DNA of 64,000 nt, from positions 3,100,001-3,164,000 of the forward strand of contig NZ_CP058561.1 of NCBI RefSeq assembly GCF_018141425.1, read 5' to 3'. The notes under the pieces are model-generated. The model ran no database searches. It saw only the letters and a list, made by a program, of their open reading frames with translations, and was not told the origin of the DNA. Made by a program: the position numbers and the translations under genes. The first letter of the stretch is position 1. The number at the start of each line of letters is the position of its first letter. Below, one piece after another: positions 1-64,000 of the stretch. The stretch is from Vallitalea guaymasensis. GTDB lineage: Bacteria; Bacillota; Clostridia; Lachnospirales; Vallitaleaceae.

Positions 1-2
1 AA

Positions 3-986
3 GCTGAGTTCTATCAATATGTTAAGAATCTGTATTTTGATATGTATCATAATAATGAAAAGTACAAATTGGATTCAACCAAATATGATGAGTATATGAA
101 GAGCGATAAACGAAGTAAGGGGAAATTCATGGTAGAAAAACAGCATCATCAGGATGCAAAAGAATCTTCTCTTAGAAATAAGTTTCAGCAGTCTGTAACA
201 TTTTATTTTAGGTTTTTATATGAATTAGGAATTTACGCTGACATATGTACAGATACCTTTTCCTTGAAAATATCTAAAAACAAATATGAAAATGTGTTAA
301 AGAATGCTGAGACAGCTAAAGTTCGTGGAGAAACCCATGAAAGAGCCGACATCCTGCTTAGCAGTGGAATTGATAGACAAGAGTATGAAGACGGTTATGT
401 ATTTTCTTGTGAAAAATATCCTAAGATGTTTTTGGGACTTGCTGTTTTGTGCAGGGCTCCTGAAAGTAAGTATAAATGGATGAATTATATGAGGCTTGAT
501 TATAAGAGATATCATTCACCTGCACCAGAAATGTCAGATATTAAAGAAACCATGCCACAAGACTCAGCACATAATATAAATATTCTTACAGAAACATTAA
601 AAGGGATGCCCCTTAAGATGCGAGTTAAACCAATGAGAAATATTACATCAGACTTCAAATGGAAAGTGGAATTCATCTATAAGAGTAAAAGCTGTATCGG
701 TTTCTATGTGGATTATACTTCTCTTTTGGTGTGTATATATTTTAATGATTCAAAAAACATTACTGCAATGGCAGATACTCTTAGAAATATGGATGAGGAG
801 CTTTTTGAGTGGTATCGTAACCATATACCAGAAAGATTATGTAAATGTCCCAATAACAGATGGGTCACACTAGGAGATACAAGGCGCAGAATTTGTGGTA
901 TGTCAAATCGGCTGGATGTTAATAATCCTAATGAATCGGATATGGAAAACTGTGTAAAGGTATTACGCACATTTCGAAAATTATAA
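3..986 (+). CDS. Unknown protein, 5'-truncated by window edge
   Basis: The frame is open from base 3 through the first internal ATG (42) to the stop at 986, so the true start probably lies left of the window. I do not recognise the family. The visible part is soluble, with no membrane segment. It has an aromatic-rich N-terminal helical stretch and a C-terminal region containing a Cys-Lys-Cys-Pro motif and a basic Arg-Arg-Arg-Ile-Cys patch near the end. The next gene starts 40 bases downstream on the same strand, so it probably belongs to the same transcription unit as the acyltransferase and dehydrogenase genes. Function is unknown. Confidence 0.6.
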   Translation, partial: AEFYQYVKNLYFDMYHNNEKYKLDSTKYDEYMKSDKRSKGKFMVEKQHHQDAKESSLRNKFQQSVTFYFRFLYELGIYADICTDTFSLKISKNKYENVLKNAETAKVRGETHERADILLSSGIDRQEYEDGYVFSCEKYPKMFLGLAVLCRAPESKYKWMNYMRLDYKRYHSPAPEMSDIKETMPQDSAHNINILTETLKGMPLKMRVKPMRNITSDFKWKVEFIYKSKSCIGFYVDYTSLLVCIYFNDSKNITAMADTLRNMDEELFEWYRNHIPERLCKCPNNRWVTLGDTRRRICGMSNRLDVNNPNESDMENCVKVLRTFRKL

Positions 987-1026
987 TCATATTAAGATGG
1001 ATGGGAAAGATGGAGATGAATAATTA

Positions 1027-2145
1027 ATGAAAAGTATAGACACAGATTATGAGTATATTGTACTTGAAGGAAGCAGCTATGAAGTAGGTAAAATGCGTGG
1101 GGAGACTCTGAAAAATTATCCTGGTGATACCAAATACTATTATAATCTTTTTAAAGATTCTGATATACCTCTTTCCAATAAAAAGATAAAGTATATCAGA
1201 AAAGTATATGATGAATATTGCCCTGGTCTAAATGATGAGATAGAAGGTTTTGCAGAGGCATTCGGGGTTAAATCAGATAATATAGTACTAAATACTAATT
1301 TGTTTGAGAGTAATTATGGTTGTTGCCAAATCGTAGCATTGCCGTGTATAACGAAGAATAGTCACGTTCTTGTTGGAAGAAGTTATGAATATACTCCTGA
1401 CGATGAAAAAAAATTATCCATATGCAGAATCAATGGAAAGCCAGCTCATCTAGGCTTTGCAGTTTTCCTGTTTGGAAGATACGAAGGGGTCAATGAACAT
1501 GGATTATCAATAACTGTATCAGCAGCTGCACCAGGAGTTGAGACATCTGTTAATGGTGTAAGATTCTGGGTTGCCATAAGGAGTATTATAGAAAATTGTA
1601 CTAATACAGAAGATGCAGTATATATGCTCAAGAACATGCCAATATCTTCAAATTCAAATTTCATTATTGCTGATAAACAGGGGATGGCAGTTTTATGTGA
1701 GGTTTCATGTTTTAATGGAAAGAGAGAAGTGAAAGTTAAAAAAGCAGAGGATTATCTAGTATCTACAAATCATTATACAATAGAAGGCATGAAAAAGTAT
1801 AATGTCGCAAAAATGAATCAATCAGTTATGAGATATAATGCTGCACAGGAAACAATGAATAAGAGTATTCCAAATGTGAGTAAAGATACTCTCAAAAAAA
1901 TACTAAGCAATAAACTGCCTCATGGGGTATGTTGTCATTATTATGAGGATGGGCTGGGAACCTTATATTCCATGATATTTGATTTAACAACATTGGACAT
2001 TCATGTATGCTTTGGTTCACCAAATATCAATGGCTGGAAAAAATATGATATGTTTAATGAAAAGAAAGGGTCAACTAACATTAAGATTCCTTATGTTAAT
2101 GAGTATCCAACTGCATTCAGCAATTTTTGGGCGAAATGCGATTAA
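1027..2145 (+). CDS. C45-family autoproteolytic acyltransferase/amidohydrolase
   Basis: This 372-aa protein resembles the peptidase C45 / acyl-CoA:6-aminopenicillanate acyltransferase family of Ntn hydrolases, which hydrolyse or transfer acyl groups on linear amides. The expected nucleophile is a Cys exposed by self-cleavage after a Gly. Here the motif Asn-Tyr-Gly-Cys-Cys puts it at about C99. The downstream Gly-Arg-Ser-Tyr-Glu-Tyr and Gly-Val-Asn-Glu-His-Gly-Leu motifs are typical of the fold. No signal peptide is seen, so it is probably cytoplasmic. It lies 21 bases before an alcohol dehydrogenase gene. The substrate cannot be read from sequence; a peptide-like or beta-lactam-like amide is a family-level inference. 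Confidence 0.75.
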   Translation: MKSIDTDYEYIVLEGSSYEVGKMRGETLKNYPGDTKYYYNLFKDSDIPLSNKKIKYIRKVYDEYCPGLNDEIEGFAEAFGVKSDNIVLNTNLFESNYGCCQIVALPCITKNSHVLVGRSYEYTPDDEKKLSICRINGKPAHLGFAVFLFGRYEGVNEHGLSITVSAAAPGVETSVNGVRFWVAIRSIIENCTNTEDAVYMLKNMPISSNSNFIIADKQGMAVLCEVSCFNGKREVKVKKAEDYLVSTNHYTIEGMKKYNVAKMNQSVMRYNAAQETMNKSIPNVSKDTLKKILSNKLPHGVCCHYYEDGLGTLYSMIFDLTTLDIHVCFGSPNINGWKKYDMFNEKKGSTNIKIPYVNEYPTAFSNFWAKCD

Positions 2146-2166
2146 TAAATATGATAGGAGTTATAT

Positions 2167-3327
2167 ATGAAGAATTTTGTTTTTAACACACATACGAAAG
2201 TCTATTTCGGTAAAGAAAAGATTGTAGACTTATCAAAAGAAGTGACGAATTATGGTACTAACGTTTTGTTGGTATATGGTCAAGGTGCAATTAAAAAGAA
2301 TGGAATCTACTCTGAGGTGGTAGAGGTCTTGAATAAATGTAATGTGGTTGAGTTTGGCGGCATTACACCTAATCCAAGGATAAAAATGGTACGAGAGGGT
2401 ATCAAAATCGCACGGGACAATAAGATTGATGTAGTTCTGGCTGTTGGAGGTGCAAGTGTAATTGATTGTGCTAAAATCATAGCAGCAGGATATTATTATG
2501 AAGATGATCCCTGGGATCTGGTTATATGCCCAGGAGAAATCAAGATAGTACTTCCGATAATTACTGTTTTGACATCTTTTGGTACAGGTTCTGAGATGAA
2601 TGGAAGTGCAGTAATCAATAATGAAGAAGAAGAGGAAAAAATAGGTACTTATTCTCCTTTGCTACAGCCTGAAGTATCAATTCTTGACCCGGTATATACA
2701 TATTCTTTGTCAGCAGACCTTACAGCAGCAGGAGTAGTAGATACTATGTCCCATGCAATGGAAAGCTATTTTTCAAAGGATAAGGATACATTTGTACAAG
2801 ACAAGATTGCAGAGGGAATCATTAAAACATGTATCAAATATGGTCCCATTGCAATAAAGGAAAATGATAACTATGAAGCCAAAGCCAATCTTATGTGGGC
2901 AGGAGCACTTGGACTCAATGGTCTTACTGGTGCTGGAAAGACTTCAGCATGGTCCTGTCATCCAATGGAACATGAGTTGAGTGCATTCTATGATATTACT
3001 CATGGTGTAGGAATGGCTGTATTGATGACCAATTGGATGCGTTACATATTAAATGATAAAACAGTGGACAAATTTGTGGAATACGCTGAGAATGTATGGC
3101 ACATATTTAATGAGGATGACAAGTATAAAAAAGCTGAAAAAGCTATTGAGATGACTAGAAAATTTTTTGATGAATGTAATATGCCAGTGACACTTGGTGA
3201 ATTAGGAATTGATGATGAAAAATTCGAGTCTATGGCAGTAAATGCAGTGAGCAATGGTTTGCTGACTTTTGCTTATGTTCCACTTAAAAAAGAAGATGTT
3301 GTCAACATATATAAGATGTGTTTATAG
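2167..3327 (+). CDS. Iron-containing alcohol dehydrogenase (butanol-dehydrogenase type)
   Basis: This 386-aa group III alcohol dehydrogenase reduces aldehydes or ketones with NAD(P)H and a divalent metal. The nucleotide-binding Gly-Gly-Ala-Ser-Val-Ile-Asp segment lies near residue 95. The metal ligands fit D192, H196, H269 and H279, in the motifs Asp-Thr-Met-Ser-His, Glu-His-Glu-Leu-Ser and Thr-His-Gly-Val-Gly. Full length for the BdhA/YqhD group. A good ribosome site (AGGAG) precedes the ATG. It is probably co-transcribed with the C45 gene. It could be a general fermentative enzyme or a tailoring reductase of the cluster to the left; sequence alone does not decide. Confidence 0.9.
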   Translation: MKNFVFNTHTKVYFGKEKIVDLSKEVTNYGTNVLLVYGQGAIKKNGIYSEVVEVLNKCNVVEFGGITPNPRIKMVREGIKIARDNKIDVVLAVGGASVIDCAKIIAAGYYYEDDPWDLVICPGEIKIVLPIITVLTSFGTGSEMNGSAVINNEEEEEKIGTYSPLLQPEVSILDPVYTYSLSADLTAAGVVDTMSHAMESYFSKDKDTFVQDKIAEGIIKTCIKYGPIAIKENDNYEAKANLMWAGALGLNGLTGAGKTSAWSCHPMEHELSAFYDITHGVGMAVLMTNWMRYILNDKTVDKFVEYAENVWHIFNEDDKYKKAEKAIEMTRKFFDECNMPVTLGELGIDDEKFESMAVNAVSNGLLTFAYVPLKKEDVVNIYKMCL

Positions 3328-3510
3328 TAAGCAATGAAGAGATGAAAGGCTATCTAGATGACAGGAATTTACTGATAATATACAAATATCTATTCATTTG
3401 AAAGAGACCACTTTTTATAGAATTGTCGGAAAAGGTTGTAAATACAATTAATCAAGGTATTAATTATAGATTTATACAATGTATTAATGATAAAGAGAGA
3501 GGTTAGAGTA

Positions 3511-4557
3511 ATGAATAAAAAAGTATTACCAGTTAAATCACCTAATGGTTTCTTGACATACAAACCATTTGATTCAACACGAATATCTGTACTTCTTGCA
3601 CAGGATAAATTATGTAAGGAGATTTACGAAAATTTTATGTACTTTAGCGTTGAGAAGTGTGCATATGATAATGGAGTCATGAAATTGGAGTGCCATTATA
3701 AAGAGCAGTTTTCAAGCATAGGAGAAAAAAGAGTACCTATAGATCTTATTCTAGATATGGACATGGATTTTATAAAATTTTGTAAGAAATCATTGGATAA
3801 GGAATTTTATGTTTTTCTTCCAATTGAAACATCTGAAATAAGTAATTACATAAATTATAAGAAGAAACCAGTATATCATCACATTTTTATATACGGATAT
3901 AATGACGATGAGAGAGTTTTTTATTGTTCTGAGTTTTTTGCTTTTTCCAATGATAAGTACTCATATCAAACAGTATCCTATGATGAGTTGAAGGCAGCAT
4001 TCTATAAACTCCAGAGAGAATTGGATGAAGATAGTTTGAGTAAAGAAAAGATGCAATGGCTTAAGGATGTACATCTTCTTCATAGTTATACTGAGTATAG
4101 GGACAGATTTACAATCAACAGATTAATAGTTGGATTACAGAATTATCTTGATAAAAGAGATAATAACGGTAATAAAGATTACATAAAAAATTTATATTAT
4201 GGCTATGCAATTTATGATTTATGTGATATATATATAGAATATATAGTATCCAATAATTTCTATTACCATTTTGACATGAGACCATTTTTGCTAATCAAGG
4301 ATAGATTTCATTATATGAAGATACAGTCTGAATTTGTAAGTGAGAACTATGCAAGTGATTCCTCTGAAATCAATCACATAGTAGATGAATTTATAAGATT
4401 GGAAAAGGAAGCAAGAAAAATGTTCCACCTGACTATAAAATATACAATGAGGGGAGAAAATAAGAACGTAACTAAAATATTGGAGATATTGGATATGTTA
4501 AAATCAGAAGATTATGCTGTAACGTCTAGATACATAGAATGTCTAAAGCATATTTAA
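3511..4557 (+). CDS. BtrH N-terminal-like protein of unknown function
   Basis: I place the start at 3511 (348 aa), because GAGAGAGG at 3495-3502 gives 8-base spacing; an in-frame ATG at 3487 has no ribosome site. The first half has a papain-fold-like pattern: a Phe-Tyr-Val-Phe-Leu-Pro strand, then His-His-Ile-Phe-Ile-Tyr-Gly-Tyr and a Phe-Tyr-Cys-Ser-Glu-Phe-Phe strand. This recalls the BtrH N-terminal / C39-like family, and I remember similar uncharacterised proteins beside peptide synthetase clusters in Firmicutes. The usual N-terminal catalytic Cys is not evident, so it may be a non-catalytic acyl- or carrier-binding relative. The C-terminal half is helical. Function not established. Confidence 0.5.
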   Translation: MNKKVLPVKSPNGFLTYKPFDSTRISVLLAQDKLCKEIYENFMYFSVEKCAYDNGVMKLECHYKEQFSSIGEKRVPIDLILDMDMDFIKFCKKSLDKEFYVFLPIETSEISNYINYKKKPVYHHIFIYGYNDDERVFYCSEFFAFSNDKYSYQTVSYDELKAAFYKLQRELDEDSLSKEKMQWLKDVHLLHSYTEYRDRFTINRLIVGLQNYLDKRDNNGNKDYIKNLYYGYAIYDLCDIYIEYIVSNNFYYHFDMRPFLLIKDRFHYMKIQSEFVSENYASDSSEINHIVDEFIRLEKEARKMFHLTIKYTMRGENKNVTKILEILDMLKSEDYAVTSRYIECLKHI

Positions 4558-4578
4558 GAAAGACGGAGATGATAAATA

Positions 4579-5235
4579 ATGAAAGAGAAAGCTGAACTAT
4601 CGTTACTTTTCAAAGAGTTTCAAAGTGCAATCAAGAGAAAAGACGAATATGAAATAGGTATAAAACACCTGTTAGAATTTAGAAAGGAATTATGGGAAAT
4701 ATATCAATTCATTTTTGATAATGTCAAGGATGAAGAATATTCTTTGATGCCTTTGGCAAAAGATAAGACAATAGCTTACTTCTTATATCATTTGACCAGG
4801 ATTGAAGATATTCCTTCAAATACATTGATATTGGATCAGGAACAGATTTTCTATAAAAATGATTATCAAAAAAGGATACAATCGCCTATATCCACAACAG
4901 GTAATGAAATACCTAGAGAGCAGTTAGTGGAATTTTCGAAGCAATTGAATATAGATGAATTAAAAAATTATATAACAGATGTTTTCCAAAACACTAATAA
5001 GTTAATTGAAAATATGACACTGAAAGAAAGTAGAACCAAGGTTAGTGAGGAAAGAAAGGAAAAGCTCATAGCATTGAATTCCGTATCTACCGATGAAAAA
5101 GCGTTTTGGCTTGTGGATTATTGGTGTAAGAAAAATTATAGGGGCTTGATGCTCATGCCTTTTTCAAGACATCAATTCCTGCATTTGAATGGATGCTTGA
5201 GGATATACAGGAAATTGAGAAAGATTAAAAAATAG
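4579..5235 (+). CDS. DinB/YfiT-like four-helix protein
   Basis: This 218-aa soluble, helical protein starts 21 bases after the previous gene with a CGGAG ribosome site. The spacing of His residues resembles the metal triad of DinB-superfamily four-helix bundles: one in Phe-Leu-Tyr-His-Leu-Thr-Arg near residue 76, and a pair in Ser-Arg-His-Gln-Phe-Leu-His near residue 200. Members include thiol transferases and many uncharacterised proteins. It ends the first gene block; a strong sigma-A promoter for the next unit starts 16 bases after its stop. The assignment is a fold-level guess. Confidence 0.5.
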   Translation: MKEKAELSLLFKEFQSAIKRKDEYEIGIKHLLEFRKELWEIYQFIFDNVKDEEYSLMPLAKDKTIAYFLYHLTRIEDIPSNTLILDQEQIFYKNDYQKRIQSPISTTGNEIPREQLVEFSKQLNIDELKNYITDVFQNTNKLIENMTLKESRTKVSEERKEKLIALNSVSTDEKAFWLVDYWCKKNYRGLMLMPFSRHQFLHLNGCLRIYRKLRKIKK

Positions 5236-5250
5236 TAGCCATTTTTTAAT

Positions 5251-5279
5251 TTGACACATCTAAGATATTAGGATATTAT
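5251..5279 (+). promoter_or_regulatory. Consensus sigma-A promoter of the tetR unit
   Basis: TTGACA at 5251-5256, a 17-base spacer, then TATTAT at 5274-5279. This is close to ideal and is positioned to drive the tetR-type gene starting at 5325. Confidence 0.75.
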
Positions 5280-5289
5280 AATTAATATA

Positions 5290-5301
5290 GGACGGTCGTC
5301 C
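5290..5301. promoter_or_regulatory. Palindromic operator overlapping the tetR transcription start
   Basis: GGACGGTCGTCC has 5-base inverted arms around a 2-base centre. It begins 11 bases after the -10 element, at or just past the expected start of transcription, which is the usual place for a TetR-family autorepressor site. Confidence 0.6.
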
Positions 5302-5324
5302 GAATTATTTGGAGAGGATTGTAT

Positions 5325-5903
5325 ATGATGAGTAGTAAAACTAATCAGTCAGAATTAATTCTTGATGCGGCGTATAAATGTGTTTCAGAAAAAGGCTATG
5401 CCAATATATCATTGAGAGACATAGCAAAAGAAGCTAATGTTGCACTTAGTCAATTACATTATTATTTTGGAAGCAAAAAGAAGTTATTGCAAGAGATAAT
5501 CAAACGAATGATTGGTAAATATACAACGGAACTAGAAAAACAGATAAAAAAAAGTCAATCAGACAAAAAGGAAATATCGAATGTATTTAACTTCATAAAA
5601 GAAGCACTAGAAAGAAATCCTGAACTTTTCAAGATACTGTTCGATTTATCAAGCTTAGCTCTCAGGTCTGATTCGTTTAAACTTATGCTATCTGACCTAT
5701 TTGACCATTTGTCAGGAGTTATAAAAGAATGTATTGACGAAAGCAGTTCCATAGTAGATGAATTCAAGGATTTTTCTTCCAGTACTTTATCAAGATTGAT
5801 ATTGGGAAGTGTTCTAGGCGTAGCATTTGAATATACTCTGGATTCTAATAAAAATGAAGATATACTTGACTCATTAGATGCTTTATCTGTGATTTTTCAA
5901 TAG
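5325..5903 (+). CDS. TetR/AcrR family transcriptional regulator
   Basis: ATG 5325 is chosen because GGAGAGG at 5311-5317 sits 7 bases before it; an upstream in-frame TTG at 5319 is too close. The 192-aa protein has the TetR helix-turn-helix at residues 8-55, with Ile-Ser-Leu-Arg-Asp-Ile-Ala-Lys-Glu-Ala and Gln-Leu-His-Tyr-Tyr-Phe-Gly-Ser-Lys-Lys, then a helical ligand domain. It is expected to repress its own promoter through the palindrome at 5290-5301 and so control the two downstream genes. The inducer is unknown. Confidence 0.9.
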   Translation: MMSSKTNQSELILDAAYKCVSEKGYANISLRDIAKEANVALSQLHYYFGSKKKLLQEIIKRMIGKYTTELEKQIKKSQSDKKEISNVFNFIKEALERNPELFKILFDLSSLALRSDSFKLMLSDLFDHLSGVIKECIDESSSIVDEFKDFSSSTLSRLILGSVLGVAFEYTLDSNKNEDILDSLDALSVIFQ

Positions 5904-5946
5904 ACGTTATAGCTTAATTATAAAGACATAAGAAGGAGTTGAGATA

Positions 5947-6669
5947 ATGGTTGATATAAGTAGATTGATGATTTACTTTAGTATATATTCTTTTTTGGGA
6001 TGGGTATGGGAAACCTCTTTTGTTTCAGTATGTACTGGAAAGTTTGTTAATAGAGGTTTCCTAAAAGGTTTCTTCATTCCTATATATGGATTAGGAGCAT
6101 TGTCTGTAATTATGGTGCATAGGATTATAGGGGATACTACAAATAATTACATATTAAATTTATTTATAGTTGTATTAGTATCCACATTGGTAGTTACAAC
6201 ACTTGAATTCTTCACTGGTTTCGCAATGGAAAGAATATTCAACAAGAAATGGTGGGATTATAGTGATAAACCTTTTAATCTGAAAGGATATATTTGCTTG
6301 AAGTTCTCTATTGGTTGGGGAGTATTCATTTTTGTATTTTTATTACTGTTGCATCCTAATATTTCATATTATCTATCAGGTTTTAATGAGGGTGTCATAG
6401 TAAGTATGTCAATAATATTTACAGTGTATCTTATAACAGATATAGTATTATCAACTAAAGATGTCATATCACTTAGGGAAGCTATCAGAAAATACGCTGA
6501 AATACCATTTGAAAAATATCGTATGAGTATTATAAAATGCAGAAGAATATTTAATGCTTTTCCTGATTTATTAAAATTAAATGCAGGAACACTAAAATTT
6601 GACGTAAGGAGTATTCTTAATGAAGGTGTTGAGAAATTCAAGACACAAATCGTTAGTAGATTTAGGTAA
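5947..6669 (+). CDS. CmpB-type multi-pass membrane protein (PF06541-like)
   Basis: This 240-aa protein has about six hydrophobic helices and the hallmark Phe-Leu-Gly-Trp-Val-Trp-Glu-Thr near the N-terminus. That motif is characteristic of the family named putative ABC-transporter type IV (CmpB), common in Clostridia. Other family-like segments are Asn-Arg-Gly-Phe-Leu-Lys-Gly-Phe-Phe-Ile-Pro-Ile-Tyr-Gly and Trp-Trp-Asp-Tyr-Ser. No ATPase is encoded nearby and transport is unproven. It overlaps the HD gene by 50 bases, suggesting coupled translation, and lies 43 bases after the TetR gene. Confidence 0.8.
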   Translation: MVDISRLMIYFSIYSFLGWVWETSFVSVCTGKFVNRGFLKGFFIPIYGLGALSVIMVHRIIGDTTNNYILNLFIVVLVSTLVVTTLEFFTGFAMERIFNKKWWDYSDKPFNLKGYICLKFSIGWGVFIFVFLLLLHPNISYYLSGFNEGVIVSMSIIFTVYLITDIVLSTKDVISLREAIRKYAEIPFEKYRMSIIKCRRIFNAFPDLLKLNAGTLKFDVRSILNEGVEKFKTQIVSRFR

Positions 6670-7093
6670 TGTAAGTGAATATAAAGAGTGTGTTTCGGAG
6701 ATTTTGAAGCATCCAAATGTAAAATTAATGGAAACATTTATACAACACTCAGATGTTACTACATTGAATCATTGTTTAAATGTTTCCTATAAGAGTTTTA
6801 TTATATGCAAACGTCTACATCTTGACTGTCGTGCTGGTGCTAGGGGAGGACTATTACATGATTTTTATCTCTATGATTGGCATGAAACAAAACCAAAAGA
6901 AGGCAAGCATGGGTTTGTCCATCCAAGAATTGCCCTTGCAAATGCTAATAGACATTTTAAATTAAACAAACGTGAACAGGATATCATCGCCAAGCATATG
7001 TTTCCTCTCACATTAAAATTACCAAGATATGCAGAATCCTGGGTAGTTACATTAGTTGATAAATGGATTGCTATTAAAGAAATAATAATGTAA
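6620..7093 (+). CDS. HD-domain phosphohydrolase
   Basis: This 157-aa protein fits the HD superfamily of metal-dependent phosphohydrolases. The first His is in Leu-Asn-His-Cys-Leu-Asn-Val, the HD pair is in Gly-Gly-Leu-Leu-His-Asp-Phe-Tyr, and later His residues are in Gly-Phe-Val-His-Pro and Lys-His-Met-Phe-Pro. AAGGAG at 6606-6611 supports ATG 6620 even though this lies inside the preceding gene. It ends 2 bases before the convergent glycosyltransferase gene, with no clear terminator between them. Its coupling to the CmpB-like membrane protein suggests a shared process; the substrate is unknown. Confidence 0.8.
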   Translation: MKVLRNSRHKSLVDLGNVSEYKECVSEILKHPNVKLMETFIQHSDVTTLNHCLNVSYKSFIICKRLHLDCRAGARGGLLHDFYLYDWHETKPKEGKHGFVHPRIALANANRHFKLNKREQDIIAKHMFPLTLKLPRYAESWVVTLVDKWIAIKEIIM

Positions 7094-7095
7094 AT

Positions 7096-8199
7096 TCAAG
7101 ATTGGATCGATACATTAGCGTAGTTTTTTTTTGAAATAATTTGGTTGAAAAATTTCTTGTTGTTGAGTAATACTGTATGTTTAGGTTTATACTTAAGTGC
7201 TATATCATTATTAATAATTGCTTGTTTTATATTTCCAAGTTTATAGTTGCAGATACTCAATTCTGTATAAGGTATGAAATCCCAGAAATCATGTATGATA
7301 AATCCCCATCTCTTTTCTGGTTTAACTAATCTAGTAGCTAAATCAAAATAAAAAATTGCTTTATTATATTGATTATTTTTTTTATAATAGTAACCTATAT
7401 AACAACATATTTCTGCTCTAGGTAAATCATATTCTAAACTCCTTAGTAAGGTTTTAAAACTTTTTTTTGGCATATTTTTAGCTGTATATATTTTAGATAA
7501 ATCAATGCAAGAATCTATATAGTTTGAAAGGTATTCTCCTTCTGTATTCAAAAATTTTTCATAATAAATAATGGCTTTATCATATTTGCCATGATAATAA
7601 AGTTCTCTTGCATAATAAAACCAGTTTCTGGGGGACAGTTCTTTGTTATTGTCAAATTGTTTTTCTAATATTTTTAAATTTCTCTCTGATTTTGCATGCT
7701 CTTTTTTATGAGTAATACATACATCCGAAGTAAAAGTTTTCGCTCCTCTAAAGTCTATATATTCATGAACAGGACTAAACCATTTATAATTTCTTGTTCT
7801 TTTCAATAATCGTTCTCTATAGAAGGACATTGTTGGTTCACCATTTTTTATCATAAGATTGTACTTCATCATAACTACATCAATGGTTGGATTCAACATC
7901 GTTTTTATCTCTTTTAACTTAGCAATATCTTCTTTTAGAATAATATCATCTGCATCTAGCCAGAGAATATATTCTTTAGTGGCTAATGAGAAAGAGTAAT
8001 TTCTTGCTTTTGAGAAATTATCAACCCATTGGAAGTCATATATTTTATCTGTATATTTATGAGCAATTTCTTTAGTATTATCTTTTGAGCCAGTATCCAC
8101 AATAATAATTTCATCTACAATACCACATATGCTTTCCAAACATCTGTCAAGAACTAGAGATTCATCTCTCACAATCATACATAAACTAATTGTTATCAT
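7096..8199 (-). CDS. Family 2 glycosyltransferase with TPR-like C-terminus
   Basis: The 367-aa protein opens with a GT2 GT-A fold: Met-Ile-Val-Arg-Asp-Glu at residues 8-13, Ile-Val-Asp-Thr-Gly-Ser-Lys-Asp-Asn-Thr near 35, and the metal-binding [18 protein letters not shown] near 80. Residues from about 190 onward form tetratricopeptide-like helices with Tyr and Asn at repeating positions. This resembles SunS-like and surface-protein glycosyltransferases that act on polypeptides in the cytoplasm. It is divergent from the DUF11-repeat gene. Modification of one of the neighbouring surface-type proteins is plausible but inferred from position only. Confidence 0.85.
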   Translation of the reverse strand: MITISLCMIVRDESLVLDRCLESICGIVDEIIIVDTGSKDNTKEIAHKYTDKIYDFQWVDNFSKARNYSFSLATKEYILWLDADDIILKEDIAKLKEIKTMLNPTIDVVMMKYNLMIKNGEPTMSFYRERLLKRTRNYKWFSPVHEYIDFRGAKTFTSDVCITHKKEHAKSERNLKILEKQFDNNKELSPRNWFYYARELYYHGKYDKAIIYYEKFLNTEGEYLSNYIDSCIDLSKIYTAKNMPKKSFKTLLRSLEYDLPRAEICCYIGYYYKKNNQYNKAIFYFDLATRLVKPEKRWGFIIHDFWDFIPYTELSICNYKLGNIKQAIINNDIALKYKPKHTVLLNNKKFFNQIISKKNYANVSIQS

Positions 8200-8294
8200 A
8201 GTAACCTCACTTAACCCTACTATTACTTTAAATAGTATATGAAATAAATATTTGATTTGTGTATGAACAAGTTGTAGCTAATCTAATGTAAATA

Positions 8295-8303
8295 CATAGA
8301 ATA
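8295..8303 (+). promoter_or_regulatory. Possible sporulation-type -10 element (weak)
   Basis: CATAGAATA fits the sigma-K-type -10 pattern CATAnnnTA, 99 bases before the DUF11-repeat gene. I do not see a convincing -35 partner, so this is only suggestive. Confidence 0.2.
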
Positions 8304-8401
8304 TAGTAGGTGATTCTATGGGATTATTTAAATACATTTAAATTAGTAAAAAATAAGCTACTTATGATGAATTATACAAAATTTAAAAAGGAATGATTGT
8401 A

Positions 8402-11400
8402 ATGGCATTTGATCCAAATTTATTTATTGTTGATGTTACACCTAATCCTACTAATATAGTAATAGGTAGAGAAGGAAGGGTGATAATTACTGCATCGAAT
8501 AATAATCCAAGTGATTGGGGGTATAATTATACCTTACAAATGACGATACCAGATGGTGTATCTTTCGTAAATTCGGATATTCCAGTAACTTCTCAAGTAA
8601 CAAATATTGACAATACTATAACTCTTACTTGGCTAAATATTAAAGATTTAGCACCAAATGAAACAGATTATGAATTTACGGTTATATTACTAGCTGATGA
8701 AAACTATAGGGAAACAGGTTTGCCTGTTCCGTTTAATACAATATTGACACCAGTTGCTGTGGAAGCAACAGTAGATACAAAGCCTAGAGGCGATGGGGAA
8801 CCAGGTAATATACAATATACTAAAAGTGATTCTACAAGTGTAAAATCTTTACAATACTCAGTTACTAAAATTGCACCTGAAAAAATACCCAAAGGAGCCG
8901 GAATTCCTCTAGGAGATAGTCCACAATGGCCATTTGAATACGAATTTGTAATTGAAAATAATACTAGAATCGTATCTTCAGTAAGTATACTAGATATTTT
9001 AGATAATGGGATTCGTTTTATTGGACCAATTACTGCTGTAGGACCTGATTCTATTCAACTCCTACCACCGAATCCTATAGTAATTAATCCCACTCCTGGG
9101 GGACAAGACAATGTGACAATTGAATGGACTAATGTTGATTTGAGTGCTAATTCAATAAATATTGTAAAATTTGATGCAGCTATATGGAATAATTATACTG
9201 TTGGAGGCATTGAAAATTCAGGAGGTAGAATTCCACACCAAACTCCTATGAACAATATGGTAACATTAACTGGTACTTCAGGACCTGCTTCAAGTGAAGT
9301 TTCTACATTAGCGATGGACATAACAATTAATAAGAGTCAAAGTCCTATTAATTTGCTGATAGGAACAATTATTGATTATACTATTGTTTATCGGGTTAAC
9401 CAATATGATAATGTTGATGATGTATTAGTTGCAGATATAATTGGTGATGGGCAGACATTTCAGTCAGCAACACCAACACCTACATCTGTTTCACCAAAAG
9501 ATCCTTTAACTGGCGAAACCACTGTTACTTGGGATTTTGGAACACTTGTAGTTTCTTCATCTGGGACAATAACATTTTCTACTGTTGTTGATACCAATTA
9601 TTTTGCGACATCAGAGCTTGTTTTGGCAGGAGATACTCTAACCAATATAGTAGATATCAATGGAGAGAATGCTAATTTTGGTACTCAAACTCCGGACAGT
9701 TCAGAGAGTTTTGGAGTAATTCAGCTGCCTTCGATAGACAAAGAATTATTGAATTACTATTATAAAGATGGAACGTTGAAACCTTCTACTATAAATGCAA
9801 TGGCGCCTGGTGATTTTGTTGAATTTCAGATAACATATAATGCATCAGCAAATCCGCCACAGGCAGATGTAATAATTGATGATTTTTTCCCATTAGTTAT
9901 AGATGCGTCATCAATTACTTCAATTGTATATAATCCTTTTAATCCAATTTCAGGACCATTACCTACTGGAACTGAAGGAGTAGAGTGGATAATAGACAAT
10001 AGTGTTCCAGGAATGACTATATGGACTGTTATATTTAGGGTACAGATGAAAAATATTGAGTTCATAGGTTCTGAAAACAATTTAGCTAAGCTGAAATTAA
10101 TGAATTCGGATAATATGGTATTTAGTGGTCGTGATCAAGTATTAGTAAACTTTGGTGAACCTAATATAATCTTAGATAAAAATGTTGCTGGACCTTCTCC
10201 TAATGCTATATTACCAGGTCAAACATACACTTATTCAATTATTATTAGTAATCCTCAAAATATAGATGGAACAATTGTAGATGCCTTTGATGTAAGCCTT
10301 TCAGATATAATTCCAGATTTACTAACTTATGTTCCACTAAGTTTATCAGCGATTGCATCAGGAGGTACACCTATTTTTAACGTACCTGTATTTACTTCTC
10401 CAGATCAAATAAATATGGAAATAATACAATTAAAACCTGATGATGAGATTACATTAACCTATGAAGTGACCGTAGATGCAGGGATTGGTCCGGGTATTAG
10501 TCTAACAAATGATGCTGAAACTACTTCTCCGTATTCACAACCATTTGACCCTGTTGGTACTAATTATCAATATCCTAATTTAGAGCGTTCAGATAGTGAA
10601 ACATTAGTTAGTGCTGATACAGTGGTTGAAAAAACTGTTGATAATAATGTAACAGTAATTGGTGACACAGTTAATTATACAATTACTTGGACTGTTCCAG
10701 AGGGGTTACAAGCTTACAATGTTAGGATTACAGATATTTTGCCCGTTGGTCAATCATATGATAATGATCCTTCTCCTGTACCACCAGAATCTATTGTAGG
10801 TCAAACTATTACGTGGCCAACAATACCTGTTGTAGATGCTACTACTGGAGCCATAACATTAATATATTCTTTCAGAGCATCAATTGATAGTTCAACTTTT
10901 ATAGCTCCTGACTATACAGAAGTTCAGACTAATAGCGGTAGTGTAAACTGGAATTCAACACCTACAGGATTTCCAATGATGGAAACAGATTTACAAAATG
11001 TTAGAGTTGAGAATCCTCATATTAGTATTGAAAAGGGAGAAAGGAATATATCTAGAGGTGAAATTAATTATGTTACATCAACAAATGCAGTTGGTGGAGA
11101 AATAGTTGAGTTTAGAATAAGTATAGTCAATGATGGATCAGCAGATGCGTATAATATTGAAATTACCGATAAACAGGGTGGTCTAAGTACTGGATTGATA
11201 TTTATTCCATCAAGTATAGTTGCACCATCAGGAACAACAGCTATGTATCAGTTATTAACTAATCAGGTTGTTTGGAATATACCATACTTGGCAGAGGGTG
11301 ATTCATTAGAGTTGCTATTCAGAGTACGTATTGCAAAAGGATTGACTCCAGGAACTATTATAAATAATGATGGAACAGTAGATTCATATTCAAATATTAA

Positions 11401-11536
11401 TATGATGTTCATATATCCATCTGAGACTTCTAATCAAGTAGAAATTATTATAGAATCAGGTATTAGAGGAGATTTATTAGAGGCGTTATTGTGCTTAGAT
11501 GATATTATGATACAAGAATATAAAGATGTAGATTGA
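8402..11536 (+). CDS. DUF11-repeat beta-sandwich protein without signal peptide
   Basis: The start is ATG 8402: AAAAAGGA ends at 8392, 9 bases before it, while the in-frame ATG at 8393 touches the ribosome site. The 1044-aa protein is an N-terminal beta domain followed by about six DUF11-like repeats of about 120-150 residues. They have recurrent Lys-Xxx-Val, Gly-Asp-Xxx-Val-Xxx-Tyr/Phe-Xxx-Ile and Xxx-Ile-Thr-Asp-Ile-Leu-Pro motifs. DUF11 domains usually occur in cell-wall or adhesin proteins. Here there is no signal peptide, membrane segment, LPXTG motif or S-layer domain; the C-terminus is an acidic tail. Export by another route, or deposition on the spore from the mother-cell cytoplasm, would explain this. 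Confidence 0.8.
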   Translation: MAFDPNLFIVDVTPNPTNIVIGREGRVIITASNNNPSDWGYNYTLQMTIPDGVSFVNSDIPVTSQVTNIDNTITLTWLNIKDLAPNETDYEFTVILLADENYRETGLPVPFNTILTPVAVEATVDTKPRGDGEPGNIQYTKSDSTSVKSLQYSVTKIAPEKIPKGAGIPLGDSPQWPFEYEFVIENNTRIVSSVSILDILDNGIRFIGPITAVGPDSIQLLPPNPIVINPTPGGQDNVTIEWTNVDLSANSINIVKFDAAIWNNYTVGGIENSGGRIPHQTPMNNMVTLTGTSGPASSEVSTLAMDITINKSQSPINLLIGTIIDYTIVYRVNQYDNVDDVLVADIIGDGQTFQSATPTPTSVSPKDPLTGETTVTWDFGTLVVSSSGTITFSTVVDTNYFATSELVLAGDTLTNIVDINGENANFGTQTPDSSESFGVIQLPSIDKELLNYYYKDGTLKPSTINAMAPGDFVEFQITYNASANPPQADVIIDDFFPLVIDASSITSIVYNPFNPISGPLPTGTEGVEWIIDNSVPGMTIWTVIFRVQMKNIEFIGSENNLAKLKLMNSDNMVFSGRDQVLVNFGEPNIILDKNVAGPSPNAILPGQTYTYSIIISNPQNIDGTIVDAFDVSLSDIIPDLLTYVPLSLSAIASGGTPIFNVPVFTSPDQINMEIIQLKPDDEITLTYEVTVDAGIGPGISLTNDAETTSPYSQPFDPVGTNYQYPNLERSDSETLVSADTVVEKTVDNNVTVIGDTVNYTITWTVPEGLQAYNVRITDILPVGQSYDNDPSPVPPESIVGQTITWPTIPVVDATTGAITLIYSFRASIDSSTFIAPDYTEVQTNSGSVNWNSTPTGFPMMETDLQNVRVENPHISIEKGERNISRGEINYVTSTNAVGGEIVEFRISIVNDGSADAYNIEITDKQGGLSTGLIFIPSSIVAPSGTTAMYQLLTNQVVWNIPYLAEGDSLELLFRVRIAKGLTPGTIINNDGTVDSYSNINMMFIYPSETSNQVEIIIESGIRGDLLEALLCLDDIMIQEYKDVD

Positions 11537-11616
11537 TATATATGTTTATAGCTGTAAATCTAAATATCATAAATGTGATAATTAATAATTAAAACTCAGG
11601 CAAGAAAGGAACAATA

Positions 11617-12693
11617 TTGTTGGATAATAAATATATATCTGAATATAAAGAATGGACCGTACTAATATATGCTGCAGGCAATAATAATTTACAGGAATTT
11701 ATCTATAATCAATTTGAATCAATATTGACTACTACTAAAACTGAGAATGTCAATGTGATTGTTCAAATTTCTGAAGGACACTCTCCAAAAGGTGTGAATT
11801 TTAATGAATGCAAACGATATGTTATTGATAATAATAAAGCCATTTTATTGAAGGATCTAGGAAAAATTAGTATGGCTCAACCAGAAGAACTAAAAAAATT
11901 TGTTGTTTGGGGTAGCAATAGGTTTCCATCTAGACATATTGCGGTTATTATGTCAGGTCATAGTGCTGGTTTCGTAGGATTAATGAAAGATTGTTCAGGT
12001 GAACAGACTTCTTTTATGGGTATCAAAGGATTCGCAAAAACACTATATTTAGCAAGAAGAAGTATAAAAAGGTATATTGATGTTTTAGTGATGGATACAT
12101 GTTTTATGGATACTGTTGAAATATGGTATGACATTATAATAAATAGTAGAAATGCTGTAAAGTATGTAATCCTTCCACAGGATAATGCTCCAAAAGAAGG
12201 ATTGAGCTATAACGAAATAATTAATTCATTAAATAAAACTAAGAATGGATTTATATCCTATAACTCAATGAAAAGAATAATAAATGATGAGATGAAAAAA
12301 AATAATATATTTTGTGTATTTCTAGCAAGTGAATATTTCAGTAAGTTAAAGGAGATTATAGACCTTTTTTCACAATTATTATTAATGAAGGACAAAAATA
12401 TAAATAATGACATTCAAGCATTAGATTTTATTCCATTAATAGATTTATGTAATAATGATATTTTAATGGATTCAGATATAAATAAATGCAATAAAGTTAT
12501 TAAATATATTCTAGACAAAATTATTTTAGAACCTGATTCTAATATCATTGAAAGAGAAAGAAGAGGGTTAAAGATATATTTTCCACATAACTATGATGTT
12601 TATTCTAAGTTTAAAGGAATGTATAATTCAATGAAATTTAGTCATAACAATATGTGGACACAAGTAATAGATGATAAATATATGGGTAAGTAG
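11617..12693 (+). CDS. Clostripain-family (C11) cysteine peptidase
   Basis: A TTG start at 11617 (or the adjacent TTG at 11620) follows GAAAGGA by 6-9 bases. The 358-aa protein has the C11 fold: Trp-Thr-Val-Leu-Ile-Tyr-Ala-Ala-Gly near the N-terminus, catalytic His in Gly-His-Ser-Ala-Gly (H115), and catalytic Cys in Met-Asp-Thr-Cys-Phe-Met (C162). C11 enzymes cleave after Arg or Lys, often after self-maturation. Secreted clostripains carry signal and pro-regions; this one has neither. Placed between two large repeat proteins, it may process one of them or a spore-surface protein. That role is inference. Confidence 0.85.
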   Translation: MLDNKYISEYKEWTVLIYAAGNNNLQEFIYNQFESILTTTKTENVNVIVQISEGHSPKGVNFNECKRYVIDNNKAILLKDLGKISMAQPEELKKFVVWGSNRFPSRHIAVIMSGHSAGFVGLMKDCSGEQTSFMGIKGFAKTLYLARRSIKRYIDVLVMDTCFMDTVEIWYDIIINSRNAVKYVILPQDNAPKEGLSYNEIINSLNKTKNGFISYNSMKRIINDEMKKNNIFCVFLASEYFSKLKEIIDLFSQLLLMKDKNINNDIQALDFIPLIDLCNNDILMDSDINKCNKVIKYILDKIILEPDSNIIERERRGLKIYFPHNYDVYSKFKGMYNSMKFSHNNMWTQVIDDKYMGK

Positions 12694-12770
12694 TGATACA
12701 TCTGAAATGTTAACATTAAATACGATTGAAGAATTAAATTGTTTAATAGAGTTAGAAGGAGAGAAATATT

Positions 12771-15700
12771 GTGAAAGATTTGCGGTATTATAATCCACGT
12801 TCTAAATCATTGGATTGTTCGGATAATAGCCAAATAATATGTATTTTTAAGGAAATATTAAAAGAGATTAGATGTATTCAAGAACTATTGTATTTCCCAG
12901 AAACTGATCTTGATGAAATAGAAGAAGTTATATGGGTAAAAAATGATCAATGTAGTTTAAGCGAAATAGAAAGAAAAATAAGTAGAATAGATAAATTACT
13001 AAGAAATCCCTGTTTTGGATTGAAAGAAATTAAAATAGAAGTCGCTAATATTGAAGAAATATCATATAAGATTAATAAAAGACTCAAAAAAGTTTATTGT
13101 AAGTTAATTAATCCAAAATATGGATTAAAAGAGATAAAAAAAGAAGTATATTATATTGAAAAATCAGTTGATAGAATTATATGCGATTTAGAAGAAATTA
13201 AGAGTGGAGTTAATACAATAGAGGAAGCTGTATTGAATCCCAAATATGGATTGAAGGAAATAAAAAAAGAAGTAAAAGCAATAGAAAAATCTGTATTAAA
13301 TCCTAAATATGGATTAAAGGAAATTAAGAATGAAGTAAGAACCATAGAAGACACAGTGTTGAGTCCAACGTATGGGTTGGAAGAGATTAAAAGCGAAGTA
13401 AGTGTAATAGAAGAAATAGTCCTGAGTCCAACCTATGGATTAGAAGAGATAAAGAGTGAAGTAAGTGTCATAGAAGAGACAGTGTTGAGCCCAACGTACG
13501 GGTTGGAAGAGATTAAAAGCGAAGTAAATGTAATAGAAGAAATAGTGTTGAGTCCAACGTATGGATTAGAAGAGATAAAGAGTGAAGTCAAAACGATAGA
13601 AGAGACCGTGTTGAGTCCAACGTATGGATTAGAAGAGATAAAGAGTGAAGTAAGTATAATAGAAGAGACCGTGTTGAGTCCAACGTATGGATTAGAAGAA
13701 ATAAAGAGTGAAGTAAATATAATAGAAGAGACCGTACTAAGTGCAACGTATGGGTTGGAAGAGATTAAAAGCGAAGTAAGTGTAATAGAAGAAATAGTCC
13801 TGAGTCCAACCTATGGATTAGAAGAGATAAAGAGTGAAGTAAGTGTCATAGAAGAGACCGTGTTGAGTCCAACGTATGGATTAGAAGAAATAAAGAGTGA
13901 AGTCAAAACGATAGAAGAGACTGTGTTGAGTGCAACTTATGGATTAGAAGAAATAAAGAGTGAAGTAAATATCATAGAAGAAACAGTGTTAAATCCGATG
14001 TATGGATTAGAAGAAATAAAGAGCGAAGTAAATATCATAGAAGAAACAGTATTAAATCCGATGTATGGATTAGAAGAAATAAAGAGTGAAGTCAAAACGA
14101 TAGAAGAGACTGTGTTGAGTGCAACTTATGGATTAGAAGAAATAAAGAGTGAAGTAAATATAATAGAAGAGACCGTACTAAGTGCAACGTATGGGTTGGA
14201 AGAGATTAAAAGCGAAGTAAATGTAATAGAAGAAATAGTGTTGAGTCCAACGTATGGATTAGAAGAGATAAAGAGTGAAGTAAGTATAATAGAAGAGACC
14301 GTGTTGAGTCCAACCTATGGATTAGAAGAAATAAAGAGTGAAGTCAAAACGATAGAAGAGACTGTGTTGAGTGCAACTTATGGATTAGAAGAAATAAAGA
14401 GTGAAGTAAATATAATAGAAGAGACCGTACTAAGTGCAACGTATGGGTTGGAAGAGATTAAAAGCGAAGTAAGTGTAATAGAAGAAATAGTCCTGAGTCC
14501 AACCTATGGATTAGAAGAGATAAAGAGTGAAGTAAGTATAATAGAAGAGACCGTGTTGAGTCCAACGTATGGATTAGAAGAAATAAAGAGTGAAGTAAGT
14601 GTCATAGAAGAGACAGTGTTGAGTGCAACGTACGGATTAGAAGAGATAAAGAGTGAAGTAAGTGTCATAGAAGAGACAGTGTTGAGCCCAACGTACGGGT
14701 TGGAAGAGATTAAAAGCGAAGTAAATGTAATAGAAGAAATAGTGTTGAGTCCAACGTATGGATTAGAAGAAATAAAGAGTGAAGTCAAAACGATAGAAGA
14801 GACAGTGTTGAGTGCAACTTATGGATTGGAAGAGATAAAGAGTGAAGTAAGTATAATAGAAGAGACCGTGTTGAGTCCAACGTATGGATTAGAAGAAATA
14901 AAGAGTGAAGTAAGTGTCATAGAAGAGACAGTGTTGAGTGCAACGTACGGATTAGAAGAGATAAAGAGTGAAGTAAGTGTCATAGAAGAGACAGTGTTGA
15001 GCCCAACGTACGGGTTGGAAGAGATTAAAAGCGAAGTAAATGTAATAGAAGAAATAGTGTTGAGTCCAACGTATGGATTAGAAGAAATAAAGAGTGAAGT
15101 CAAAACGATAGAAGAGACAGTGTTGAGTGCAACGTACGGGTTGGAAGAGATTAAAAGCGAAGTAAATGTAATAGAAGAAATAGTGTTGAGTCCGATATAT
15201 GGATTAGAAGAAATAAAGAGTGAAGTAAATATCATAGAAGAAACAGTATTAAATCCGATGTATGGATTAGAGGAAATTAAGAGTGAAGTAAATGTCATAG
15301 AAGAGACAGTGTTGAGTGCAACGTATGGATTAGAAGAAATAAAGAGTGAAGTAAATATAATAGAAGAGACCGTACTAAGTGCAACCTATGGATTAGAAGA
15401 AATAAAGAGCGAAGTAAATATAATAGAAGAAACAGTATTAAATCCGATGTATGGATTAGAAGAAATAAAGAGTGAAGTAAATGTCATAGAAGAGACCGTG
15501 TTGAGTGCAACGTATGGATTAGAAGAGATAAAGAGCGAAGTAAATATCATAGAAGAAACAGTATTAAATCCGATGTATGGATTAGAGGAAATTAAGAGTG
15601 AAGTAAATGTCATAGAAGAGACTGTGTTGAGTGCAACGTATGGATTAGAAGAAATAAAGAGTGAAGTAAATATAATAGAAGAGACCGTACTAAGTGCAAC

Positions 15701-17303
15701 CTATGGATTAGAAGAAATAAAGAGCGAAGTAAATATCATAGAAGAAACAGTATTAAATCCGATGTATGGATTAGAGGAAATTAAGAGTGAAGTAAGTATA
15801 ATAGAAGAGACAGTATTAAGTGCAACGTATGGATTAGAAGAGATAAAGAGCGAAGTAAATATCATAGAAGAAACAGTATTAAATCCGATGTATGGATTAG
15901 AAGAAATAAAGAGTGAAGTAAATGTCATAGAAGAAACAGTATTAAATCCGATGTATGGATTAGAAGAAATAAAGAGTGAAGTAAATATAATAGAAGAGAC
16001 CGTACTAAGTGCAACGTATGGATTGGAAGAGATAAAGAGCGAAGTAAATATAATAGAAGAAACAGTATTAAATCCGATGTATGGATTAGAAGAAATAAAG
16101 AGTGAAGTAAGTGTTATAGAAGAGACAGTACTAAGCGCAACCTATGGATTAGAAGAGATAAAGAGCGAAGTAAATATCATAGAAGAAACAGTGTTAAATC
16201 CGATGTATGGATTAGAAGAAATAAAGAGTGAAGTAAGTGTTATAGAAGAGACAGTACTAAGCGCAACCTATGGATTAGAAGAAATAAAGAGCGAAGTAAA
16301 TATCATAGAAGAAACAGTATTAAATCCGATGTATGGATTAGAGGAAATCAAGAATGAAGTAAGTATAATAGAAGAGACAGTATTAAGTGCAACGTATGGA
16401 TTAGAAGAGATAAAGAGCGAAGTAAATATAATAGAAGAGACCGTACTAAGTGCAACGTATGGATTGGAAGAGATAAAGAGCGAAGTAAATATCATAGAAG
16501 AAACAGTATTAAATCCGATGTATGGATTAGAAGAAATAAAGAGTGAAGTAAATGTCATAGAAGAAACAGTATTAAATCCGATGTATGGATTAGAGGAAAT
16601 CAAGAATGAAGTAAGTATAATAGAAGAGACAGTATTAAGTGCAACGTATGGATTGGAAGAGATAAAGAGTGAAGTAAATATCATAGAAGAAACTGTTCTA
16701 AACCCAGCATATGGATTATTTGAAATCAAGGCTGAAGTAATTGATATAATTAATGATATTCAAAGTCCTATATTTGGTCTATACGAAGTAAAAACTGAAA
16801 TAGCAGCAATAGAAGAAGCGGTATTAAGTGCAACATATGGATTGGAAGAAATAAAATATGAAGTGAGTAATATTGAGAATATTTTAACAACAACAGATGA
16901 TTTAACAACAGGTCCATTTTTTATCTCTCAAAGTTCACAAATGCCAGCTAGTGTAATAATTAAGATATTAAACAATACTAATCTAGCTAAAGATGTAATT
17001 ATAAGAGTATATGAATATGGAAATAATAACGCAAGAAATACTGTAATTCCACAAGGTGGTACAACAATGCCGATAAATATTTTACCAAATCAATGTGTAG
17101 ATATTGAGTATTCTATATCAAGAAGTGACAATACAAATAATCAATGTGAAGTTCAGTTATTCGATATAGTCGAGGGTGTTTATTGTTGGGTGACTGTTAG
17201 AACGGAAGCTGTAGATACTACACTAAATACAGTTACGCCTATATCTGGCAATACTTTTAGACATGCAGAATTAGTTCCATTGATTACTGATTTCCCTGTT
17301 TGA
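12771..17303 (+). CDS. Giant 21-residue-repeat protein (about 58 repeats)
   Basis: GTG start at 12771, with AGAAGGAG nine bases upstream. The 1510-aa protein has an N-terminal helical region (about 1-110), degenerate repeats (to 196), 53 near-identical 21-residue units (197-1309), three degenerate units, then a C-terminal beta-rich domain of about 138 residues. Each unit contains a variable Leu-Ser/Asn-Pro/Ala-Thr/Met turn, the core YGLEEIKSEV and an IEETV-like end. The length equals three heptads and hydrophobic spacing suggests regular helices broken at the Pro/Ala-Tyr-Gly turn. No signal peptide, anchor or membrane segment is present. I recognise no characterised family; a long fibrous or scaffolding structure is the likely form. 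Confidence 0.85.
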   Translation: MKDLRYYNPRSKSLDCSDNSQIICIFKEILKEIRCIQELLYFPETDLDEIEEVIWVKNDQCSLSEIERKISRIDKLLRNPCFGLKEIKIEVANIEEISYKINKRLKKVYCKLINPKYGLKEIKKEVYYIEKSVDRIICDLEEIKSGVNTIEEAVLNPKYGLKEIKKEVKAIEKSVLNPKYGLKEIKNEVRTIEDTVLSPTYGLEEIKSEVSVIEEIVLSPTYGLEEIKSEVSVIEETVLSPTYGLEEIKSEVNVIEEIVLSPTYGLEEIKSEVKTIEETVLSPTYGLEEIKSEVSIIEETVLSPTYGLEEIKSEVNIIEETVLSATYGLEEIKSEVSVIEEIVLSPTYGLEEIKSEVSVIEETVLSPTYGLEEIKSEVKTIEETVLSATYGLEEIKSEVNIIEETVLNPMYGLEEIKSEVNIIEETVLNPMYGLEEIKSEVKTIEETVLSATYGLEEIKSEVNIIEETVLSATYGLEEIKSEVNVIEEIVLSPTYGLEEIKSEVSIIEETVLSPTYGLEEIKSEVKTIEETVLSATYGLEEIKSEVNIIEETVLSATYGLEEIKSEVSVIEEIVLSPTYGLEEIKSEVSIIEETVLSPTYGLEEIKSEVSVIEETVLSATYGLEEIKSEVSVIEETVLSPTYGLEEIKSEVNVIEEIVLSPTYGLEEIKSEVKTIEETVLSATYGLEEIKSEVSIIEETVLSPTYGLEEIKSEVSVIEETVLSATYGLEEIKSEVSVIEETVLSPTYGLEEIKSEVNVIEEIVLSPTYGLEEIKSEVKTIEETVLSATYGLEEIKSEVNVIEEIVLSPIYGLEEIKSEVNIIEETVLNPMYGLEEIKSEVNVIEETVLSATYGLEEIKSEVNIIEETVLSATYGLEEIKSEVNIIEETVLNPMYGLEEIKSEVNVIEETVLSATYGLEEIKSEVNIIEETVLNPMYGLEEIKSEVNVIEETVLSATYGLEEIKSEVNIIEETVLSATYGLEEIKSEVNIIEETVLNPMYGLEEIKSEVSIIEETVLSATYGLEEIKSEVNIIEETVLNPMYGLEEIKSEVNVIEETVLNPMYGLEEIKSEVNIIEETVLSATYGLEEIKSEVNIIEETVLNPMYGLEEIKSEVSVIEETVLSATYGLEEIKSEVNIIEETVLNPMYGLEEIKSEVSVIEETVLSATYGLEEIKSEVNIIEETVLNPMYGLEEIKNEVSIIEETVLSATYGLEEIKSEVNIIEETVLSATYGLEEIKSEVNIIEETVLNPMYGLEEIKSEVNVIEETVLNPMYGLEEIKNEVSIIEETVLSATYGLEEIKSEVNIIEETVLNPAYGLFEIKAEVIDIINDIQSPIFGLYEVKTEIAAIEEAVLSATYGLEEIKYEVSNIENILTTTDDLTTGPFFISQSSQMPASVIIKILNNTNLAKDVIIRVYEYGNNNARNTVIPQGGTTMPINILPNQCVDIEYSISRSDNTNNQCEVQLFDIVEGVYCWVTVRTEAVDTTLNTVTPISGNTFRHAELVPLITDFPV
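13359..16697 (+). repeat. 63-bp minisatellite, 53 in-phase units, with 315-bp higher-order repeats
   Basis: Fifty-three consecutive 63-bp units run without any length change and encode the 21-residue repeats. Unit types alternate (Ser-Pro-Thr, Ser-Ala-Thr, Asn-Pro-Met). Blocks of five units (315 bp) are repeated almost exactly: units 22-26 match 27-31, and 34-38 match 39-43 when counted from the first degenerate copy. This shows recent expansion by block duplication. Degenerate units flank the array at about 13233-13358 and 16698-16886. Confidence 0.95.
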
Positions 17304-17331
17304 TAATTGAATGAGTAAATAAATTAATTAG

Positions 17332-17351
17332 CGTCAATCAGTAGATTGACG
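17332..17351. terminator. Hairpin between convergent repeat-protein and splB genes
   Basis: CGTCAATC, loop AGTA, GATTGACG, followed by a T-rich run on the + strand. It probably ends transcription of the repeat-protein gene, and may also serve splB from the other side. Confidence 0.65.
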
Positions 17352-17417
17352 TTGAATTTTGTTTAATAATGTAATGTATGTTAATCTCTAAAACATACTA
17401 GAAGTGATGATTATCAT

Positions 17418-18428
17418 TTATACAATATAACTTATTGTGGCATTAGGGAAATAGTGAGCAATCAGGTCTTTAAAATATCTGGCGGCATCTTCTCTAATAT
17501 CTAGGTCATAACAGAACTTACCACGTCCTTTTGGACACATTTTTGATCTATCAAATACATTAAGAACACCCTTTAGAGCGGCGCTGTTAATGGTATCATT
17601 GGCATATCCATAAGTCATGAAGATAAGTTCAAAGAACAATTGATCTTTTAGCTTGTCATCAAGTTTTTTGGACAATGATTCCAACAATTCTCTATACATC
17701 TCCTGCCAATTATCCAAAAGGATTATAGGTGCTATATTGACACCAACTCTGTATCCTGCATTAAACATCTTGTTTGCGGCATCTATTCTATCTTCAAGTT
17801 TAGAAGTGCCTATTTCAACTTTTCTAATAATATAATCTGGATTGACACTAATCCTCATCTGAGTATTTCCATTATGGTCAGCATCAAGAAGATAATCAAC
17901 CATAGCAAATTTTGTGGCAAAGGTGCAAGTTGCATTATCTAGTTTGCCAAACTCTTCTATAGCCCATCTCAAATTACCTGTAATGGTATTTTCAAGAACC
18001 ATATCACTAGTTGAACCTATTTCATATATTTTTCTTTCGCCTACTTGTTTAATTTTCCTTTTGACTGAATTAATCATTGCTTCTCTATTAACGAATATGC
18101 GTAGATAAGAACCTTTGAAGAAGTTACATACCAGGTAGCAATATGTACACATAGCGGAGCAGCCTGAAGATGTAAAAGGAACAATGAAATCTGCAGATAG
18201 TTTATTAGGAGTTAACTGTAAACTTTTTCTAATACCAAGAACCAGATATTTTTTGAACTCAACAAATTTTTCATCAGGTGCTTTTTTTATGAATTCTACA
18301 TCATGATGTTTTTCTATGGGTATCATTTCTATATTCATGTTTTTATAACGCTCGTAAAGGGTTTTCCCTAATTCATATTCTAGAATTTTCTCTTCATAAA
18401 GTACTTTTGCTGGTATAAAATTATCCAA
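17418..18428 (-). CDS. splB: Spore photoproduct lyase (radical SAM)
   Basis: This 336-aa radical SAM enzyme repairs the thymine dimer formed in UV-irradiated spore DNA. The cluster motif is Cys-X3-Cys-X2-Cys at C90, C94 and C97, followed by Tyr98. Family-typical segments include Thr-Ser-Asp near 140, Ala-Thr-Lys-Phe and Arg-Ile-Ser-Val-Asn-Pro. The start is TTG at 18428 behind AGAGGTGAT. The position matching the B. subtilis hydrogen-donor Cys141 (in a Cys-Thr-Ser-Asp context) appears here as Ser139 in Gly-Ser-Thr-Ser-Asp. I believe other clostridial homologues share this, but cannot check. Its presence indicates an endospore former. Confidence 0.9.
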   Translation of the reverse strand: MDNFIPAKVLYEEKILEYELGKTLYERYKNMNIEMIPIEKHHDVEFIKKAPDEKFVEFKKYLVLGIRKSLQLTPNKLSADFIVPFTSSGCSAMCTYCYLVCNFFKGSYLRIFVNREAMINSVKRKIKQVGERKIYEIGSTSDMVLENTITGNLRWAIEEFGKLDNATCTFATKFAMVDYLLDADHNGNTQMRISVNPDYIIRKVEIGTSKLEDRIDAANKMFNAGYRVGVNIAPIILLDNWQEMYRELLESLSKKLDDKLKDQLFFELIFMTYGYANDTINSAALKGVLNVFDRSKMCPKGRGKFCYDLDIREDAARYFKDLIAHYFPNATISYIV

Positions 18429-18648
18429 GATATCACCTCTATAGTATTTAATATAATGATATATTTAGTATTGCTATTTCCATATAAAATATTCTTAACC
18501 AATTAGCTGCAAATCTAACTATGGATATTGGGTCAATAATGGATTATACTAGTATATGGAAACATTTATAAAAGGATAGTGTATTCTATTACTGAAAAAA
18601 GTAATAAGTTATTTAATAAAATTTTATATAAAATAATAGGAGACTAAA

Positions 18649-19344
18649 ATGGAATTAGAGATAATATATGAAGATACACATATAATTGTTGCAAAAAAAC
18701 CTCCAAAAATTCCTTCACAAAAGGACAAGACTGGAGATAAGGATATGTTAACGTTATTGAAAGAATATTTGATTAAACAATATAATTTTAAAAACCCATA
18801 TATTGGTTTAATTCATAGACTTGATCGTCCAGTAGGCGGCTTGATGGTGTTTGCCAAGACAAAATATGCCAATACTAGATTATCAGAAGAAATTAGGTCC
18901 AAAAGATTTGATAAACACTATTATACTGTAGTCTGTGGCAAGCCTAGCAAGGATAAAGGAGAATTAAGAGATTACCTTAAAAAGAATGGTAGAAATAATA
19001 TATCTAAAGTAGTTGCTAAAAACGTAAAAGATGCCAAAGAAGCTATTTTAGAATATGAACTAATAGAAACCATTGAAACTGAAGAATATGGTAATTTGAG
19101 TCTAATGAAGATTAATCTCAAAACTGGAAGACATCATCAGATACGTGTTCAACTTTCTAATGCTGATATACCCATATGGGGAGATAATAAATACAATGAA
19201 ACTTTTATGAAAATGAAGAAATGGACACAAATTGCATTGTGGGCTGGATTCATTTCATTCAAACATCCGAAAGAGAATAAGATCTGTAAATATGAACTAA
19301 AACCAAGTAAGGAGTATCCTTTTAACATGTTCAATAATATTTAG
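18649..19344 (+). CDS. RluA-family pseudouridine synthase
   Basis: This 231-aa protein isomerises uridine to pseudouridine in rRNA or tRNA. The RluA catalytic motif His-Arg-Leu-Asp is at residues 63-66, with Asp66 as the nucleophile, followed by Arg-Pro-Val-Gly-Gly rather than the commoner Xxx-Thr-Ser-Gly. The Leu-Lys-Thr-Gly-Arg-His-His-Gln-Ile-Arg-Val-Gln segment near 160 is also typical. No S4 RNA-binding domain is present, so it is the short form. Start ATG after AGGAG. The sirtuin gene begins 11 bases later, suggesting co-transcription. The target base is unknown. Confidence 0.9.
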   Translation: MELEIIYEDTHIIVAKKPPKIPSQKDKTGDKDMLTLLKEYLIKQYNFKNPYIGLIHRLDRPVGGLMVFAKTKYANTRLSEEIRSKRFDKHYYTVVCGKPSKDKGELRDYLKKNGRNNISKVVAKNVKDAKEAILEYELIETIETEEYGNLSLMKINLKTGRHHQIRVQLSNADIPIWGDNKYNETFMKMKKWTQIALWAGFISFKHPKENKICKYELKPSKEYPFNMFNNI

Positions 19345-19354
19345 GGGTGATTTT

Positions 19355-20074
19355 ATGTTAAATAGATTAAAGGATATAATAGATTCAAGTAATAATATAG
19401 TATTTTTTGGGGGTGCTGGTGTTTCAACTGAAAGTGATATACCAGACTTTCGTTCTGAAAAAGGGTTGTATAAAGCAGTTCAAAAATATCATTATCGTCC
19501 AGAGACTATAATAAGCCATACTTTTTTTATGAAAAACCCTAAGATTTTTTATGAGTATTACAAGGAGAATCTTATATATACAGATGCCAAGCCTAATAAC
19601 GCTCATAAAGCGTTAGCTAAGTTAGAGGAAAGAGGAAAATTGAAAGCTGTAGTGACTCAGAATATAGATAATCTACATCAGATGGCAGGAAGTAAAGAAG
19701 TTGTTGAATTACATGGATCGGTCTACAGAAATTATTGTATGTCATGTGGAGAAGCTTATGATATTGATTTCATCTTAGATAGTAATGATGTTCCTAGATG
19801 TACAAAATGTGGAGATATTGTCAAACCTGATGTGGTTCTCTATGAAGAGGGATTGGATGGATTAATTCTTAAAAAAGCTGTGGAATATGTTAGTAGTGCA
19901 GAAGTATTGATTATCGGGGGTACATCATTGGTAGTTTATCCAGCTGCTTCACTGATACAGTATTTCAATGGAAAATATCTTGTTCTTATCAATAAAGAGG
20001 AAACTTCCTATGATAGTTATGCAGATTTGGTTATCAATGAGCCTATTGGAGAAGTTATGAAAGGATTTCTGTAA
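19355..20074 (+). CDS. cobB: Sir2-family NAD-dependent protein deacylase
   Basis: This 239-aa sirtuin removes acyl groups from lysine using NAD. Motifs in order: Gly-Gly-Ala-Gly-Val-Ser-Thr-Glu-Ser, Ile-Pro-Asp-Phe-Arg, Thr-Gln-Asn-Ile-Asp-Asn-Leu-His, the catalytic His in Glu-Leu-His-Gly-Ser, two Cys-X2-Cys pairs binding zinc, then Gly-Gly-Thr-Ser-Leu. Length is normal for the bacterial CobB/SrtN class. It follows the pseudouridine synthase gene closely; there is no obvious functional link between them. Confidence 0.92.
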   Translation: MLNRLKDIIDSSNNIVFFGGAGVSTESDIPDFRSEKGLYKAVQKYHYRPETIISHTFFMKNPKIFYEYYKENLIYTDAKPNNAHKALAKLEERGKLKAVVTQNIDNLHQMAGSKEVVELHGSVYRNYCMSCGEAYDIDFILDSNDVPRCTKCGDIVKPDVVLYEEGLDGLILKKAVEYVSSAEVLIIGGTSLVVYPAASLIQYFNGKYLVLINKEETSYDSYADLVINEPIGEVMKGFL

Positions 20075-20205
20075 TAGGAGTATAGTTTTTTGTTTTTTGT
20101 GGTAGAAAATTAACTACTTGCCATATAGTTTATAATTTCAGTTTGAAATTTTTATAAATATTGATATAATATATACTATGAATTTATATATTATAGGAGG
20201 AACTT

Positions 20206-20997
20206 ATGATTAATCTATCAATAGAAGTATTGGATCAAGCAGGAAATAAGTTAGCAGAGTGTAGTAATACTGATGAAGTATATTTAGTTTATCAAGATAC
20301 ATATAAAGAAGGAGACAAAATCGTATTCAAGTCAAGCGAAAAGAATCAATATTTTATAGCACAAATTGATGATGCACTTGGCGAAGCTTTTGTGTATTTT
20401 ACAGAAAATGAAGTAGTTTATAATGTGCCATCTGGAGAAAAAAGAACTAATTTTTCACCAAAAGTATTTAGCGGAAATATTCATCTACTACATTTGAGAC
20501 TAGCTACAAAGGAAGAAATAGCTGGATATAAGAATCTTGCTAAAAATGTTATTGACCAAAATGGTATTGAAGGACTATATCCTCATGCAAAGGCAAATGT
20601 AGAGACAAGAGGAGAAGCAGTTTTTGCAGCAAGAAATGCAATTGATGGTGTTTGTGAAAACAGATCTCATGGTCCTTGGCCTTATCAATCATGGGGTATA
20701 AATATGCAGGATGATGCTGAGATGAAACTGGATTTTGGAAGATTAGTAGCAGTTGATAAAATCGTATTATACACAAGAAGCGATTTTCCACATGACAACT
20801 GGTGGGAACAAGTGAAGATTGTTTTCTCTGACGATTCAGAATTGGTTTGGGATCTTGAAAAAAGCTACAAACCACATATAATAAATATTGAACAAAAGAA
20901 AATCAAATGGTTAGTTTTAAAAGATTTGAAGAAAGCTGATGACCCATCACCATTCCCAGCACTTACACAGATTGAAGTGTATGGAGTAGAAGCTTAA
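20206..20997 (+). CDS. Carbohydrate-binding-like (F5/8 type C-like) protein
   Basis: The 263-aa protein has no signal peptide. Residues 1-115 form a beta domain. Residues about 125-263 look like a discoidin/galactose-binding domain: Ala-Ala-Arg-Asn-Ala-Ile-Asp-Gly, Trp-Pro-Tyr-Gln-Ser-Trp-Gly, Leu-Asp-Phe-Gly-Arg, and the closing Ile-Glu-Val-Tyr-Gly. Similar proteins are widespread in clostridial polysaccharide users. AGGAGG precedes the ATG. It is followed by a terminator and so is probably monocistronic. No catalytic motif is seen; a cytoplasmic lectin-like or enzyme-accessory role is possible. Confidence 0.65.
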   Translation: MINLSIEVLDQAGNKLAECSNTDEVYLVYQDTYKEGDKIVFKSSEKNQYFIAQIDDALGEAFVYFTENEVVYNVPSGEKRTNFSPKVFSGNIHLLHLRLATKEEIAGYKNLAKNVIDQNGIEGLYPHAKANVETRGEAVFAARNAIDGVCENRSHGPWPYQSWGINMQDDAEMKLDFGRLVAVDKIVLYTRSDFPHDNWWEQVKIVFSDDSELVWDLEKSYKPHIINIEQKKIKWLVLKDLKKADDPSPFPALTQIEVYGVEA

Positions 20998-21388
20998 TAT
21001 TAAAGCCTTAATATTTTCTTTAATAAGGATTATGCAACTAAAAGCTGATATCTGTATTTTACAGGAATCAGCTTTTATTATGGTATAATATGAACATTAG
21101 CTATCGCTATAAAGTCTGCGTTACCATAAAAAAATGATTGAAAAAAATTATAAAAGTAACTATAATTAATTATACAACCATCATATCTATCTACAAATAA
21201 GTATTCAACACAAGATAATAAGATTGAATTCATAATGGTTATGAATGTAACAATTTATCAAATGCATTATTATTCATAGAGTTTCCTCTAAAAAATTTTC
21301 AAGTTATAAAGAAATGTATAATTATCAATATCTATAGATAAAATTTATTTGTTGCCCTTTAAAATTAGTTGAAGAGGGAGAGATTGGA
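20998..21388. other. 391-bp intergenic region before yesM-type gene
   Basis: It holds the terminator of the upstream gene (21040-21079) and then AT-rich DNA with a possible -10 (TATAAT) near 21085 and the leader of the histidine kinase gene. I see no further gene or known riboswitch in it. Confidence 0.6.
21040..21079 (+). terminator. Rho-independent terminator
   Basis: The arms AAAAGCTGAT and ATCAGCTTTTA enclose an inner CTGTA/TACAG pair with a short T loop. The run ends in TTTTATTA. It follows the carbohydrate-binding-like gene. Confidence 0.75.
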
Positions 21389-23191
21389 TTGAAAAATATT
21401 CATGTTCTACGTACAATTAAATACAAGTTGATTATATTATCTATAATGTTGGTTGTTATTCCTACGTGCATTATAGAATTAATATTAGTAAGGTCTTCTG
21501 TTAACTTAATAAAAGAAGAGACTAAAAAATCTGTATCAAATCAATTAAAAGAAGCTTCCAAAAAGATTGATTTAACACTTGAACTTGTGGAATATTCCTC
21601 TATAGATTTGTTATTGGATGATAAGCTGTTAGATATTCTTTCAGAAGATTTAACAGTGGGGCAAAGTTATAAGGATTATGAAAAAATGGTATATATCAAT
21701 AGAGTATTATCAAGAAATGTAATTATGGAGACATCATTAGAAAGTATCTATCTATACGACTATAATGATGAATGTTTGTTTGCGTCTAATAGAAAAGGTT
21801 TCTTATATGTTGAAGATCTAGATATAGAATGGGAAAAGTGGAGTGCACCCAACGAAGAAGCAATGCCTTGGGTACTTAGAGAAGATCCTTTTGGTGCAAG
21901 AGACAAATACTATTTATCATCTAAGAAAACCATAAAAGATGGTAATAATAACATAATCGATGTATATTTGAATGTAAATGAAAGAGCAATACATAATATG
22001 TTGGAAAATATTAATATAAGAGATGGAGGATACAAATTCCTCTTAGATGATAAGTTGAATTTTATTTCTCATGAAGATTTGACTTTAATTAAAAAGAGTA
22101 TAGAGACTATTGGATTTTCTAAAAATGATTTTTCCAAAAGTCAAAATGGATTTGTAAAAAAAATTGATAATACGGAGTATTTAGTTGTATCTACTACATC
22201 TAAATATTTGAATTGGAAGTACGTAGCATTAATACCTATAGAAGGAATATACCCTGGAGCCAGTAAAATAATTGGGCTTGCAATAATTATATCATTAATA
22301 GTTTTTATTGTTGATATTATAGGAATTCTAATTATATCTAAAAGTATTTATAGTCCTATTGGAAAACTCAAAAAAGCTATGGAATTAGCAGGAAGTGGGC
22401 AGTTTACCACTAATCTGAATAATAATAGAAAAGATGAATTTGGTATTTTATATAGAAGCTATAATACAATGGTTAGAAAGATTCAAAACTTGATTAATGA
22501 GGTGTATATACAGAGTTTATTAAAGAAAGAAGCTGAAATGAAAGCATTACAAAATCAAATTAATCCACATTTTTTATATAATACTCTTGATGTACTTCAT
22601 TGGATGGTTAAGACTAACAATGGTGAAGATGCTTGTGATATTATTTTCAGTCTTGCTAATTTTTATAGATTGGTTCTTAGCAAAGGTAAAAATATAGTTA
22701 AGATTTCGGAAGCATTAGCGTTGATAAATCATTATCTTGTAATACAAAAAAATAATTTCAGGAAAAATTTTACTTATAGTATTGATGTTAAAGAAGAAAT
22801 ATTAAGTTATAATATCCCCAAACTTGTTCTACAACCTATTGTTGAAAATGCAATAATTCATGGATTTAATAACAAGAAAGACCATAAGGTGCTTAATATA
22901 AAAGGAAATATTGAGGGAGAATATATCATATTAAAAGTATGGGACAACGGAGTTGGAATTTCAGAAGATAGATTGAACAAAATAAATAGGGAATTCAAGA
23001 TAGGTGATTTTAATACCGATGGTAATTTTGCATTACAAAATATTAATCAACAGATAATTCATATGTATGGAAGAGACTGCGGTTTATATATTGAAAGCCA
23101 AGAACAAGAAGGAACTTGTGTTAGTATTAAGATAACTAAGCAAATCACTGATTTGTTGACAGGGGGAACTATAAAGAATGAGAACCTATAA
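21389..23191 (+). CDS. YesM-type sensor histidine kinase
   Basis: The start is TTG 21389, eight bases after GAGGGAG. The 600-aa membrane kinase has TM1 at about 13-33, an extracytoplasmic Cache-like sensor to about 290, TM2 at about 292-315, a HAMP domain, then the His_kinase (PF06580) domain. The phosphoacceptor His is in Asn-Pro-His-Phe-Leu-Tyr-Asn-Thr, near residue 393, with the ATP-binding Asp-Asn-Gly-Val-Gly-Ile near 518. It overlaps the response-regulator gene by 14 bases. The sugar importer just downstream is the probable target, as in other YesM/YesN loci. Confidence 0.92.
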   Translation: MKNIHVLRTIKYKLIILSIMLVVIPTCIIELILVRSSVNLIKEETKKSVSNQLKEASKKIDLTLELVEYSSIDLLLDDKLLDILSEDLTVGQSYKDYEKMVYINRVLSRNVIMETSLESIYLYDYNDECLFASNRKGFLYVEDLDIEWEKWSAPNEEAMPWVLREDPFGARDKYYLSSKKTIKDGNNNIIDVYLNVNERAIHNMLENINIRDGGYKFLLDDKLNFISHEDLTLIKKSIETIGFSKNDFSKSQNGFVKKIDNTEYLVVSTTSKYLNWKYVALIPIEGIYPGASKIIGLAIIISLIVFIVDIIGILIISKSIYSPIGKLKKAMELAGSGQFTTNLNNNRKDEFGILYRSYNTMVRKIQNLINEVYIQSLLKKEAEMKALQNQINPHFLYNTLDVLHWMVKTNNGEDACDIIFSLANFYRLVLSKGKNIVKISEALALINHYLVIQKNNFRKNFTYSIDVKEEILSYNIPKLVLQPIVENAIIHGFNNKKDHKVLNIKGNIEGEYIILKVWDNGVGISEDRLNKINREFKIGDFNTDGNFALQNINQQIIHMYGRDCGLYIESQEQEGTCVSIKITKQITDLLTGGTIKNENL

Positions 23192-24380
23192 TGTACTTAT
23201 TGTTGATGATTCTATATGGATAAGAGAGGGATTAATTAAAACAATTGATTGGGATAAAATAGGTGTAAATATTGTTGGCGAAGCTGAAGATGGACATGAA
23301 GCACTTAGCATCATTGATTGTAGTGAAGTTGATATTGTTATTTCAGATATAAAAATGGATTATCTTGATGGATTAAGTTTATCAAGAAAAATCAATGAAA
23401 AATATCCCAATATTCAAGTCATAATAATTACTGGATATGATGAATTTGAATTTGCTAGAAAAGCTTTACGCTATGGAGTATCAGATTATATACTCAAACC
23501 AATAAAAGAGAAAATTTTAATAAAAGCAGTTGAAAAATGCATAGGAGTTATTAAGGAAAAAGAAGAAAATAAAGAAAAAAATATTTCTATAGAAAATCAT
23601 TTCAAAAAGAGTATTCCTTATCTAAGACAGGAACTTTTCTGTAACATATTTTCGGGTAGTCCATATATACATGAAGAATTAAGAGGTGAATTCAGTACTC
23701 TTGATATTCAAATTACCAAAGAATTAATTAAGGTTTATATTTTGAAAATAAATAGAGTGAATGATACTTTTGTAACCTTATATCAAATATGCAAAAAACA
23801 ATTAGAAGATATAGAAGATATTGAAATCATCCAATATAAAACTGATCAGGTAGTCATTGTTGCTTCTCAAAATGAGAACAAACAAAATGATTTTTACAAA
23901 CAGATTTTTCTTACCTTAGTTTCCATATGTAATCATATATCAGAAAAATACAATCAATCCATTACCATTGGAGTTGGAAAAAGTTATTGCAATTATGACA
24001 AAATATATAAAAGTTATATGGATGCATTTGAAACTTTCTCAGTTACAATTAATGAAGGAGAGAGACAAGTTATTAAAGATGTAGTAGCGTATATCAAAAG
24101 TAATTATAGTATTGATCTGTCATTAGATATGGTAAGTGAACATGTTATGCTTAATCCTTGTTATCTAAGTAAATTGTTTAAGGAAGAGATGAACATATCA
24201 TTTTCCAAGTATCTTATTAATATTCGATTAGAAGAAGCAAAAAAATTATTGAGAAATTCCAATCTCAAGGTCTATGAAATATCACAATTAGTAGGATATC
24301 CTAATTATAGGTATTTCAGTAGAATATTTAAAAAGGTAGAAAAATGCACTCCTATAGAATATAGAGATGCGAATTATTAG
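23178..24380 (+). CDS. YesN-type AraC response regulator
   Basis: This 400-aa protein has an N-terminal receiver: acidic pair Asp-Asp near 10, phosphorylated Asp in Ile-Ser-Asp-Ile-Lys-Met near 57, Thr near 84 and Lys near 106. A linker region follows, then a C-terminal AraC double helix-turn-helix (about 300-400) ending Tyr-Phe-Ser-Arg-Ile-Phe-Lys-Lys. It pairs with the upstream YesM-type kinase, with overlapping genes, and probably activates the ABC genes that start 135 bases later. Confidence 0.92.
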   Translation: MRTYNVLIVDDSIWIREGLIKTIDWDKIGVNIVGEAEDGHEALSIIDCSEVDIVISDIKMDYLDGLSLSRKINEKYPNIQVIIITGYDEFEFARKALRYGVSDYILKPIKEKILIKAVEKCIGVIKEKEENKEKNISIENHFKKSIPYLRQELFCNIFSGSPYIHEELRGEFSTLDIQITKELIKVYILKINRVNDTFVTLYQICKKQLEDIEDIEIIQYKTDQVVIVASQNENKQNDFYKQIFLTLVSICNHISEKYNQSITIGVGKSYCNYDKIYKSYMDAFETFSVTINEGERQVIKDVVAYIKSNYSIDLSLDMVSEHVMLNPCYLSKLFKEEMNISFSKYLINIRLEEAKKLLRNSNLKVYEISQLVGYPNYRYFSRIFKKVEKCTPIEYRDANY

Positions 24381-24390
24381 ATCATATAAT

Positions 24391-24429
24391 AAAAGTGCAC
24401 AAAATCTAAAGATGTGTGCATTTTTTTTT
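24391..24429 (+). terminator. Probable terminator after yesN-type gene
   Basis: GTGCACA and TGTGTGCA arms flank an A/T loop and are followed by nine or more T. The importer genes downstream therefore likely have their own promoter. Confidence 0.7.
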
Positions 24430-24514
24430 GTGTATATTATGGATATAATTAGATATAATCTTAATACGCCATAATTTTTATTGGTGTAATTGAGTAAAAA
24501 GGAGGATAATATTT

Positions 24515-25840
24515 ATGAAAAAGATAGTTATGATGGTTATGATAGTAACACTGATATTGACTTCACTTATGGGATGTTCAAAAGAAGATACACCTGCTTC
24601 AGATAATGATAAGAAATCAGGTACAAGTACTTCTGCTGATAAAAAAACAGAAAAAAACATTGTACTTAAATTTATTATGACAACAGAAGGTGAAGAAGAA
24701 AAATTTATCAATAAAGCTTTGGAAGAAGAATTTTATCCTGATAATCCTAATATTAAAGTAGAAATAGAAACGGTACCTTTTAGTGAACTAGATAAAAAAA
24801 TAGTTACAGCTCACACTGGTAATGTAGTATACGATATTATTTATACTAATCATCCATCAGTTGGGACATTCGCTGATGCAGGAATTATAGCCAATCTAGA
24901 TGAATATATTAAAAATTCGGATATTGATTTGAAAAATGATTATAATACATCTTTCTCTGATTCAGCTCAGTATAAAGGTTCTCAATATGCTATGCCTTAT
25001 GAAACTGATACTAGAGTACTTGCAATCAATAAAAAATTATTTGATGAAGCTGGTCTTGAAGCTCCAAAAACTATAGAAGATATGTTACAAGCGGCAAAAG
25101 TATTGACAAAAGATACAGATGGTGATGGTAAGAATGACCAATTTGGTATGATAATGGATTTTGGTAATATGTGGTACCCAACTTATGATTTGGGACAATG
25201 GTTACTAGGAAATGGATCGCATCTATATATACAAGATGGTGATTCTTATGTTCAAGAAATAAACACTCAAGGAGCTAAAGATTTTCTTGTGTGGGCTAAG
25301 GAAATGTCCAAGTATCAACCAGAAGATTTTGTAAGTTATGATGGTACAAAGATAACTTCATCATTTGCACAAGGTAAAGTTGGTATGTTTGTATTTGGAC
25401 CTTGGCATTTCCATGATCCAATACTTATTGAAGCAAAAGATCTTGAATATGAACTAATAACTAATCCTGTGGGAACTAAGAAATCTGGAGCATCTATGGG
25501 AGGATGGCATATAGCAATGGGTGCAAATTCTAAATACAAAGATGAAGTATGGAAGGTATTAGAATTCTTATCCAATCCTGAAATCAATGCTAAAACAGCT
25601 ACATCAATACCTCCAATATACGAATCATATAATTATCCACCATTTAATGATAAAAAATACGATATATTTGCAGAACAGTTAAAAACTGCTGAAGTTCCAA
25701 ATCCTCCAATTCCACAATTATCTAAGGTAGCTGAGACTTGGAATAACTATTTCCAAAGATATATACTTGACGACATAACACTGGATGAAGCTCTTAAAGA
25801 GGCGTCTACTGATATACAAGGGATATTAGATAAAAAATAG
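24515..25840 (+). CDS. Sugar ABC transporter substrate-binding lipoprotein
   Basis: This 441-aa family 1 extracellular solute-binding protein has a lipoprotein signal with lipobox Leu-Met-Gly-Cys (C21), then a Ser/Thr/Lys-rich linker. The fold signature Ala-Gly-Leu-Glu-Ala-Pro-Lys-Thr lies near 170, and Gly-Lys-Val-Gly-Met-Phe-Val-Phe-Gly-Pro-Trp near 290. It captures an oligosaccharide outside the membrane for the two permeases that follow. The calcium-like Asp-Thr-Asp-Gly-Asp-Gly-Lys-Asn-Asp loop near 200 is common in this family. Ligand unknown. Confidence 0.92.
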   Translation: MKKIVMMVMIVTLILTSLMGCSKEDTPASDNDKKSGTSTSADKKTEKNIVLKFIMTTEGEEEKFINKALEEEFYPDNPNIKVEIETVPFSELDKKIVTAHTGNVVYDIIYTNHPSVGTFADAGIIANLDEYIKNSDIDLKNDYNTSFSDSAQYKGSQYAMPYETDTRVLAINKKLFDEAGLEAPKTIEDMLQAAKVLTKDTDGDGKNDQFGMIMDFGNMWYPTYDLGQWLLGNGSHLYIQDGDSYVQEINTQGAKDFLVWAKEMSKYQPEDFVSYDGTKITSSFAQGKVGMFVFGPWHFHDPILIEAKDLEYELITNPVGTKKSGASMGGWHIAMGANSKYKDEVWKVLEFLSNPEINAKTATSIPPIYESYNYPPFNDKKYDIFAEQLKTAEVPNPPIPQLSKVAETWNNYFQRYILDDITLDEALKEASTDIQGILDKK

Positions 25841-25879
25841 TAATAGCAATGATTATTATCAAAAGTGAGGAGGGAGAGT

Positions 25880-26791
25880 ATGTTTCCATCTTTCAACAAA
25901 TCAAGATTAAGTAGAAAAGCTAATATGAAAAGTATGTTATTTCTACCAACCATAATAATATTACTTGTAACTATAGCGTATCCTTTCTTATGTAACATAT
26001 ATTATAGCTTTACAAATTATACATTGGTAAAACCTGTGAAAACATTTATTATGTTTAATAATTACATAGAAATATGTAAATCAGATTATTTTATAGAGAC
26101 AATTATAAGAACGATCCTATGGACATGTAGTAATATTACTTTTATGTTGATATTAGGGTTGTCCACAGCATTGTTACTAAATACCAATATAAAAGGTACT
26201 ACTATTATTAAGGGGTCCATTCTTATACCTTGGGTATTACCAGAGATAGTAACAGGATATTGCTGGAAATGGATGTTATCATCTGACTATGGAATAATAA
26301 ATAATATACTAGAAAAATTTAATCTAATAAGTGCAGATTTTTCTTGGTTTAGAAGTGGCTCAACTGCAATGGGGGTTGCTATTCTAGCTAATGTGTGGAG
26401 AGCATTTCCTTTTATGGCTTTGATGTTCTATGCTAAACTGAAAACATTGTCAAGAGAGCAACTAGAGGCTGCTAAAATTGATGGAGCAGGTACTTTACAA
26501 ACTTTTATACATATCACTTTACCTTATCTTAAAAACTCAATACAAACAGTATGTCTTTTGGCATTTATTTGGACGTTTAATTCTTTTGGGATTATATACT
26601 CATTAACTGGTGGAGGACCAATTAATAAAACTGAGACTTTTCCATTTATTGTTCAGAAAACAGCATTTCAATATTATGAATTTGGTGAAGCCTCTACAAT
26701 GTCGATTATAATGTTTTTAATCATGACATTGGTTTTATTAGCCATTTATCTAATTCCGAAGACGATATCTAAAATTATTAAAAGTAATTGA
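25880..26791 (+). CDS. Sugar ABC transporter permease, MalF/UgpA type
   Basis: ATG 25880 follows AGGAGGG by about 6 bases; a GTG at 25865 overlaps the ribosome site and is rejected. The 303-aa protein has six membrane helices. The permease EAA loop reads Glu-Ala-Ala-Lys-Ile-Asp-Gly-Ala-Gly near 210, which contacts the ATPase. It works with the lipoprotein upstream and the second permease downstream. No ATPase gene is present, so a shared MsmX-type ATPase is presumed. Confidence 0.9.
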   Translation: MFPSFNKSRLSRKANMKSMLFLPTIIILLVTIAYPFLCNIYYSFTNYTLVKPVKTFIMFNNYIEICKSDYFIETIIRTILWTCSNITFMLILGLSTALLLNTNIKGTTIIKGSILIPWVLPEIVTGYCWKWMLSSDYGIINNILEKFNLISADFSWFRSGSTAMGVAILANVWRAFPFMALMFYAKLKTLSREQLEAAKIDGAGTLQTFIHITLPYLKNSIQTVCLLAFIWTFNSFGIIYSLTGGGPINKTETFPFIVQKTAFQYYEFGEASTMSIIMFLIMTLVLLAIYLIPKTISKIIKSN

Positions 26792-26882
26792 ATAAAGTTT
26801 TATCATATATGTAGCTATAGAATTTGCAAATAAATAATTTTAGGTATTATTTAACCTAAAGATTATTCAAGAGGAGTTAACT

Positions 26883-27722
26883 ATGAAAGAATATGAATAT
26901 AGTAGATTAATACGGAGAATTTTATTATATCTTTTGGAAATATTTATTTTTATCTTTACAGTTTTTCCGTTCTTTTGGATAATTGTTTCATCATTTAAGG
27001 GAGCAGGTGAGATATTTCTATCTCCACCAACAATTTTTCCAAAAGTATTTACTTTAGAGAATTATAGAAGAGCTATTTTAGAGAATGACTTGCTTTTATT
27101 TGCTAAAAACAGTATTACTATTGGGGTTTCAACTACTTTGATTGCAACATTTATTGCTGCTTTAGCAGCTTATGGAATAGGATTTCTGAAAGTGTCTGGA
27201 AGTCGATTAATGACTATAGCTATGGTCGTTACACAAATGTTTCCTATAGTAGTCCTAATCATACCACTATTCACTTTATGTAGTAGATTAGGACTTATTA
27301 ATACATATTACAGTTTGATATTGTCTAATCTAGCGTTTACTGTGCCTTCAGCTATAATTATAATGAGAGGTTATTTTGCTTCAGTACCGATTGAGTTAGG
27401 AGAAGCTGCTCAGTTAGATGGGTGTAATAATTTTCAGATGTTAAGGAAAGTTATTTTGCCTATTGTAGGTCCAGGTTTAGTTTCTGTTGCTATTTTTACA
27501 TTTATTGGTGTGTGGCAAGAATTTTTGTTAGCTGTATCATTTATTTCTGATAGTAAAATGAATACATTACCTGTAGGTTTAACAAGTTATATAGGTGAGC
27601 ATAGCACTGACTGGGGTGGCCTTATGGCTACATCAGTGGTAATAGCTGTTCCCGCTATTTTACTTTTTCTATCGGTTCAAAAATATTTTATTGATAATTT
27701 AGCTGGATCTGTAAAAGGATAA
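26883..27722 (+). CDS. Sugar ABC transporter permease, MalG/UgpE type
   Basis: This 279-aa, six-helix permease has the N-terminal Phe-Pro-Phe-Phe-Trp-Ile signature of MalG proteins. Its EAA loop is Gly-Glu-Ala-Ala-Gln-Leu-Asp-Gly-Cys near 180. It ends in Ser-Val-Lys-Gly, as is usual for the family. It is the last gene of the importer unit; a perfect hairpin follows 13 bases after its stop. Start ATG after GAGGAG. Confidence 0.92.
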   Translation: MKEYEYSRLIRRILLYLLEIFIFIFTVFPFFWIIVSSFKGAGEIFLSPPTIFPKVFTLENYRRAILENDLLLFAKNSITIGVSTTLIATFIAALAAYGIGFLKVSGSRLMTIAMVVTQMFPIVVLIIPLFTLCSRLGLINTYYSLILSNLAFTVPSAIIIMRGYFASVPIELGEAAQLDGCNNFQMLRKVILPIVGPGLVSVAIFTFIGVWQEFLLAVSFISDSKMNTLPVGLTSYIGEHSTDWGGLMATSVVIAVPAILLFLSVQKYFIDNLAGSVKG

Positions 27723-27735
27723 TTCAATTCTAAAA

Positions 27736-27785
27736 AACCATTTCACAGTTTAGTACTATTTTAGGTACTAAACTGTGAAATGGTT
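27736..27785 (+). terminator. Perfect 21-bp hairpin after the importer operon
   Basis: The left arm at 27736-27756 and right arm at 27765-27785 are perfectly complementary around the 8-base loop TATTTTAG. The T tract on the 3' side is short and interrupted, so it may work as a terminator, an RNA stabiliser, or both. Confidence 0.65.
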
Positions 27786-27948
27786 TATAATAATATTTAA
27801 CTTATTATATATCAACCATATTCAACATAAAATCCGATAATCCTCCCATGATTTGGAAAATGAGATAAAATACTACTTGAAAATTGTTATCATTTACAAT
27901 ATAATCAAATTAGTTGATTTTGATATTAATAACATAGGAGGAGTTTAT

Positions 27949-29277
27949 ATGAAGAACGAAGTCGAAGCACTAAATGTGAAAAAGAACAATAGAACAATTA
28001 GAAAAAAAATAATATTTTGCGTAAATATAATGTTTCTATTAGCATTAGCAGTATTAACAATAATTAATATATTTACTGTGAATAAATATGTGGGTAGTGA
28101 TACATATAATGGCGCAATGATAAGAGAATCAATATTAATAGCTGTCATTTGTCTAATAATAGTTGGAGGAATCCTTACTATCATCATCAATAAATTATTG
28201 AAACCATTAAAAATAGCTTCAGAACACTTAGAATCAATGGCAGATGGAGATTATTCAAAAGAAATACCAAAAAATAAATTTAATATGAACGATGAAATCG
28301 GAGTCATGGCAAAATCTTTAATAAAAATGCAGGAAAATTCAATTGAACTAATAAATAAAATTAAATACGAATCCAATAATGTATCTGATTCCTCCAATAC
28401 TCTTTCAGTCATTGCAGATAATTCAGAGAAACAAGCAAAAGAGCTTACAAAAGCAATGGAAAGCCTTGCTGACAGGACTATAAGAGAAGTATCCTACAGT
28501 GATAAGATCATTAATATATCCAAAACGTTAGAAGAAGATATATCTGAAACTATCGAACATCTAGATGAATCCCTTGAGATTTCCGAAGATACAATGAAAC
28601 TAGGTAATAAAGGCGTTAAAATAATGGATGAATTATACAACACTACCGAGGAAAGTACAAGGAAGATAAAAGACATAGTTAAAATTATTGATATAGTACA
28701 TAGGTCATCATTGAATGCAGAAAATATTATTGGTTTAATAGAAAATATTGCCAGCCAGACTAATCTATTAGCATTAAATGCAAGTATTGAAGCTGCAAGA
28801 GCAGGAGAAGCTGGAAAAGGATTTGCTGTTGTAGCAGGAGAAATAAGAGATCTTGCAGAAAACACAGGTAAAGCCACTAAAGACATACAAGAATTAATAA
28901 ATAATATCCAAGAAAAAACAGGCTCAGCAGTTGATTCCATAGAAAAAATAGACAGTATAGTAAGTACAGGTGCTGACTATATGGTTAACACAAAAGACAT
29001 ATTTGATAAGACAGTAAAATATATTGATAGTATAGTAGATAACCTAGACGACCTAAAAAATGACCATGCCACTAATATGGTAAAAAGCAAGAAAGATATT
29101 CTAGACGCTATAAATGAAATATCTCGAATAACTCATGAAACGGATTCAAGTACACAACAGGTACTAGCATCAACAGAAGAACAAATAGCATCCATTGAAG
29201 AAATATCAGCAAAAGCAGAAGAAAGTAAAGAAGCCACAGGAAGGCTAACAAAAACAGTAGATTTATTCAAAATATAA
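27949..29277 (+). CDS. Methyl-accepting chemotaxis protein with minimal sensor region
   Basis: The start is ATG 27949, 8 bases after AGGAGG at 27935-27940; upstream in-frame starts lack a ribosome site. The 442-aa receptor has two membrane helices (about 17-40 and 65-88) separated by only about 25 residues, so there is no normal extracellular ligand domain. A HAMP domain follows, then the signalling hairpin with the conserved tip [13 protein letters not shown]. No CheR/CheB-binding pentapeptide is evident. It might sense through the membrane or HAMP, or via the adjacent importer's lipoprotein; both are inference. Confidence 0.9.
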
Positions 29278-29285
29278 TACTTTTT

Positions 29286-29312
29286 CTGACCTACATGCAA
29301 ATAACGTAATCA
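29286..29312 (+). repeat. Left 27-bp target-site duplication of the IS dimer
   Basis: The sequence begins CTGACCTACA and ends CGTAATCA. The same 27 bases recur at 32943-32969, directly outside the right end of the second IS copy. Confidence 0.9.
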
Positions 29313-31113
29313 TGTCAAGCATTTTTGAAAATGTCCCGAAATTTTCAAAATATAAGCACCGATTTTTAGGTGCTTTAATAACTTCCGCATTTATTCCACG
29401 GTTCTATTTACAACGAGCCTCTAATGGCATGTTTTGATGCATCAGAGGCATCCCCTAACCTGTTTTGTGGCATAGCAAGTAAAGCATGGGATGCCTTGTA
29501 AAGAAAGCATAACATGCCATTTTCTCATTATAAATAGACTTTCGCGGCATAAAAGCTATTTTTATGGAATTTTATTTAGCAATGGTCAAAGCTTGGGAGT
29601 ACATTGCAGACTCAAAGGATTGTTCATAATAGTGTTTTTGCTTTTTAACAAACTTTGTAAAAGTACTCTTTTTCCACGGATGAGACATTGGTGGAATATA
29701 TCTTTTGCGAGGTTTTTCAGTGCTTTGGGGGTAATGGAAATTTCTTGATGTATATTCATGTTCTGGTATCTCGTCTAGAGTGTATACTTTTTCTCCTATG
29801 CTTGTAAATAGTTGTCCATCAAAAGATTTAATAACTAGAGCCAGTGTACCTTTATGGTAATAAACAGGGTAGCCATTAGAATCTATAGGTTTATAATACT
29901 TTTTGTTTAATCTGATACAGTGACCATTATCAATCTTACGATTTACAAGAACTGCAAGAGTAAGATTAATTTTTTCATTATCGGGTTGTTTTTCAAAAAC
30001 AGATTTGATATTATTAAGAGGCAGAGCAAATTTAGCATTATATTTTTGTATGTAGGAGTCCAAAAATATATTTGCTTGTTCTATGGTTGTTGCGCCTGCT
30101 AATCTTAATTCGATTGGTAGGCGTGATTGTAATGTTTGGAACATTCGTTCTACGCGACCTTTGGCTTGTGGATTGCTGGTTGTTCTGATTTCGACCCCTA
30201 ACTGTTTACAAGCATAACCAAACTGAGTAAAAGTATCCTTTTCAAGAGAAGGAGATTTTTTTTGCCTATATTCAAAGACAGTACGTCTATCAGTATAAAA
30301 CATATAGGGAATACCATGATTATTTAAAATCTGATGAAAAACATTATAGTAGCCTTTCAACGTTTCTTGTCTATCAAAATATGCTCCAACAACAGTTCCT
30401 GTAGCATCATCAACAGCAATATGTAGATGAGTTTTTTTATCCCCAAACCAAAAGTGTACAGAAGCATCCATTTGAATCATCTCACCTAAAAAAGCACAGC
30501 GTGGTCTACGAGGATGAGCATCTTCAAGAGCAACTATGTTTTCTGTAATTTTAGCAACCTCTTTCTTTGATTTAGTAGCATTTCTTTGTTTTTTCAACTT
30601 AAGACGCATTCTCTTTTTAGTAACACGTCTAGCTTTAGGTGAAAGCATCCCTTCAGACATAAGAATGTTTTGTACAGTACTTACAGAAACCTTGATTTTT
30701 TCATGCTCTTCTAGCAACTCACAATAATGAGTGAAGTTTGTGTTATAATATTTTGTTCGATAAAGATTTAAGATATTTTCTTTGATATTGTCTTCTATTG
30801 TATGTGATGGTTTACGACCACGATTACCATGGATAAAGAAAATCTTTCCTTGATCTAAATAACCTTTGATTAAACGATTTATATTTCGTCTAGTACAGCC
30901 TAGTTTCAGAGCTGCATTGTCCTTGTTCCCTTTAGTTTCAACTAATCTTTTAATAATTTCATATTTATATTGTTCTGTCATGTTTAAGTCTACCTTTCTA
31001 ATGATAATCACCTCTGCCTATAAAATACATGAGGTTTTATTATATACCATAATTAAAAAAAATAGGACATAATCAATTGTGGTACACTAAGACATTATCA
31101 TAAATCAATCATA
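29313..31113 (-). mobile_element. IS1202-like insertion sequence, copy 1 (1801 bp)
   Basis: The element starts TGTCAAGC and ends CAATCATA. Its ends form imperfect inverted repeats of about 24 bases, the best shared block being AATGTC at 20-25 bases in. It carries one transposase gene on the minus strand. Family placement rests on the transposase type and on the 27-bp duplication, which is a known mark of the IS1202 group. Confidence 0.85.
29572..30981 (-). CDS. IS1202/ISNCY-type DDE transposase, copy 1
   Basis: I choose ATG 30981 (469 aa) because AAAGG lies 8 bases upstream; an in-frame GTG at 31011 has no spaced ribosome site. An N-terminal helix-turn-helix (residues about 5-50, ending Arg-Asn-Ile-Asn-Arg-Leu) is followed by a second DNA-binding region and an rve/DDE core. 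The acidic residues are Asp in Gln-Met-Asp-Ala-Ser, Asp in Tyr-Thr-Asp-Arg-Arg, and Glu in Gly-Arg-Val-Glu-Arg-Met-Phe. A C-terminal beta domain follows. The gene is intact and identical to copy 2 by inspection, so it is probably recent and active. Confidence 0.9.
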   Translation of the reverse strand: MTEQYKYEIIKRLVETKGNKDNAALKLGCTRRNINRLIKGYLDQGKIFFIHGNRGRKPSHTIEDNIKENILNLYRTKYYNTNFTHYCELLEEHEKIKVSVSTVQNILMSEGMLSPKARRVTKKRMRLKLKKQRNATKSKKEVAKITENIVALEDAHPRRPRCAFLGEMIQMDASVHFWFGDKKTHLHIAVDDATGTVVGAYFDRQETLKGYYNVFHQILNNHGIPYMFYTDRRTVFEYRQKKSPSLEKDTFTQFGYACKQLGVEIRTTSNPQAKGRVERMFQTLQSRLPIELRLAGATTIEQANIFLDSYIQKYNAKFALPLNNIKSVFEKQPDNEKINLTLAVLVNRKIDNGHCIRLNKKYYKPIDSNGYPVYYHKGTLALVIKSFDGQLFTSIGEKVYTLDEIPEHEYTSRNFHYPQSTEKPRKRYIPPMSHPWKKSTFTKFVKKQKHYYEQSFESAMYSQALTIAK

Positions 31114-31141
31114 GGTCTTTTAATAATCTTAATACTTGCCC
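31114..31141. other. 28-bp junction between the two IS copies
   Basis: It reads GGTCTTTTAATAATC at its left and ends CTTGCCC. It differs from the 27-bp outer duplication but is nearly the same length, as if it were a flank carried from a previous insertion site. Confidence 0.8.
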
Positions 31142-32942
31142 TGTCAAGCATTTTTGAAAATGTCCCGAAATTTTCAAAATATAAGCACCGATTTTTAGGT
31201 GCTTTAATAACTTCCGCATTTATTCCACGGTTCTATTTACAACGAGCCTCTAATGGCATGTTTTGATGCATCAGAGGCATCCCCTAACCTGTTTTGTGGC
31301 ATAGCAAGTAAAGCATGGGATGCCTTGTAAAGAAAGCATAACATGCCATTTTCTCATTATAAATAGACTTTCGCGGCATAAAAGCTATTTTTATGGAATT
31401 TTATTTAGCAATGGTCAAAGCTTGGGAGTACATTGCAGACTCAAAGGATTGTTCATAATAGTGTTTTTGCTTTTTAACAAACTTTGTAAAAGTACTCTTT
31501 TTCCACGGATGAGACATTGGTGGAATATATCTTTTGCGAGGTTTTTCAGTGCTTTGGGGGTAATGGAAATTTCTTGATGTATATTCATGTTCTGGTATCT
31601 CGTCTAGAGTGTATACTTTTTCTCCTATGCTTGTAAATAGTTGTCCATCAAAAGATTTAATAACTAGAGCCAGTGTACCTTTATGGTAATAAACAGGGTA
31701 GCCATTAGAATCTATAGGTTTATAATACTTTTTGTTTAATCTGATACAGTGACCATTATCAATCTTACGATTTACAAGAACTGCAAGAGTAAGATTAATT
31801 TTTTCATTATCGGGTTGTTTTTCAAAAACAGATTTGATATTATTAAGAGGCAGAGCAAATTTAGCATTATATTTTTGTATGTAGGAGTCCAAAAATATAT
31901 TTGCTTGTTCTATGGTTGTTGCGCCTGCTAATCTTAATTCGATTGGTAGGCGTGATTGTAATGTTTGGAACATTCGTTCTACGCGACCTTTGGCTTGTGG
32001 ATTGCTGGTTGTTCTGATTTCGACCCCTAACTGTTTACAAGCATAACCAAACTGAGTAAAAGTATCCTTTTCAAGAGAAGGAGATTTTTTTTGCCTATAT
32101 TCAAAGACAGTACGTCTATCAGTATAAAACATATAGGGAATACCATGATTATTTAAAATCTGATGAAAAACATTATAGTAGCCTTTCAACGTTTCTTGTC
32201 TATCAAAATATGCTCCAACAACAGTTCCTGTAGCATCATCAACAGCAATATGTAGATGAGTTTTTTTATCCCCAAACCAAAAGTGTACAGAAGCATCCAT
32301 TTGAATCATCTCACCTAAAAAAGCACAGCGTGGTCTACGAGGATGAGCATCTTCAAGAGCAACTATGTTTTCTGTAATTTTAGCAACCTCTTTCTTTGAT
32401 TTAGTAGCATTTCTTTGTTTTTTCAACTTAAGACGCATTCTCTTTTTAGTAACACGTCTAGCTTTAGGTGAAAGCATCCCTTCAGACATAAGAATGTTTT
32501 GTACAGTACTTACAGAAACCTTGATTTTTTCATGCTCTTCTAGCAACTCACAATAATGAGTGAAGTTTGTGTTATAATATTTTGTTCGATAAAGATTTAA
32601 GATATTTTCTTTGATATTGTCTTCTATTGTATGTGATGGTTTACGACCACGATTACCATGGATAAAGAAAATCTTTCCTTGATCTAAATAACCTTTGATT
32701 AAACGATTTATATTTCGTCTAGTACAGCCTAGTTTCAGAGCTGCATTGTCCTTGTTCCCTTTAGTTTCAACTAATCTTTTAATAATTTCATATTTATATT
32801 GTTCTGTCATGTTTAAGTCTACCTTTCTAATGATAATCACCTCTGCCTATAAAATACATGAGGTTTTATTATATACCATAATTAAAAAAAATAGGACATA
32901 ATCAATTGTGGTACACTAAGACATTATCATAAATCAATCATA
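31142..32942 (-). mobile_element. IS1202-like insertion sequence, copy 2 (1801 bp)
   Basis: Same length, ends and orientation as copy 1, displaced by exactly 1829 bp. I see no difference between the copies in the stretches compared. Its right end abuts the second 27-bp target repeat. Confidence 0.85.
31401..32810 (-). CDS. IS1202/ISNCY-type DDE transposase, copy 2
   Basis: Identical in translation to the transposase at 29572-30981, with the same start choice (ATG 32810 after AAAGG), helix-turn-helix and DDE residues. Having two intact copies in tandem raises the chance that the dimer is still mobile or unstable. Confidence 0.9.
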   Translation of the reverse strand: MTEQYKYEIIKRLVETKGNKDNAALKLGCTRRNINRLIKGYLDQGKIFFIHGNRGRKPSHTIEDNIKENILNLYRTKYYNTNFTHYCELLEEHEKIKVSVSTVQNILMSEGMLSPKARRVTKKRMRLKLKKQRNATKSKKEVAKITENIVALEDAHPRRPRCAFLGEMIQMDASVHFWFGDKKTHLHIAVDDATGTVVGAYFDRQETLKGYYNVFHQILNNHGIPYMFYTDRRTVFEYRQKKSPSLEKDTFTQFGYACKQLGVEIRTTSNPQAKGRVERMFQTLQSRLPIELRLAGATTIEQANIFLDSYIQKYNAKFALPLNNIKSVFEKQPDNEKINLTLAVLVNRKIDNGHCIRLNKKYYKPIDSNGYPVYYHKGTLALVIKSFDGQLFTSIGEKVYTLDEIPEHEYTSRNFHYPQSTEKPRKRYIPPMSHPWKKSTFTKFVKKQKHYYEQSFESAMYSQALTIAK

Positions 32943-32969
32943 CTGACCTACATGCAAATAACGTAATCA
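32943..32969 (+). repeat. Right 27-bp target-site duplication of the IS dimer
   Basis: A direct repeat of 29286-29312. It shows that the IS-junction-IS block entered, or grew from, a single insertion event at this site. Confidence 0.9.
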
Positions 32970-33066
32970 TTGACTTTTAATAACACCTATGATAATATCT
33001 TTATAGAATATGAGCCATGAAGGCTTAATATAAAGACTTATAGAAATTTAAGTTCACGACGCAAAT

Positions 33067-33114
33067 AGCCCATGAAGGGTACTAATCTAATTAGTACTTT
33101 TCATGGGCTTTTTT
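33067..33114 (+). terminator. Rho-independent terminator
   Basis: The arms AGCCCATGAA and TTCATGGGCT enclose a second pair, GTACTAA/TTAGTAC, with loop TCTAA. TTTTT follows at once. It could end the chemoreceptor transcript that existed before the IS insertion, or act as an attenuator for the downstream operon. Confidence 0.85.
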
Positions 33115-33172
33115 ACGTCAAAAGAAACTCTTATTAAACGCACACATAATCCAAAATGCAAATTCGAGCGTA

Positions 33173-33271
33173 AATAGTATAGGAGAATATGGAGCAGTGA
33201 GCCATGGACGGCGAACTCAGCTTTTTAAACATGGACGTTTAATAGCTGACGGAATATTCTCCTATACTATT
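33173..33271 (+). ncRNA. Branched inverted-repeat element, possible structured RNA
   Basis: A perfect 18-bp closing stem (33173-33190 with 33254-33271) encloses two hairpins. One is TGAG...CTCA around GCC-ATGGAC-GGC; the other is CAGCT...AGCTG around TTAAAC-ATGGAC-GTTTAA. Both apical loops are the same hexamer ATGGAC (33204-33209 and 33231-33236). It matches no riboswitch I can name. It could be a regulatory RNA of the nickel/lar operon or a small MITE. Confidence 0.45.
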
Positions 33272-33351
33272 GGAGCGACTGTTAGCCAAATTAGCCAAAT
33301 TAGTTAACTATATTAATTAGCCATTGCTACCTAAATAAAAGGAGGAATATC

Positions 33352-33876
33352 ATGAATAAAAATTTATGGGAAAAATGTAAAGAATTCCACGGACATGAAT
33401 GTCCAGGCCTAGCTATAGGATACCGTGCATGTGAAATAGCTATGGAAAAAATCAATTTAACATTCTCAGAAGATGAAGAATTAGTATGTATTACAGAAAA
33501 TGACGCTTGCGGAGTAGATGCAGTCCAAGTCATCACAGGCTGTACAATGGGAAAAGGCAATCTTATCTACAAAGATACTGGCAAAATGGCATTTTCATTT
33601 TTTAACCGTACCAATGGAGACAGTATAAGATTGATACTAAATGAAGTTGAAAGTGAAATGACTAGAGAACAGAAAAAAATACATATATTAGAAGCACCAG
33701 CAGAAGAAGTATTCACCATAAAAAAACCAAACTATGAAGTACCTTCACGAGCAAGAATATTTAATACTGTCATATGTGAAAAATGCGGTGAAGGTGCAAA
33801 AGAAAGTAATATAAGAATTAGCAACGGAAAAAAACTATGTCTTGATTGTTATGAAGAATATACAAGAGGCTGGTAA
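33352..33876 (+). CDS. FmdE-family protein with zinc ribbon
   Basis: This 174-aa protein starts with the FmdE fold (Phe-His-Gly-His-Glu-Cys-Pro-Gly near 12-19, then Asp-Ala-Cys-Gly-Val-Asp-Ala near 53). It ends with a Cys-X2-Cys...Cys-X2-Cys zinc ribbon (about 143-165). FmdE was named from formylmethanofuran dehydrogenase, but stand-alone copies in Clostridia commonly sit beside metal importers. Here it heads an ABC importer and lar gene run, so a metal- or cofactor-handling role is likely. ATG follows AGGAGG. Confidence 0.85.
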   Translation: MNKNLWEKCKEFHGHECPGLAIGYRACEIAMEKINLTFSEDEELVCITENDACGVDAVQVITGCTMGKGNLIYKDTGKMAFSFFNRTNGDSIRLILNEVESEMTREQKKIHILEAPAEEVFTIKKPNYEVPSRARIFNTVICEKCGEGAKESNIRISNGKKLCLDCYEEYTRGW

Positions 33877-33887
33877 AACATAATGAT

Positions 33888-34985
33888 ATGAAAGATGTGA
33901 TAAAAATTAATTCTAGAACAGCTGTAAATAAGAATGGAATAGAAGCATATAAAAGCTATACTGCCAAGAAGGTAGCTATAGCCATATGTTCTATCATTAT
34001 AATGATTATATTATCAATTATTGCTATAAATGCAGGTTCAACTAATATAAGATTTAACGAAATATTTAGAGCTATCATTGGTCAGGGGACAGAAGTCTCT
34101 AATATCGTTGTTCTGCATATCCGTTTACCAAGAATCATTGCTGCTATTGTAGCAGGTGCCGGTCTATCTGTATCAGGGTGTGTAATGCAGAATAACCTGC
34201 GAAACCCCTTAGCTTCACCATCAACATTGGGAATATCTAACGCAGCAGCTTTTGGAGCTAATCTAGCTATAATCATATTTGGGGCAGGAAGTTTTCGTAG
34301 TCTGGGAGCTGATGCAGTAATTATTAATAATCCCTATATCGTAACCTTATCGGCTTTTACCCTATCCATGACAGCGGCTTTTGTCATTTTATTACTAGCT
34401 AAGTTGCGAAGTTTTTCGCCCCAATCAATTATATTAGCGGGTGTTGCACTAGGTTCGCTTTTCTCTGCTGGAACTACTTTGATCCAATATTTTGCTGATG
34501 ATGTACAGGTGGCTGCAGCGGTCTTCTGGACATTCGGTGACCTAGGCAGAGTATCATGGAATGAAGTAATAATAATGGCTGTTGTTATAGGTATTGCCTT
34601 AATATATTTCATGTTGAAAAGATGGGATTATAATGCTCTGGATAGTGGTGAAGAGTCGGCCAAAAGCCTAGGTGTCAATGTTGAAAGAGTCCGTTTTGGT
34701 GGTATGTTCGTTTCATCATTGATAACATCAGTAGCTGTTGCATTTCTTGGAATAATTGGGTTCATTGGACTCATATCTCCACAGATAGTAAGAAGAATAA
34801 TTGGTGGAGATCATCGATTCTTGATACCAATATCTGCTATAACAGGTTCAATAATTCTATTATTTGCAGATACATTGGCGAGAACCATCATTGCACCAGT
34901 AATATTACCAGTAGGAGCAATAACTTCTTTTCTAGGAGCACCATTATTTTTATATCTATTGTTAAGGGGGCATAATAGAAAATGA
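33888..34985 (+). CDS. FecCD-family ABC importer permease
   Basis: This 365-aa protein has about nine or ten membrane helices and the BtuC/FecCD signatures: Arg-Leu-Pro-Arg-Ile, Gly-Cys-Val-Met-Gln-Asn-Asn-Leu-Arg-Asn-Pro-Leu-Ala-Ser-Pro, and a late Gly-Leu-Ile-Ser-Pro-Gln-Ile-Val-Arg-Arg. The family imports iron-siderophore, haem, cobalamin or other metal complexes. It overlaps the ATPase gene by 4 bases (ATGA). The position next to larCEB suggests nickel or a nickel chelate as cargo, by context only. Confidence 0.9.
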   Translation: MKDVIKINSRTAVNKNGIEAYKSYTAKKVAIAICSIIIMIILSIIAINAGSTNIRFNEIFRAIIGQGTEVSNIVVLHIRLPRIIAAIVAGAGLSVSGCVMQNNLRNPLASPSTLGISNAAAFGANLAIIIFGAGSFRSLGADAVIINNPYIVTLSAFTLSMTAAFVILLLAKLRSFSPQSIILAGVALGSLFSAGTTLIQYFADDVQVAAAVFWTFGDLGRVSWNEVIIMAVVIGIALIYFMLKRWDYNALDSGEESAKSLGVNVERVRFGGMFVSSLITSVAVAFLGIIGFIGLISPQIVRRIIGGDHRFLIPISAITGSIILLFADTLARTIIAPVILPVGAITSFLGAPLFLYLLLRGHNRK

Positions 34986-35734
34986 TTCTATCAGTACAAG
35001 GTTTAGAATTTAGTTACCCAAGTAATAAAGTTTTGAAAGACGTTTCATTTTCAATTAAAAAAGGAGAATGTCTTGCCATATTAGGCACTAATGGAACAGG
35101 AAAATCCACACTCCTAAAATGTATAAACAGAATTTTAAAACCTCAAAAGGGAGCAGTTTTAATAGACAAATCCGATGTTCAAAAATTAAACCAAACAGAT
35201 TTGGCTAAGAGGATAGGTTATGTTTCACAGAGTAACCAGTCTTTTAGAACAACTGTATTTGATACTGTTCTTATTGGCAGAAAACCATATATTAAATGGG
35301 ACGTTACGGAGAAAGATTTGAACATTGTCAATAGAGCAATAGAAATGCTTGGATTACAAGAATATTCTTTGAGATATATAGATGAATTAAGTGGCGGAGA
35401 ACTGCAAAAAGTAATTATAGCCAGAGCATTGGCACAAGAGCCTAAGATTCTTATGTTTGATGAACCTACAAGCAGTCTTGACCTAAAAAATCAATTAGAA
35501 GTAATTAGTATAATTAAAGATGTAGTGAAAAACAAGAAAATCTCTGCCTTAGTTACAATACATGATCTAAACTTGGCACTAAGGTTTGCTGATAAATTCA
35601 TATTACTGAAAGAGAGCAAAATATATGCAGCTGGAGGAATAGAAATAATGACTTCTCACAATATAGAGTCTGTCTATTCAGTACCAGTAAAAGTTGAAAA
35701 CTTGAGCAGTAGGATGGTTGTAGTACCTATATAA
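34982..35734 (+). CDS. FecE/BtuD-type ABC importer ATPase
   Basis: This 250-aa ATPase has Walker A Gly-Thr-Asn-Gly-Thr-Gly-Lys-Ser-Thr near 35-43, Q-loop Ser-Gln-Ser-Asn-Gln, signature Leu-Ser-Gly-Gly-Glu-Leu-Gln, Walker B Leu-Met-Phe-Asp-Glu-Pro-Thr and H-loop His-Asp-Leu-Asn. It powers the permease encoded just upstream and completes the importer with the lipoprotein that follows. Confidence 0.93.
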   Translation: MILSVQGLEFSYPSNKVLKDVSFSIKKGECLAILGTNGTGKSTLLKCINRILKPQKGAVLIDKSDVQKLNQTDLAKRIGYVSQSNQSFRTTVFDTVLIGRKPYIKWDVTEKDLNIVNRAIEMLGLQEYSLRYIDELSGGELQKVIIARALAQEPKILMFDEPTSSLDLKNQLEVISIIKDVVKNKKISALVTIHDLNLALRFADKFILLKESKIYAAGGIEIMTSHNIESVYSVPVKVENLSSRMVVVPI

Positions 35735-35802
35735 TGAATGCATTGAAATGAGTGTATAGATGCTTAAGTTCAATATATATAAATAAATAAGAGGAGATAT
35801 CT

Positions 35803-36909
35803 ATGAATAACAAAAACATAAAATTAGTGATTATAACTTTTTTAATAACGATAATACTTTTTATTGGCTGTACAAAATCTACAATTAGCAAAGATTCAAG
35901 TTCAGAGAGCATAACATTGACAGATATGCTGGGAAGAACTATAGGGATGGATACCAATGCTGAGAAGATAGTTGCTATTGGACCAGGAGCATTAAGGCTG
36001 TATTGCTACATAGATAGTGCAGATAAAGTAGTTGGAATAGAACAGATAGAAAAGGACCATCTTACAGGAAGACCCTATGCTCTTGCTAATGAATCATTGA
36101 AGGATTTAGAAGTCATAGGTCCAGGAGGACCAAATAATTCTCCTGACGCTGAAAAACTTTTATCAGTAAAACCTGATGTAATATTTTCAATGTATGCATA
36201 TGATAAAGCTGCTGTAGATGAACTGCAAGCTAAGACTGGCATACCAGTAGTGGCATTGAGCTATGGTAAAGTATCGACTTTTGACCCCGCTGTGTATGAT
36301 TCATTAGAAATCATAGGAAAAGTTATGGGTAAGGAAAATAGAGCTAGTGAAGTCATCAATTTTATGAAAGAATGTCATGATGATTTGAACAATAGAACAA
36401 AAGATCTTGAGGAAGATGAAAAATCAAATTCATATATAGGTGCTTTATCATATAAAGGAAGTCATGGTATAGAAAGTACTTATGGTGATTATTCCTTATT
36501 CAAGGCAATTAATGCAAAGAATGTTGTAGATGAAATTGGAAAAACAGGTTCTTTAATGATAGATAAAGAAAAGCTCATTGAATGGAATCCTGATAAGATA
36601 TTTATTGACTATGGTGGACTTAATTTGGTAAAAGATGATTATAGCAAGAATCCAGATTTTTATAACACATTATCTGCCTTCAAAAATGGTGAGTTGTACT
36701 CACAATTGCCATATAACTTTTATCATACTAACATAGGGACTGCAATGGCAGATGCATATTATCTTGGGAAAGTTCTTTACCCTGATAGTTTCAAGGATAT
36801 AGAACCTGAGGAAAAAGCAGATGAGATTTATAAATTCCTGCTAGGTAAACAAGTATATAAGAAAATGGCTGAGGATTTTGGTGAGTTCGGTAAAATCTTA
36901 ATGAATTGA
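35803..36909 (+). CDS. FecB/TroA-type substrate-binding lipoprotein
   Basis: This 368-aa protein has a lipoprotein signal with lipobox Phe-Ile-Gly-Cys (C23), then a class III periplasmic-binding fold. Typical segments are Leu-Thr-Asp-Met-Leu-Gly-Arg-Thr-Ile, Lys-Pro-Asp-Val-Ile-Phe-Ser and Trp-Asn-Pro-Asp-Lys-Ile-Phe-Ile-Asp. It binds a metal or metal complex outside the membrane and hands it to the FecCD-type permease. The gap of 52 bases to larC suggests one operon. Ligand not readable from sequence; nickel is the contextual guess. Confidence 0.9.
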   Translation: MNNKNIKLVIITFLITIILFIGCTKSTISKDSSSESITLTDMLGRTIGMDTNAEKIVAIGPGALRLYCYIDSADKVVGIEQIEKDHLTGRPYALANESLKDLEVIGPGGPNNSPDAEKLLSVKPDVIFSMYAYDKAAVDELQAKTGIPVVALSYGKVSTFDPAVYDSLEIIGKVMGKENRASEVINFMKECHDDLNNRTKDLEEDEKSNSYIGALSYKGSHGIESTYGDYSLFKAINAKNVVDEIGKTGSLMIDKEKLIEWNPDKIFIDYGGLNLVKDDYSKNPDFYNTLSAFKNGELYSQLPYNFYHTNIGTAMADAYYLGKVLYPDSFKDIEPEEKADEIYKFLLGKQVYKKMAEDFGEFGKILMN

Positions 36910-36961
36910 TTAATTCTTAGGGGATAAATAATTAATATATGAAGAAAAGGAGTAGACTAGA

Positions 36962-38197
36962 ATGAAAGTTTTATACTATGACTGTTTCGCTGGAATAAGT
37001 GGAGATATGAACTTAGGTGCATTAATAGATTTAGGTGTGGATAAAGATTATCTTATAGAAGAACTGAATAAACTGACTATATCACAAGAATTCAAGATTA
37101 AGGTTGAAACAAAGCAGAAGATGGGAATTACAGGAACGAAAGTAGATGTGATTCTAGAAAACAGTAATGATACTCATACCCATGAACATATTAATACACA
37201 TTCACATCATCACGAACATGAGCATACAGAAAAACATACACATCATCATGAACATAGAAATCTAAATAGTATATATAAGATTATTGATGATAGTGATTTA
37301 AACGAGAACGTGAAGAAATTAAGTAAGGATATGTTTTTAGTTGTAGCAAAAGCTGAGGCAAAAGTACATGGGAAATCTATAGAAGAAGTCCATTTTCATG
37401 AAGTAGGAGCTGTTGATTCCATAGTTGATATTATAGGAGCAGCTATATGCATTGATGATCTCAAGGTAGATAGAATCATGTCTTCTACAGTAGAATTAGG
37501 TGGTGGATTCGTTAAATGTGCTCATGGAATCATTCCTGTTCCAGCCCCTGCAACTACAGAAATTCTTACTCACATACCTGTACACATGGGAAAAGTGAAT
37601 TCTGAGACAACAACTCCTACAGGAGCTGCAATATTAAAGACTATGGTTAATGAATTTACCGATAAAATAGATTTCAAAATAATAAAAACAGGGTATGGAC
37701 TAGGTACCAAAGATTTTGAAATACCAAATGTATTAAGGGCTTTTTTAGGTGAAGTTGATGATAAAGTCAAAGATGTACAGACAATGTTAGAAATCAATAT
37801 TGATGATATGAATTCAGAGCTGTTTGGTTATATAGAGGATAAACTTTTTGAAAATGGAGCACTGGATGTATATAAAACACCTATCATCATGAAAAAAGGA
37901 AGACCAGCCATTAAATTAAGTGTCTTAGCTAATTCAACTAGTTTACATAAAATTGAAAATGTATTACTAGTGGAGACAACTACCTTAGGTCTTAGAAAAT
38001 ATACAGTTGAAAAAGTAATGCTGGACAGAGAGTTCATAATCATTTCAACAAAATATGGAGATATACCAATAAAAAAAGGACTATTAGATGGTAAAGTCAT
38101 AAAAATGAAACCTGAATATGAAGTATGTAAAAGATTGGCAAAGGAAAATGAAGTACCAATAAGAACTATTTATGATGAAATATATAAATTAACTTGA
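36962..38197 (+). CDS. larC: Nickel-pincer cofactor nickel insertase LarC
   Basis: This 411-aa LarC inserts nickel into the pyridinium-bisthiocarboxylate mononucleotide that becomes the LarA cofactor, at the cost of CTP. The N-terminal Tyr-Asp-Cys-Phe-Ala-Gly-Ile-Ser-Gly-Asp-Met and the Glu-Val-Gly-Ala-Val-Asp-Ser motif are typical. A His-rich segment at residues 71-98 is a plausible nickel store. The gene is one uninterrupted frame, unlike the larC1/larC2 arrangement of lactobacilli. larE follows closely. Confidence 0.93.
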   Translation: MKVLYYDCFAGISGDMNLGALIDLGVDKDYLIEELNKLTISQEFKIKVETKQKMGITGTKVDVILENSNDTHTHEHINTHSHHHEHEHTEKHTHHHEHRNLNSIYKIIDDSDLNENVKKLSKDMFLVVAKAEAKVHGKSIEEVHFHEVGAVDSIVDIIGAAICIDDLKVDRIMSSTVELGGGFVKCAHGIIPVPAPATTEILTHIPVHMGKVNSETTTPTGAAILKTMVNEFTDKIDFKIIKTGYGLGTKDFEIPNVLRAFLGEVDDKVKDVQTMLEINIDDMNSELFGYIEDKLFENGALDVYKTPIIMKKGRPAIKLSVLANSTSLHKIENVLLVETTTLGLRKYTVEKVMLDREFIIISTKYGDIPIKKGLLDGKVIKMKPEYEVCKRLAKENEVPIRTIYDEIYKLT

Positions 38198-38210
38198 TTG
38201 GAGAATGCTT

Positions 38211-39023
38211 ATGGACAAATACAATACATTAATACAGTACTTGAAAAAATTAGAAAAGGTAATAATAGCTTTTTCAGGAGGAGTGGACAGTACTTTTTTG
38301 CTGTATGCAGCAAAAGAGGCATTAGGCGATAATGTAAAGGCTGTAACAATAAACTCCCCTTATATAGCAAACTGGGAAATTGAAGAATCCATAGAATTTA
38401 CACAAAAAATAGGAGTAAAACATGATTTTTTAGAGGTGGATATTGTAGAAGATATAAAGAATAATCCAATAGATAGATGCTATCTATGTAAAAAATATAT
38501 CTTCCAAAAGATTAAGGAAAAGGCTAAGAATGAAAATTACAAATACATTATTGATGGAACCAATTTTGATGATATAAAAGATTATAGACCAGGTATGAAA
38601 GCATTGAAAGAATTAGAGATTGTAAGCCCCTTACTGATATGTGAGATTACTAAATCTGATATTAGAGAGATGGCGAGGAATAAACAATTAGAAGTATGGA
38701 ATAAACCTTCCTATGCCTGCCTTTTGACTAGAATACCCCATGATACAGTAATAGAAAATACTACCTTATCTAGGATAGAAGAAGCAGAAAAATATTTGAT
38801 GAATAAGGGTATGAGAGCATGTAGGGTGAGAGTACATGGAAACTTAGCGAGAATAGAATTGACCAAGAATGATTTAGGTAAGATATATGATGAAAAAGTA
38901 AGAGGTAATATTACTGATTATTTTTCAAAAATAGGTTTTGACTATACTACATTAGATTTACAAGGTTATAAAATGGGTAATTTCAGTATAAAAGATATTG
39001 AGGCAGGTGATAAGGATGAATGA
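38211..39023 (+). CDS. larE: Sulfur transferase LarE
   Basis: ATG 38211 is preferred because GGAG at 38200-38203 is 7 bases upstream; ATG 38205 is too close. The 270-aa PP-loop enzyme activates the cofactor precursor with ATP and donates sulfur, in the founding member from a sacrificial Cys. The PP-loop Ser-Gly-Gly-Val-Asp-Ser-Thr is at 22-28. The matching Cys is probably C170 in Pro-Ser-Tyr-Ala-Cys-Leu. A Cys-X2-Cys pair lies in Arg-Cys-Tyr-Leu-Cys-Lys. It overlaps larB by 8 bases. Confidence 0.92.
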   Translation: MDKYNTLIQYLKKLEKVIIAFSGGVDSTFLLYAAKEALGDNVKAVTINSPYIANWEIEESIEFTQKIGVKHDFLEVDIVEDIKNNPIDRCYLCKKYIFQKIKEKAKNENYKYIIDGTNFDDIKDYRPGMKALKELEIVSPLLICEITKSDIREMARNKQLEVWNKPSYACLLTRIPHDTVIENTTLSRIEEAEKYLMNKGMRACRVRVHGNLARIELTKNDLGKIYDEKVRGNITDYFSKIGFDYTTLDLQGYKMGNFSIKDIEAGDKDE

Positions 39024-39762
39024 AAAAGATATTATACAGCTGTTGGAGCAATTGAAAAATAATGATATATCTGTAGATGAAGCATATGGAGCAATAAAAG
39101 ACCTGCCATTCAAGGACCTTGGTTTTGCTAAGATTGATAATCATAGAGAAATCAGAGTAGGATATCCAGAAGTGATATATTGCGAAAATAAAACTATATC
39201 TCAAGTTAGAGAAATAATAAAATTCATGTTAACTAAAAATAATAATATTTTGGCAACGAGAGCAAGTAAGGAGATGTTTGAAGAAGTTAAGGATCTCCAT
39301 AAGGATTTAAGATATAACGAATTAGGAAGAACCATAACTTATGAGACAAATAAAATTCCAAGAACGGAATCTTATATTGCTATAGTTTCAGCAGGTACTT
39401 CTGATCTGGCAGTAGTTGAAGAAGCAAAAGAAACTGCCTTAATACTTGGAAACAAAGTAGAGGTAATAACTGATGTTGGTGTAGCAGGCATTCACAGGTT
39501 ATATGCTAGACTAGATATCATTAGGGAAGCGAAGGTCATTATCGTAATAGCTGGTATGGAAGGAGCATTAGCCAGTGTAGTCGGAGGTTTGGTGGATAAG
39601 CCAATCATAGCAGTTCCAACAAGTGTTGGTTATGGGGCTAACTTCAATGGTTTGTCAGCGTTACTTTCCATGTTGAATAGCTGTGCATCTGGTGTTTCAG
39701 TGGTTAATATAGATAATGGATTTGGTGCGGCTTATAATGCCAGTATGATTAATAAAATATAA
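39016..39762 (+). CDS. larB: Nicotinate adenine dinucleotide carboxylase/hydrolase LarB
   Basis: This 248-aa PurE-like protein performs the first step of nickel-pincer cofactor synthesis, carboxylating and hydrolysing NaAD. The C-terminal AIR-carboxylase-like core shows Ser-Ala-Gly-Thr-Ser-Asp, Asp-Val-Gly-Val-Ala-Gly-Ile-His-Arg, Ala-Gly-Met-Glu-Gly-Ala-Leu and Pro-Thr-Ser-Val-Gly-Tyr-Gly. ATG 39016 is preferred over the TTG/GTG starts slightly upstream. It is the last lar gene here; no larA racemase is found in the window. Confidence 0.92.
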   Translation: MNEKDIIQLLEQLKNNDISVDEAYGAIKDLPFKDLGFAKIDNHREIRVGYPEVIYCENKTISQVREIIKFMLTKNNNILATRASKEMFEEVKDLHKDLRYNELGRTITYETNKIPRTESYIAIVSAGTSDLAVVEEAKETALILGNKVEVITDVGVAGIHRLYARLDIIREAKVIIVIAGMEGALASVVGGLVDKPIIAVPTSVGYGANFNGLSALLSMLNSCASGVSVVNIDNGFGAAYNASMINKI

Positions 39763-39866
39763 TAAAAAACACCTTTATAAAATCTTAAGAAATAATTTAT
39801 CAAAAAGCAATTTTTCCTAACCTAATTTATGATATAGTTAAGAAAAACATGAAAGGAAAGATTGAT

Positions 39867-40820
39867 GTGGAGAACTATCCAGATAATTATAGCAAGGTAC
39901 GTAATAATACTAATAGAAAACAAAATCGCCGAACAGCAACAGGTGTCATATTCTTTTTATTAAGTTGTGGTTTAATAGCTTTTATGGCTTACAAAATAGT
40001 AAATCAGGGCAACTCTATAGCAAACAATGTTAGAAGTGAAGAAATTAATTTTGAATATGAGAGAGAAGTTACAACAAGAGAAAATGTAACTGCCCCTGAA
40101 CCTACAGAAGAATATCCAGCTGATATACCTAATAGAGAAGAACTTATAGAATTAGCTGGAAAGTATCCAGATGTAAAAACCATATTAAAGAATGTAGAAA
40201 ACTACCCAGATGAACTTTTAGAACTTATAGTAAGAAATCCAGAGACAATAAAATTTGTCCTAGATTATCCCAATAAATATCCAGCAGTAGATGAGGATAG
40301 TTCAATAGACATCACTCAGGAATATAAGGAAGGCGATATACCACTATTTTTACAATGGGACCAACGTTGGGGATATTATAATTACGGAAATTCTCCAATA
40401 GGACTTTCCGGTTGTGGACCAACAGTTTTATCAATGGTCATAGTGGCACTTACTGGTGATACTGAGAAAAATCCAAAATTTGTATCAGATTTCAGTTATG
40501 AGAACGGGTACTTTGTAGAAGGTTCAGGGTCTAGCTGGTCTCTTATGACAGATGGTGCCGAATCCTTTGGATTGAATTCAACAGTATTACCGTTAAGTGA
40601 AAAAACTATTAAATCAAATCTAAGAGAGGGTAATCCAATAGTTGTTAGTTTGAGACCAGGAGATTTTACTACAACAGGTCATTTCATTGTTTTGACAGGT
40701 ATTACAGATGAGGGGAAAATAACAGTGCATGACCCAAATAGTATAGAAAGAAGCAATAAAGAATGGGATATAGATGTTTTTATGAAACAATCTAAAAATC
40801 TATGGGCATTCAGTAGTTAG
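39867..40820 (+). CDS. Membrane-anchored C39-like peptidase
   Basis: I favour GTG 39867, since AAAGGA ends 9 bases before it; ATG 39849 has no ribosome site. The protein of about 317 residues has a basic start, one membrane helix (about 24-45), an acidic/proline linker and a C39-like papain-fold domain from about 155. The catalytic Cys is in Leu-Ser-Gly-Cys-Gly-Pro-Thr and the His in Gly-His-Phe-Ile-Val-Leu. The domain faces outside. Such proteins occur widely in Clostridia and are thought to act on wall or peptide substrates; the target is unknown. No ABC-exporter domain is attached. Confidence 0.8.
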   Translation: MENYPDNYSKVRNNTNRKQNRRTATGVIFFLLSCGLIAFMAYKIVNQGNSIANNVRSEEINFEYEREVTTRENVTAPEPTEEYPADIPNREELIELAGKYPDVKTILKNVENYPDELLELIVRNPETIKFVLDYPNKYPAVDEDSSIDITQEYKEGDIPLFLQWDQRWGYYNYGNSPIGLSGCGPTVLSMVIVALTGDTEKNPKFVSDFSYENGYFVEGSGSSWSLMTDGAESFGLNSTVLPLSEKTIKSNLREGNPIVVSLRPGDFTTTGHFIVLTGITDEGKITVHDPNSIERSNKEWDIDVFMKQSKNLWAFSS

Positions 40821-40832
40821 CACTTTACATAT

Positions 40833-40848
40833 ACTTGTATGTATGATA
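40833..40848. promoter_or_regulatory. AraR box 1 upstream of araR
   Basis: ACTTGTATGTATGATA resembles the AraR consensus ATTTGTACGTACAAAT, on the plus strand. Confidence 0.6.
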
Positions 40849-40853
40849 ATATT

Positions 40854-40870
40854 AGCTTATACGAACAAGT
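40854..40870. promoter_or_regulatory. AraR box 2 upstream of araR
   Basis: Read on the minus strand this is ACTTGTTCGTATAAGC, a second half-conserved AraR box. Two boxes just before araR suggest autorepression with co-operative binding. Confidence 0.55.
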
Positions 40871-40889
40871 TAGATGAGGTGTGCTATAA

Positions 40890-41975
40890 ATGAATATTGG
40901 TAAGGAACCAAAGTATAAACAATTAATGGATTTTATTATAGAATATATAAAAAATGGTGATCTGAAACATAACGATAAGATTTTTTCAGAAAATGAACTA
41001 ATGGAGAAGTTTAATATCAGTAGACATACTGTAAGAACAGCCATAAATAGATTAGTTAATGAAGGATGGTTATATAAACAGCAAGGGAAAGGTACATTTG
41101 TATCTGACCCATCAGCTCATTTAAAGAACAAGGGTAAACTAATTGGTGTTGTAATAACTTATTTAAAAGATTATATATTCCCTGATATCATAACAGGAAT
41201 AGAAGAAGTATTGAGCGAAGAAAATTATAGTATTCTTTTGGGTAGTACCAATAATAAAATTGAAAAAGAGAGAATGGTTCTTACTAATTTATTAAACAAT
41301 AATTTGGCAGGTCTTATTATTGAACCTACAAAGAGTGTTTTCCCTAATCCTAATAAAGATATATATCAGAAATTCATAGATAGAGGGATTCCAATCATAT
41401 ATATACATGGACACTATAACAATATATCTGCTTCTTACATAGAGGAAGATGACAATCTAGCAGGTTTTATGGCAACAGAACACTTAGTTGAATTAGGGCA
41501 TAAGAATATAGGCGGAATCTTCAAGAGTGACGATATTCAAGGACATGGACGATATGAAGGATTCATAAATTGTTTAAGGAAGCATGATTTGCCAATCTCA
41601 GAAAAAGGAACCATGTGGTTTAGTACTGAAGATATTGGTACTTTCTACAAGGATGAATCATACAGTAAAATAATTATAGAGAGATTGAGGGATTGTACAG
41701 CAGTGGTTTGTTATAATGACCAGATAGCTCTTAGGATATTAGAGATATTTGATAAAGCTGGAATAAATGTACCAGAGAATTATTCAGTAATAGGTTTTGA
41801 TAATTCTAAGATAGCTGAATCTGCAAAGCTGACAACAATTGCACATCCTAAGTCTGCACTGGGTTCCAAAGCAGCTAAATCATTGATTAAGATTATCAAT
41901 AATCAAAATCTAGTTATAAAAGAAAAGATGAGACCAACACTAATAGTAAGGGAATCATCAAAAAAAATAAAATAA
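40890..41975 (+). CDS. araR: Arabinose repressor AraR
   Basis: The 361-aa regulator joins a GntR-type winged helix (about 1-75; Phe-Ser-Glu-Asn-Glu-Leu and Ser-Arg-His-Thr-Val-Arg) to a LacI-like sugar-binding domain (about 85-361; Gly-Val-Val-Ile-Thr-Tyr, Val-Ile-Gly-Phe-Asp-Asn-Ser). This fusion is the hallmark of AraR. L-arabinose is expected to release it from DNA. AraR boxes lie before this gene and between it and araA, matching control of both. Confidence 0.92.
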   Translation: MNIGKEPKYKQLMDFIIEYIKNGDLKHNDKIFSENELMEKFNISRHTVRTAINRLVNEGWLYKQQGKGTFVSDPSAHLKNKGKLIGVVITYLKDYIFPDIITGIEEVLSEENYSILLGSTNNKIEKERMVLTNLLNNNLAGLIIEPTKSVFPNPNKDIYQKFIDRGIPIIYIHGHYNNISASYIEEDDNLAGFMATEHLVELGHKNIGGIFKSDDIQGHGRYEGFINCLRKHDLPISEKGTMWFSTEDIGTFYKDESYSKIIIERLRDCTAVVCYNDQIALRILEIFDKAGINVPENYSVIGFDNSKIAESAKLTTIAHPKSALGSKAAKSLIKIINNQNLVIKEKMRPTLIVRESSKKIK

Positions 41976-41988
41976 TTTTTTTTAACCT

Positions 41989-42006
41989 AACTTGTACGTA
42001 CGAATT
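41989..42006. promoter_or_regulatory. AraR operator of the araABD operon
   Basis: AACTTGTACGTACGAATT is a near-perfect AraR box centred on GTACGTAC. It overlaps a candidate -35 (TTGTAC), so bound AraR should block araA transcription. Confidence 0.8.
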
Positions 42007-42079
42007 ACAGTAAAATAGTAATATATGTAAGTATATATTATTTAATATATAAAATAAAAAAAGAAAGAAGGAGATTAAT

Positions 42080-43588
42080 GTGGAGAACATAAAAAAAATG
42101 GAAATATGGTTTGTAACAGGAAGTCAACATCTGTATGGGGAAGAAACTTTGAAGCAAGTTGCTGTTGATGCAGAGACAATAGCTCAGGGATTAAATGAAA
42201 AGGTTAATTTTCCTGTTTCAATAATCTATAAGCCAACTGTTACTACTAATGATGAAATCTACAAAATATGTTTAGAAGCAAATCATAATGAAAAATGTAT
42301 AGGATTAATTACGTGGATGCATACATTTTCACCTGCAAAAATGTGGATAGCAGGACTTACTAACCTAAAAAAACCTTTTGTTCAATTTCATACACAATCT
42401 AACAGATGTATTCCTTGGTCAGAAATCGATATGGATTTTATGAATCTCAATCAAACTGCTCATGGTGGTAGAGAATTCGGTTTTATTGGAAGCAGATTAA
42501 GAAAAGAGAGAAAGGTCATAGTAGGTTATTGGGAAGATGAGGAACCAATACATGAATTAGAGACTTTCATAAGAGCAGCGGCGGCTTGGCATGATAGTAA
42601 ACAATTAAAGATAGCAAGATTTGGTGATAACATGCGAGAAGTTGCAGTTACCGAAGGAGACAAGGTTGAGGCTCAAATCAAGTTTGGGTATTCAGTAAGT
42701 GGATATGGATTAGGTGATTTAACTAAACATCTTGAAACAATACAACAAGATGAGATAGATGCAATATTAAAGGACTATGAAGAAAAGTATATTGTTGATG
42801 AGAAATTAAAAGAAAAGGGTGACATGAGAGAATCTCTCATTGAGGCTGCTAAGATAGAAATAGCATTGACTAGATTTTTAGAAGAAGGCGGATTCAAAGC
42901 TTTTACTACAACTTTTGAAAATCTCTATGGATTAACACAGTTACCTGGTTTAGCGGTACAACGTTTAATGGAAAAGGGTTATGGATTTGGAGCAGAAGGA
43001 GATTGGAAAACAGCTGCTTTAGTTCGTTCTATGAAAGTCATGAGCTATGGACTAGAAGGTGGTACCTCATTCATGGAAGATTATACCTACAACATGGATA
43101 AAGATAATGAGATGGTTTTAGGTTCACATATGTTGGAAGTTTGTCCATCAATATCCCAAGGAACTAAGCTTTCACTTGAAGTACATCCACTGGGAATAGG
43201 TGGAAAGGAAGATCCTGTCAGATTAGTGTTCAATACTCCAGAAGGTAAAGCGATAAATGCTTCAATAATGGATATGGGAAGTAGATTTCGAATGGTAGTT
43301 AATGAGTTAGAAGTTGTCAAGCCACTTGCTGACTTACCTAATCTACCTGTTGCCAGAGTTTGCTGGAAGCCATTACCTGACATGAAAACTTCTGTAGCAG
43401 CTTGGATATATGCTGGTGGCGCCCATCATTCAGGATTCAGTAAAGCAATAACTACTGAACATCTAAGGGATTTTGCTTCAATGGCAGATATTGAATTGGT
43501 TGTTATTGATAAAGATACTGATGTAGAAGATTTCAAGAAAGAATTGAGATGGAATGATATCTATTACCATATAGGTAAAGGTATTTAA
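42080..43588 (+). CDS. araA: L-arabinose isomerase
   Basis: This 502-aa enzyme converts L-arabinose to L-ribulose, the first catabolic step, in the cytoplasm with Mn2+. Family features include the N-terminal [11 protein letters not shown], [13 protein letters not shown], and late Gly-Gly-Ala-His-His. Length is as expected. A GTG start lies 8 bases after GGAG. First gene of araA-araB-araD under AraR control. Confidence 0.95.
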
Positions 43589-43627
43589 TCATAAGTTGAT
43601 ATTTCATTTATCAGAAAGGGGATTAAT

Positions 43628-45304
43628 ATGAGCAAATATACAATTGGTATAGATTATGGAACACAATCAGGTAGAGCAGTTGTTATTGACGTTAATACAG
43701 GAGAGCAGTTGGGAGAGGCTGTTACAGCATATCCTGATGGAGTAATTGATGAAAAATTACCTAATAGTGATATTAAGTTAGAACATGATTGGGCTCTTGA
43801 AAATCCAGATGATTATTTATATGTATTGGAAACAGCAGTGCCAAAAGCAGTTGAAATATCAGGAGTAGATGTGAGTGACATTATTGGAATAGGAATCGAT
43901 TTTACATCATGTACTATGATGCCTGTCAATAAAGAGGGGAAAGTTTTATGTCAACTTAATCAGTATAAAGAGAATCCACATGCATGGGTAAAATTATGGA
44001 AACATCATGCGGCTCAAGATGAAGCTGACAGGCTAAATGCTATAGCCAGAGAAAGAAATGAAGAATTCCTTAGTAGATATGGAGGGAAAATATCTTCCGA
44101 GTGGCTCATACCAAAGATATGGCAGATATTGAATGAAGCACCAGAAATATATGAAGCGGCAGAATATTTTATGGAAGCTACAGATTGGATTACAATGCAG
44201 CTTACAGGCAATCTAGTGAGAAACAGTTGTACAGCTGGATATAAAGCCATTTGGAATAAGCAGAAAGGTTTTCCCGATAAAGAGTTTTTCAAGGCTCTAG
44301 ATCAACGACTAGAGAATTTAGTAGATGATAAGTTAACAGGTCCTATTGAACCAATTGGAAGTAAAGCAGGAGAATTGACAGAAGCTATGGCTGAAAAGAT
44401 GGGACTTAGATCAGGTATTGCAGTTTCTGTGGGTAATGTAGATGCTCATGTTGCGGCTCCAGCAGTCAAAGTAGTTAAACCGGGCAAGATGCTTATGATA
44501 ATGGGCACATCAACATGTGATATTTTACTAGGAGATAAAGAAAAAATAGTTGATGGTATGTGTGGAGTAGTAGAAGATGGAGCAGTTGCAGGGTATTTTG
44601 CATATGAAGCGGGACAATCAGCTGTAGGAGATATTTTTGAATGGTTCGTCAATAATTGTATTCCTGAGAGTTATATGCAAGAGGCAGAAGAAAGAAATAT
44701 AAATATTCATAATCTACTAGAAGAAAAAGCCAACAAGTTAAAGCCTGGTGAAAGTGGTTTGTTAGCCCTTGATTGGTGGAATGGGAATAGATCAACATTA
44801 GTTGATACCAATCTTACAGGTATGTTTTTGGGAATGACATTGTTGACAAAGCCAGAAGAGATGTATAGAGCGTTGATTGAAGCTACAGCTTTTGGTAAAA
44901 GAATGATCATAGAAACATTCAGGGAAGCAGGGGTTCCTGTTAAAGAACTATATGCTTGTGGCGGTTTGCCTGAAAAAAATAGGATGTTAATGCAGATATA
45001 TTCTGATGTAACTAATATGGAGATTAAGATTTCAGCTTCAAAACAGACTCCAGCCCTAGGTTCAGCTATGTTTGGAGCGGTTGCAGCAGGAAAATGCAAT
45101 GGCGGATATGATTCGATTATAGAAGCATCAGAACATATGGCAAAGGTAAAAGATGAAAGTTATGTACCAATTGAAGAGAATGTTCAGATATATAACAAGC
45201 TATTTGCTGAGTACAAAAGATTGTACCAATATTTTGGTACAGGTGAAAATAACGTAATGAAAAGGCTTAAGAAATTAAGTCAATCTCTAACTAGGGAGGG
45301 ATAA
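43628..45304 (+). CDS. araB: Ribulokinase
   Basis: This 558-aa FGGY kinase phosphorylates L-ribulose to L-ribulose 5-phosphate. The N-terminal ATPase motif Ile-Asp-Tyr-Gly-Thr-Gln-Ser-Gly-Arg is at about 7-15. Trp-Leu-Ile-Pro-Lys near 160, the Gly-Asn-Val-Asp-Ala-His-Val segment and the late Ala-Cys-Gly-Gly-Leu-Pro-Glu-Lys-Asn are typical of AraB. It is followed by araD after one base, indicating tight translational coupling. Confidence 0.95.
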
Positions 45305-45305
45305 T

Positions 45306-45998
45306 ATGTTAGAAAAATTGAAGCAGGAAGTTTTGGAAGCCAACCTTGAATTACCCAAAAAAGGTTTAGTAGTCTACACATGGGGAAATGTTAGTGGTAT
45401 TGATAGAGATAAAAATCTAGTTGTAATAAAACCTAGTGGAGTAAAATACGAAGATTTGACTATAGATAAACTGGTAGTCATTGATTTAGATGGGAATGTT
45501 GTTGAAGGTGATTACAAGCCATCTTCTGATACAGCAACACATTTGGAATTATATAAAGCCTTTGGAGAAATTGGAGGAGTTGCCCACACTCATTCTGAAT
45601 GGGCGACTAGTTATGCACAAGCTGGTGTCAATATTCCACCACTTGGTACAACACATGCAGATTATTTTTATGGAGATATTCCATGTACTAGAGCTATGAG
45701 AGCTGAAGAAATACAAAAGGAATATGAAAAACAGACAGGTAAGGTTATAATAGAGACATTTGACGGTCATAATCCCATGGAAGTTCCAGCTGTACTAGTT
45801 AAGGAACATGGACCATTCACTTGGGGGACAGATGCTCATAATGCTGTTTATAATTCCGTAGTTCTTGAAGAAGTTGCTAAGATGGCAGTTAAAACTTTTA
45901 CTATAAAAAATGATATATTCGCACATAAGATGAGCCAAGATTTGCTAGATAAACATTATCTAAGAAAACATGGGGTTAATGCTTATTATGGGCAATAG
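45306..45998 (+). CDS. araD: L-ribulose-5-phosphate 4-epimerase
   Basis: This 230-aa class II aldolase-like enzyme makes D-xylulose 5-phosphate and feeds the pentose phosphate pathway. Zinc ligands are expected in Gly-Val-Ala-His-Thr-His-Ser (two His) and a later His in Val-Tyr-Asn-Ser-Val-Val-Leu-Glu context. Thr-Trp-Gly-Asn-Val-Ser-Gly near the N-terminus binds phosphate. It completes the arabinose pathway; no arabinose transporter is encoded next to it. Confidence 0.95.
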
Positions 45999-46036
45999 AT
46001 TGTTAGTGTAATATTATATAGGATTGAAGAATACCA

Positions 46037-46079
46037 AAAGAAAGTTACTGTACTATAAATAGAAGCAGTAGCTTTCTTT
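46037..46079. terminator. Terminator after araD, shared with the toxin gene
   Basis: The 14-base arms AAAGAAAGTTACTG and CAGTAGCTTTCTTT pair with one G-U. The hairpin lies between convergent araD and yoeB, and T-rich DNA borders it, so it may serve both directions. Confidence 0.7.
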
Positions 46080-46081
46080 GA

Positions 46082-46339
46082 TTAGTTATTATGTCCTTTA
46101 CATGCTACAATCAAAATTTCATTATCTTCAATTTTATATATCAATCTATGTTCATCTGTAATTCTTCTACTCCAATAACCTCTTAAATTGTATCTAAGCG
46201 GCTCTGGTTTACCCAATCCTATGTTTCCATTTCTATCAATATCTTTAAGTAAAGTGTTTATACGCTTTAGGATTTTTTTATCTTCAATTAACCAAGAGGT
46301 ATAATCTTGCCATGCTAGATCAGAAAATACTTTATTCAT
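46082..46339 (-). CDS. yoeB: YoeB-type ribosome-dependent mRNA endonuclease toxin
   Basis: This 85-aa RelE-superfamily toxin cuts mRNA in the ribosomal A site. Catalytic residues of E. coli YoeB align at the same numbers: E46, R65 and H83; the C-terminal Tyr84 is replaced by Asn84. Family motifs Trp-Gln-Asp-Tyr near 10 and Tyr-Trp-Ser-Arg-Arg-Ile near 55 are present. The antitoxin gene ends one base before it, as usual for translationally coupled pairs. Confidence 0.93.
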   Translation of the reverse strand: MNKVFSDLAWQDYTSWLIEDKKILKRINTLLKDIDRNGNIGLGKPEPLRYNLRGYWSRRITDEHRLIYKIEDNEILIVACKGHNN

Positions 46340-46340
46340 A

Positions 46341-46598
46341 TTATTCTACCTCTATAAGATTTTTCTTTTTTGCATGACCTTTTTTTAGTTGGTCTATGGA
46401 TTTCATAATATGTTCGTAGTTGGTTTTATTACCCATAACGAATATATTCTCTAATAGATTGTTATATTCAGTTTCACTCATCATAACAACATTTCCGCCA
46501 TTTTTGCGTGTCACAATAATAGTTTCAAAATCATCGTTTGCAATATCACAATATTCTTTGAACTTTTGTCTAGCATTTGAATAATTAGTAGCTATCAT
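46341..46598 (-). CDS. yefM: YefM-type antitoxin
   Basis: This 85-aa Phd/YefM protein opens Met-Ile-Ala-Thr-Asn-Tyr-Ser-Asn-Ala-Arg-Gln, the DNA-binding fold of the family. It contains Ile-Ile-Val-Thr-Arg-Lys-Asn-Gly-Gly-Asn-Val-Val-Met-Met-Ser. The charged C-terminal tail should wrap the YoeB active site. It is expected to repress its own promoter together with the toxin through the paired TGTACA sites just upstream. Confidence 0.93.
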   Translation of the reverse strand: MIATNYSNARQKFKEYCDIANDDFETIIVTRKNGGNVVMMSETEYNNLLENIFVMGNKTNYEHIMKSIDQLKKGHAKKKNLIEVE

Positions 46599-46616
46599 AT
46601 TATAACCCCTTTCTTA

Positions 46617-46634
46617 TGTACAATATATTGTACA
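46617..46634. promoter_or_regulatory. YefM-YoeB operator, paired TGTACA
   Basis: TGTACAATATATTGTACA is a perfect palindrome with two TGTACA hexamers spaced 12 bp centre to centre. This is the arrangement known for E. coli YefM-YoeB. It overlaps the predicted transcription start. Confidence 0.85.
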
Positions 46635-46639
46635 ATTAC

Positions 46640-46668
46640 ATTATACTTATAGTATATGTAAATGTCAA
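46640..46668 (-). promoter_or_regulatory. Perfect sigma-A promoter of yefM-yoeB
   Basis: On the minus strand, TTGACA (46668-46663), 17-base spacer, TATAAT (46645-46640). Transcription should begin inside or next to the TGTACA operator. Confidence 0.85.
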
Positions 46669-46840
46669 ATAAGATATTAAATAAATATTATAAGATATAA
46701 TATTTAAAGTTATAAATATAATTTTTTCGGTTACTGTTGTTCTAGAGTATCTATTTCATCACTAAAACCAACTCCAAAATATTCTATTGTGGCTATAGTA
46801 TAATTTTGACTTAATTCTCTCATTAATGGACCAAAATTTT

Positions 46841-47737
46841 TTATAGGTATCTATGGGTTTTAGCATATTTGGATATGGTCATTCCTGTTATTTTTTTGAA
46901 TATTCTACTAAAGTAATATTGATTATTATATCCAACATACTGACCTATCTCATAATATTTCATGGAAGTACTTGCGACTAATGACTTAGCTGTATCTATC
47001 CTAATTTTTGTTAAATATTCCATGATAGTATAGTTAGTGTTTTTCTTGAATAGTCGATTCATATAGTCATAATTAAAATGAGTTATCTCTTCAACAATTT
47101 CAATCGTTATATTCTTGGGGTAATTCTTATTGAGAAAAAATATTAGATTGGAAATAGTATGGTATGTATTCTTATTCTCATTATCCTCAATACACGAATT
47201 AATATAAGCTTTTGCATATAGTATAAGTATCTCATTGAAGATACATGAAATCTGAAGCTTATAGTATTCGGTTTTGGAAAAGATTATATCTAGTGCTTTA
47301 TCTAGGAGATTAAATATATCATTACACAAGTTACCAATATTACATAATGTGGGGATATATATATTAGAATCCTCATCTTCGTAGGTGGACCAGATAGAAC
47401 TGGATATCCAACGCTTTCTGATATCTTTCATTAAATCATTAATCCTACCATTGCTAATATTAACATTAGCAATATTAGCATGTTCAAAATGTATGTAATA
47501 GTAGCTGCAAGGGGCTTTTTTATATCCAGTGTGAAATAGTCCTTTTTCTATAAAGATAGCATCATTTTCTTTTAAATGATAATTCTTTTTGTCTACAGTT
47601 AAGTATAAATCTCCAGTTTTTATTATATACATTATATATTCATCAGAGACTCTTTCAAAATGAGACCAAGGGGTGACATAATTAATGAAACCCATATTTA
47701 TTGTTTTTGGCAAGATATTTGTTTTAATTTTGAACAT
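46841..47737 (-). CDS. AraC-family transcriptional regulator
   Basis: The start is ATG 47737 (298 aa), 8 bases after GGAGG; the ATG at 47752 lies within the ribosome site. It has an N-terminal cupin-like sugar-sensing domain (about 1-150; Glu-Asn-Asp-Ala-Ile-Phe-Ile-Glu-Lys-Gly) and a C-terminal double helix-turn-helix ending Tyr-Tyr-Phe-Ser-Arg-Ile-Phe-Lys-Lys. It is divergent from the oxidoreductase/ThuA pair, whose transcription it probably activates in response to a sugar. Confidence 0.9.
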   Translation of the reverse strand: MFKIKTNILPKTINMGFINYVTPWSHFERVSDEYIMYIIKTGDLYLTVDKKNYHLKENDAIFIEKGLFHTGYKKAPCSYYYIHFEHANIANVNISNGRINDLMKDIRKRWISSSIWSTYEDEDSNIYIPTLCNIGNLCNDIFNLLDKALDIIFSKTEYYKLQISCIFNEILILYAKAYINSCIEDNENKNTYHTISNLIFFLNKNYPKNITIEIVEEITHFNYDYMNRLFKKNTNYTIMEYLTKIRIDTAKSLVASTSMKYYEIGQYVGYNNQYYFSRIFKKITGMTISKYAKTHRYL

Positions 47738-47941
47738 AAGAATCACCTCCATATTTTAAGTCGAAATAGGATAAAAGATACGATTTTGTTTATTTTATTA
47801 TAGCACATTGTTTGCTACAATACAGTTGTATTTAAAAAAGAATAATATTTTATAATTATTTATTAATATCCTGTTAACTAAGTATTTTACAGGGTTTTAG
47901 GTCAAGGATATTAACTAAATATTAGAAAGGAGAGGTGTAAA

Positions 47942-49000
47942 ATGAAAAATAAAATTAGAATGGGAGTAATAGGATTAGGACAAATTTCTGATACTCATAT
48001 TAATGGTATTGTTGACAGCCATGGGGGAGAAGTTGTAGCATTATGTGATGTAGATGAAATTAGGCTAGAAGAGTATAGTCATAAACTTAATATCAATAAT
48101 AACATGTGTTACAGGAATTATAAGGAAATGATTGATGATAAGAATGTAGATGCGGTGTCCATATGTACTCCCAATGATACTCATTTTGACATTGCTAGGT
48201 ATGCTATAGAGAAAAACAAACCTTTTGCTTTAGAGAAACCTATAACATTGAACAGGGAACAGGCAAAAATACTATGTGACATGTGCTATAGTAAAAATGT
48301 TAATCATATGGTATGTTTTTCGTACAGGTTCAAATCAGCAGCAAGATATGCCAGATATTTAGTTCAAAGTGGTTTTATTGGTAAGATTCGCCATGTGTAT
48401 GGAAGTTATTATCAATCATGGGCTAATTCTAAGGAGATACCACTATACTGGAGATTCAACAAATTAAGAAGCGGTTCTGGTACATTAGGCGATATAGGTT
48501 GTCACATGATAGACTTGATTTCATTTATTGTAGGAGACATAACAGAAGTCTCAGGGGATAGTGGTACTTTTATAGAATCCAGACGTGAACAAGATGGTGA
48601 TAAAATGTTACCAGTAGATGTTGATGATTATTTTAATGCACTTATCAAGCTTGATGACAATATATCTGGGACAGTTACCAGCTCACGTTTTGCATATGGT
48701 AGAGGGAATTACCAATCACTGGAGATATATGGCGAGAAAGGCGCATTGAGATATAATCTTGAAAAAGAGGATACTTTAGAAATGTGTTATAGCGATGTTA
48801 TGGCAAGAGGCTGTCACTTTGTAGAGGTCACTATTCCAGATGAATTCAAAATGAGTCAAATGCAGCAATTCATTAATATAATCAATGGAAAAGGTGACGG
48901 TTTAGCTGGTAACTTAAAAGATGGTTATATCAATCAAGTGATTCTAGATACTATGTTACAATCTGACAAAGAAAGAAAATGGATAAAGATTAATTATTAG
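47942..49000 (+). CDS. Gfo/Idh/MocA-family oxidoreductase
   Basis: This 352-aa NAD(P)-dependent dehydrogenase has a Rossmann start Gly-Val-Ile-Gly-Leu-Gly-Gln-Ile and the family motif Glu-Lys-Pro-Ile-Thr near 97. The central Asp-Ile-Gly-Cys-His-Met-Ile-Asp near 185 carries the likely catalytic His. It acts on sugars, inositols or amino sugars. It is followed after 10 bases by a ThuA-like protein, a frequent pairing in carbohydrate loci. Substrate unknown. Confidence 0.92.
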
Positions 49001-49010
49001 GAGGATAATG

Positions 49011-49736
49011 ATGGAAAATATCAAAGTAACTATTTGGAATGAATTCAGACATGAAAAAAGTGATGAAGAAGTAAGAAAAGTATATCCTAATGGAATACAT
49101 GAAGAACTAAAAAAACAGCTAGGTGTAGATAAACAATTAGTAATTAGAACTGCTACACTTGATGAACCAGAAAATGGACTTACAGATGAGGTATTAAATG
49201 ATACAGATGTATTATTATGGTGGGGACATATGAGCCATGAAGAAGTTTTGGATGAAGTTGTTGAGAAGGTAAGACAGAGAGTGCTACATGGAATGGGACT
49301 CATAGTATTGCATTCAGGACATGGTTCAAAAATTTTTACAAAACTATGTGGAACCAATACTGGAGAGTTAAAATGGAGAGAACAAGGAGAAAAAGAGAGA
49401 TTATGGGTAGTTGATTATTCTCATCCAATAGTTGAAGGAATTGGAGAATACATAGAATTAGAGCATGAAGAGATGTATGGAGAACCTTTTGGAATACCAG
49501 CACCTGATGAACTTGTATTCATAAGTTGGTTTGCAGGTGGAGAAGTATTCAGAAGCGGTGTAACTTATAAAAGAGGATTAGGTAAGATATTCTATTTCCG
49601 TCCAGGACACGAATCCTATCCAACTTATAAGAACGAAGCTGTCATCAAAGTAATCAAAAATGCTGTGAAATGGGCTAAACCATTGAATTATCCAAAATCA
49701 GTAGTGGGAAATACTAAGCCTTTGGAAGAGATTTAA
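49011..49736 (+). CDS. ThuA-domain protein
   Basis: ATG 49011 is 7 bases after GGAGG; the adjacent ATG 49008 is less well spaced. The 241-aa class I glutamine-amidotransferase-like ThuA protein contains Trp-Asn-Glu-Phe-Arg-His-Glu, Trp-Trp-Gly-His-Met-Ser-His, Leu-His-Ser-Gly-His and a late Tyr-Phe-Arg-Pro-Gly-His-Glu. ThuA proteins are linked to disaccharide use (trehalose, maltitol) together with Gfo/Idh/MocA enzymes, as here. The exact reaction is not established. Confidence 0.9.
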
Positions 49737-49765
49737 TCAAGTTAGAAAAATTGAATAAATAATAA

Positions 49766-49815
49766 AAAAACCTCTTTAACAAGATATAAAATCGATTTTT
49801 GTTAAGGAGGTTTTT
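49766..49815 (+). terminator. Rho-independent terminator
   Basis: A 17-base stem (AAAAACCTCTTTAACAA with its partner at 49799-49815, one G-U pair) is followed by a T tract. It ends the oxidoreductase/ThuA unit. Confidence 0.85.
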
Positions 49816-50101
49816 ATATACAGATATTAACCAAGTTCTTAATGATTTTTTATATTTCAAAATCTCATAGAATACCTTTAAGAAATTTAATTACATAAAA
49901 ACATAAAAAACTATGAAATAATATTGCATAATTCTATAAAAGTATATATAATAAAACTTAACAATAGAAAAAAGGCGAAAGACAGCAAGCATCTTATTAA
50001 GAAATGATTTACAAATCATCATTATATAATATAATAAATATATAAGACATATGAAAATCACATTGAAGGTGCAAAAAAACTTAATTAGAAAGAGTGATAT
50101 T
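49816..50101. other. AT-rich intergenic region before murR-like gene
   Basis: Together with the terminator just upstream this is about 365 bases without a gene. I see no known riboswitch; a GGCGAAAGACAGCAAGC stretch near 49974 is the only GC-richer segment and has no clear fold. Confidence 0.5.
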
Positions 50102-50944
50102 ATGGGTTGTTTATCAATAATTAATCAGTTATCTGAAGAATTTACTGTTTCAGAGAGTAAAATATCTAATTATATACTTAAGAACACTAACAAAGTATTG
50201 GGATTGAATGCCAATGAACTTGCAAAAATAAGTAAAGTATCGCCTGCATCTGTTGTGAGATTTACTCGTAAACTAGGATATGACAGCTATAGTGAGATGA
50301 TGATACAGCTTGCTAGAGATGTTGAGTCTCAAAATAGTGAATATCTAGACTTTCTTTTACATTCAGATGATAGTTTTGAAGAGATGACTAAAAAAGTTAT
50401 GCTAAACATTACATCCACATTAAATGAGACATATAATTTGCTGAAACCTAAACAATTAGAAGCTGCAATTGATGTTTTGAGAAAAGCCGAAACCATATAT
50501 CTATTTGGAATAGGTGCCTCAGGTATCGTAGCAGAGGACATGCTTCAAAAACTCGTAAGAATAAATAAAAAATGTGTATATTATCCAGACTATAACCTTG
50601 GAGTAGCCAGTTCTGTTCATATTACTGATAAGGATGCAGTTGTTGCATTTTCATATGGTGGCAAAACAAAGGAAGTGAATATAGCAGTGCAGACTGCTAA
50701 GAGTAAGGGTGCTAAGTGTATAGCTGTTACCAAATGCGGAAAATCACCTTTATCATCTATAGCAGATATGTGTTTGCTTTTACCTAATAGAGAAAATGAA
50801 ATAAGAATTGGAGCAGTACAATCTAGATATGCTCAATTATTTATTGTAGACTTGTTGTTTGTTGGAGTAGTAAAAGATAACTTTGACAAGAATGAGGAGT
50901 ATCTACAAAAAACAAGAGAAATAATAGCTAGGTTAAGATTATAA
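50102..50944 (+). CDS. MurR/RpiR-family regulator
   Basis: I start at ATG 50102, which matches the normal N-terminus of the family, rather than ATG 50051. The 280-aa protein has an N-terminal helix-turn-helix (about 1-75; Leu-Asn-Ala-Asn-Glu-Leu-Ala, Ser-Pro-Ala-Ser-Val-Val-Arg-Phe) and a SIS sugar-phosphate domain (about 110-260; Gly-Ile-Gly-Ala-Ser-Gly, Tyr-Gly-Gly-Lys-Thr-Lys-Glu). It should sense a sugar phosphate such as MurNAc-6-P and control the kinase and NamZ genes that follow. Confidence 0.9.
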   Translation: MGCLSIINQLSEEFTVSESKISNYILKNTNKVLGLNANELAKISKVSPASVVRFTRKLGYDSYSEMMIQLARDVESQNSEYLDFLLHSDDSFEEMTKKVMLNITSTLNETYNLLKPKQLEAAIDVLRKAETIYLFGIGASGIVAEDMLQKLVRINKKCVYYPDYNLGVASSVHITDKDAVVAFSYGGKTKEVNIAVQTAKSKGAKCIAVTKCGKSPLSSIADMCLLLPNRENEIRIGAVQSRYAQLFIVDLLFVGVVKDNFDKNEEYLQKTREIIARLRL

Positions 50945-50955
50945 ATTAAAAATAT

Positions 50956-50998
50956 TATTACCCTGCAGACAGGAATTTACAGCTTGTGCAGGGTAATA
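50956..50998 (+). promoter_or_regulatory. 12-bp hairpin between murR-like and murK-like genes
   Basis: TATTACCCTGCA at 50956-50967 pairs with TGCAGGGTAATA at 50987-50998 around a 19-base loop. No T tract follows, so it is a weak terminator or a processing/stability element. Confidence 0.5.
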
Positions 50999-51131
50999 TT
51001 ATTAATAAATATTGAAATAATATTTCATATAATACAAATAAAGGTTGAAATCAGATTCTATATATTATATAATAAATATACTAGAAATATTCAAAATAAT
51101 AACTTGTGTTAGGATTAAAGGTGATATTTAT

Positions 51132-52025
51132 ATGCAATATATTATAGGAGTTGATGCAGGAGGCACCAAGACAAGTTGTGAAGCTTACAGTCTTGAGGGC
51201 AAACTTCTATCTAGTGCAACTAGTTCTTTTGGAAGTGTTGTTGTAGATAAGAAAGAAGCTCTTAGGAATATTAAAACAGGAATAGATGAATGTAGGGATT
51301 CATTGACAGCTTCAGAATGTAAAGGGATTGTAGTTGGTGCAGCTGGTGCTGAAACAGGCAATGCATTAGAAGAGATAGAATCTTATCTGAGTAAATATTA
51401 CGATACAAAAATTATTGTAACTAATGATGCAAAATTAGCTATGTATGGTTATTTAGAAGGAAAAGATGGAATATTACTTATTTCTGGAACAGGTTCAATT
51501 GGTTATGGAAAGAAAGGCAACATTATAGAAAGATGTGGTGGCTGGGGACATTTAATTGATGATAAAGGCAGTGGATATCATATTGCAATGGAAGCTATAA
51601 GATGTATTGTAAAAGAGCGAGATGAAAGAAGAGAATTCAGTAATCTAAGTGATAAGATATTAAAACATATGGGCATTGACAAAATAAAATATCTTATTGA
51701 CTTTGTTTATAATTCTCCAAAAGGGCAAATTGCTTCCATAGTTCCTATAATATTGAATGAAGCTGAAAAAAATGACAAAACAGCTATAGACATCTTAGTA
51801 AGGGCAGGGCAACATTTGTTTGATATAATAAAGACTTTATACAACTCTATGAATTTCAGTAATGGTTACGTAACATTTTCAGGAAGTATCATGAAGATAC
51901 CACTTGTCAGAAATACTGTTATTCATAGAATGAAAAACGAGTTACCTAATTTACGATTACTAGAAAAACAATGTTCTCCTACTATTGGAGGATATTACAT
52001 ATTTATTGAAGAGAGTTCTATCTAG
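51132..52025 (+). CDS. murK: BadF/BcrA-type amino-sugar kinase (MurK-like)
   Basis: ATG 51132 follows AAAGGTGAT; upstream in-frame starts add an unlikely extension. The 297-aa protein opens with the ASKHA phosphate motif Gly-Val-Asp-Ala-Gly-Gly-Thr-Lys-Thr, and has Ser-Gly-Thr-Gly-Ser-Ile near 118 and Gly-Gly-Trp-Gly-His near 135. MurK of Clostridium acetobutylicum, a kinase for MurNAc and GlcNAc, belongs to this family. Placement between a MurR-type regulator and NamZ makes that role likely here. namZ starts 19 bases after its stop. Confidence 0.8.
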   Translation: MQYIIGVDAGGTKTSCEAYSLEGKLLSSATSSFGSVVVDKKEALRNIKTGIDECRDSLTASECKGIVVGAAGAETGNALEEIESYLSKYYDTKIIVTNDAKLAMYGYLEGKDGILLISGTGSIGYGKKGNIIERCGGWGHLIDDKGSGYHIAMEAIRCIVKERDERREFSNLSDKILKHMGIDKIKYLIDFVYNSPKGQIASIVPIILNEAEKNDKTAIDILVRAGQHLFDIIKTLYNSMNFSNGYVTFSGSIMKIPLVRNTVIHRMKNELPNLRLLEKQCSPTIGGYYIFIEESSI

Positions 52026-52044
52026 CCTTGGAGGAGTTATAAAA

Positions 52045-53193
52045 ATGAACATTAAGGTTAAAAACGGAATAGACAATATTAATAACATAAATAATTTATT
52101 AAAGGGTAAAAAAATAGGGCTTATAACTAATCCAACAGGTGTAGATAAGAATTTAGAGGCAACAATCGATATTATTGACAGGGACTATAATCTTTGTTGC
52201 CTCTATTCTCCAGAACATGGAGTAAGAGGGAATGTACAAGCAGGTGCGAAAGTTGAATCATATATGGATGAAGATACCAATATACCTGTATATTCTTTAT
52301 ATGGTAAGAATAAGCGTCTTTCCAGCGAAATGTTAAAAGATATAGATATCGTCATATTTGATATCCAAGATGTAGGAGCTAGATTTTATACATATCTATA
52401 TACAATGACATATGCTATGGAAGGGTGTAGGGAAAAAGGAATACCTTTTGTAGTTTTAGATAGAATCAACCCATTAGGCGGAACTAAAGTTGAGGGAACT
52501 TTATTAGATGAGAGATTTCAATCTTTTGTAGGAAAATATTCTATGCCTACAAGATATGCTTTGACTATAGGGGAGTTTGCTAAACTTATAAATGAACAGA
52601 AAAAAATTGATTGCGATTTGACAGTTGTGCCTTGCACAGGGTGGAAGAGAGAAATGTATTATGATGAAACAGACCTGCAGTGGATCATGCCATCGCCTAA
52701 TATACCAACAATCCAATCTGCATTGGTATATATAGGTACCTGTGTTTTTGAGGGAACTAATGTTTCAGAAGGGAGAGGGACAACGAAACCTTTTGAAATA
52801 ATAGGGGCACCTTGGCTTGACACTAAAAAAGTTATTCATGCCATGAATGAAAAAAGATTGAAAGGTGTCAAATTCAGACAAACGTATTTTAAGCCAACTT
52901 TCTCTAAATATAAGGATATGGACTGCAAAGGAATACAGATACACGTAATGGACAGAAATAGTTTTGAACCTTTTAAGACAGGTTTATACTTATTGGATGA
53001 GATTAAAAATAGCAACAAAGAATTTGAATGGTTAAAACCTTTCAAAGAAGGTGGACATCATTTCATTGATCTTCTGCTTGGAACAGATGAAATAAGAAAA
53101 AAAGAATTTGATGCAGAAGAATTTATTGAAAAACAGAGAAAAAAGATTATGGATTTTGATAAAGTACTAAAGAAATACTATCTTTATCGTTAA
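52045..53193 (+). CDS. namZ: Exo-beta-N-acetylmuramidase NamZ (DUF1343)
   Basis: ATG 52045 lies 8 bases after GGAGG. The 382-aa protein matches DUF1343, whose B. subtilis member NamZ (YbbC) removes terminal MurNAc from peptidoglycan fragments. Signatures: Gly-Leu-Ile-Thr-Asn-Pro-Thr-Gly-Val, Ser-Pro-Glu-His-Gly-Val-Arg-Gly, Asp-Ile-Gln-Asp-Val-Gly-Ala-Arg-Phe-Tyr-Thr-Tyr and Pro-Ser-Pro-Asn-Ile-Pro-Thr. No signal peptide is visible, so it may act inside the cell on imported disaccharides, unlike the secreted form. Confidence 0.9.
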   Translation: MNIKVKNGIDNINNINNLLKGKKIGLITNPTGVDKNLEATIDIIDRDYNLCCLYSPEHGVRGNVQAGAKVESYMDEDTNIPVYSLYGKNKRLSSEMLKDIDIVIFDIQDVGARFYTYLYTMTYAMEGCREKGIPFVVLDRINPLGGTKVEGTLLDERFQSFVGKYSMPTRYALTIGEFAKLINEQKKIDCDLTVVPCTGWKREMYYDETDLQWIMPSPNIPTIQSALVYIGTCVFEGTNVSEGRGTTKPFEIIGAPWLDTKKVIHAMNEKRLKGVKFRQTYFKPTFSKYKDMDCKGIQIHVMDRNSFEPFKTGLYLLDEIKNSNKEFEWLKPFKEGGHHFIDLLLGTDEIRKKEFDAEEFIEKQRKKIMDFDKVLKKYYLYR

Positions 53194-53218
53194 GGGAATA
53201 ATCCATATGACATTGCTT

Positions 53219-53247
53219 AAGAACCTTATAATTAAGGTTCTTTTTTT
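53219..53247 (+). terminator. Rho-independent terminator after namZ
   Basis: AAGAACCTT, loop ATAATT, AAGGTTCTT, then a T run. Compact and strong. Confidence 0.88.
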
Positions 53248-53323
53248 ATGCTTTGATAGCTTCATTCTATATATTGAATAATAATCAATAGCTATGGCTA
53301 ATTAGAAGTAATAATATATCTAG

Positions 53324-53373
53324 TATTGATATATATCGAATATTGATATATAATATATCTATATTTGATATAT
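53324..53373. promoter_or_regulatory. Three TATTGATATAT repeats before padR
   Basis: TATTGATATAT at 53324 and 53341 and TATTTGATATAT at 53362 lie directly upstream of the PadR gene. They may be operator copies for autorepression or simply an AT-rich promoter. Confidence 0.45.
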
Positions 53374-53386
53374 GGAGGTATTAATA

Positions 53387-53710
53387 ATGGCAAGAAAACA
53401 ACTCCAAAATTTAACAGAGCCTATGTATTATATCCTTCTTAACTTGATTAAGCCGATTCATGGATACGGGATAATGAAAAATATAAAAGAAATGACAGAA
53501 GGTAGAGTGAAGGTAGGAGCAGGAACTTTATATTCACTTTTATCTAGATTTGAAAAAGAAGATATTGTTATGAAAGTATCTACAGAAGAGAGTAAAAAGA
53601 TATATGAACTAACAGATAAAGGAAGAGATTTATTAAGACAAGAACATATTAGATTAAAACAGTTAGTGGCAGATGGCAATTTGATGTTGGGAGATGATAA
53701 AAATGAGTAA
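53387..53710 (+). CDS. PadR-family transcriptional regulator
   Basis: ATG 53387 is 8 bases after GGAGG; the ATG at 53372 overlaps that site. The 107-aa winged-helix protein has Pro-Ile-His-Gly-Tyr-Gly-Ile near 25, Gly-Ala-Gly-Thr-Leu-Tyr-Ser-Leu-Leu-Ser-Arg-Phe near 46 and a wing ending Lys-Lys-Ile-Tyr-Glu-Leu-Thr. It overlaps the DUF2812 gene by 8 bases. PadR-DUF2812 pairs are common in Firmicutes; the signal is unknown but membrane stress or antimicrobials are frequent inducers for PadR. Confidence 0.92.
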   Translation: MARKQLQNLTEPMYYILLNLIKPIHGYGIMKNIKEMTEGRVKVGAGTLYSLLSRFEKEDIVMKVSTEESKKIYELTDKGRDLLRQEHIRLKQLVADGNLMLGDDKNE

Positions 53711-55088
53711 AGACACCAAGAAAGTTATTAGATTCACTTCTATTACAGAGTATAAAACTCTAGAGAAATATCTTGAAAAGAAAGCAGCTATGGGGTTAAT
53801 GCTTTCTGAGATTAAGAGGAATACTCTTGTGTTCAAGAAAACTGCTCCCAGAGATATAACATTTAATGTCAGTCTTTTTTATCATACAACCCCATTTGAT
53901 TATCCAAACTATGAGGAAGAAAAAGATTATAGAGAGTTATGTGAAGATAGTGGATGGGAATATTGTACAAGTAATGAATTATATCAGATCTTTTATAAAG
54001 AGAAGAATGTAGATGCCGTACCAATACATACTGATAGTGAAGAAGAATATAGAATAATTAAGAATATATTTCTAAAAACAGATTTTATAGGTATGCTAGT
54101 TATAGCTCTAATGTTAGTTATGGGGTTTATTCAAGCACTAAACTTTGATTATAGTGATTTGTTTAGTAATATTTCATTATTTGTTATAATATCACCTGCT
54201 TTTTTATTACTGATTATTTTGTTTTTGTATATTCCAACACTAATCTGGTTCATAAGAAATAAGATTAATGTAGCTAGAGGTAAAGATTTGGTTTATATAT
54301 CGTATAGAACCAAGTTGGTTTTAACGGTAATGACATGGAGTTTGATTGCGGTATATATAATTTGCACTTTTTTAGCTGTTACTGATGGTTATAAAAATAT
54401 TAAGGGAGTAATAGCTTTTATTCCTGCCATTGTTTCATTTATAGTTGGAAGGTATTGTTATAAAAGAATCAAAACAAAGAAAAACACCCGTAAACATAAT
54501 ATTATATTCGTTTTGACGGTTAGTATAATAACTGCTATTATTTTTACTTCTAGTATTACAATGAGCATCATGCTTACTTTTAGAAGTTTTGAAAACAATG
54601 ATGATGTTCCTGAAGAAATAAAAGTTTTAGAGCTTTCAGATTTTGGTACCATGGATGAGCCAAAAAGGTTTCATACCCATGAAAAATCAAGTATATTGGT
54701 TCCTGTATATATAGATTATTATGAAAGCCTTGGAAGAAAAGCTGACAAGAATGAAATTATGACTGTAAGTACTATATACATTAAATGTAGAAATAAGAGT
54801 ATAGCAGATTATGTCTTTGATGGATATATGGAAAAACAAAAAAAGCGATCAGAAAAGAGAATATTAGAATATAAAGAGTACGGTGATTTAGAAAAAGCTA
54901 AGGAAGAAGAAAGTAATATCAGTAGACTACATAATGATTTATGGGAAGTGGACAGAGGTTACTATTTATGGAATAATAAATCAGAAATTATCATTCAAAA
55001 AGATAATATTATATATATCCTTGATAGCGACGTAGATTTTTCTGAAGAAGAAATAATAAATATTTGTAAACAAAAATTACGTTTTTAA
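53703..55088 (+). CDS. DUF2812 membrane protein
   Basis: The start is ATG 53703 with GGGAG about 9 bases upstream. In this 461-aa protein, the N-terminal DUF2812 domain (about 1-115) has Glu-Lys-Tyr-Leu-Glu-Lys-Lys-Ala-Ala-Met-Gly near 20 and Cys-Glu-Asp-Ser-Gly-Trp-Glu-Tyr near 82. It is followed by about five membrane helices (130-300) and a C-terminal extracytoplasmic-looking domain of about 160 residues. It is translationally coupled to PadR. The large C-terminal domain is an extension beyond the basic DUF2812 module. Function unknown. Confidence 0.8.
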   Translation: MSKDTKKVIRFTSITEYKTLEKYLEKKAAMGLMLSEIKRNTLVFKKTAPRDITFNVSLFYHTTPFDYPNYEEEKDYRELCEDSGWEYCTSNELYQIFYKEKNVDAVPIHTDSEEEYRIIKNIFLKTDFIGMLVIALMLVMGFIQALNFDYSDLFSNISLFVIISPAFLLLIILFLYIPTLIWFIRNKINVARGKDLVYISYRTKLVLTVMTWSLIAVYIICTFLAVTDGYKNIKGVIAFIPAIVSFIVGRYCYKRIKTKKNTRKHNIIFVLTVSIITAIIFTSSITMSIMLTFRSFENNDDVPEEIKVLELSDFGTMDEPKRFHTHEKSSILVPVYIDYYESLGRKADKNEIMTVSTIYIKCRNKSIADYVFDGYMEKQKKRSEKRILEYKEYGDLEKAKEEESNISRLHNDLWEVDRGYYLWNNKSEIIIQKDNIIYILDSDVDFSEEEIINICKQKLRF

Positions 55089-55272
55089 ATGGTGTTTATA
55101 ATATATAATTGATAGCTTTTTTATTATTATTTAATACTTAACTAGGGTTAATATGTTTGGTGAAATTTAATAAAGATGCAGAGACATCAATGGACTTTGC
55201 ATCTTCATATATTAGCATGATTCATAACTACAAATTTTATATAAGATTCTTATTAAATATAAGTGATTTTTA

Positions 55273-56262
55273 TTAGAGTGAGTTAGCTTTTAGATAATCC
55301 AATAATGTATCAACTGTAGTGAAAGCCAAACCTGTTACAGTGTCCGCACATCCATAATATAATACTATCCTTCCAGTATCAGCATCTGTTAGTGCGGCAC
55401 ATGGGAATATAACATTTGGTACGTCACCGATGCATTCATAATCTGTTGTTGGTGTCATTATATAGTCTTTTGATCTGTATTTTACCTTCCATGGTTCATT
55501 GATATCAAGTAATGCACAACCCATCCTATAGACAAATCCATTACATGTAGTAATTACCCCGTGATATATCAATAACCATCCTTCATCTGTCTCAATAGGA
55601 ATTGGTCCAGGACCTATCTTTGTAGACTGCCAAGCTGAATCATTACCAGGTATAGTAGCCATAACATGACGGTGGTGACCCCAATATTCCAAATCATTAC
55701 TTTGACTATAATAAATATCTCCAAAAGGTGTATGCCCATTGTCGCTAGGTCTACTGAGCATAGCATATTTTCCGTTAATCATTCTTGGGAAAAGTACACC
55801 GTTTCTATTAAAAGGAAGAAATGCATTTTCCATTTGGAAGAATTCCTTGAAATCAAATGTATAACCTATACCTATTGTAGGTCCATGATATCCGTTACAC
55901 CAAGTTATGTAATATCTATCTTCTATAAAACAAATCCTTGGATCATAACGAAATTCTTTTTTTAATAATTCAGTATTGTCACTTTGAAAAACGATAGGTT
56001 CATGCTCGATTTCCCAATTAACACCATCTTTACTAAAACCCGCAAAAATATCCATACTAACTGATTTGCTATCACAGCGAAAAGCACCTGCATAACCATC
56101 TTTGAATGGTACAACCGCACTATTAAATACACTATTAGATGAAGGTATAGCATTTCGTTTGATTATAGGGTTACTTTTATACCTCCATATAGGCATTTCA
56201 TAACCTTCAGGTTTTTCCTGCCATGGAATGTTAGATAAACTATTTCCAATAATTTTTGCCAT
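55273..56262 (-). CDS. Glycoside hydrolase family 130 (mannoside phosphorylase-like)
   Basis: This 329-aa five-bladed propeller protein resembles GH130 phosphorylases and hydrolases of beta-mannosides. It shows Phe-Asn-Ser-Ala-Val-Val near 46, the catalytic-type Tyr-Asp-Pro-Arg-Ile near 105, Tyr-Ile-Thr-Trp-Cys-Asn-Gly, Gly-Pro-Gly-Pro-Ile near 215 and Leu-Leu-Ile-Tyr-His-Gly near 232. No signal peptide, so it is cytoplasmic. It lies downstream of the LplB/LplC/lipoprotein importer on the same strand and probably degrades the imported oligosaccharide. The exact linkage is not readable. Confidence 0.88.
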
Positions 56263-56295
56263 TAGTATGTCCCCCTTACTTTATTTATTTAATAT

Positions 56296-56383
56296 TTATG
56301 GCAAGGGTCAACTATAAGCTCTAATCTTTAATGATAATGACTTCTTTAAAAGATTATTGACTTAACCTTAACACTTGCCATAA
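56296..56383 (-). promoter_or_regulatory. Long stem-loop between importer and GH130 genes
   Basis: TTATGGCAAG (56296-56305) pairs with CTTGCCATAA (56374-56383), with inner pairings near AATCTTT/AAAGATT. It lies in the transcribed gap and may stabilise the lipoprotein mRNA or attenuate GH130 expression. Confidence 0.5.
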
Positions 56384-56422
56384 AAGATTATTAAAATAAT
56401 TTGTCACATATAATAGGATGTT

Positions 56423-57898
56423 TTATTTACTGAATTCATCAACTTGCTTTTGAGCTTCAGTAATTATTTTTTCGAATCCTGCAGCGTTCAGTTCATCTGT
56501 TATTTTTTTAGTTAATTCCATTGGATCTTTTGCTCCTGTTAATAATTCACTTCTGTATTTTAGATATATAGCTCTACATTCTGCTAATTCTGTTTCGATA
56601 CTTGATGTATTTAAACTAAAACCTATTAAAACTGAAGGAGTAGCATTAGCATTTAATTCTTTTACTTCATCCCATTGGTTGAATGAGCTAGTATCTTCTT
56701 GGGATACATTGAAGAAAGTACCTTGTGTATATCCAGCCATTGTCCAATCAGAGTTGAACTTATGCACTTTTCCGTCATCAGTATACTCAAAGTTTTCACC
56801 TTCAAGTCCATAGTAGAATGCATCTCTCACATATGAATCCTTATTCATTAATTCAATAAGTTTCAAACATTTTTCAGGATATTTAGTACCTGAATAAATA
56901 CCGTTAAGTGAACCACCAACTGTTGTATTTGATACAATGGTATCTGTGAATTGTACTGCTTCTGCTTCTATACCTGTATTAGGTCCCCATGTTGTTTTTG
57001 CAGCTGATGGCCATCCTTGTGCAATAAATGCAACTCTGTATCCAGATTGCTCATCAAGTGCTGGTGCATCAGCATTGATTATACCTTCTTTATACCACTC
57101 ATGTAATATACTTAATTCATCAAGTATATCTTGTTGTTCTAAAGTGTTAACAACAGTTCTTTTATCATCGTCATAACGAACTCCTAATGTTGGTAGACCT
57201 GCTTGCATAGTATCATAGTTGAAAAATACATAATCCAAACCATTTTTATATAATTTGAAAGGTGCAACATTTTCACCGTCTCTTATTTCTCTGAAAACAT
57301 CAGTTAACTGGTCAAGAGTTTTAAGATTTTTAATATCTATACCATATTTATCAACCATAGCAGTATCCCATACTAAGTATTGTGTTGCTGAACTATCTTT
57401 ATATGTTGGTACAGAATATATTTTCCCGTCTACAGAAACTGCATCCCAGTAATCTTTTGGAATATAATTGTATAGATCAGGAGTAACTGTTTTTACTAAT
57501 TCTGAAATATCTTTAAATGTACCTAATGAAACTTCTGTATTATATCTTGCTTCATTGGTGAAGAGAATATCAAAGTATTCGCCTGAGTTGACGATCAAAC
57601 TCTTTTTATCATCCCATTCACCCCAAGGAATTACACTTACATCAACATGAGCCCCAATTTTTTCTTCTAAATATTCATTAATATGTTTTTGCCACTTATC
57701 ATAATTTGTTGGCATTCCATTACCTACTGTGTACCATTTAAGAGTTGGAATATTCTCTTTGCTGCTGTCGTTATTTTCTTCTTGTGAAGTTTGACCATCT
57801 GTATTATTATCTTTCGTGTCTGTCTTTTTTGCACAACCTGCAATAGTCACTAGCATTGTAATTAATACTACCCATAAAAATAACTTATTTCTTTTCAT
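56423..57898 (-). CDS. LplA/family 1 oligosaccharide-binding lipoprotein
   Basis: This 491-aa protein has lipobox Ile-Ala-Gly-Cys (C22) and a Thr/Asp/Ser/Glu-rich linker, then a large binding fold typical of the LplA class. Segments include Ile-Pro-Trp-Gly-Glu-Trp near 100 and Pro-Thr-Tyr-Lys-Asp near 170. It is the external receptor for the two LplB/LplC-type permeases encoded upstream (minus strand) and precedes GH130. Ligand is probably a beta-mannan-type or related oligosaccharide, inferred from GH130. Confidence 0.9.
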   Translation of the reverse strand: MKRNKLFLWVVLITMLVTIAGCAKKTDTKDNNTDGQTSQEENNDSSKENIPTLKWYTVGNGMPTNYDKWQKHINEYLEEKIGAHVDVSVIPWGEWDDKKSLIVNSGEYFDILFTNEARYNTEVSLGTFKDISELVKTVTPDLYNYIPKDYWDAVSVDGKIYSVPTYKDSSATQYLVWDTAMVDKYGIDIKNLKTLDQLTDVFREIRDGENVAPFKLYKNGLDYVFFNYDTMQAGLPTLGVRYDDDKRTVVNTLEQQDILDELSILHEWYKEGIINADAPALDEQSGYRVAFIAQGWPSAAKTTWGPNTGIEAEAVQFTDTIVSNTTVGGSLNGIYSGTKYPEKCLKLIELMNKDSYVRDAFYYGLEGENFEYTDDGKVHKFNSDWTMAGYTQGTFFNVSQEDTSSFNQWDEVKELNANATPSVLIGFSLNTSSIETELAECRAIYLKYRSELLTGAKDPMELTKKITDELNAAGFEKIITEAQKQVDEFSK

Positions 57899-58010
57899 AT
57901 GTTTTTCCTCCTTTTTTTGAAATAGACATATTCGTCTATTAGATAATTAGATTATATATATAATATTATAGAAGCCTTTGTTTCAACTAATATAATATGA
58001 TATATCACTG

Positions 58011-58937
58011 TTAACCTTTTACTGCACCAATAGTTAATCCTGTTATAAAATATTTTTGGAAGAATGGATAGATACAAGCGATTGGTAAAGCAATTATTAT
58101 CGCAATAGCCATTCTAACCCCTTCTTTTGGCATCTGGTTTTTATATTGTTGTAAAGATACTCCCGCTGTAGGATTATTAGCTAGATATTCAATATTCTTT
58201 TGTATGTTATTCAATAATGCCTGCAAGGAAAGCAAGTCTGAATCATTTATGTATAAAGATGATAAAAACCAGTCATTCCAATATCCAAAGCTTAAGAATA
58301 GACTTATGGTAGCTATTACTGGTTTGGATATAGGTAAAACGATACTGATGAAAATGTTAAATTGTGAAGCTCCATCTATCCTAGCAGATTCAATAATAGA
58401 TTCTGGTATTGTCGTTCTAAAGAATGTCTTACATATGATAACGTTGAAAGAGCTAACTGCTAATGGTAATATCAAACTCCAAATAGAGTCCTTTAATCCA
58501 AGAAAGTTGGTATATACTACATAAGTAGCAATCATTCCACCGTTGAATATCATTGGTATAAACACTATCCAAGTCAAAAATCCTTTTAATTTATAATCAG
58601 GTCTTGATAATACATATCCCATTGTCGTAGTAAGGATAACACCGATTATAGTTCCTAGGCATGTAACTAGAATTGATATGAATAATGCTTTTAGGATAAC
58701 ATCTGCTTCTTGGTATAAAAACATGTATGCATCCATTGAAAATTCTTTTGGTATTAAATGATAACCGTATCTTGCTAATGATTTTTCAGATGTTATGGAT
58801 ATCATGAATACGAATACAATAGGAGCAATACTTATAATCGAAGTTATAATGAAAATAATGTTAAATATGACATTGGAAGATTTTTTAATTCTATTAAACT
58901 TTAGTATTTCTTCTTTTTCGTGCTTCTTTTTAGACAT
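58011..58937 (-). CDS. LplC-type sugar ABC permease
   Basis: The start is ATG 58937, 10 bases after GGAGG; a TTG at 58946 abuts the site. The 308-aa protein has six membrane helices, an EAA-type loop Glu-Ser-Ala-Arg-Ile-Asp-Gly-Ala near 202, and the C-terminal Thr-Ile-Gly-Ala-Val-Lys-Gly usual for LplC/YtcP proteins. It partners the LplB-type permease encoded 18 bases upstream. No ATPase is encoded in the locus. Confidence 0.9.
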   Translation of the reverse strand: MSKKKHEKEEILKFNRIKKSSNVIFNIIFIITSIISIAPIVFVFMISITSEKSLARYGYHLIPKEFSMDAYMFLYQEADVILKALFISILVTCLGTIIGVILTTTMGYVLSRPDYKLKGFLTWIVFIPMIFNGGMIATYVVYTNFLGLKDSIWSLILPLAVSSFNVIICKTFFRTTIPESIIESARIDGASQFNIFISIVLPISKPVIATISLFLSFGYWNDWFLSSLYINDSDLLSLQALLNNIQKNIEYLANNPTAGVSLQQYKNQMPKEGVRMAIAIIIALPIACIYPFFQKYFITGLTIGAVKG

Positions 58938-58955
58938 AATGTTCAATCCTCCATT

Positions 58956-59930
58956 CTATATGATAGCATTTTCATTATCTATTTTACGTACAATCCAATT
59001 TGCAAGTAGAATAGTAATACAGCCGGTTACTGATTGAAAGAAAGTTGCTGCTGCAGTCATTCCTATTGGAGAAGCGGAACGAAGTGCAGTATATACATAT
59101 GTATCAAGAGTAGATGCTACATTATATAATGAGCCTGGAATACCTCTTGTTATCTGATAGAATAATCCGAAATCCGAATTAAGTATACGACCAACATTAA
59201 GAATAAACATCATGATAACAATTGTTTTGAGTGATGGAAGAGTTATGTATTTTATCTGCTGCCATTTAGAAGCACCGTCAATAACAGCTGCTTCATATAA
59301 TTGTGAACTTATTCCTGCGATGCTTGCCAAGTAGATTACCATGTTGTATCCAACAGTTTTCCATAATTGCATAAATATTAGAATGTAGGGCCAATATTTA
59401 GATTCCATGTACCATTTGATAGTATCGTTGCCAAATAATGATAAAACATTATTGAATACACCTTTATCCATACTTAAGAAAGCATATACGAAATAACTGA
59501 CTACAACCCATGACATGAAATGAGGGAAGAACATCATGGTTTGATAAGTTTTAGATTTTCTTTTGCTATATATAAGGCTTATCATAATTGCTAAAGTAAC
59601 AGGAACTATAATTCCCAAAATGATGAAGATAAGATTATATCCTATTGTATTTCTAAGTAAAACGAATATTGTATTTGACTTAATAAGATATCTAAAATTA
59701 TCAAAGCCAACCCATTCACTATTAAATAAGTTATAGAGAAATCCTTTGCCAGGAAATGTGACATATTTTTTAAATGCTATAATTATTCCAAACATAGGAA
59801 GAAAACTAAATAATATATACCATATTAAAGTAGGAGTTGCTAACAATGTTAATTCAAAATCATCTTTTCGCCATTTTCTTTTTATACTTTTCTGCTTTTT
59901 CTGTTTCTTTGTTCCCTTAACCATTACCAT
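58956..59930 (-). CDS. LplB-type sugar ABC permease
   Basis: I choose ATG 59930 (324 aa), about 10 bases after GGAGAGGAG; earlier in-frame starts would sit upstream of that site. After a Lys-rich tail come six membrane helices. The EAA-type loop is Tyr-Glu-Ala-Ala-Val-Ile-Asp-Gly-Ala-Ser near 225, and an early Phe-Leu-Pro-Met-Phe-Gly-Ile segment is typical of LplB. It is the first gene of the minus-strand importer-GH130 operon, divergent from the LacI-type regulator. Confidence 0.88.
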   Translation of the reverse strand: MVMVKGTKKQKKQKSIKRKWRKDDFELTLLATPTLIWYILFSFLPMFGIIIAFKKYVTFPGKGFLYNLFNSEWVGFDNFRYLIKSNTIFVLLRNTIGYNLIFIILGIIVPVTLAIMISLIYSKRKSKTYQTMMFFPHFMSWVVVSYFVYAFLSMDKGVFNNVLSLFGNDTIKWYMESKYWPYILIFMQLWKTVGYNMVIYLASIAGISSQLYEAAVIDGASKWQQIKYITLPSLKTIVIMMFILNVGRILNSDFGLFYQITRGIPGSLYNVASTLDTYVYTALRSASPIGMTAAATFFQSVTGCITILLANWIVRKIDNENAII

Positions 59931-60387
59931 AAACCATTTTCTCCTCTCCATATTTTTATCATAGTTATACTTTAACATATTTAATAAAAAAATACAACGT
60001 TTTTTAACATTTTCAAGCTTTTGGTTGTTGAATATGCTTATAATATACGATTTTTTAGGGGGTTTTAGGTATAAAATTAATAATTAAAATTAAACTTATT
60101 GGGTTAATTAACGTTTACTTTAATAAAATGTTAAAATAATGTTAACTTAAAATGTTAACATTTATGGGGGCTGGACTAGTTTTTTAGTAAAATAATAGAA
60201 TAATTAACATGATACAATTGTTGTACTCTTTTTGTCATTATGCTATAATCTATAAAGTAATTGTTAATACTAAAAATTAATATCATGAGTATTAATGTAT
60301 TTCATGATATTGAACATATTTGATATAATAATGTTAAAAGATTATTAATTCATATGTTAAATAACGTATTGAATAGGGGCTGTATAA
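59931..60387. other. Divergent control region of the LacI / importer locus
   Basis: 457 bases without a gene. It holds a minus-strand promoter (TTGAAA at 60016-60011, 16-base spacer, TATTTT at 59994-59989), and a cluster of GTTAA-type palindromes: GTTAATTAAC at 60103-60112 and AATGTTAACATT at 60151-60162. These are likely LacI-family operators. Confidence 0.6.
60151..60162. promoter_or_regulatory. Palindrome AATGTTAACATT, candidate LacI-type operator
   Basis: A perfect 12-base palindrome in the divergent region. Related half-sites (ATGTTAA, AACGTT) recur nearby, including inside the importer promoter at 59996-60012. Confidence 0.5.
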
Positions 60388-61434
60388 ATGAAAAAAATAA
60401 CAATGCAAACTATAGCAGACCAACTTAATATATCTCGTGTAACTGTTTGGAAAGTCCACAACAACTATCCAGGAGTTTCAGATTCGTTACGCAAGAAAAT
60501 ATTAGATAAATCTAGAGAGTTAGGCTATGAAAAATTACGGGCTACTGATGACGAAGAGGATTATAATATTGAGATTCCTAATAATTCTAATGTAGAAAAA
60601 ACAACTATCTCCGTAATTGTATGTCGTCCTGAATCATCAATTTTCTGGATGGATATAATTCATAATATAGCAAAAACCTTATCGTTGCTTAACATAAACT
60701 TAATGTATACATATCTTCCTACCAAAGTGGGCAAGGATTATAAATTACCAGATATTTTAGTTGATGGAACAGTACAAGGTACCATCGTACTTAATGTATA
60801 TGATTATAATATATTGTCATTGATAAATAATCTTGAAATACCAAAAGTATTTTTGGATATGGTACCAACAATACCAGTGTCAAAGCTTACTGGAGATTTG
60901 GTTTTACTGGAAGGTTATCATGCCATATTTAACATAACTGAAAACATTATCAAAAAAGGAAGAAAAGAAATAGGATTCATTGGTGATATAAATTATGCTG
61001 TAACCAATCATACTAGATACGAAGGCTATGTTGCAGCAATGGAAAAAAATGATCTAGCCATCAATAAAGATTTTTGCCTTACTCATAGTATAGGGATATA
61101 TTCATATGCTGAAGAGATAAATGATTTTCTATCTAAACTTGATAAATTACCAGAAGCTTTTGTTTGTGCTAGTGATTTCATTGCTAATTTTGTACTGGAT
61201 TATCTTAAGAGAAATAACTATAGTGTTCCTAAGGATATTGCAATCTCTGGGTATGACGATAGTAGAGAATATACTCATCTGTCAGGAGATTTGACTACTG
61301 TTCAAGTGAGAAACGCTGCATTGGGAGAGAGGCTTGTCAGACAGCTGTTATATAGAATAGAACATCCTGACTATCCTACTGAAACAATTAACATTCAACC
61401 TAAGATTCTTTTTAAGAAATCTACAGATTTTTAA
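60388..61434 (+). CDS. LacI-family transcriptional regulator
   Basis: This 348-aa regulator has a helix-turn-helix at residues 4-50 (Met-Gln-Thr-Ile-Ala-Asp-Gln-Leu-Asn-Ile-Ser-Arg-Val-Thr-Val-Trp-Lys-Val) and a periplasmic-binding-like sensor domain with Gly-Phe-Ile-Gly-Asp near 195 and Ile-Ser-Gly-Tyr-Asp-Asp-Ser near 285. It is divergent from the importer/GH130 operon and should control it in response to a sugar. Trp in the recognition turn (Thr-Val-Trp) replaces the more usual Ser/Tyr residue. Confidence 0.92.
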   Translation: MKKITMQTIADQLNISRVTVWKVHNNYPGVSDSLRKKILDKSRELGYEKLRATDDEEDYNIEIPNNSNVEKTTISVIVCRPESSIFWMDIIHNIAKTLSLLNINLMYTYLPTKVGKDYKLPDILVDGTVQGTIVLNVYDYNILSLINNLEIPKVFLDMVPTIPVSKLTGDLVLLEGYHAIFNITENIIKKGRKEIGFIGDINYAVTNHTRYEGYVAAMEKNDLAINKDFCLTHSIGIYSYAEEINDFLSKLDKLPEAFVCASDFIANFVLDYLKRNNYSVPKDIAISGYDDSREYTHLSGDLTTVQVRNAALGERLVRQLLYRIEHPDYPTETINIQPKILFKKSTDF

Positions 61435-61447
61435 ACAAACCACACCA

Positions 61448-61481
61448 GGTCATTCATACACTATTATTGTGTTGAATGACC
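61448..61481 (+). terminator. Rho-independent terminator after the LacI gene
   Basis: GGTCATTCATACAC and GTGTTGAATGACC pair with one bulge, followed by GTTTTTTT. Confidence 0.85.
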
Positions 61482-61658
61482 GTTTTTTTAATTGCTGATA
61501 ATGTTATAGTCTTTTGGTTAGGTTTTGATTTTTCAACATTGTAATACAATGAAAAAGCATATAAGTTGAAAATTAAAGATTTATCTTTTGTTATATTTTG
61601 TATATAATTAATTTAGAAATATTTATTTCATTTTAAAAATAATAATTACAGCATGTTA

Positions 61659-61666
61659 ATGAAGCA
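61659..61666 (+). repeat. Left 8-bp target duplication ATGAAGCA
   Basis: ATGAAGCA stands directly outside the left terminal repeat, and again at 63539-63546 outside the right one. Confidence 0.88.
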
Positions 61667-61762
61667 GGTAGTGTAAAGTAGCCTATGAAAAACAAAAACA
61701 AAAAATAATTAAGCCTTAAAAGAAAAAAAGGTAACAGAAATAGCTCTTGGTAACTTACGCCA

Positions 61763-61884
61763 CCCTTGACAGCACCATTAAACAATGCTTAAAAATGGTG
61801 CCGACGGTGAAAAACTCAAGAGCAGATAGACCTATCCCGTCGTAATCATGGCATTGTAGCATTGTTTAATGATGCTATCAAGGG
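61763..61884 (-). ncRNA. Structured non-coding end of the IS, possible RNA
   Basis: The arms 61763-61789 and 61858-61884 match at 25 of 27 positions. The two mismatches become G-U pairs only when read on the minus strand, the transposase strand. The loop adds CGACGG/CCGTCG pairing, and GCTCTTG upstream can pair with CAAGAGC in the loop (pseudoknot-like). It may be the 3' part of the transposase transcript. Confidence 0.45.
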
Positions 61885-61928
61885 CATGTCCCTGCGGGAT
61901 GGCTGTATCAGTGCCTCTGGTTCAAAAT

Positions 61929-63386
61929 CTAAGAACAGATAGATTGTTGCTCTTGTAAATGAAGAATGGTTTTTTGACCAAGGTATATAAGGAGTTGCCA
62001 TTTTCCAGGCATGTTATCAGCTTTGGAGAGCAAATTAACCCTATTCAAAGGCTTTTTATAGCAAGTAACTTTATGGGGACGTAGGAAATTGTAATAAGCT
62101 ACCCATAAAGACAAGGCATAATTAGCACCATCATAATTATCGTAACCATTGGTTATACGATAAGAAGCTTTAAAAGTTCGGTTAAGGCGTTCTACAATCT
62201 GCTTGAATGGGCGAAACTTTTTAGAAACTTCGTCATCATTGGAAAGACCTATTACCTGAGTGATATCAAACTTAAGAGGATCTTTCTCACGGAGAGCGAA
62301 TTGTTGAGAAGCTAAAGGATAAGCGCTATAGCCATCAGCAATAAAACGAAATTTATCAGGAAGCTTTTTAAGATTGCGAAAAGCCATACGCATAGCAAGG
62401 ATACAAGGACCTACGCCACGATTATCAGATACCCTGTAACCAAGGATAGAACGAGAAACAGCATCCATAATGAACCAAACATAACCTTTGATACCACGGA
62501 CTTTGATATAAGTTTCATCAGCTATCATAGTAGAGAAATGGTTGTAATTATAATTATCAACAAAAGGTTTAATAAGAGTAGCAGCGGAATGAGCATAGTT
62601 AGCAACCATAGTATGAGAGATATCAATACAATGAATGTCTTTTAAAGCCTGAGCAGTTTTTCTTAAAGATAGTCCAAGGTTTACATGATAAGACAAACAA
62701 AGTCCCATGATATAAGCACTTTTACTACGGAATTTAAAAGAAGAAGCATTTTTAGGAAGAGAATCCAAATCCATAGCAAAAAAATCTACAGAGAATTCAC
62801 GGTAGATATAGCGTAGTTTATACTTATAGCGATCAGAATGTTTTACGTCATTAGGTAATTTACTCACATTGGATATATAATAAGAGCACTTATTATTAAT
62901 GCACTTATGTACATTAAAATGTTTCCTATCTTTTTTTGCAACAAGAGAATGATTGCAATAAGGGCATTTAAGAACAAGAGGAGAAGAAACTTGTTCACCC
63001 GTAACAAAAGTTTTTTGGCAAACTTTACACTTAAATTGGCCTTTACCACCATTATTATCGTAAATATATTGCTGTGGAGCACCACATAAAGGGCAAATGG
63101 TATCGTTAGGAACATTACGGATTTTACCTTTTTGAGTCCTAACAGGTTTTAAAGGTTTACCATAACGAAGAAGATAGTATTCAGTCAAAAATTGCCAATC
63201 TTGTTTAACAAAGCGTTTAATAATAGGTAGTTTATCGGTCTTGAATTTCTGATACTTAGGTGAATGAGCATCATCAAAAGCCCATTGCTTAAGAGGAATA
63301 AATTTAGAGATGAAAAGAAGTAACCAAGAAATTTGTTGATTTTGGTATTGAATTATATTAAGTAAATAAGTTATAATTGAAGGCAT
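61929..63386 (-). CDS. IS240-type DDE transposase with zinc ribbons
   Basis: In this 485-aa protein, the N-terminal third has Cys-X2-Cys sets (Cys-Pro-Leu-Cys, Cys-Lys-Val-Cys, Cys-Pro-Tyr-Cys, Cys-Ile-Asn-Asn-Lys-Cys) that look like two zinc ribbons. The DDE core has Asp in Ile-Ala-Asp-Glu-Thr-Tyr, Asp in Ile-Ala-Asp-Gly-Tyr and Glu in Ile-Val-Glu-Arg-Leu-Asn. The segment Ile-Lys-Gly-Tyr-Val-Trp-Phe-Ile-Met-Asp-Ala is typical of IS6/IS240 transposases. The frame is intact, so the element may be active. Confidence 0.88.
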   Translation of the reverse strand: MPSIITYLLNIIQYQNQQISWLLLFISKFIPLKQWAFDDAHSPKYQKFKTDKLPIIKRFVKQDWQFLTEYYLLRYGKPLKPVRTQKGKIRNVPNDTICPLCGAPQQYIYDNNGGKGQFKCKVCQKTFVTGEQVSSPLVLKCPYCNHSLVAKKDRKHFNVHKCINNKCSYYISNVSKLPNDVKHSDRYKYKLRYIYREFSVDFFAMDLDSLPKNASSFKFRSKSAYIMGLCLSYHVNLGLSLRKTAQALKDIHCIDISHTMVANYAHSAATLIKPFVDNYNYNHFSTMIADETYIKVRGIKGYVWFIMDAVSRSILGYRVSDNRGVGPCILAMRMAFRNLKKLPDKFRFIADGYSAYPLASQQFALREKDPLKFDITQVIGLSNDDEVSKKFRPFKQIVERLNRTFKASYRITNGYDNYDGANYALSLWVAYYNFLRPHKVTCYKKPLNRVNLLSKADNMPGKWQLLIYLGQKTILHLQEQQSICS

Positions 63387-63538
63387 AGCAATGACATCCT
63401 TTCAGGAATTTTTGGTGTGTTGGAACTTCAATTATAACTGAAAATAGGGGGTCATTGTTATTTTATTGCAAAAAACTGTGAAACCCTTGATAAATAAAGA
63501 ATTTAAACAAATAGTGTAGTGTTAAACTTTACACTACC

Positions 63539-63546
63539 ATGAAGCA
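63539..63546 (+). repeat. Right 8-bp target duplication ATGAAGCA
   Basis: Direct repeat of 61659-61666, confirming both ends of the IS and its insertion between the sulfatase gene and its original upstream DNA. Confidence 0.88.
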
Positions 63547-63561
63547 AAGAGGAGAAGAGAA

Positions 63562-64000
63562 ATGAAAAATATATTAATGATTATTTGTGACCAATTAAGT
63601 GCTACTGCACTTAAAGCATATGGCAATGATTATGTTAAGGCGCCGAACATTGATAGTTTATCTGATAATGGTGTTACATTTGAGAATGCTTATACATCCT
63701 GTCCTTTATGCCAACCTGCAAGGGCATCTTTTTGGAGTTCTAAATATCCACATCAAACGAAGGTTCTTAGTAATTTACCTGATCAAGGGTTTGATACATT
63801 CTCTACAGAGATTGAAACACTAGGAGATCTATTCAGTAAAAATGGTTATGATTGTGTACATATAGGTAAAAGACATGACTATGGAGCTTTGCGAGGTTTT
63901 AAAATAATGGATTATGAGCAGATAAAGAGTGAAAGAGATAATCCTGCTATAACGGTTAATTACGAGACATTTTACGATGAAGATACAACTAGAAAAATGA
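63562..64000 (+). CDS. Sulfatase, 3'-truncated by window edge
   Basis: The gene starts at ATG 63562 behind AGGAGAAG and stays open to the end of the window (146 residues seen). The N-terminus Asn-Ile-Leu-Met-Ile-Ile-Cys-Asp-Gln is a type I sulfatase start with a metal-binding Asp. Ala-Pro-Asn-Ile-Asp-Ser-Leu follows. The Cys-Gln-Pro-Ala-Arg at C50-R54 is the formylglycine motif (CxPxR), so an anaerobic maturase is needed. No signal peptide: cytoplasmic. The IS6-like element ends 23 bases before the start and may have altered its expression. Confidence 0.9.
   Translation, partial: MKNILMIICDQLSATALKAYGNDYVKAPNIDSLSDNGVTFENAYTSCPLCQPARASFWSSKYPHQTKVLSNLPDQGFDTFSTEIETLGDLFSKNGYDCVHIGKRHDYGALRGFKIMDYEQIKSERDNPAITVNYETFYDEDTTRKM

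Follow-up and report, generated by a model that had tools for sequence, protein, structure and literature searches.

A predicted O-glycosylated spore-surface stalk on a non-collagen repeat scaffold, encoded beside DUF11 and C11 genes in Vallitalea guaymasensis

Analysis of a 64,000-nucleotide stretch of the Vallitalea guaymasensis genome (the window, part of one 5.63-Mb contig) revealed a gene cluster that probably encodes a spore-surface stalk, a reading that draws on sequence and on analogy with described spore systems. The stalk would be made in the mother cell and O-glycosylated on a scaffold other than collagen, and is accompanied here by a DUF11 protein plus a peptidase of family C11. 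The features of the locus are listed below.

7096..8199, minus strand: SgtA-like glycosyltransferase with GT2 and TPR regions, 367 aa (Pfam GT2, 75 bits, plus TPR)
8402..11536, plus strand: DUF11-repeat beta-sandwich protein, 1044 aa (DUF11 in five stretches, 92 bits)
11617..12693, plus strand: leaderless clostripain-family (C11) peptidase, 358 aa (Peptidase_C11, PF03415, 70.9 bits against a cut-off of 25.8)
12771..17303, plus strand: putative stalk protein, 1510 aa, with an N-terminal region, a 21-aa repeat array and a C-terminal beta-sandwich
13014..16877, plus strand: array of ~59 units (59–60), consensus YGLEEIKSEVxxIEETVLSPT
16899..17300, plus strand: C-terminal beta-sandwich domain of the repeat protein (DLTTGPF...NTFRHAEL)
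17328..17355, plus strand: terminator-like hairpin 3' of the repeat gene
17418–18428, minus strand: splB (SPL, 257 bits)

Open reading frames and Pfam matches confirmed the arrangement given in a preliminary description of this DNA, with genes for a DUF11 protein, a clostripain-family peptidase and a 1510-aa repeat protein in a row on the same strand. The TPR-glycosyltransferase named there as a divergent neighbour was likewise found, upstream of the DUF11 gene, with GT2 and TPR assigned by Pfam. The DUF11 reading frame has possible starts at 8393 and 8402 and ends at 11536, and the orthologues, which begin with MAFDPNLF, support the start at 8402. The gaps of 81 bp (DUF11 to C11) and 78 bp (C11 to repeat gene), together with the hairpin, fit a single three-gene operon. 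N-terminal hydropathy peaked at 0.7–1.4 in the first 40 residues of the three proteins, compared with 2.7–3.2 in three secreted or membrane controls from the same window, and no 19-aa stretch exceeded 1.5; by this measure all three lack both signal peptide and membrane helix, as had been claimed. The splB gene downstream of the repeat gene, previously cited as a sign that the organism sporulates, is absent beside the clusters in a congener (G004) and in C. lacusfryxellense; it was excluded as a system component and is a chance neighbour. Elsewhere in the window, two 479-aa reading frames with identical N- and C-terminal sequences (29572–31011 and 31401–32840, minus strand) lie ~390 bp apart and are probably duplicated insertion-sequence genes.

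The repeat protein consists of an N-terminal region of ~82 aa, followed by ~59 units of 21 aa and a beta-rich C-terminal domain. The units share a mean DNA identity of 84%, and at the protein level are near-invariant at most positions. Structure prediction of the 21-residue repeat, put forward earlier as a check, was carried out with AlphaFold2 and yielded one 15-residue helix and a turn per unit, with a beta-sandwich at the C-terminus (mean pLDDT 74, pTM 0.46). The C-terminal domain gave no match in Pfam or NCBIfam, nor in a sequence search of solved structures. Fold comparison gave a best Z of 8.1 to 1nc7 (TM1070/ASRT-like or CBM beta-sandwich), a common arrangement, and Ena1C as a weak fold match. 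Searches with this domain also returned weak matches in G266, G366 and G506, which looked unrelated or doubtful.

With the repeat alignment as query, 84,980 species genomes were scanned and 43 loci detected, or ~39 once single-motif matches were dropped; L098–L101, with a single motif each, were rejected as chance matches. The loci are confined to Bacillota, including Bacillus, Neobacillus, Clostridium, Desulforamulus, Thermovorax and Cellulosilyticum, and no relative was found among 2.9 million viral contigs. The related proteins carry 1 to 160 units and reach ~4000 aa. Many have N-termini rich in Cys and His, and hydropathy, read as above, shows no signal peptide in any that includes the start. 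One paralogue of 4016 aa and 160 units, in the congener G004 (L007, 3769–15819), has TPR glycosyltransferases on its flanks. Restriction to spore formers, as proposed earlier, agrees with the confinement to Bacillota and with the presence of spoIVA in 37 of the 41 genomes searched (the 41 include three congeners without the repeat family; the four lacking spoIVA are metagenome assemblies). Within the Clostridia, however, spoIVA adds little: the link to sporulation genes is weak there because the gene is common anyway (178 of 237 good genomes).

The window glycosyltransferase contains a GT2 region at residues 5–148 and TPRs at ~190–291. Among solved structures it matched GmaR (2.9e-24) and SunS (5e-14), and it scored 61.2 bits against the SunS equivalog TIGR04195, below the cut-off of 350. 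GmaR is a cytoplasmic flagellin glycosyltransferase. In C. difficile, the glycosyltransferase SgtA has a GT-A domain at 1–260 and TPRs at 262–358, is encoded immediately upstream of bclA3, and adds O-GlcNAc to Thr/Ser of GPT in the collagen-like BclA3 (PMC7157674). The window enzyme has the same layout of an N-terminal GT-A/GT2 domain followed by C-terminal TPRs, the likeness being one of architecture, and members of its family sit beside genes for repeat or collagen-like proteins. Flanking genes were read for 28 relatives from other Clostridia, and 14 of these relatives adjoin collagen-like genes. For the repeat family, 20 of 30 assessable loci have a glycosyltransferase gene close to the repeat gene, almost always on the same strand and within ~230 bp of the last repeat gene, and a few have none. 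In a tree of 47 glycosyltransferases, 19 repeat-linked enzymes including that of the window form one clade (support 98/96), a result favoured by the sampling, since the repeat-linked set was limited to enzymes scoring >300 bits against the window enzyme and the Desulforamulus fusions were left out. The window enzyme is predicted to be a soluble O-glycosyltransferase for the repeat protein.

The same genome encodes a second SgtA-like glycosyltransferase, downstream of a Cys-rich collagen-like protein (C1:3628000-3642000, L132, 1056–2651 and 6794–7909), with a long masked stretch between the two genes. It groups with the collagen-linked enzymes in the tree, and its position beside the collagen-like gene means that this genome has both scaffold types. 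Six loci of Desulforamulus and relatives (L073, L070, L067, L080, L088 and L093) encode a single repeat protein or a pair, the pair in tandem wherever both members were seen, and the adjoining glycosyltransferase genes are larger and more distant (~290–670 aa); these are perhaps a second glycosyltransferase solution for the same repeat scaffold. At L050 / L058 (G583, matching the C. rectalis genome of L087), a glycosyltransferase gene adjoins a remnant C-terminal domain, which ends in an apparent insertion sequence at the contig end.

Comparison of repeat arrays by linkage revealed a candidate acceptor. Ser or Thr directly before [Y/F]GL, in the turn of the repeat, had a mean of 0.84 in glycosyltransferase-linked loci, compared with 0.19 for the unlinked ones (p=2.5e-4, in a test that is not fully independent because the unlinked loci come from few lineages), and the next-best position was EIK[S/T]E (p=0.0025). 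The turn motif P-S/T-Y/F-G-L thus commonly carries Ser/Thr where a glycosyltransferase is linked and rarely where it is not, and P-[S/T] is likewise the context in which SgtA acts. High turn Ser/Thr also occurs in two unlinked loci, L006 and L010, the first of which lies in a genome (G004) that has such glycosyltransferases elsewhere. We regard these statistics as support for the turn residue as a putative acceptor, not as proof. At L061, an RmlD-type rhamnose synthesis gene (17536–18441) follows the repeat and glycosyltransferase genes, hinting at rhamnose in the glycan. Glycosylation, to which the preliminary description attached a "perhaps", is now the best-supported part of the spore-surface reading, as a prediction from sequence.

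Sigma-E/sigma-K promoters, proposed earlier as a check, have matching motifs at two places in the window.

8233..8260, minus strand: sigma-K-type promoter motif of the glycosyltransferase gene (33 bp before its start codon), CACA-N16-CATATACTA, with its first C at 8261
8274..8303, plus strand: CATA-type (sigma-E/K) promoter motif of the DUF11-C11-repeat operon, GTAGCTAATCTAATGTAAATACATAGAATA

The former exactly matches the published sigma-K consensus (quoted in PMC5749712), and a motif like the latter also precedes the DUF11 gene in L014, L063 and L081. Against a background of 2–3% in other genes, such motifs were enriched before all three gene types: CATAnnnTA (sigma-E/K type) stands before 4 of 5 DUF11 genes, compared with 10 of 346 other genes (p=8e-6). 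A sigma-K-like pattern stands before 7 of the 38 repeat genes (p=2e-4) and 9 of the 38 glycosyltransferase genes (p=5e-6), compared with 8 of 346 other genes. From these motifs we infer mother-cell (sigma-E/K) transcription during sporulation.

The DUF11 and C11 genes are adjacent in all five loci where they were found together: one each in the window, G003 and G004, and two in C. lacusfryxellense. No C11 as close as those five (~39–47% identity to the window protein) was seen elsewhere among 246 relatives. One of the C. lacusfryxellense loci (L063) has all four genes on one strand in the order DUF11-C11-repeat-glycosyltransferase. The G004 cluster runs repeat-DUF11-C11 with no glycosyltransferase beside it, and in G003 neither the repeat protein nor the glycosyltransferase is present at the locus. 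The locus is composed of two modules, DUF11 with C11 and repeat protein with glycosyltransferase: the predicted co-occurrence of the four genes recurred in C. lacusfryxellense, but elsewhere they come apart along this line. A leaderless 2842-aa DUF11 protein in G338 (L137, 2500–11028) has an N-terminus like that of the window DUF11 protein and no C11 gene alongside.

DUF11 proteins are known from spore appendages (PMC5749712, PMC11952670). The claim of an undescribed system may hold for the repeat family (GLxEIKxEV), of which no description was found in open-access papers, but not for the DUF11 component, such appendage proteins being already known. The window DUF11 protein has DUF11 domains without a signal peptide, as in spore-appendage proteins. 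It gave no match in a sequence search of solved structures, and its AlphaFold2 model was unusable (pLDDT 33). An invariant Arg-Gly near its C-terminus (R1022), preceded by a conserved Val or Ile, is a candidate cleavage site. The peptidase belongs to family C11, with an invariant His (SGH[SG]AGF) and Cys162 (DTC), and falls far below the cut-off of the clostripain equivalog TIGR02806 (32.5 against 550 bits). Absence of Arg from the repeat array was discarded as a mark of C11 specificity, since most of the family has arrays with little Arg. YabG, a clan-CD-like spore protease, processes coat proteins (PMC12445089).

In the proposed mechanism, sigma-E/K promoters of the CATA type would drive transcription in the mother cell during sporulation, and the leaderless repeat protein would form a stalk in a glycosylated layer or nap on the outside of the endospore. 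Its N-terminal region, Cys/His-rich in many relatives, could anchor the stalk to the coat or exosporium, with the array of 21-residue helix-turn units as shaft and the C-terminal beta-sandwich as head. The soluble GT2+TPR enzyme would glycosylate Ser/Thr of the turn P-[S/T]-[Y/F]-G-L in the mother-cell cytoplasm, a step modelled on the action of SgtA at the GPT triplets of BclA3, with O-GlcNAc as the sugar by analogy. The DUF11 protein may contribute a further structural part to the layer, comparable to the DUF11 proteins in the spore appendages of C. taeniosporum. The weakest step is that of the C11 peptidase, which would probably trim DUF11 or some other spore protein at Arg, by analogy with the processing of coat proteins by YabG.

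The spore-surface reading offered earlier is favoured by the confinement to Bacillota, the mother-cell-type promoters, the Cys/His-rich N-termini, the leaderless relatives and the SgtA architecture of the glycosyltransferase, but its grouping of the three genes gives way to two separable modules. These modules may even be neighbours by chance, each its own spore-layer unit with no joint work, a less likely but serious alternative: most repeat-glycosyltransferase loci are without DUF11 and C11, G003 has DUF11 and C11 alone, and a DUF11 relative stands alone in G338. Against chance, both modules meet in the window, in G004 (without the glycosyltransferase) and in C. lacusfryxellense, with differing orders and families.

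The usual extracellular location of DUF11 and C11 proteins, and the precedent of GmaR, which acts on flagellin in the cytoplasm, could instead indicate vegetative surface proteins decorated beforehand and exported without a signal; the mother-cell-type promoters, Bacillota-only presence and Cys/His-rich N-termini make this unlikely, and no secretion genes were seen next to the cluster. A non-surface scaffold or stress protein in the cytoplasm of the sporulating cell would accord with helical repeats and the absence of an export signal, but appears similarly improbable given the parallel with BclA-SgtA in architecture and glycosyltransferase linkage, and rhamnose synthesis among some neighbours (RmlD in L061). 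A long repeat protein with a beta-rich tip might also be a phage tail fibre or prophage remnant, a reading that is highly implausible in view of the viral-contig result and a neighbourhood in which no phage genes were seen.

Returning to the glycosylated spore-surface stalk, we lean towards a new and widespread class of surface fibres on the endospores of Bacilli and Clostridia, where a 21-residue helix-turn repeat replaces collagen for SgtA-type O-glycosylation by its own glycosyltransferase clade and, in some species, is joined to DUF11 and a leaderless C11. Spore-surface glycoproteins govern spore sticking, clumping and recognition, and the well-studied ones are collagen-like. A non-collagen scaffold in the same genetic slot beside the same type of glycosyltransferase would, if true, make the sugar coat, and not collagen, the conserved function, and glycosyltransferase specificity could be compared across two scaffold types, even inside this one genome.

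Among known systems, GmaR and SunS are GT2-fold relatives that modify proteins in the cytoplasm, with different substrates. The window peptidase shares the catalytic His and Cys of clostripain but has no signal peptide and is 358 aa long; YabG, a sporulation protease of proposed clan CD, would be of the same clan as C11, and the peptidase has no match to its family by Pfam or NCBIfam. DUF11 domains and a link to sporulation are common to the spore-appendage proteins of C. taeniosporum (CRD1/2, P29a/b region) and B. cereus (CrdA-C) and to F-Anchor-3, from which the window DUF11 protein differs in its distinct 1044-aa architecture and its C11 partner. No Pfam match to the F-ENA/Ena subunit domains DUF4183 and DUF3992 was found in the cluster proteins or the C-terminal domains tested. 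The exosporium leader TIGR03720 is not among the NCBIfam matches of the repeat protein, which has 21-aa GLxEIKxEV units in place of BclA-type Gly-X-Y collagen repeats, and no protein among the loci examined carries both. The BclA3/SgtA system of C. difficile is similar in having a leaderless surface-type Pro-Ser/Thr-rich repeat protein beside a GT-A+TPR enzyme; here the scaffold is a 21-residue helix-turn and not a collagen triple helix, the C-terminal domain is of another family, and the glycosyltransferases form their own clade.
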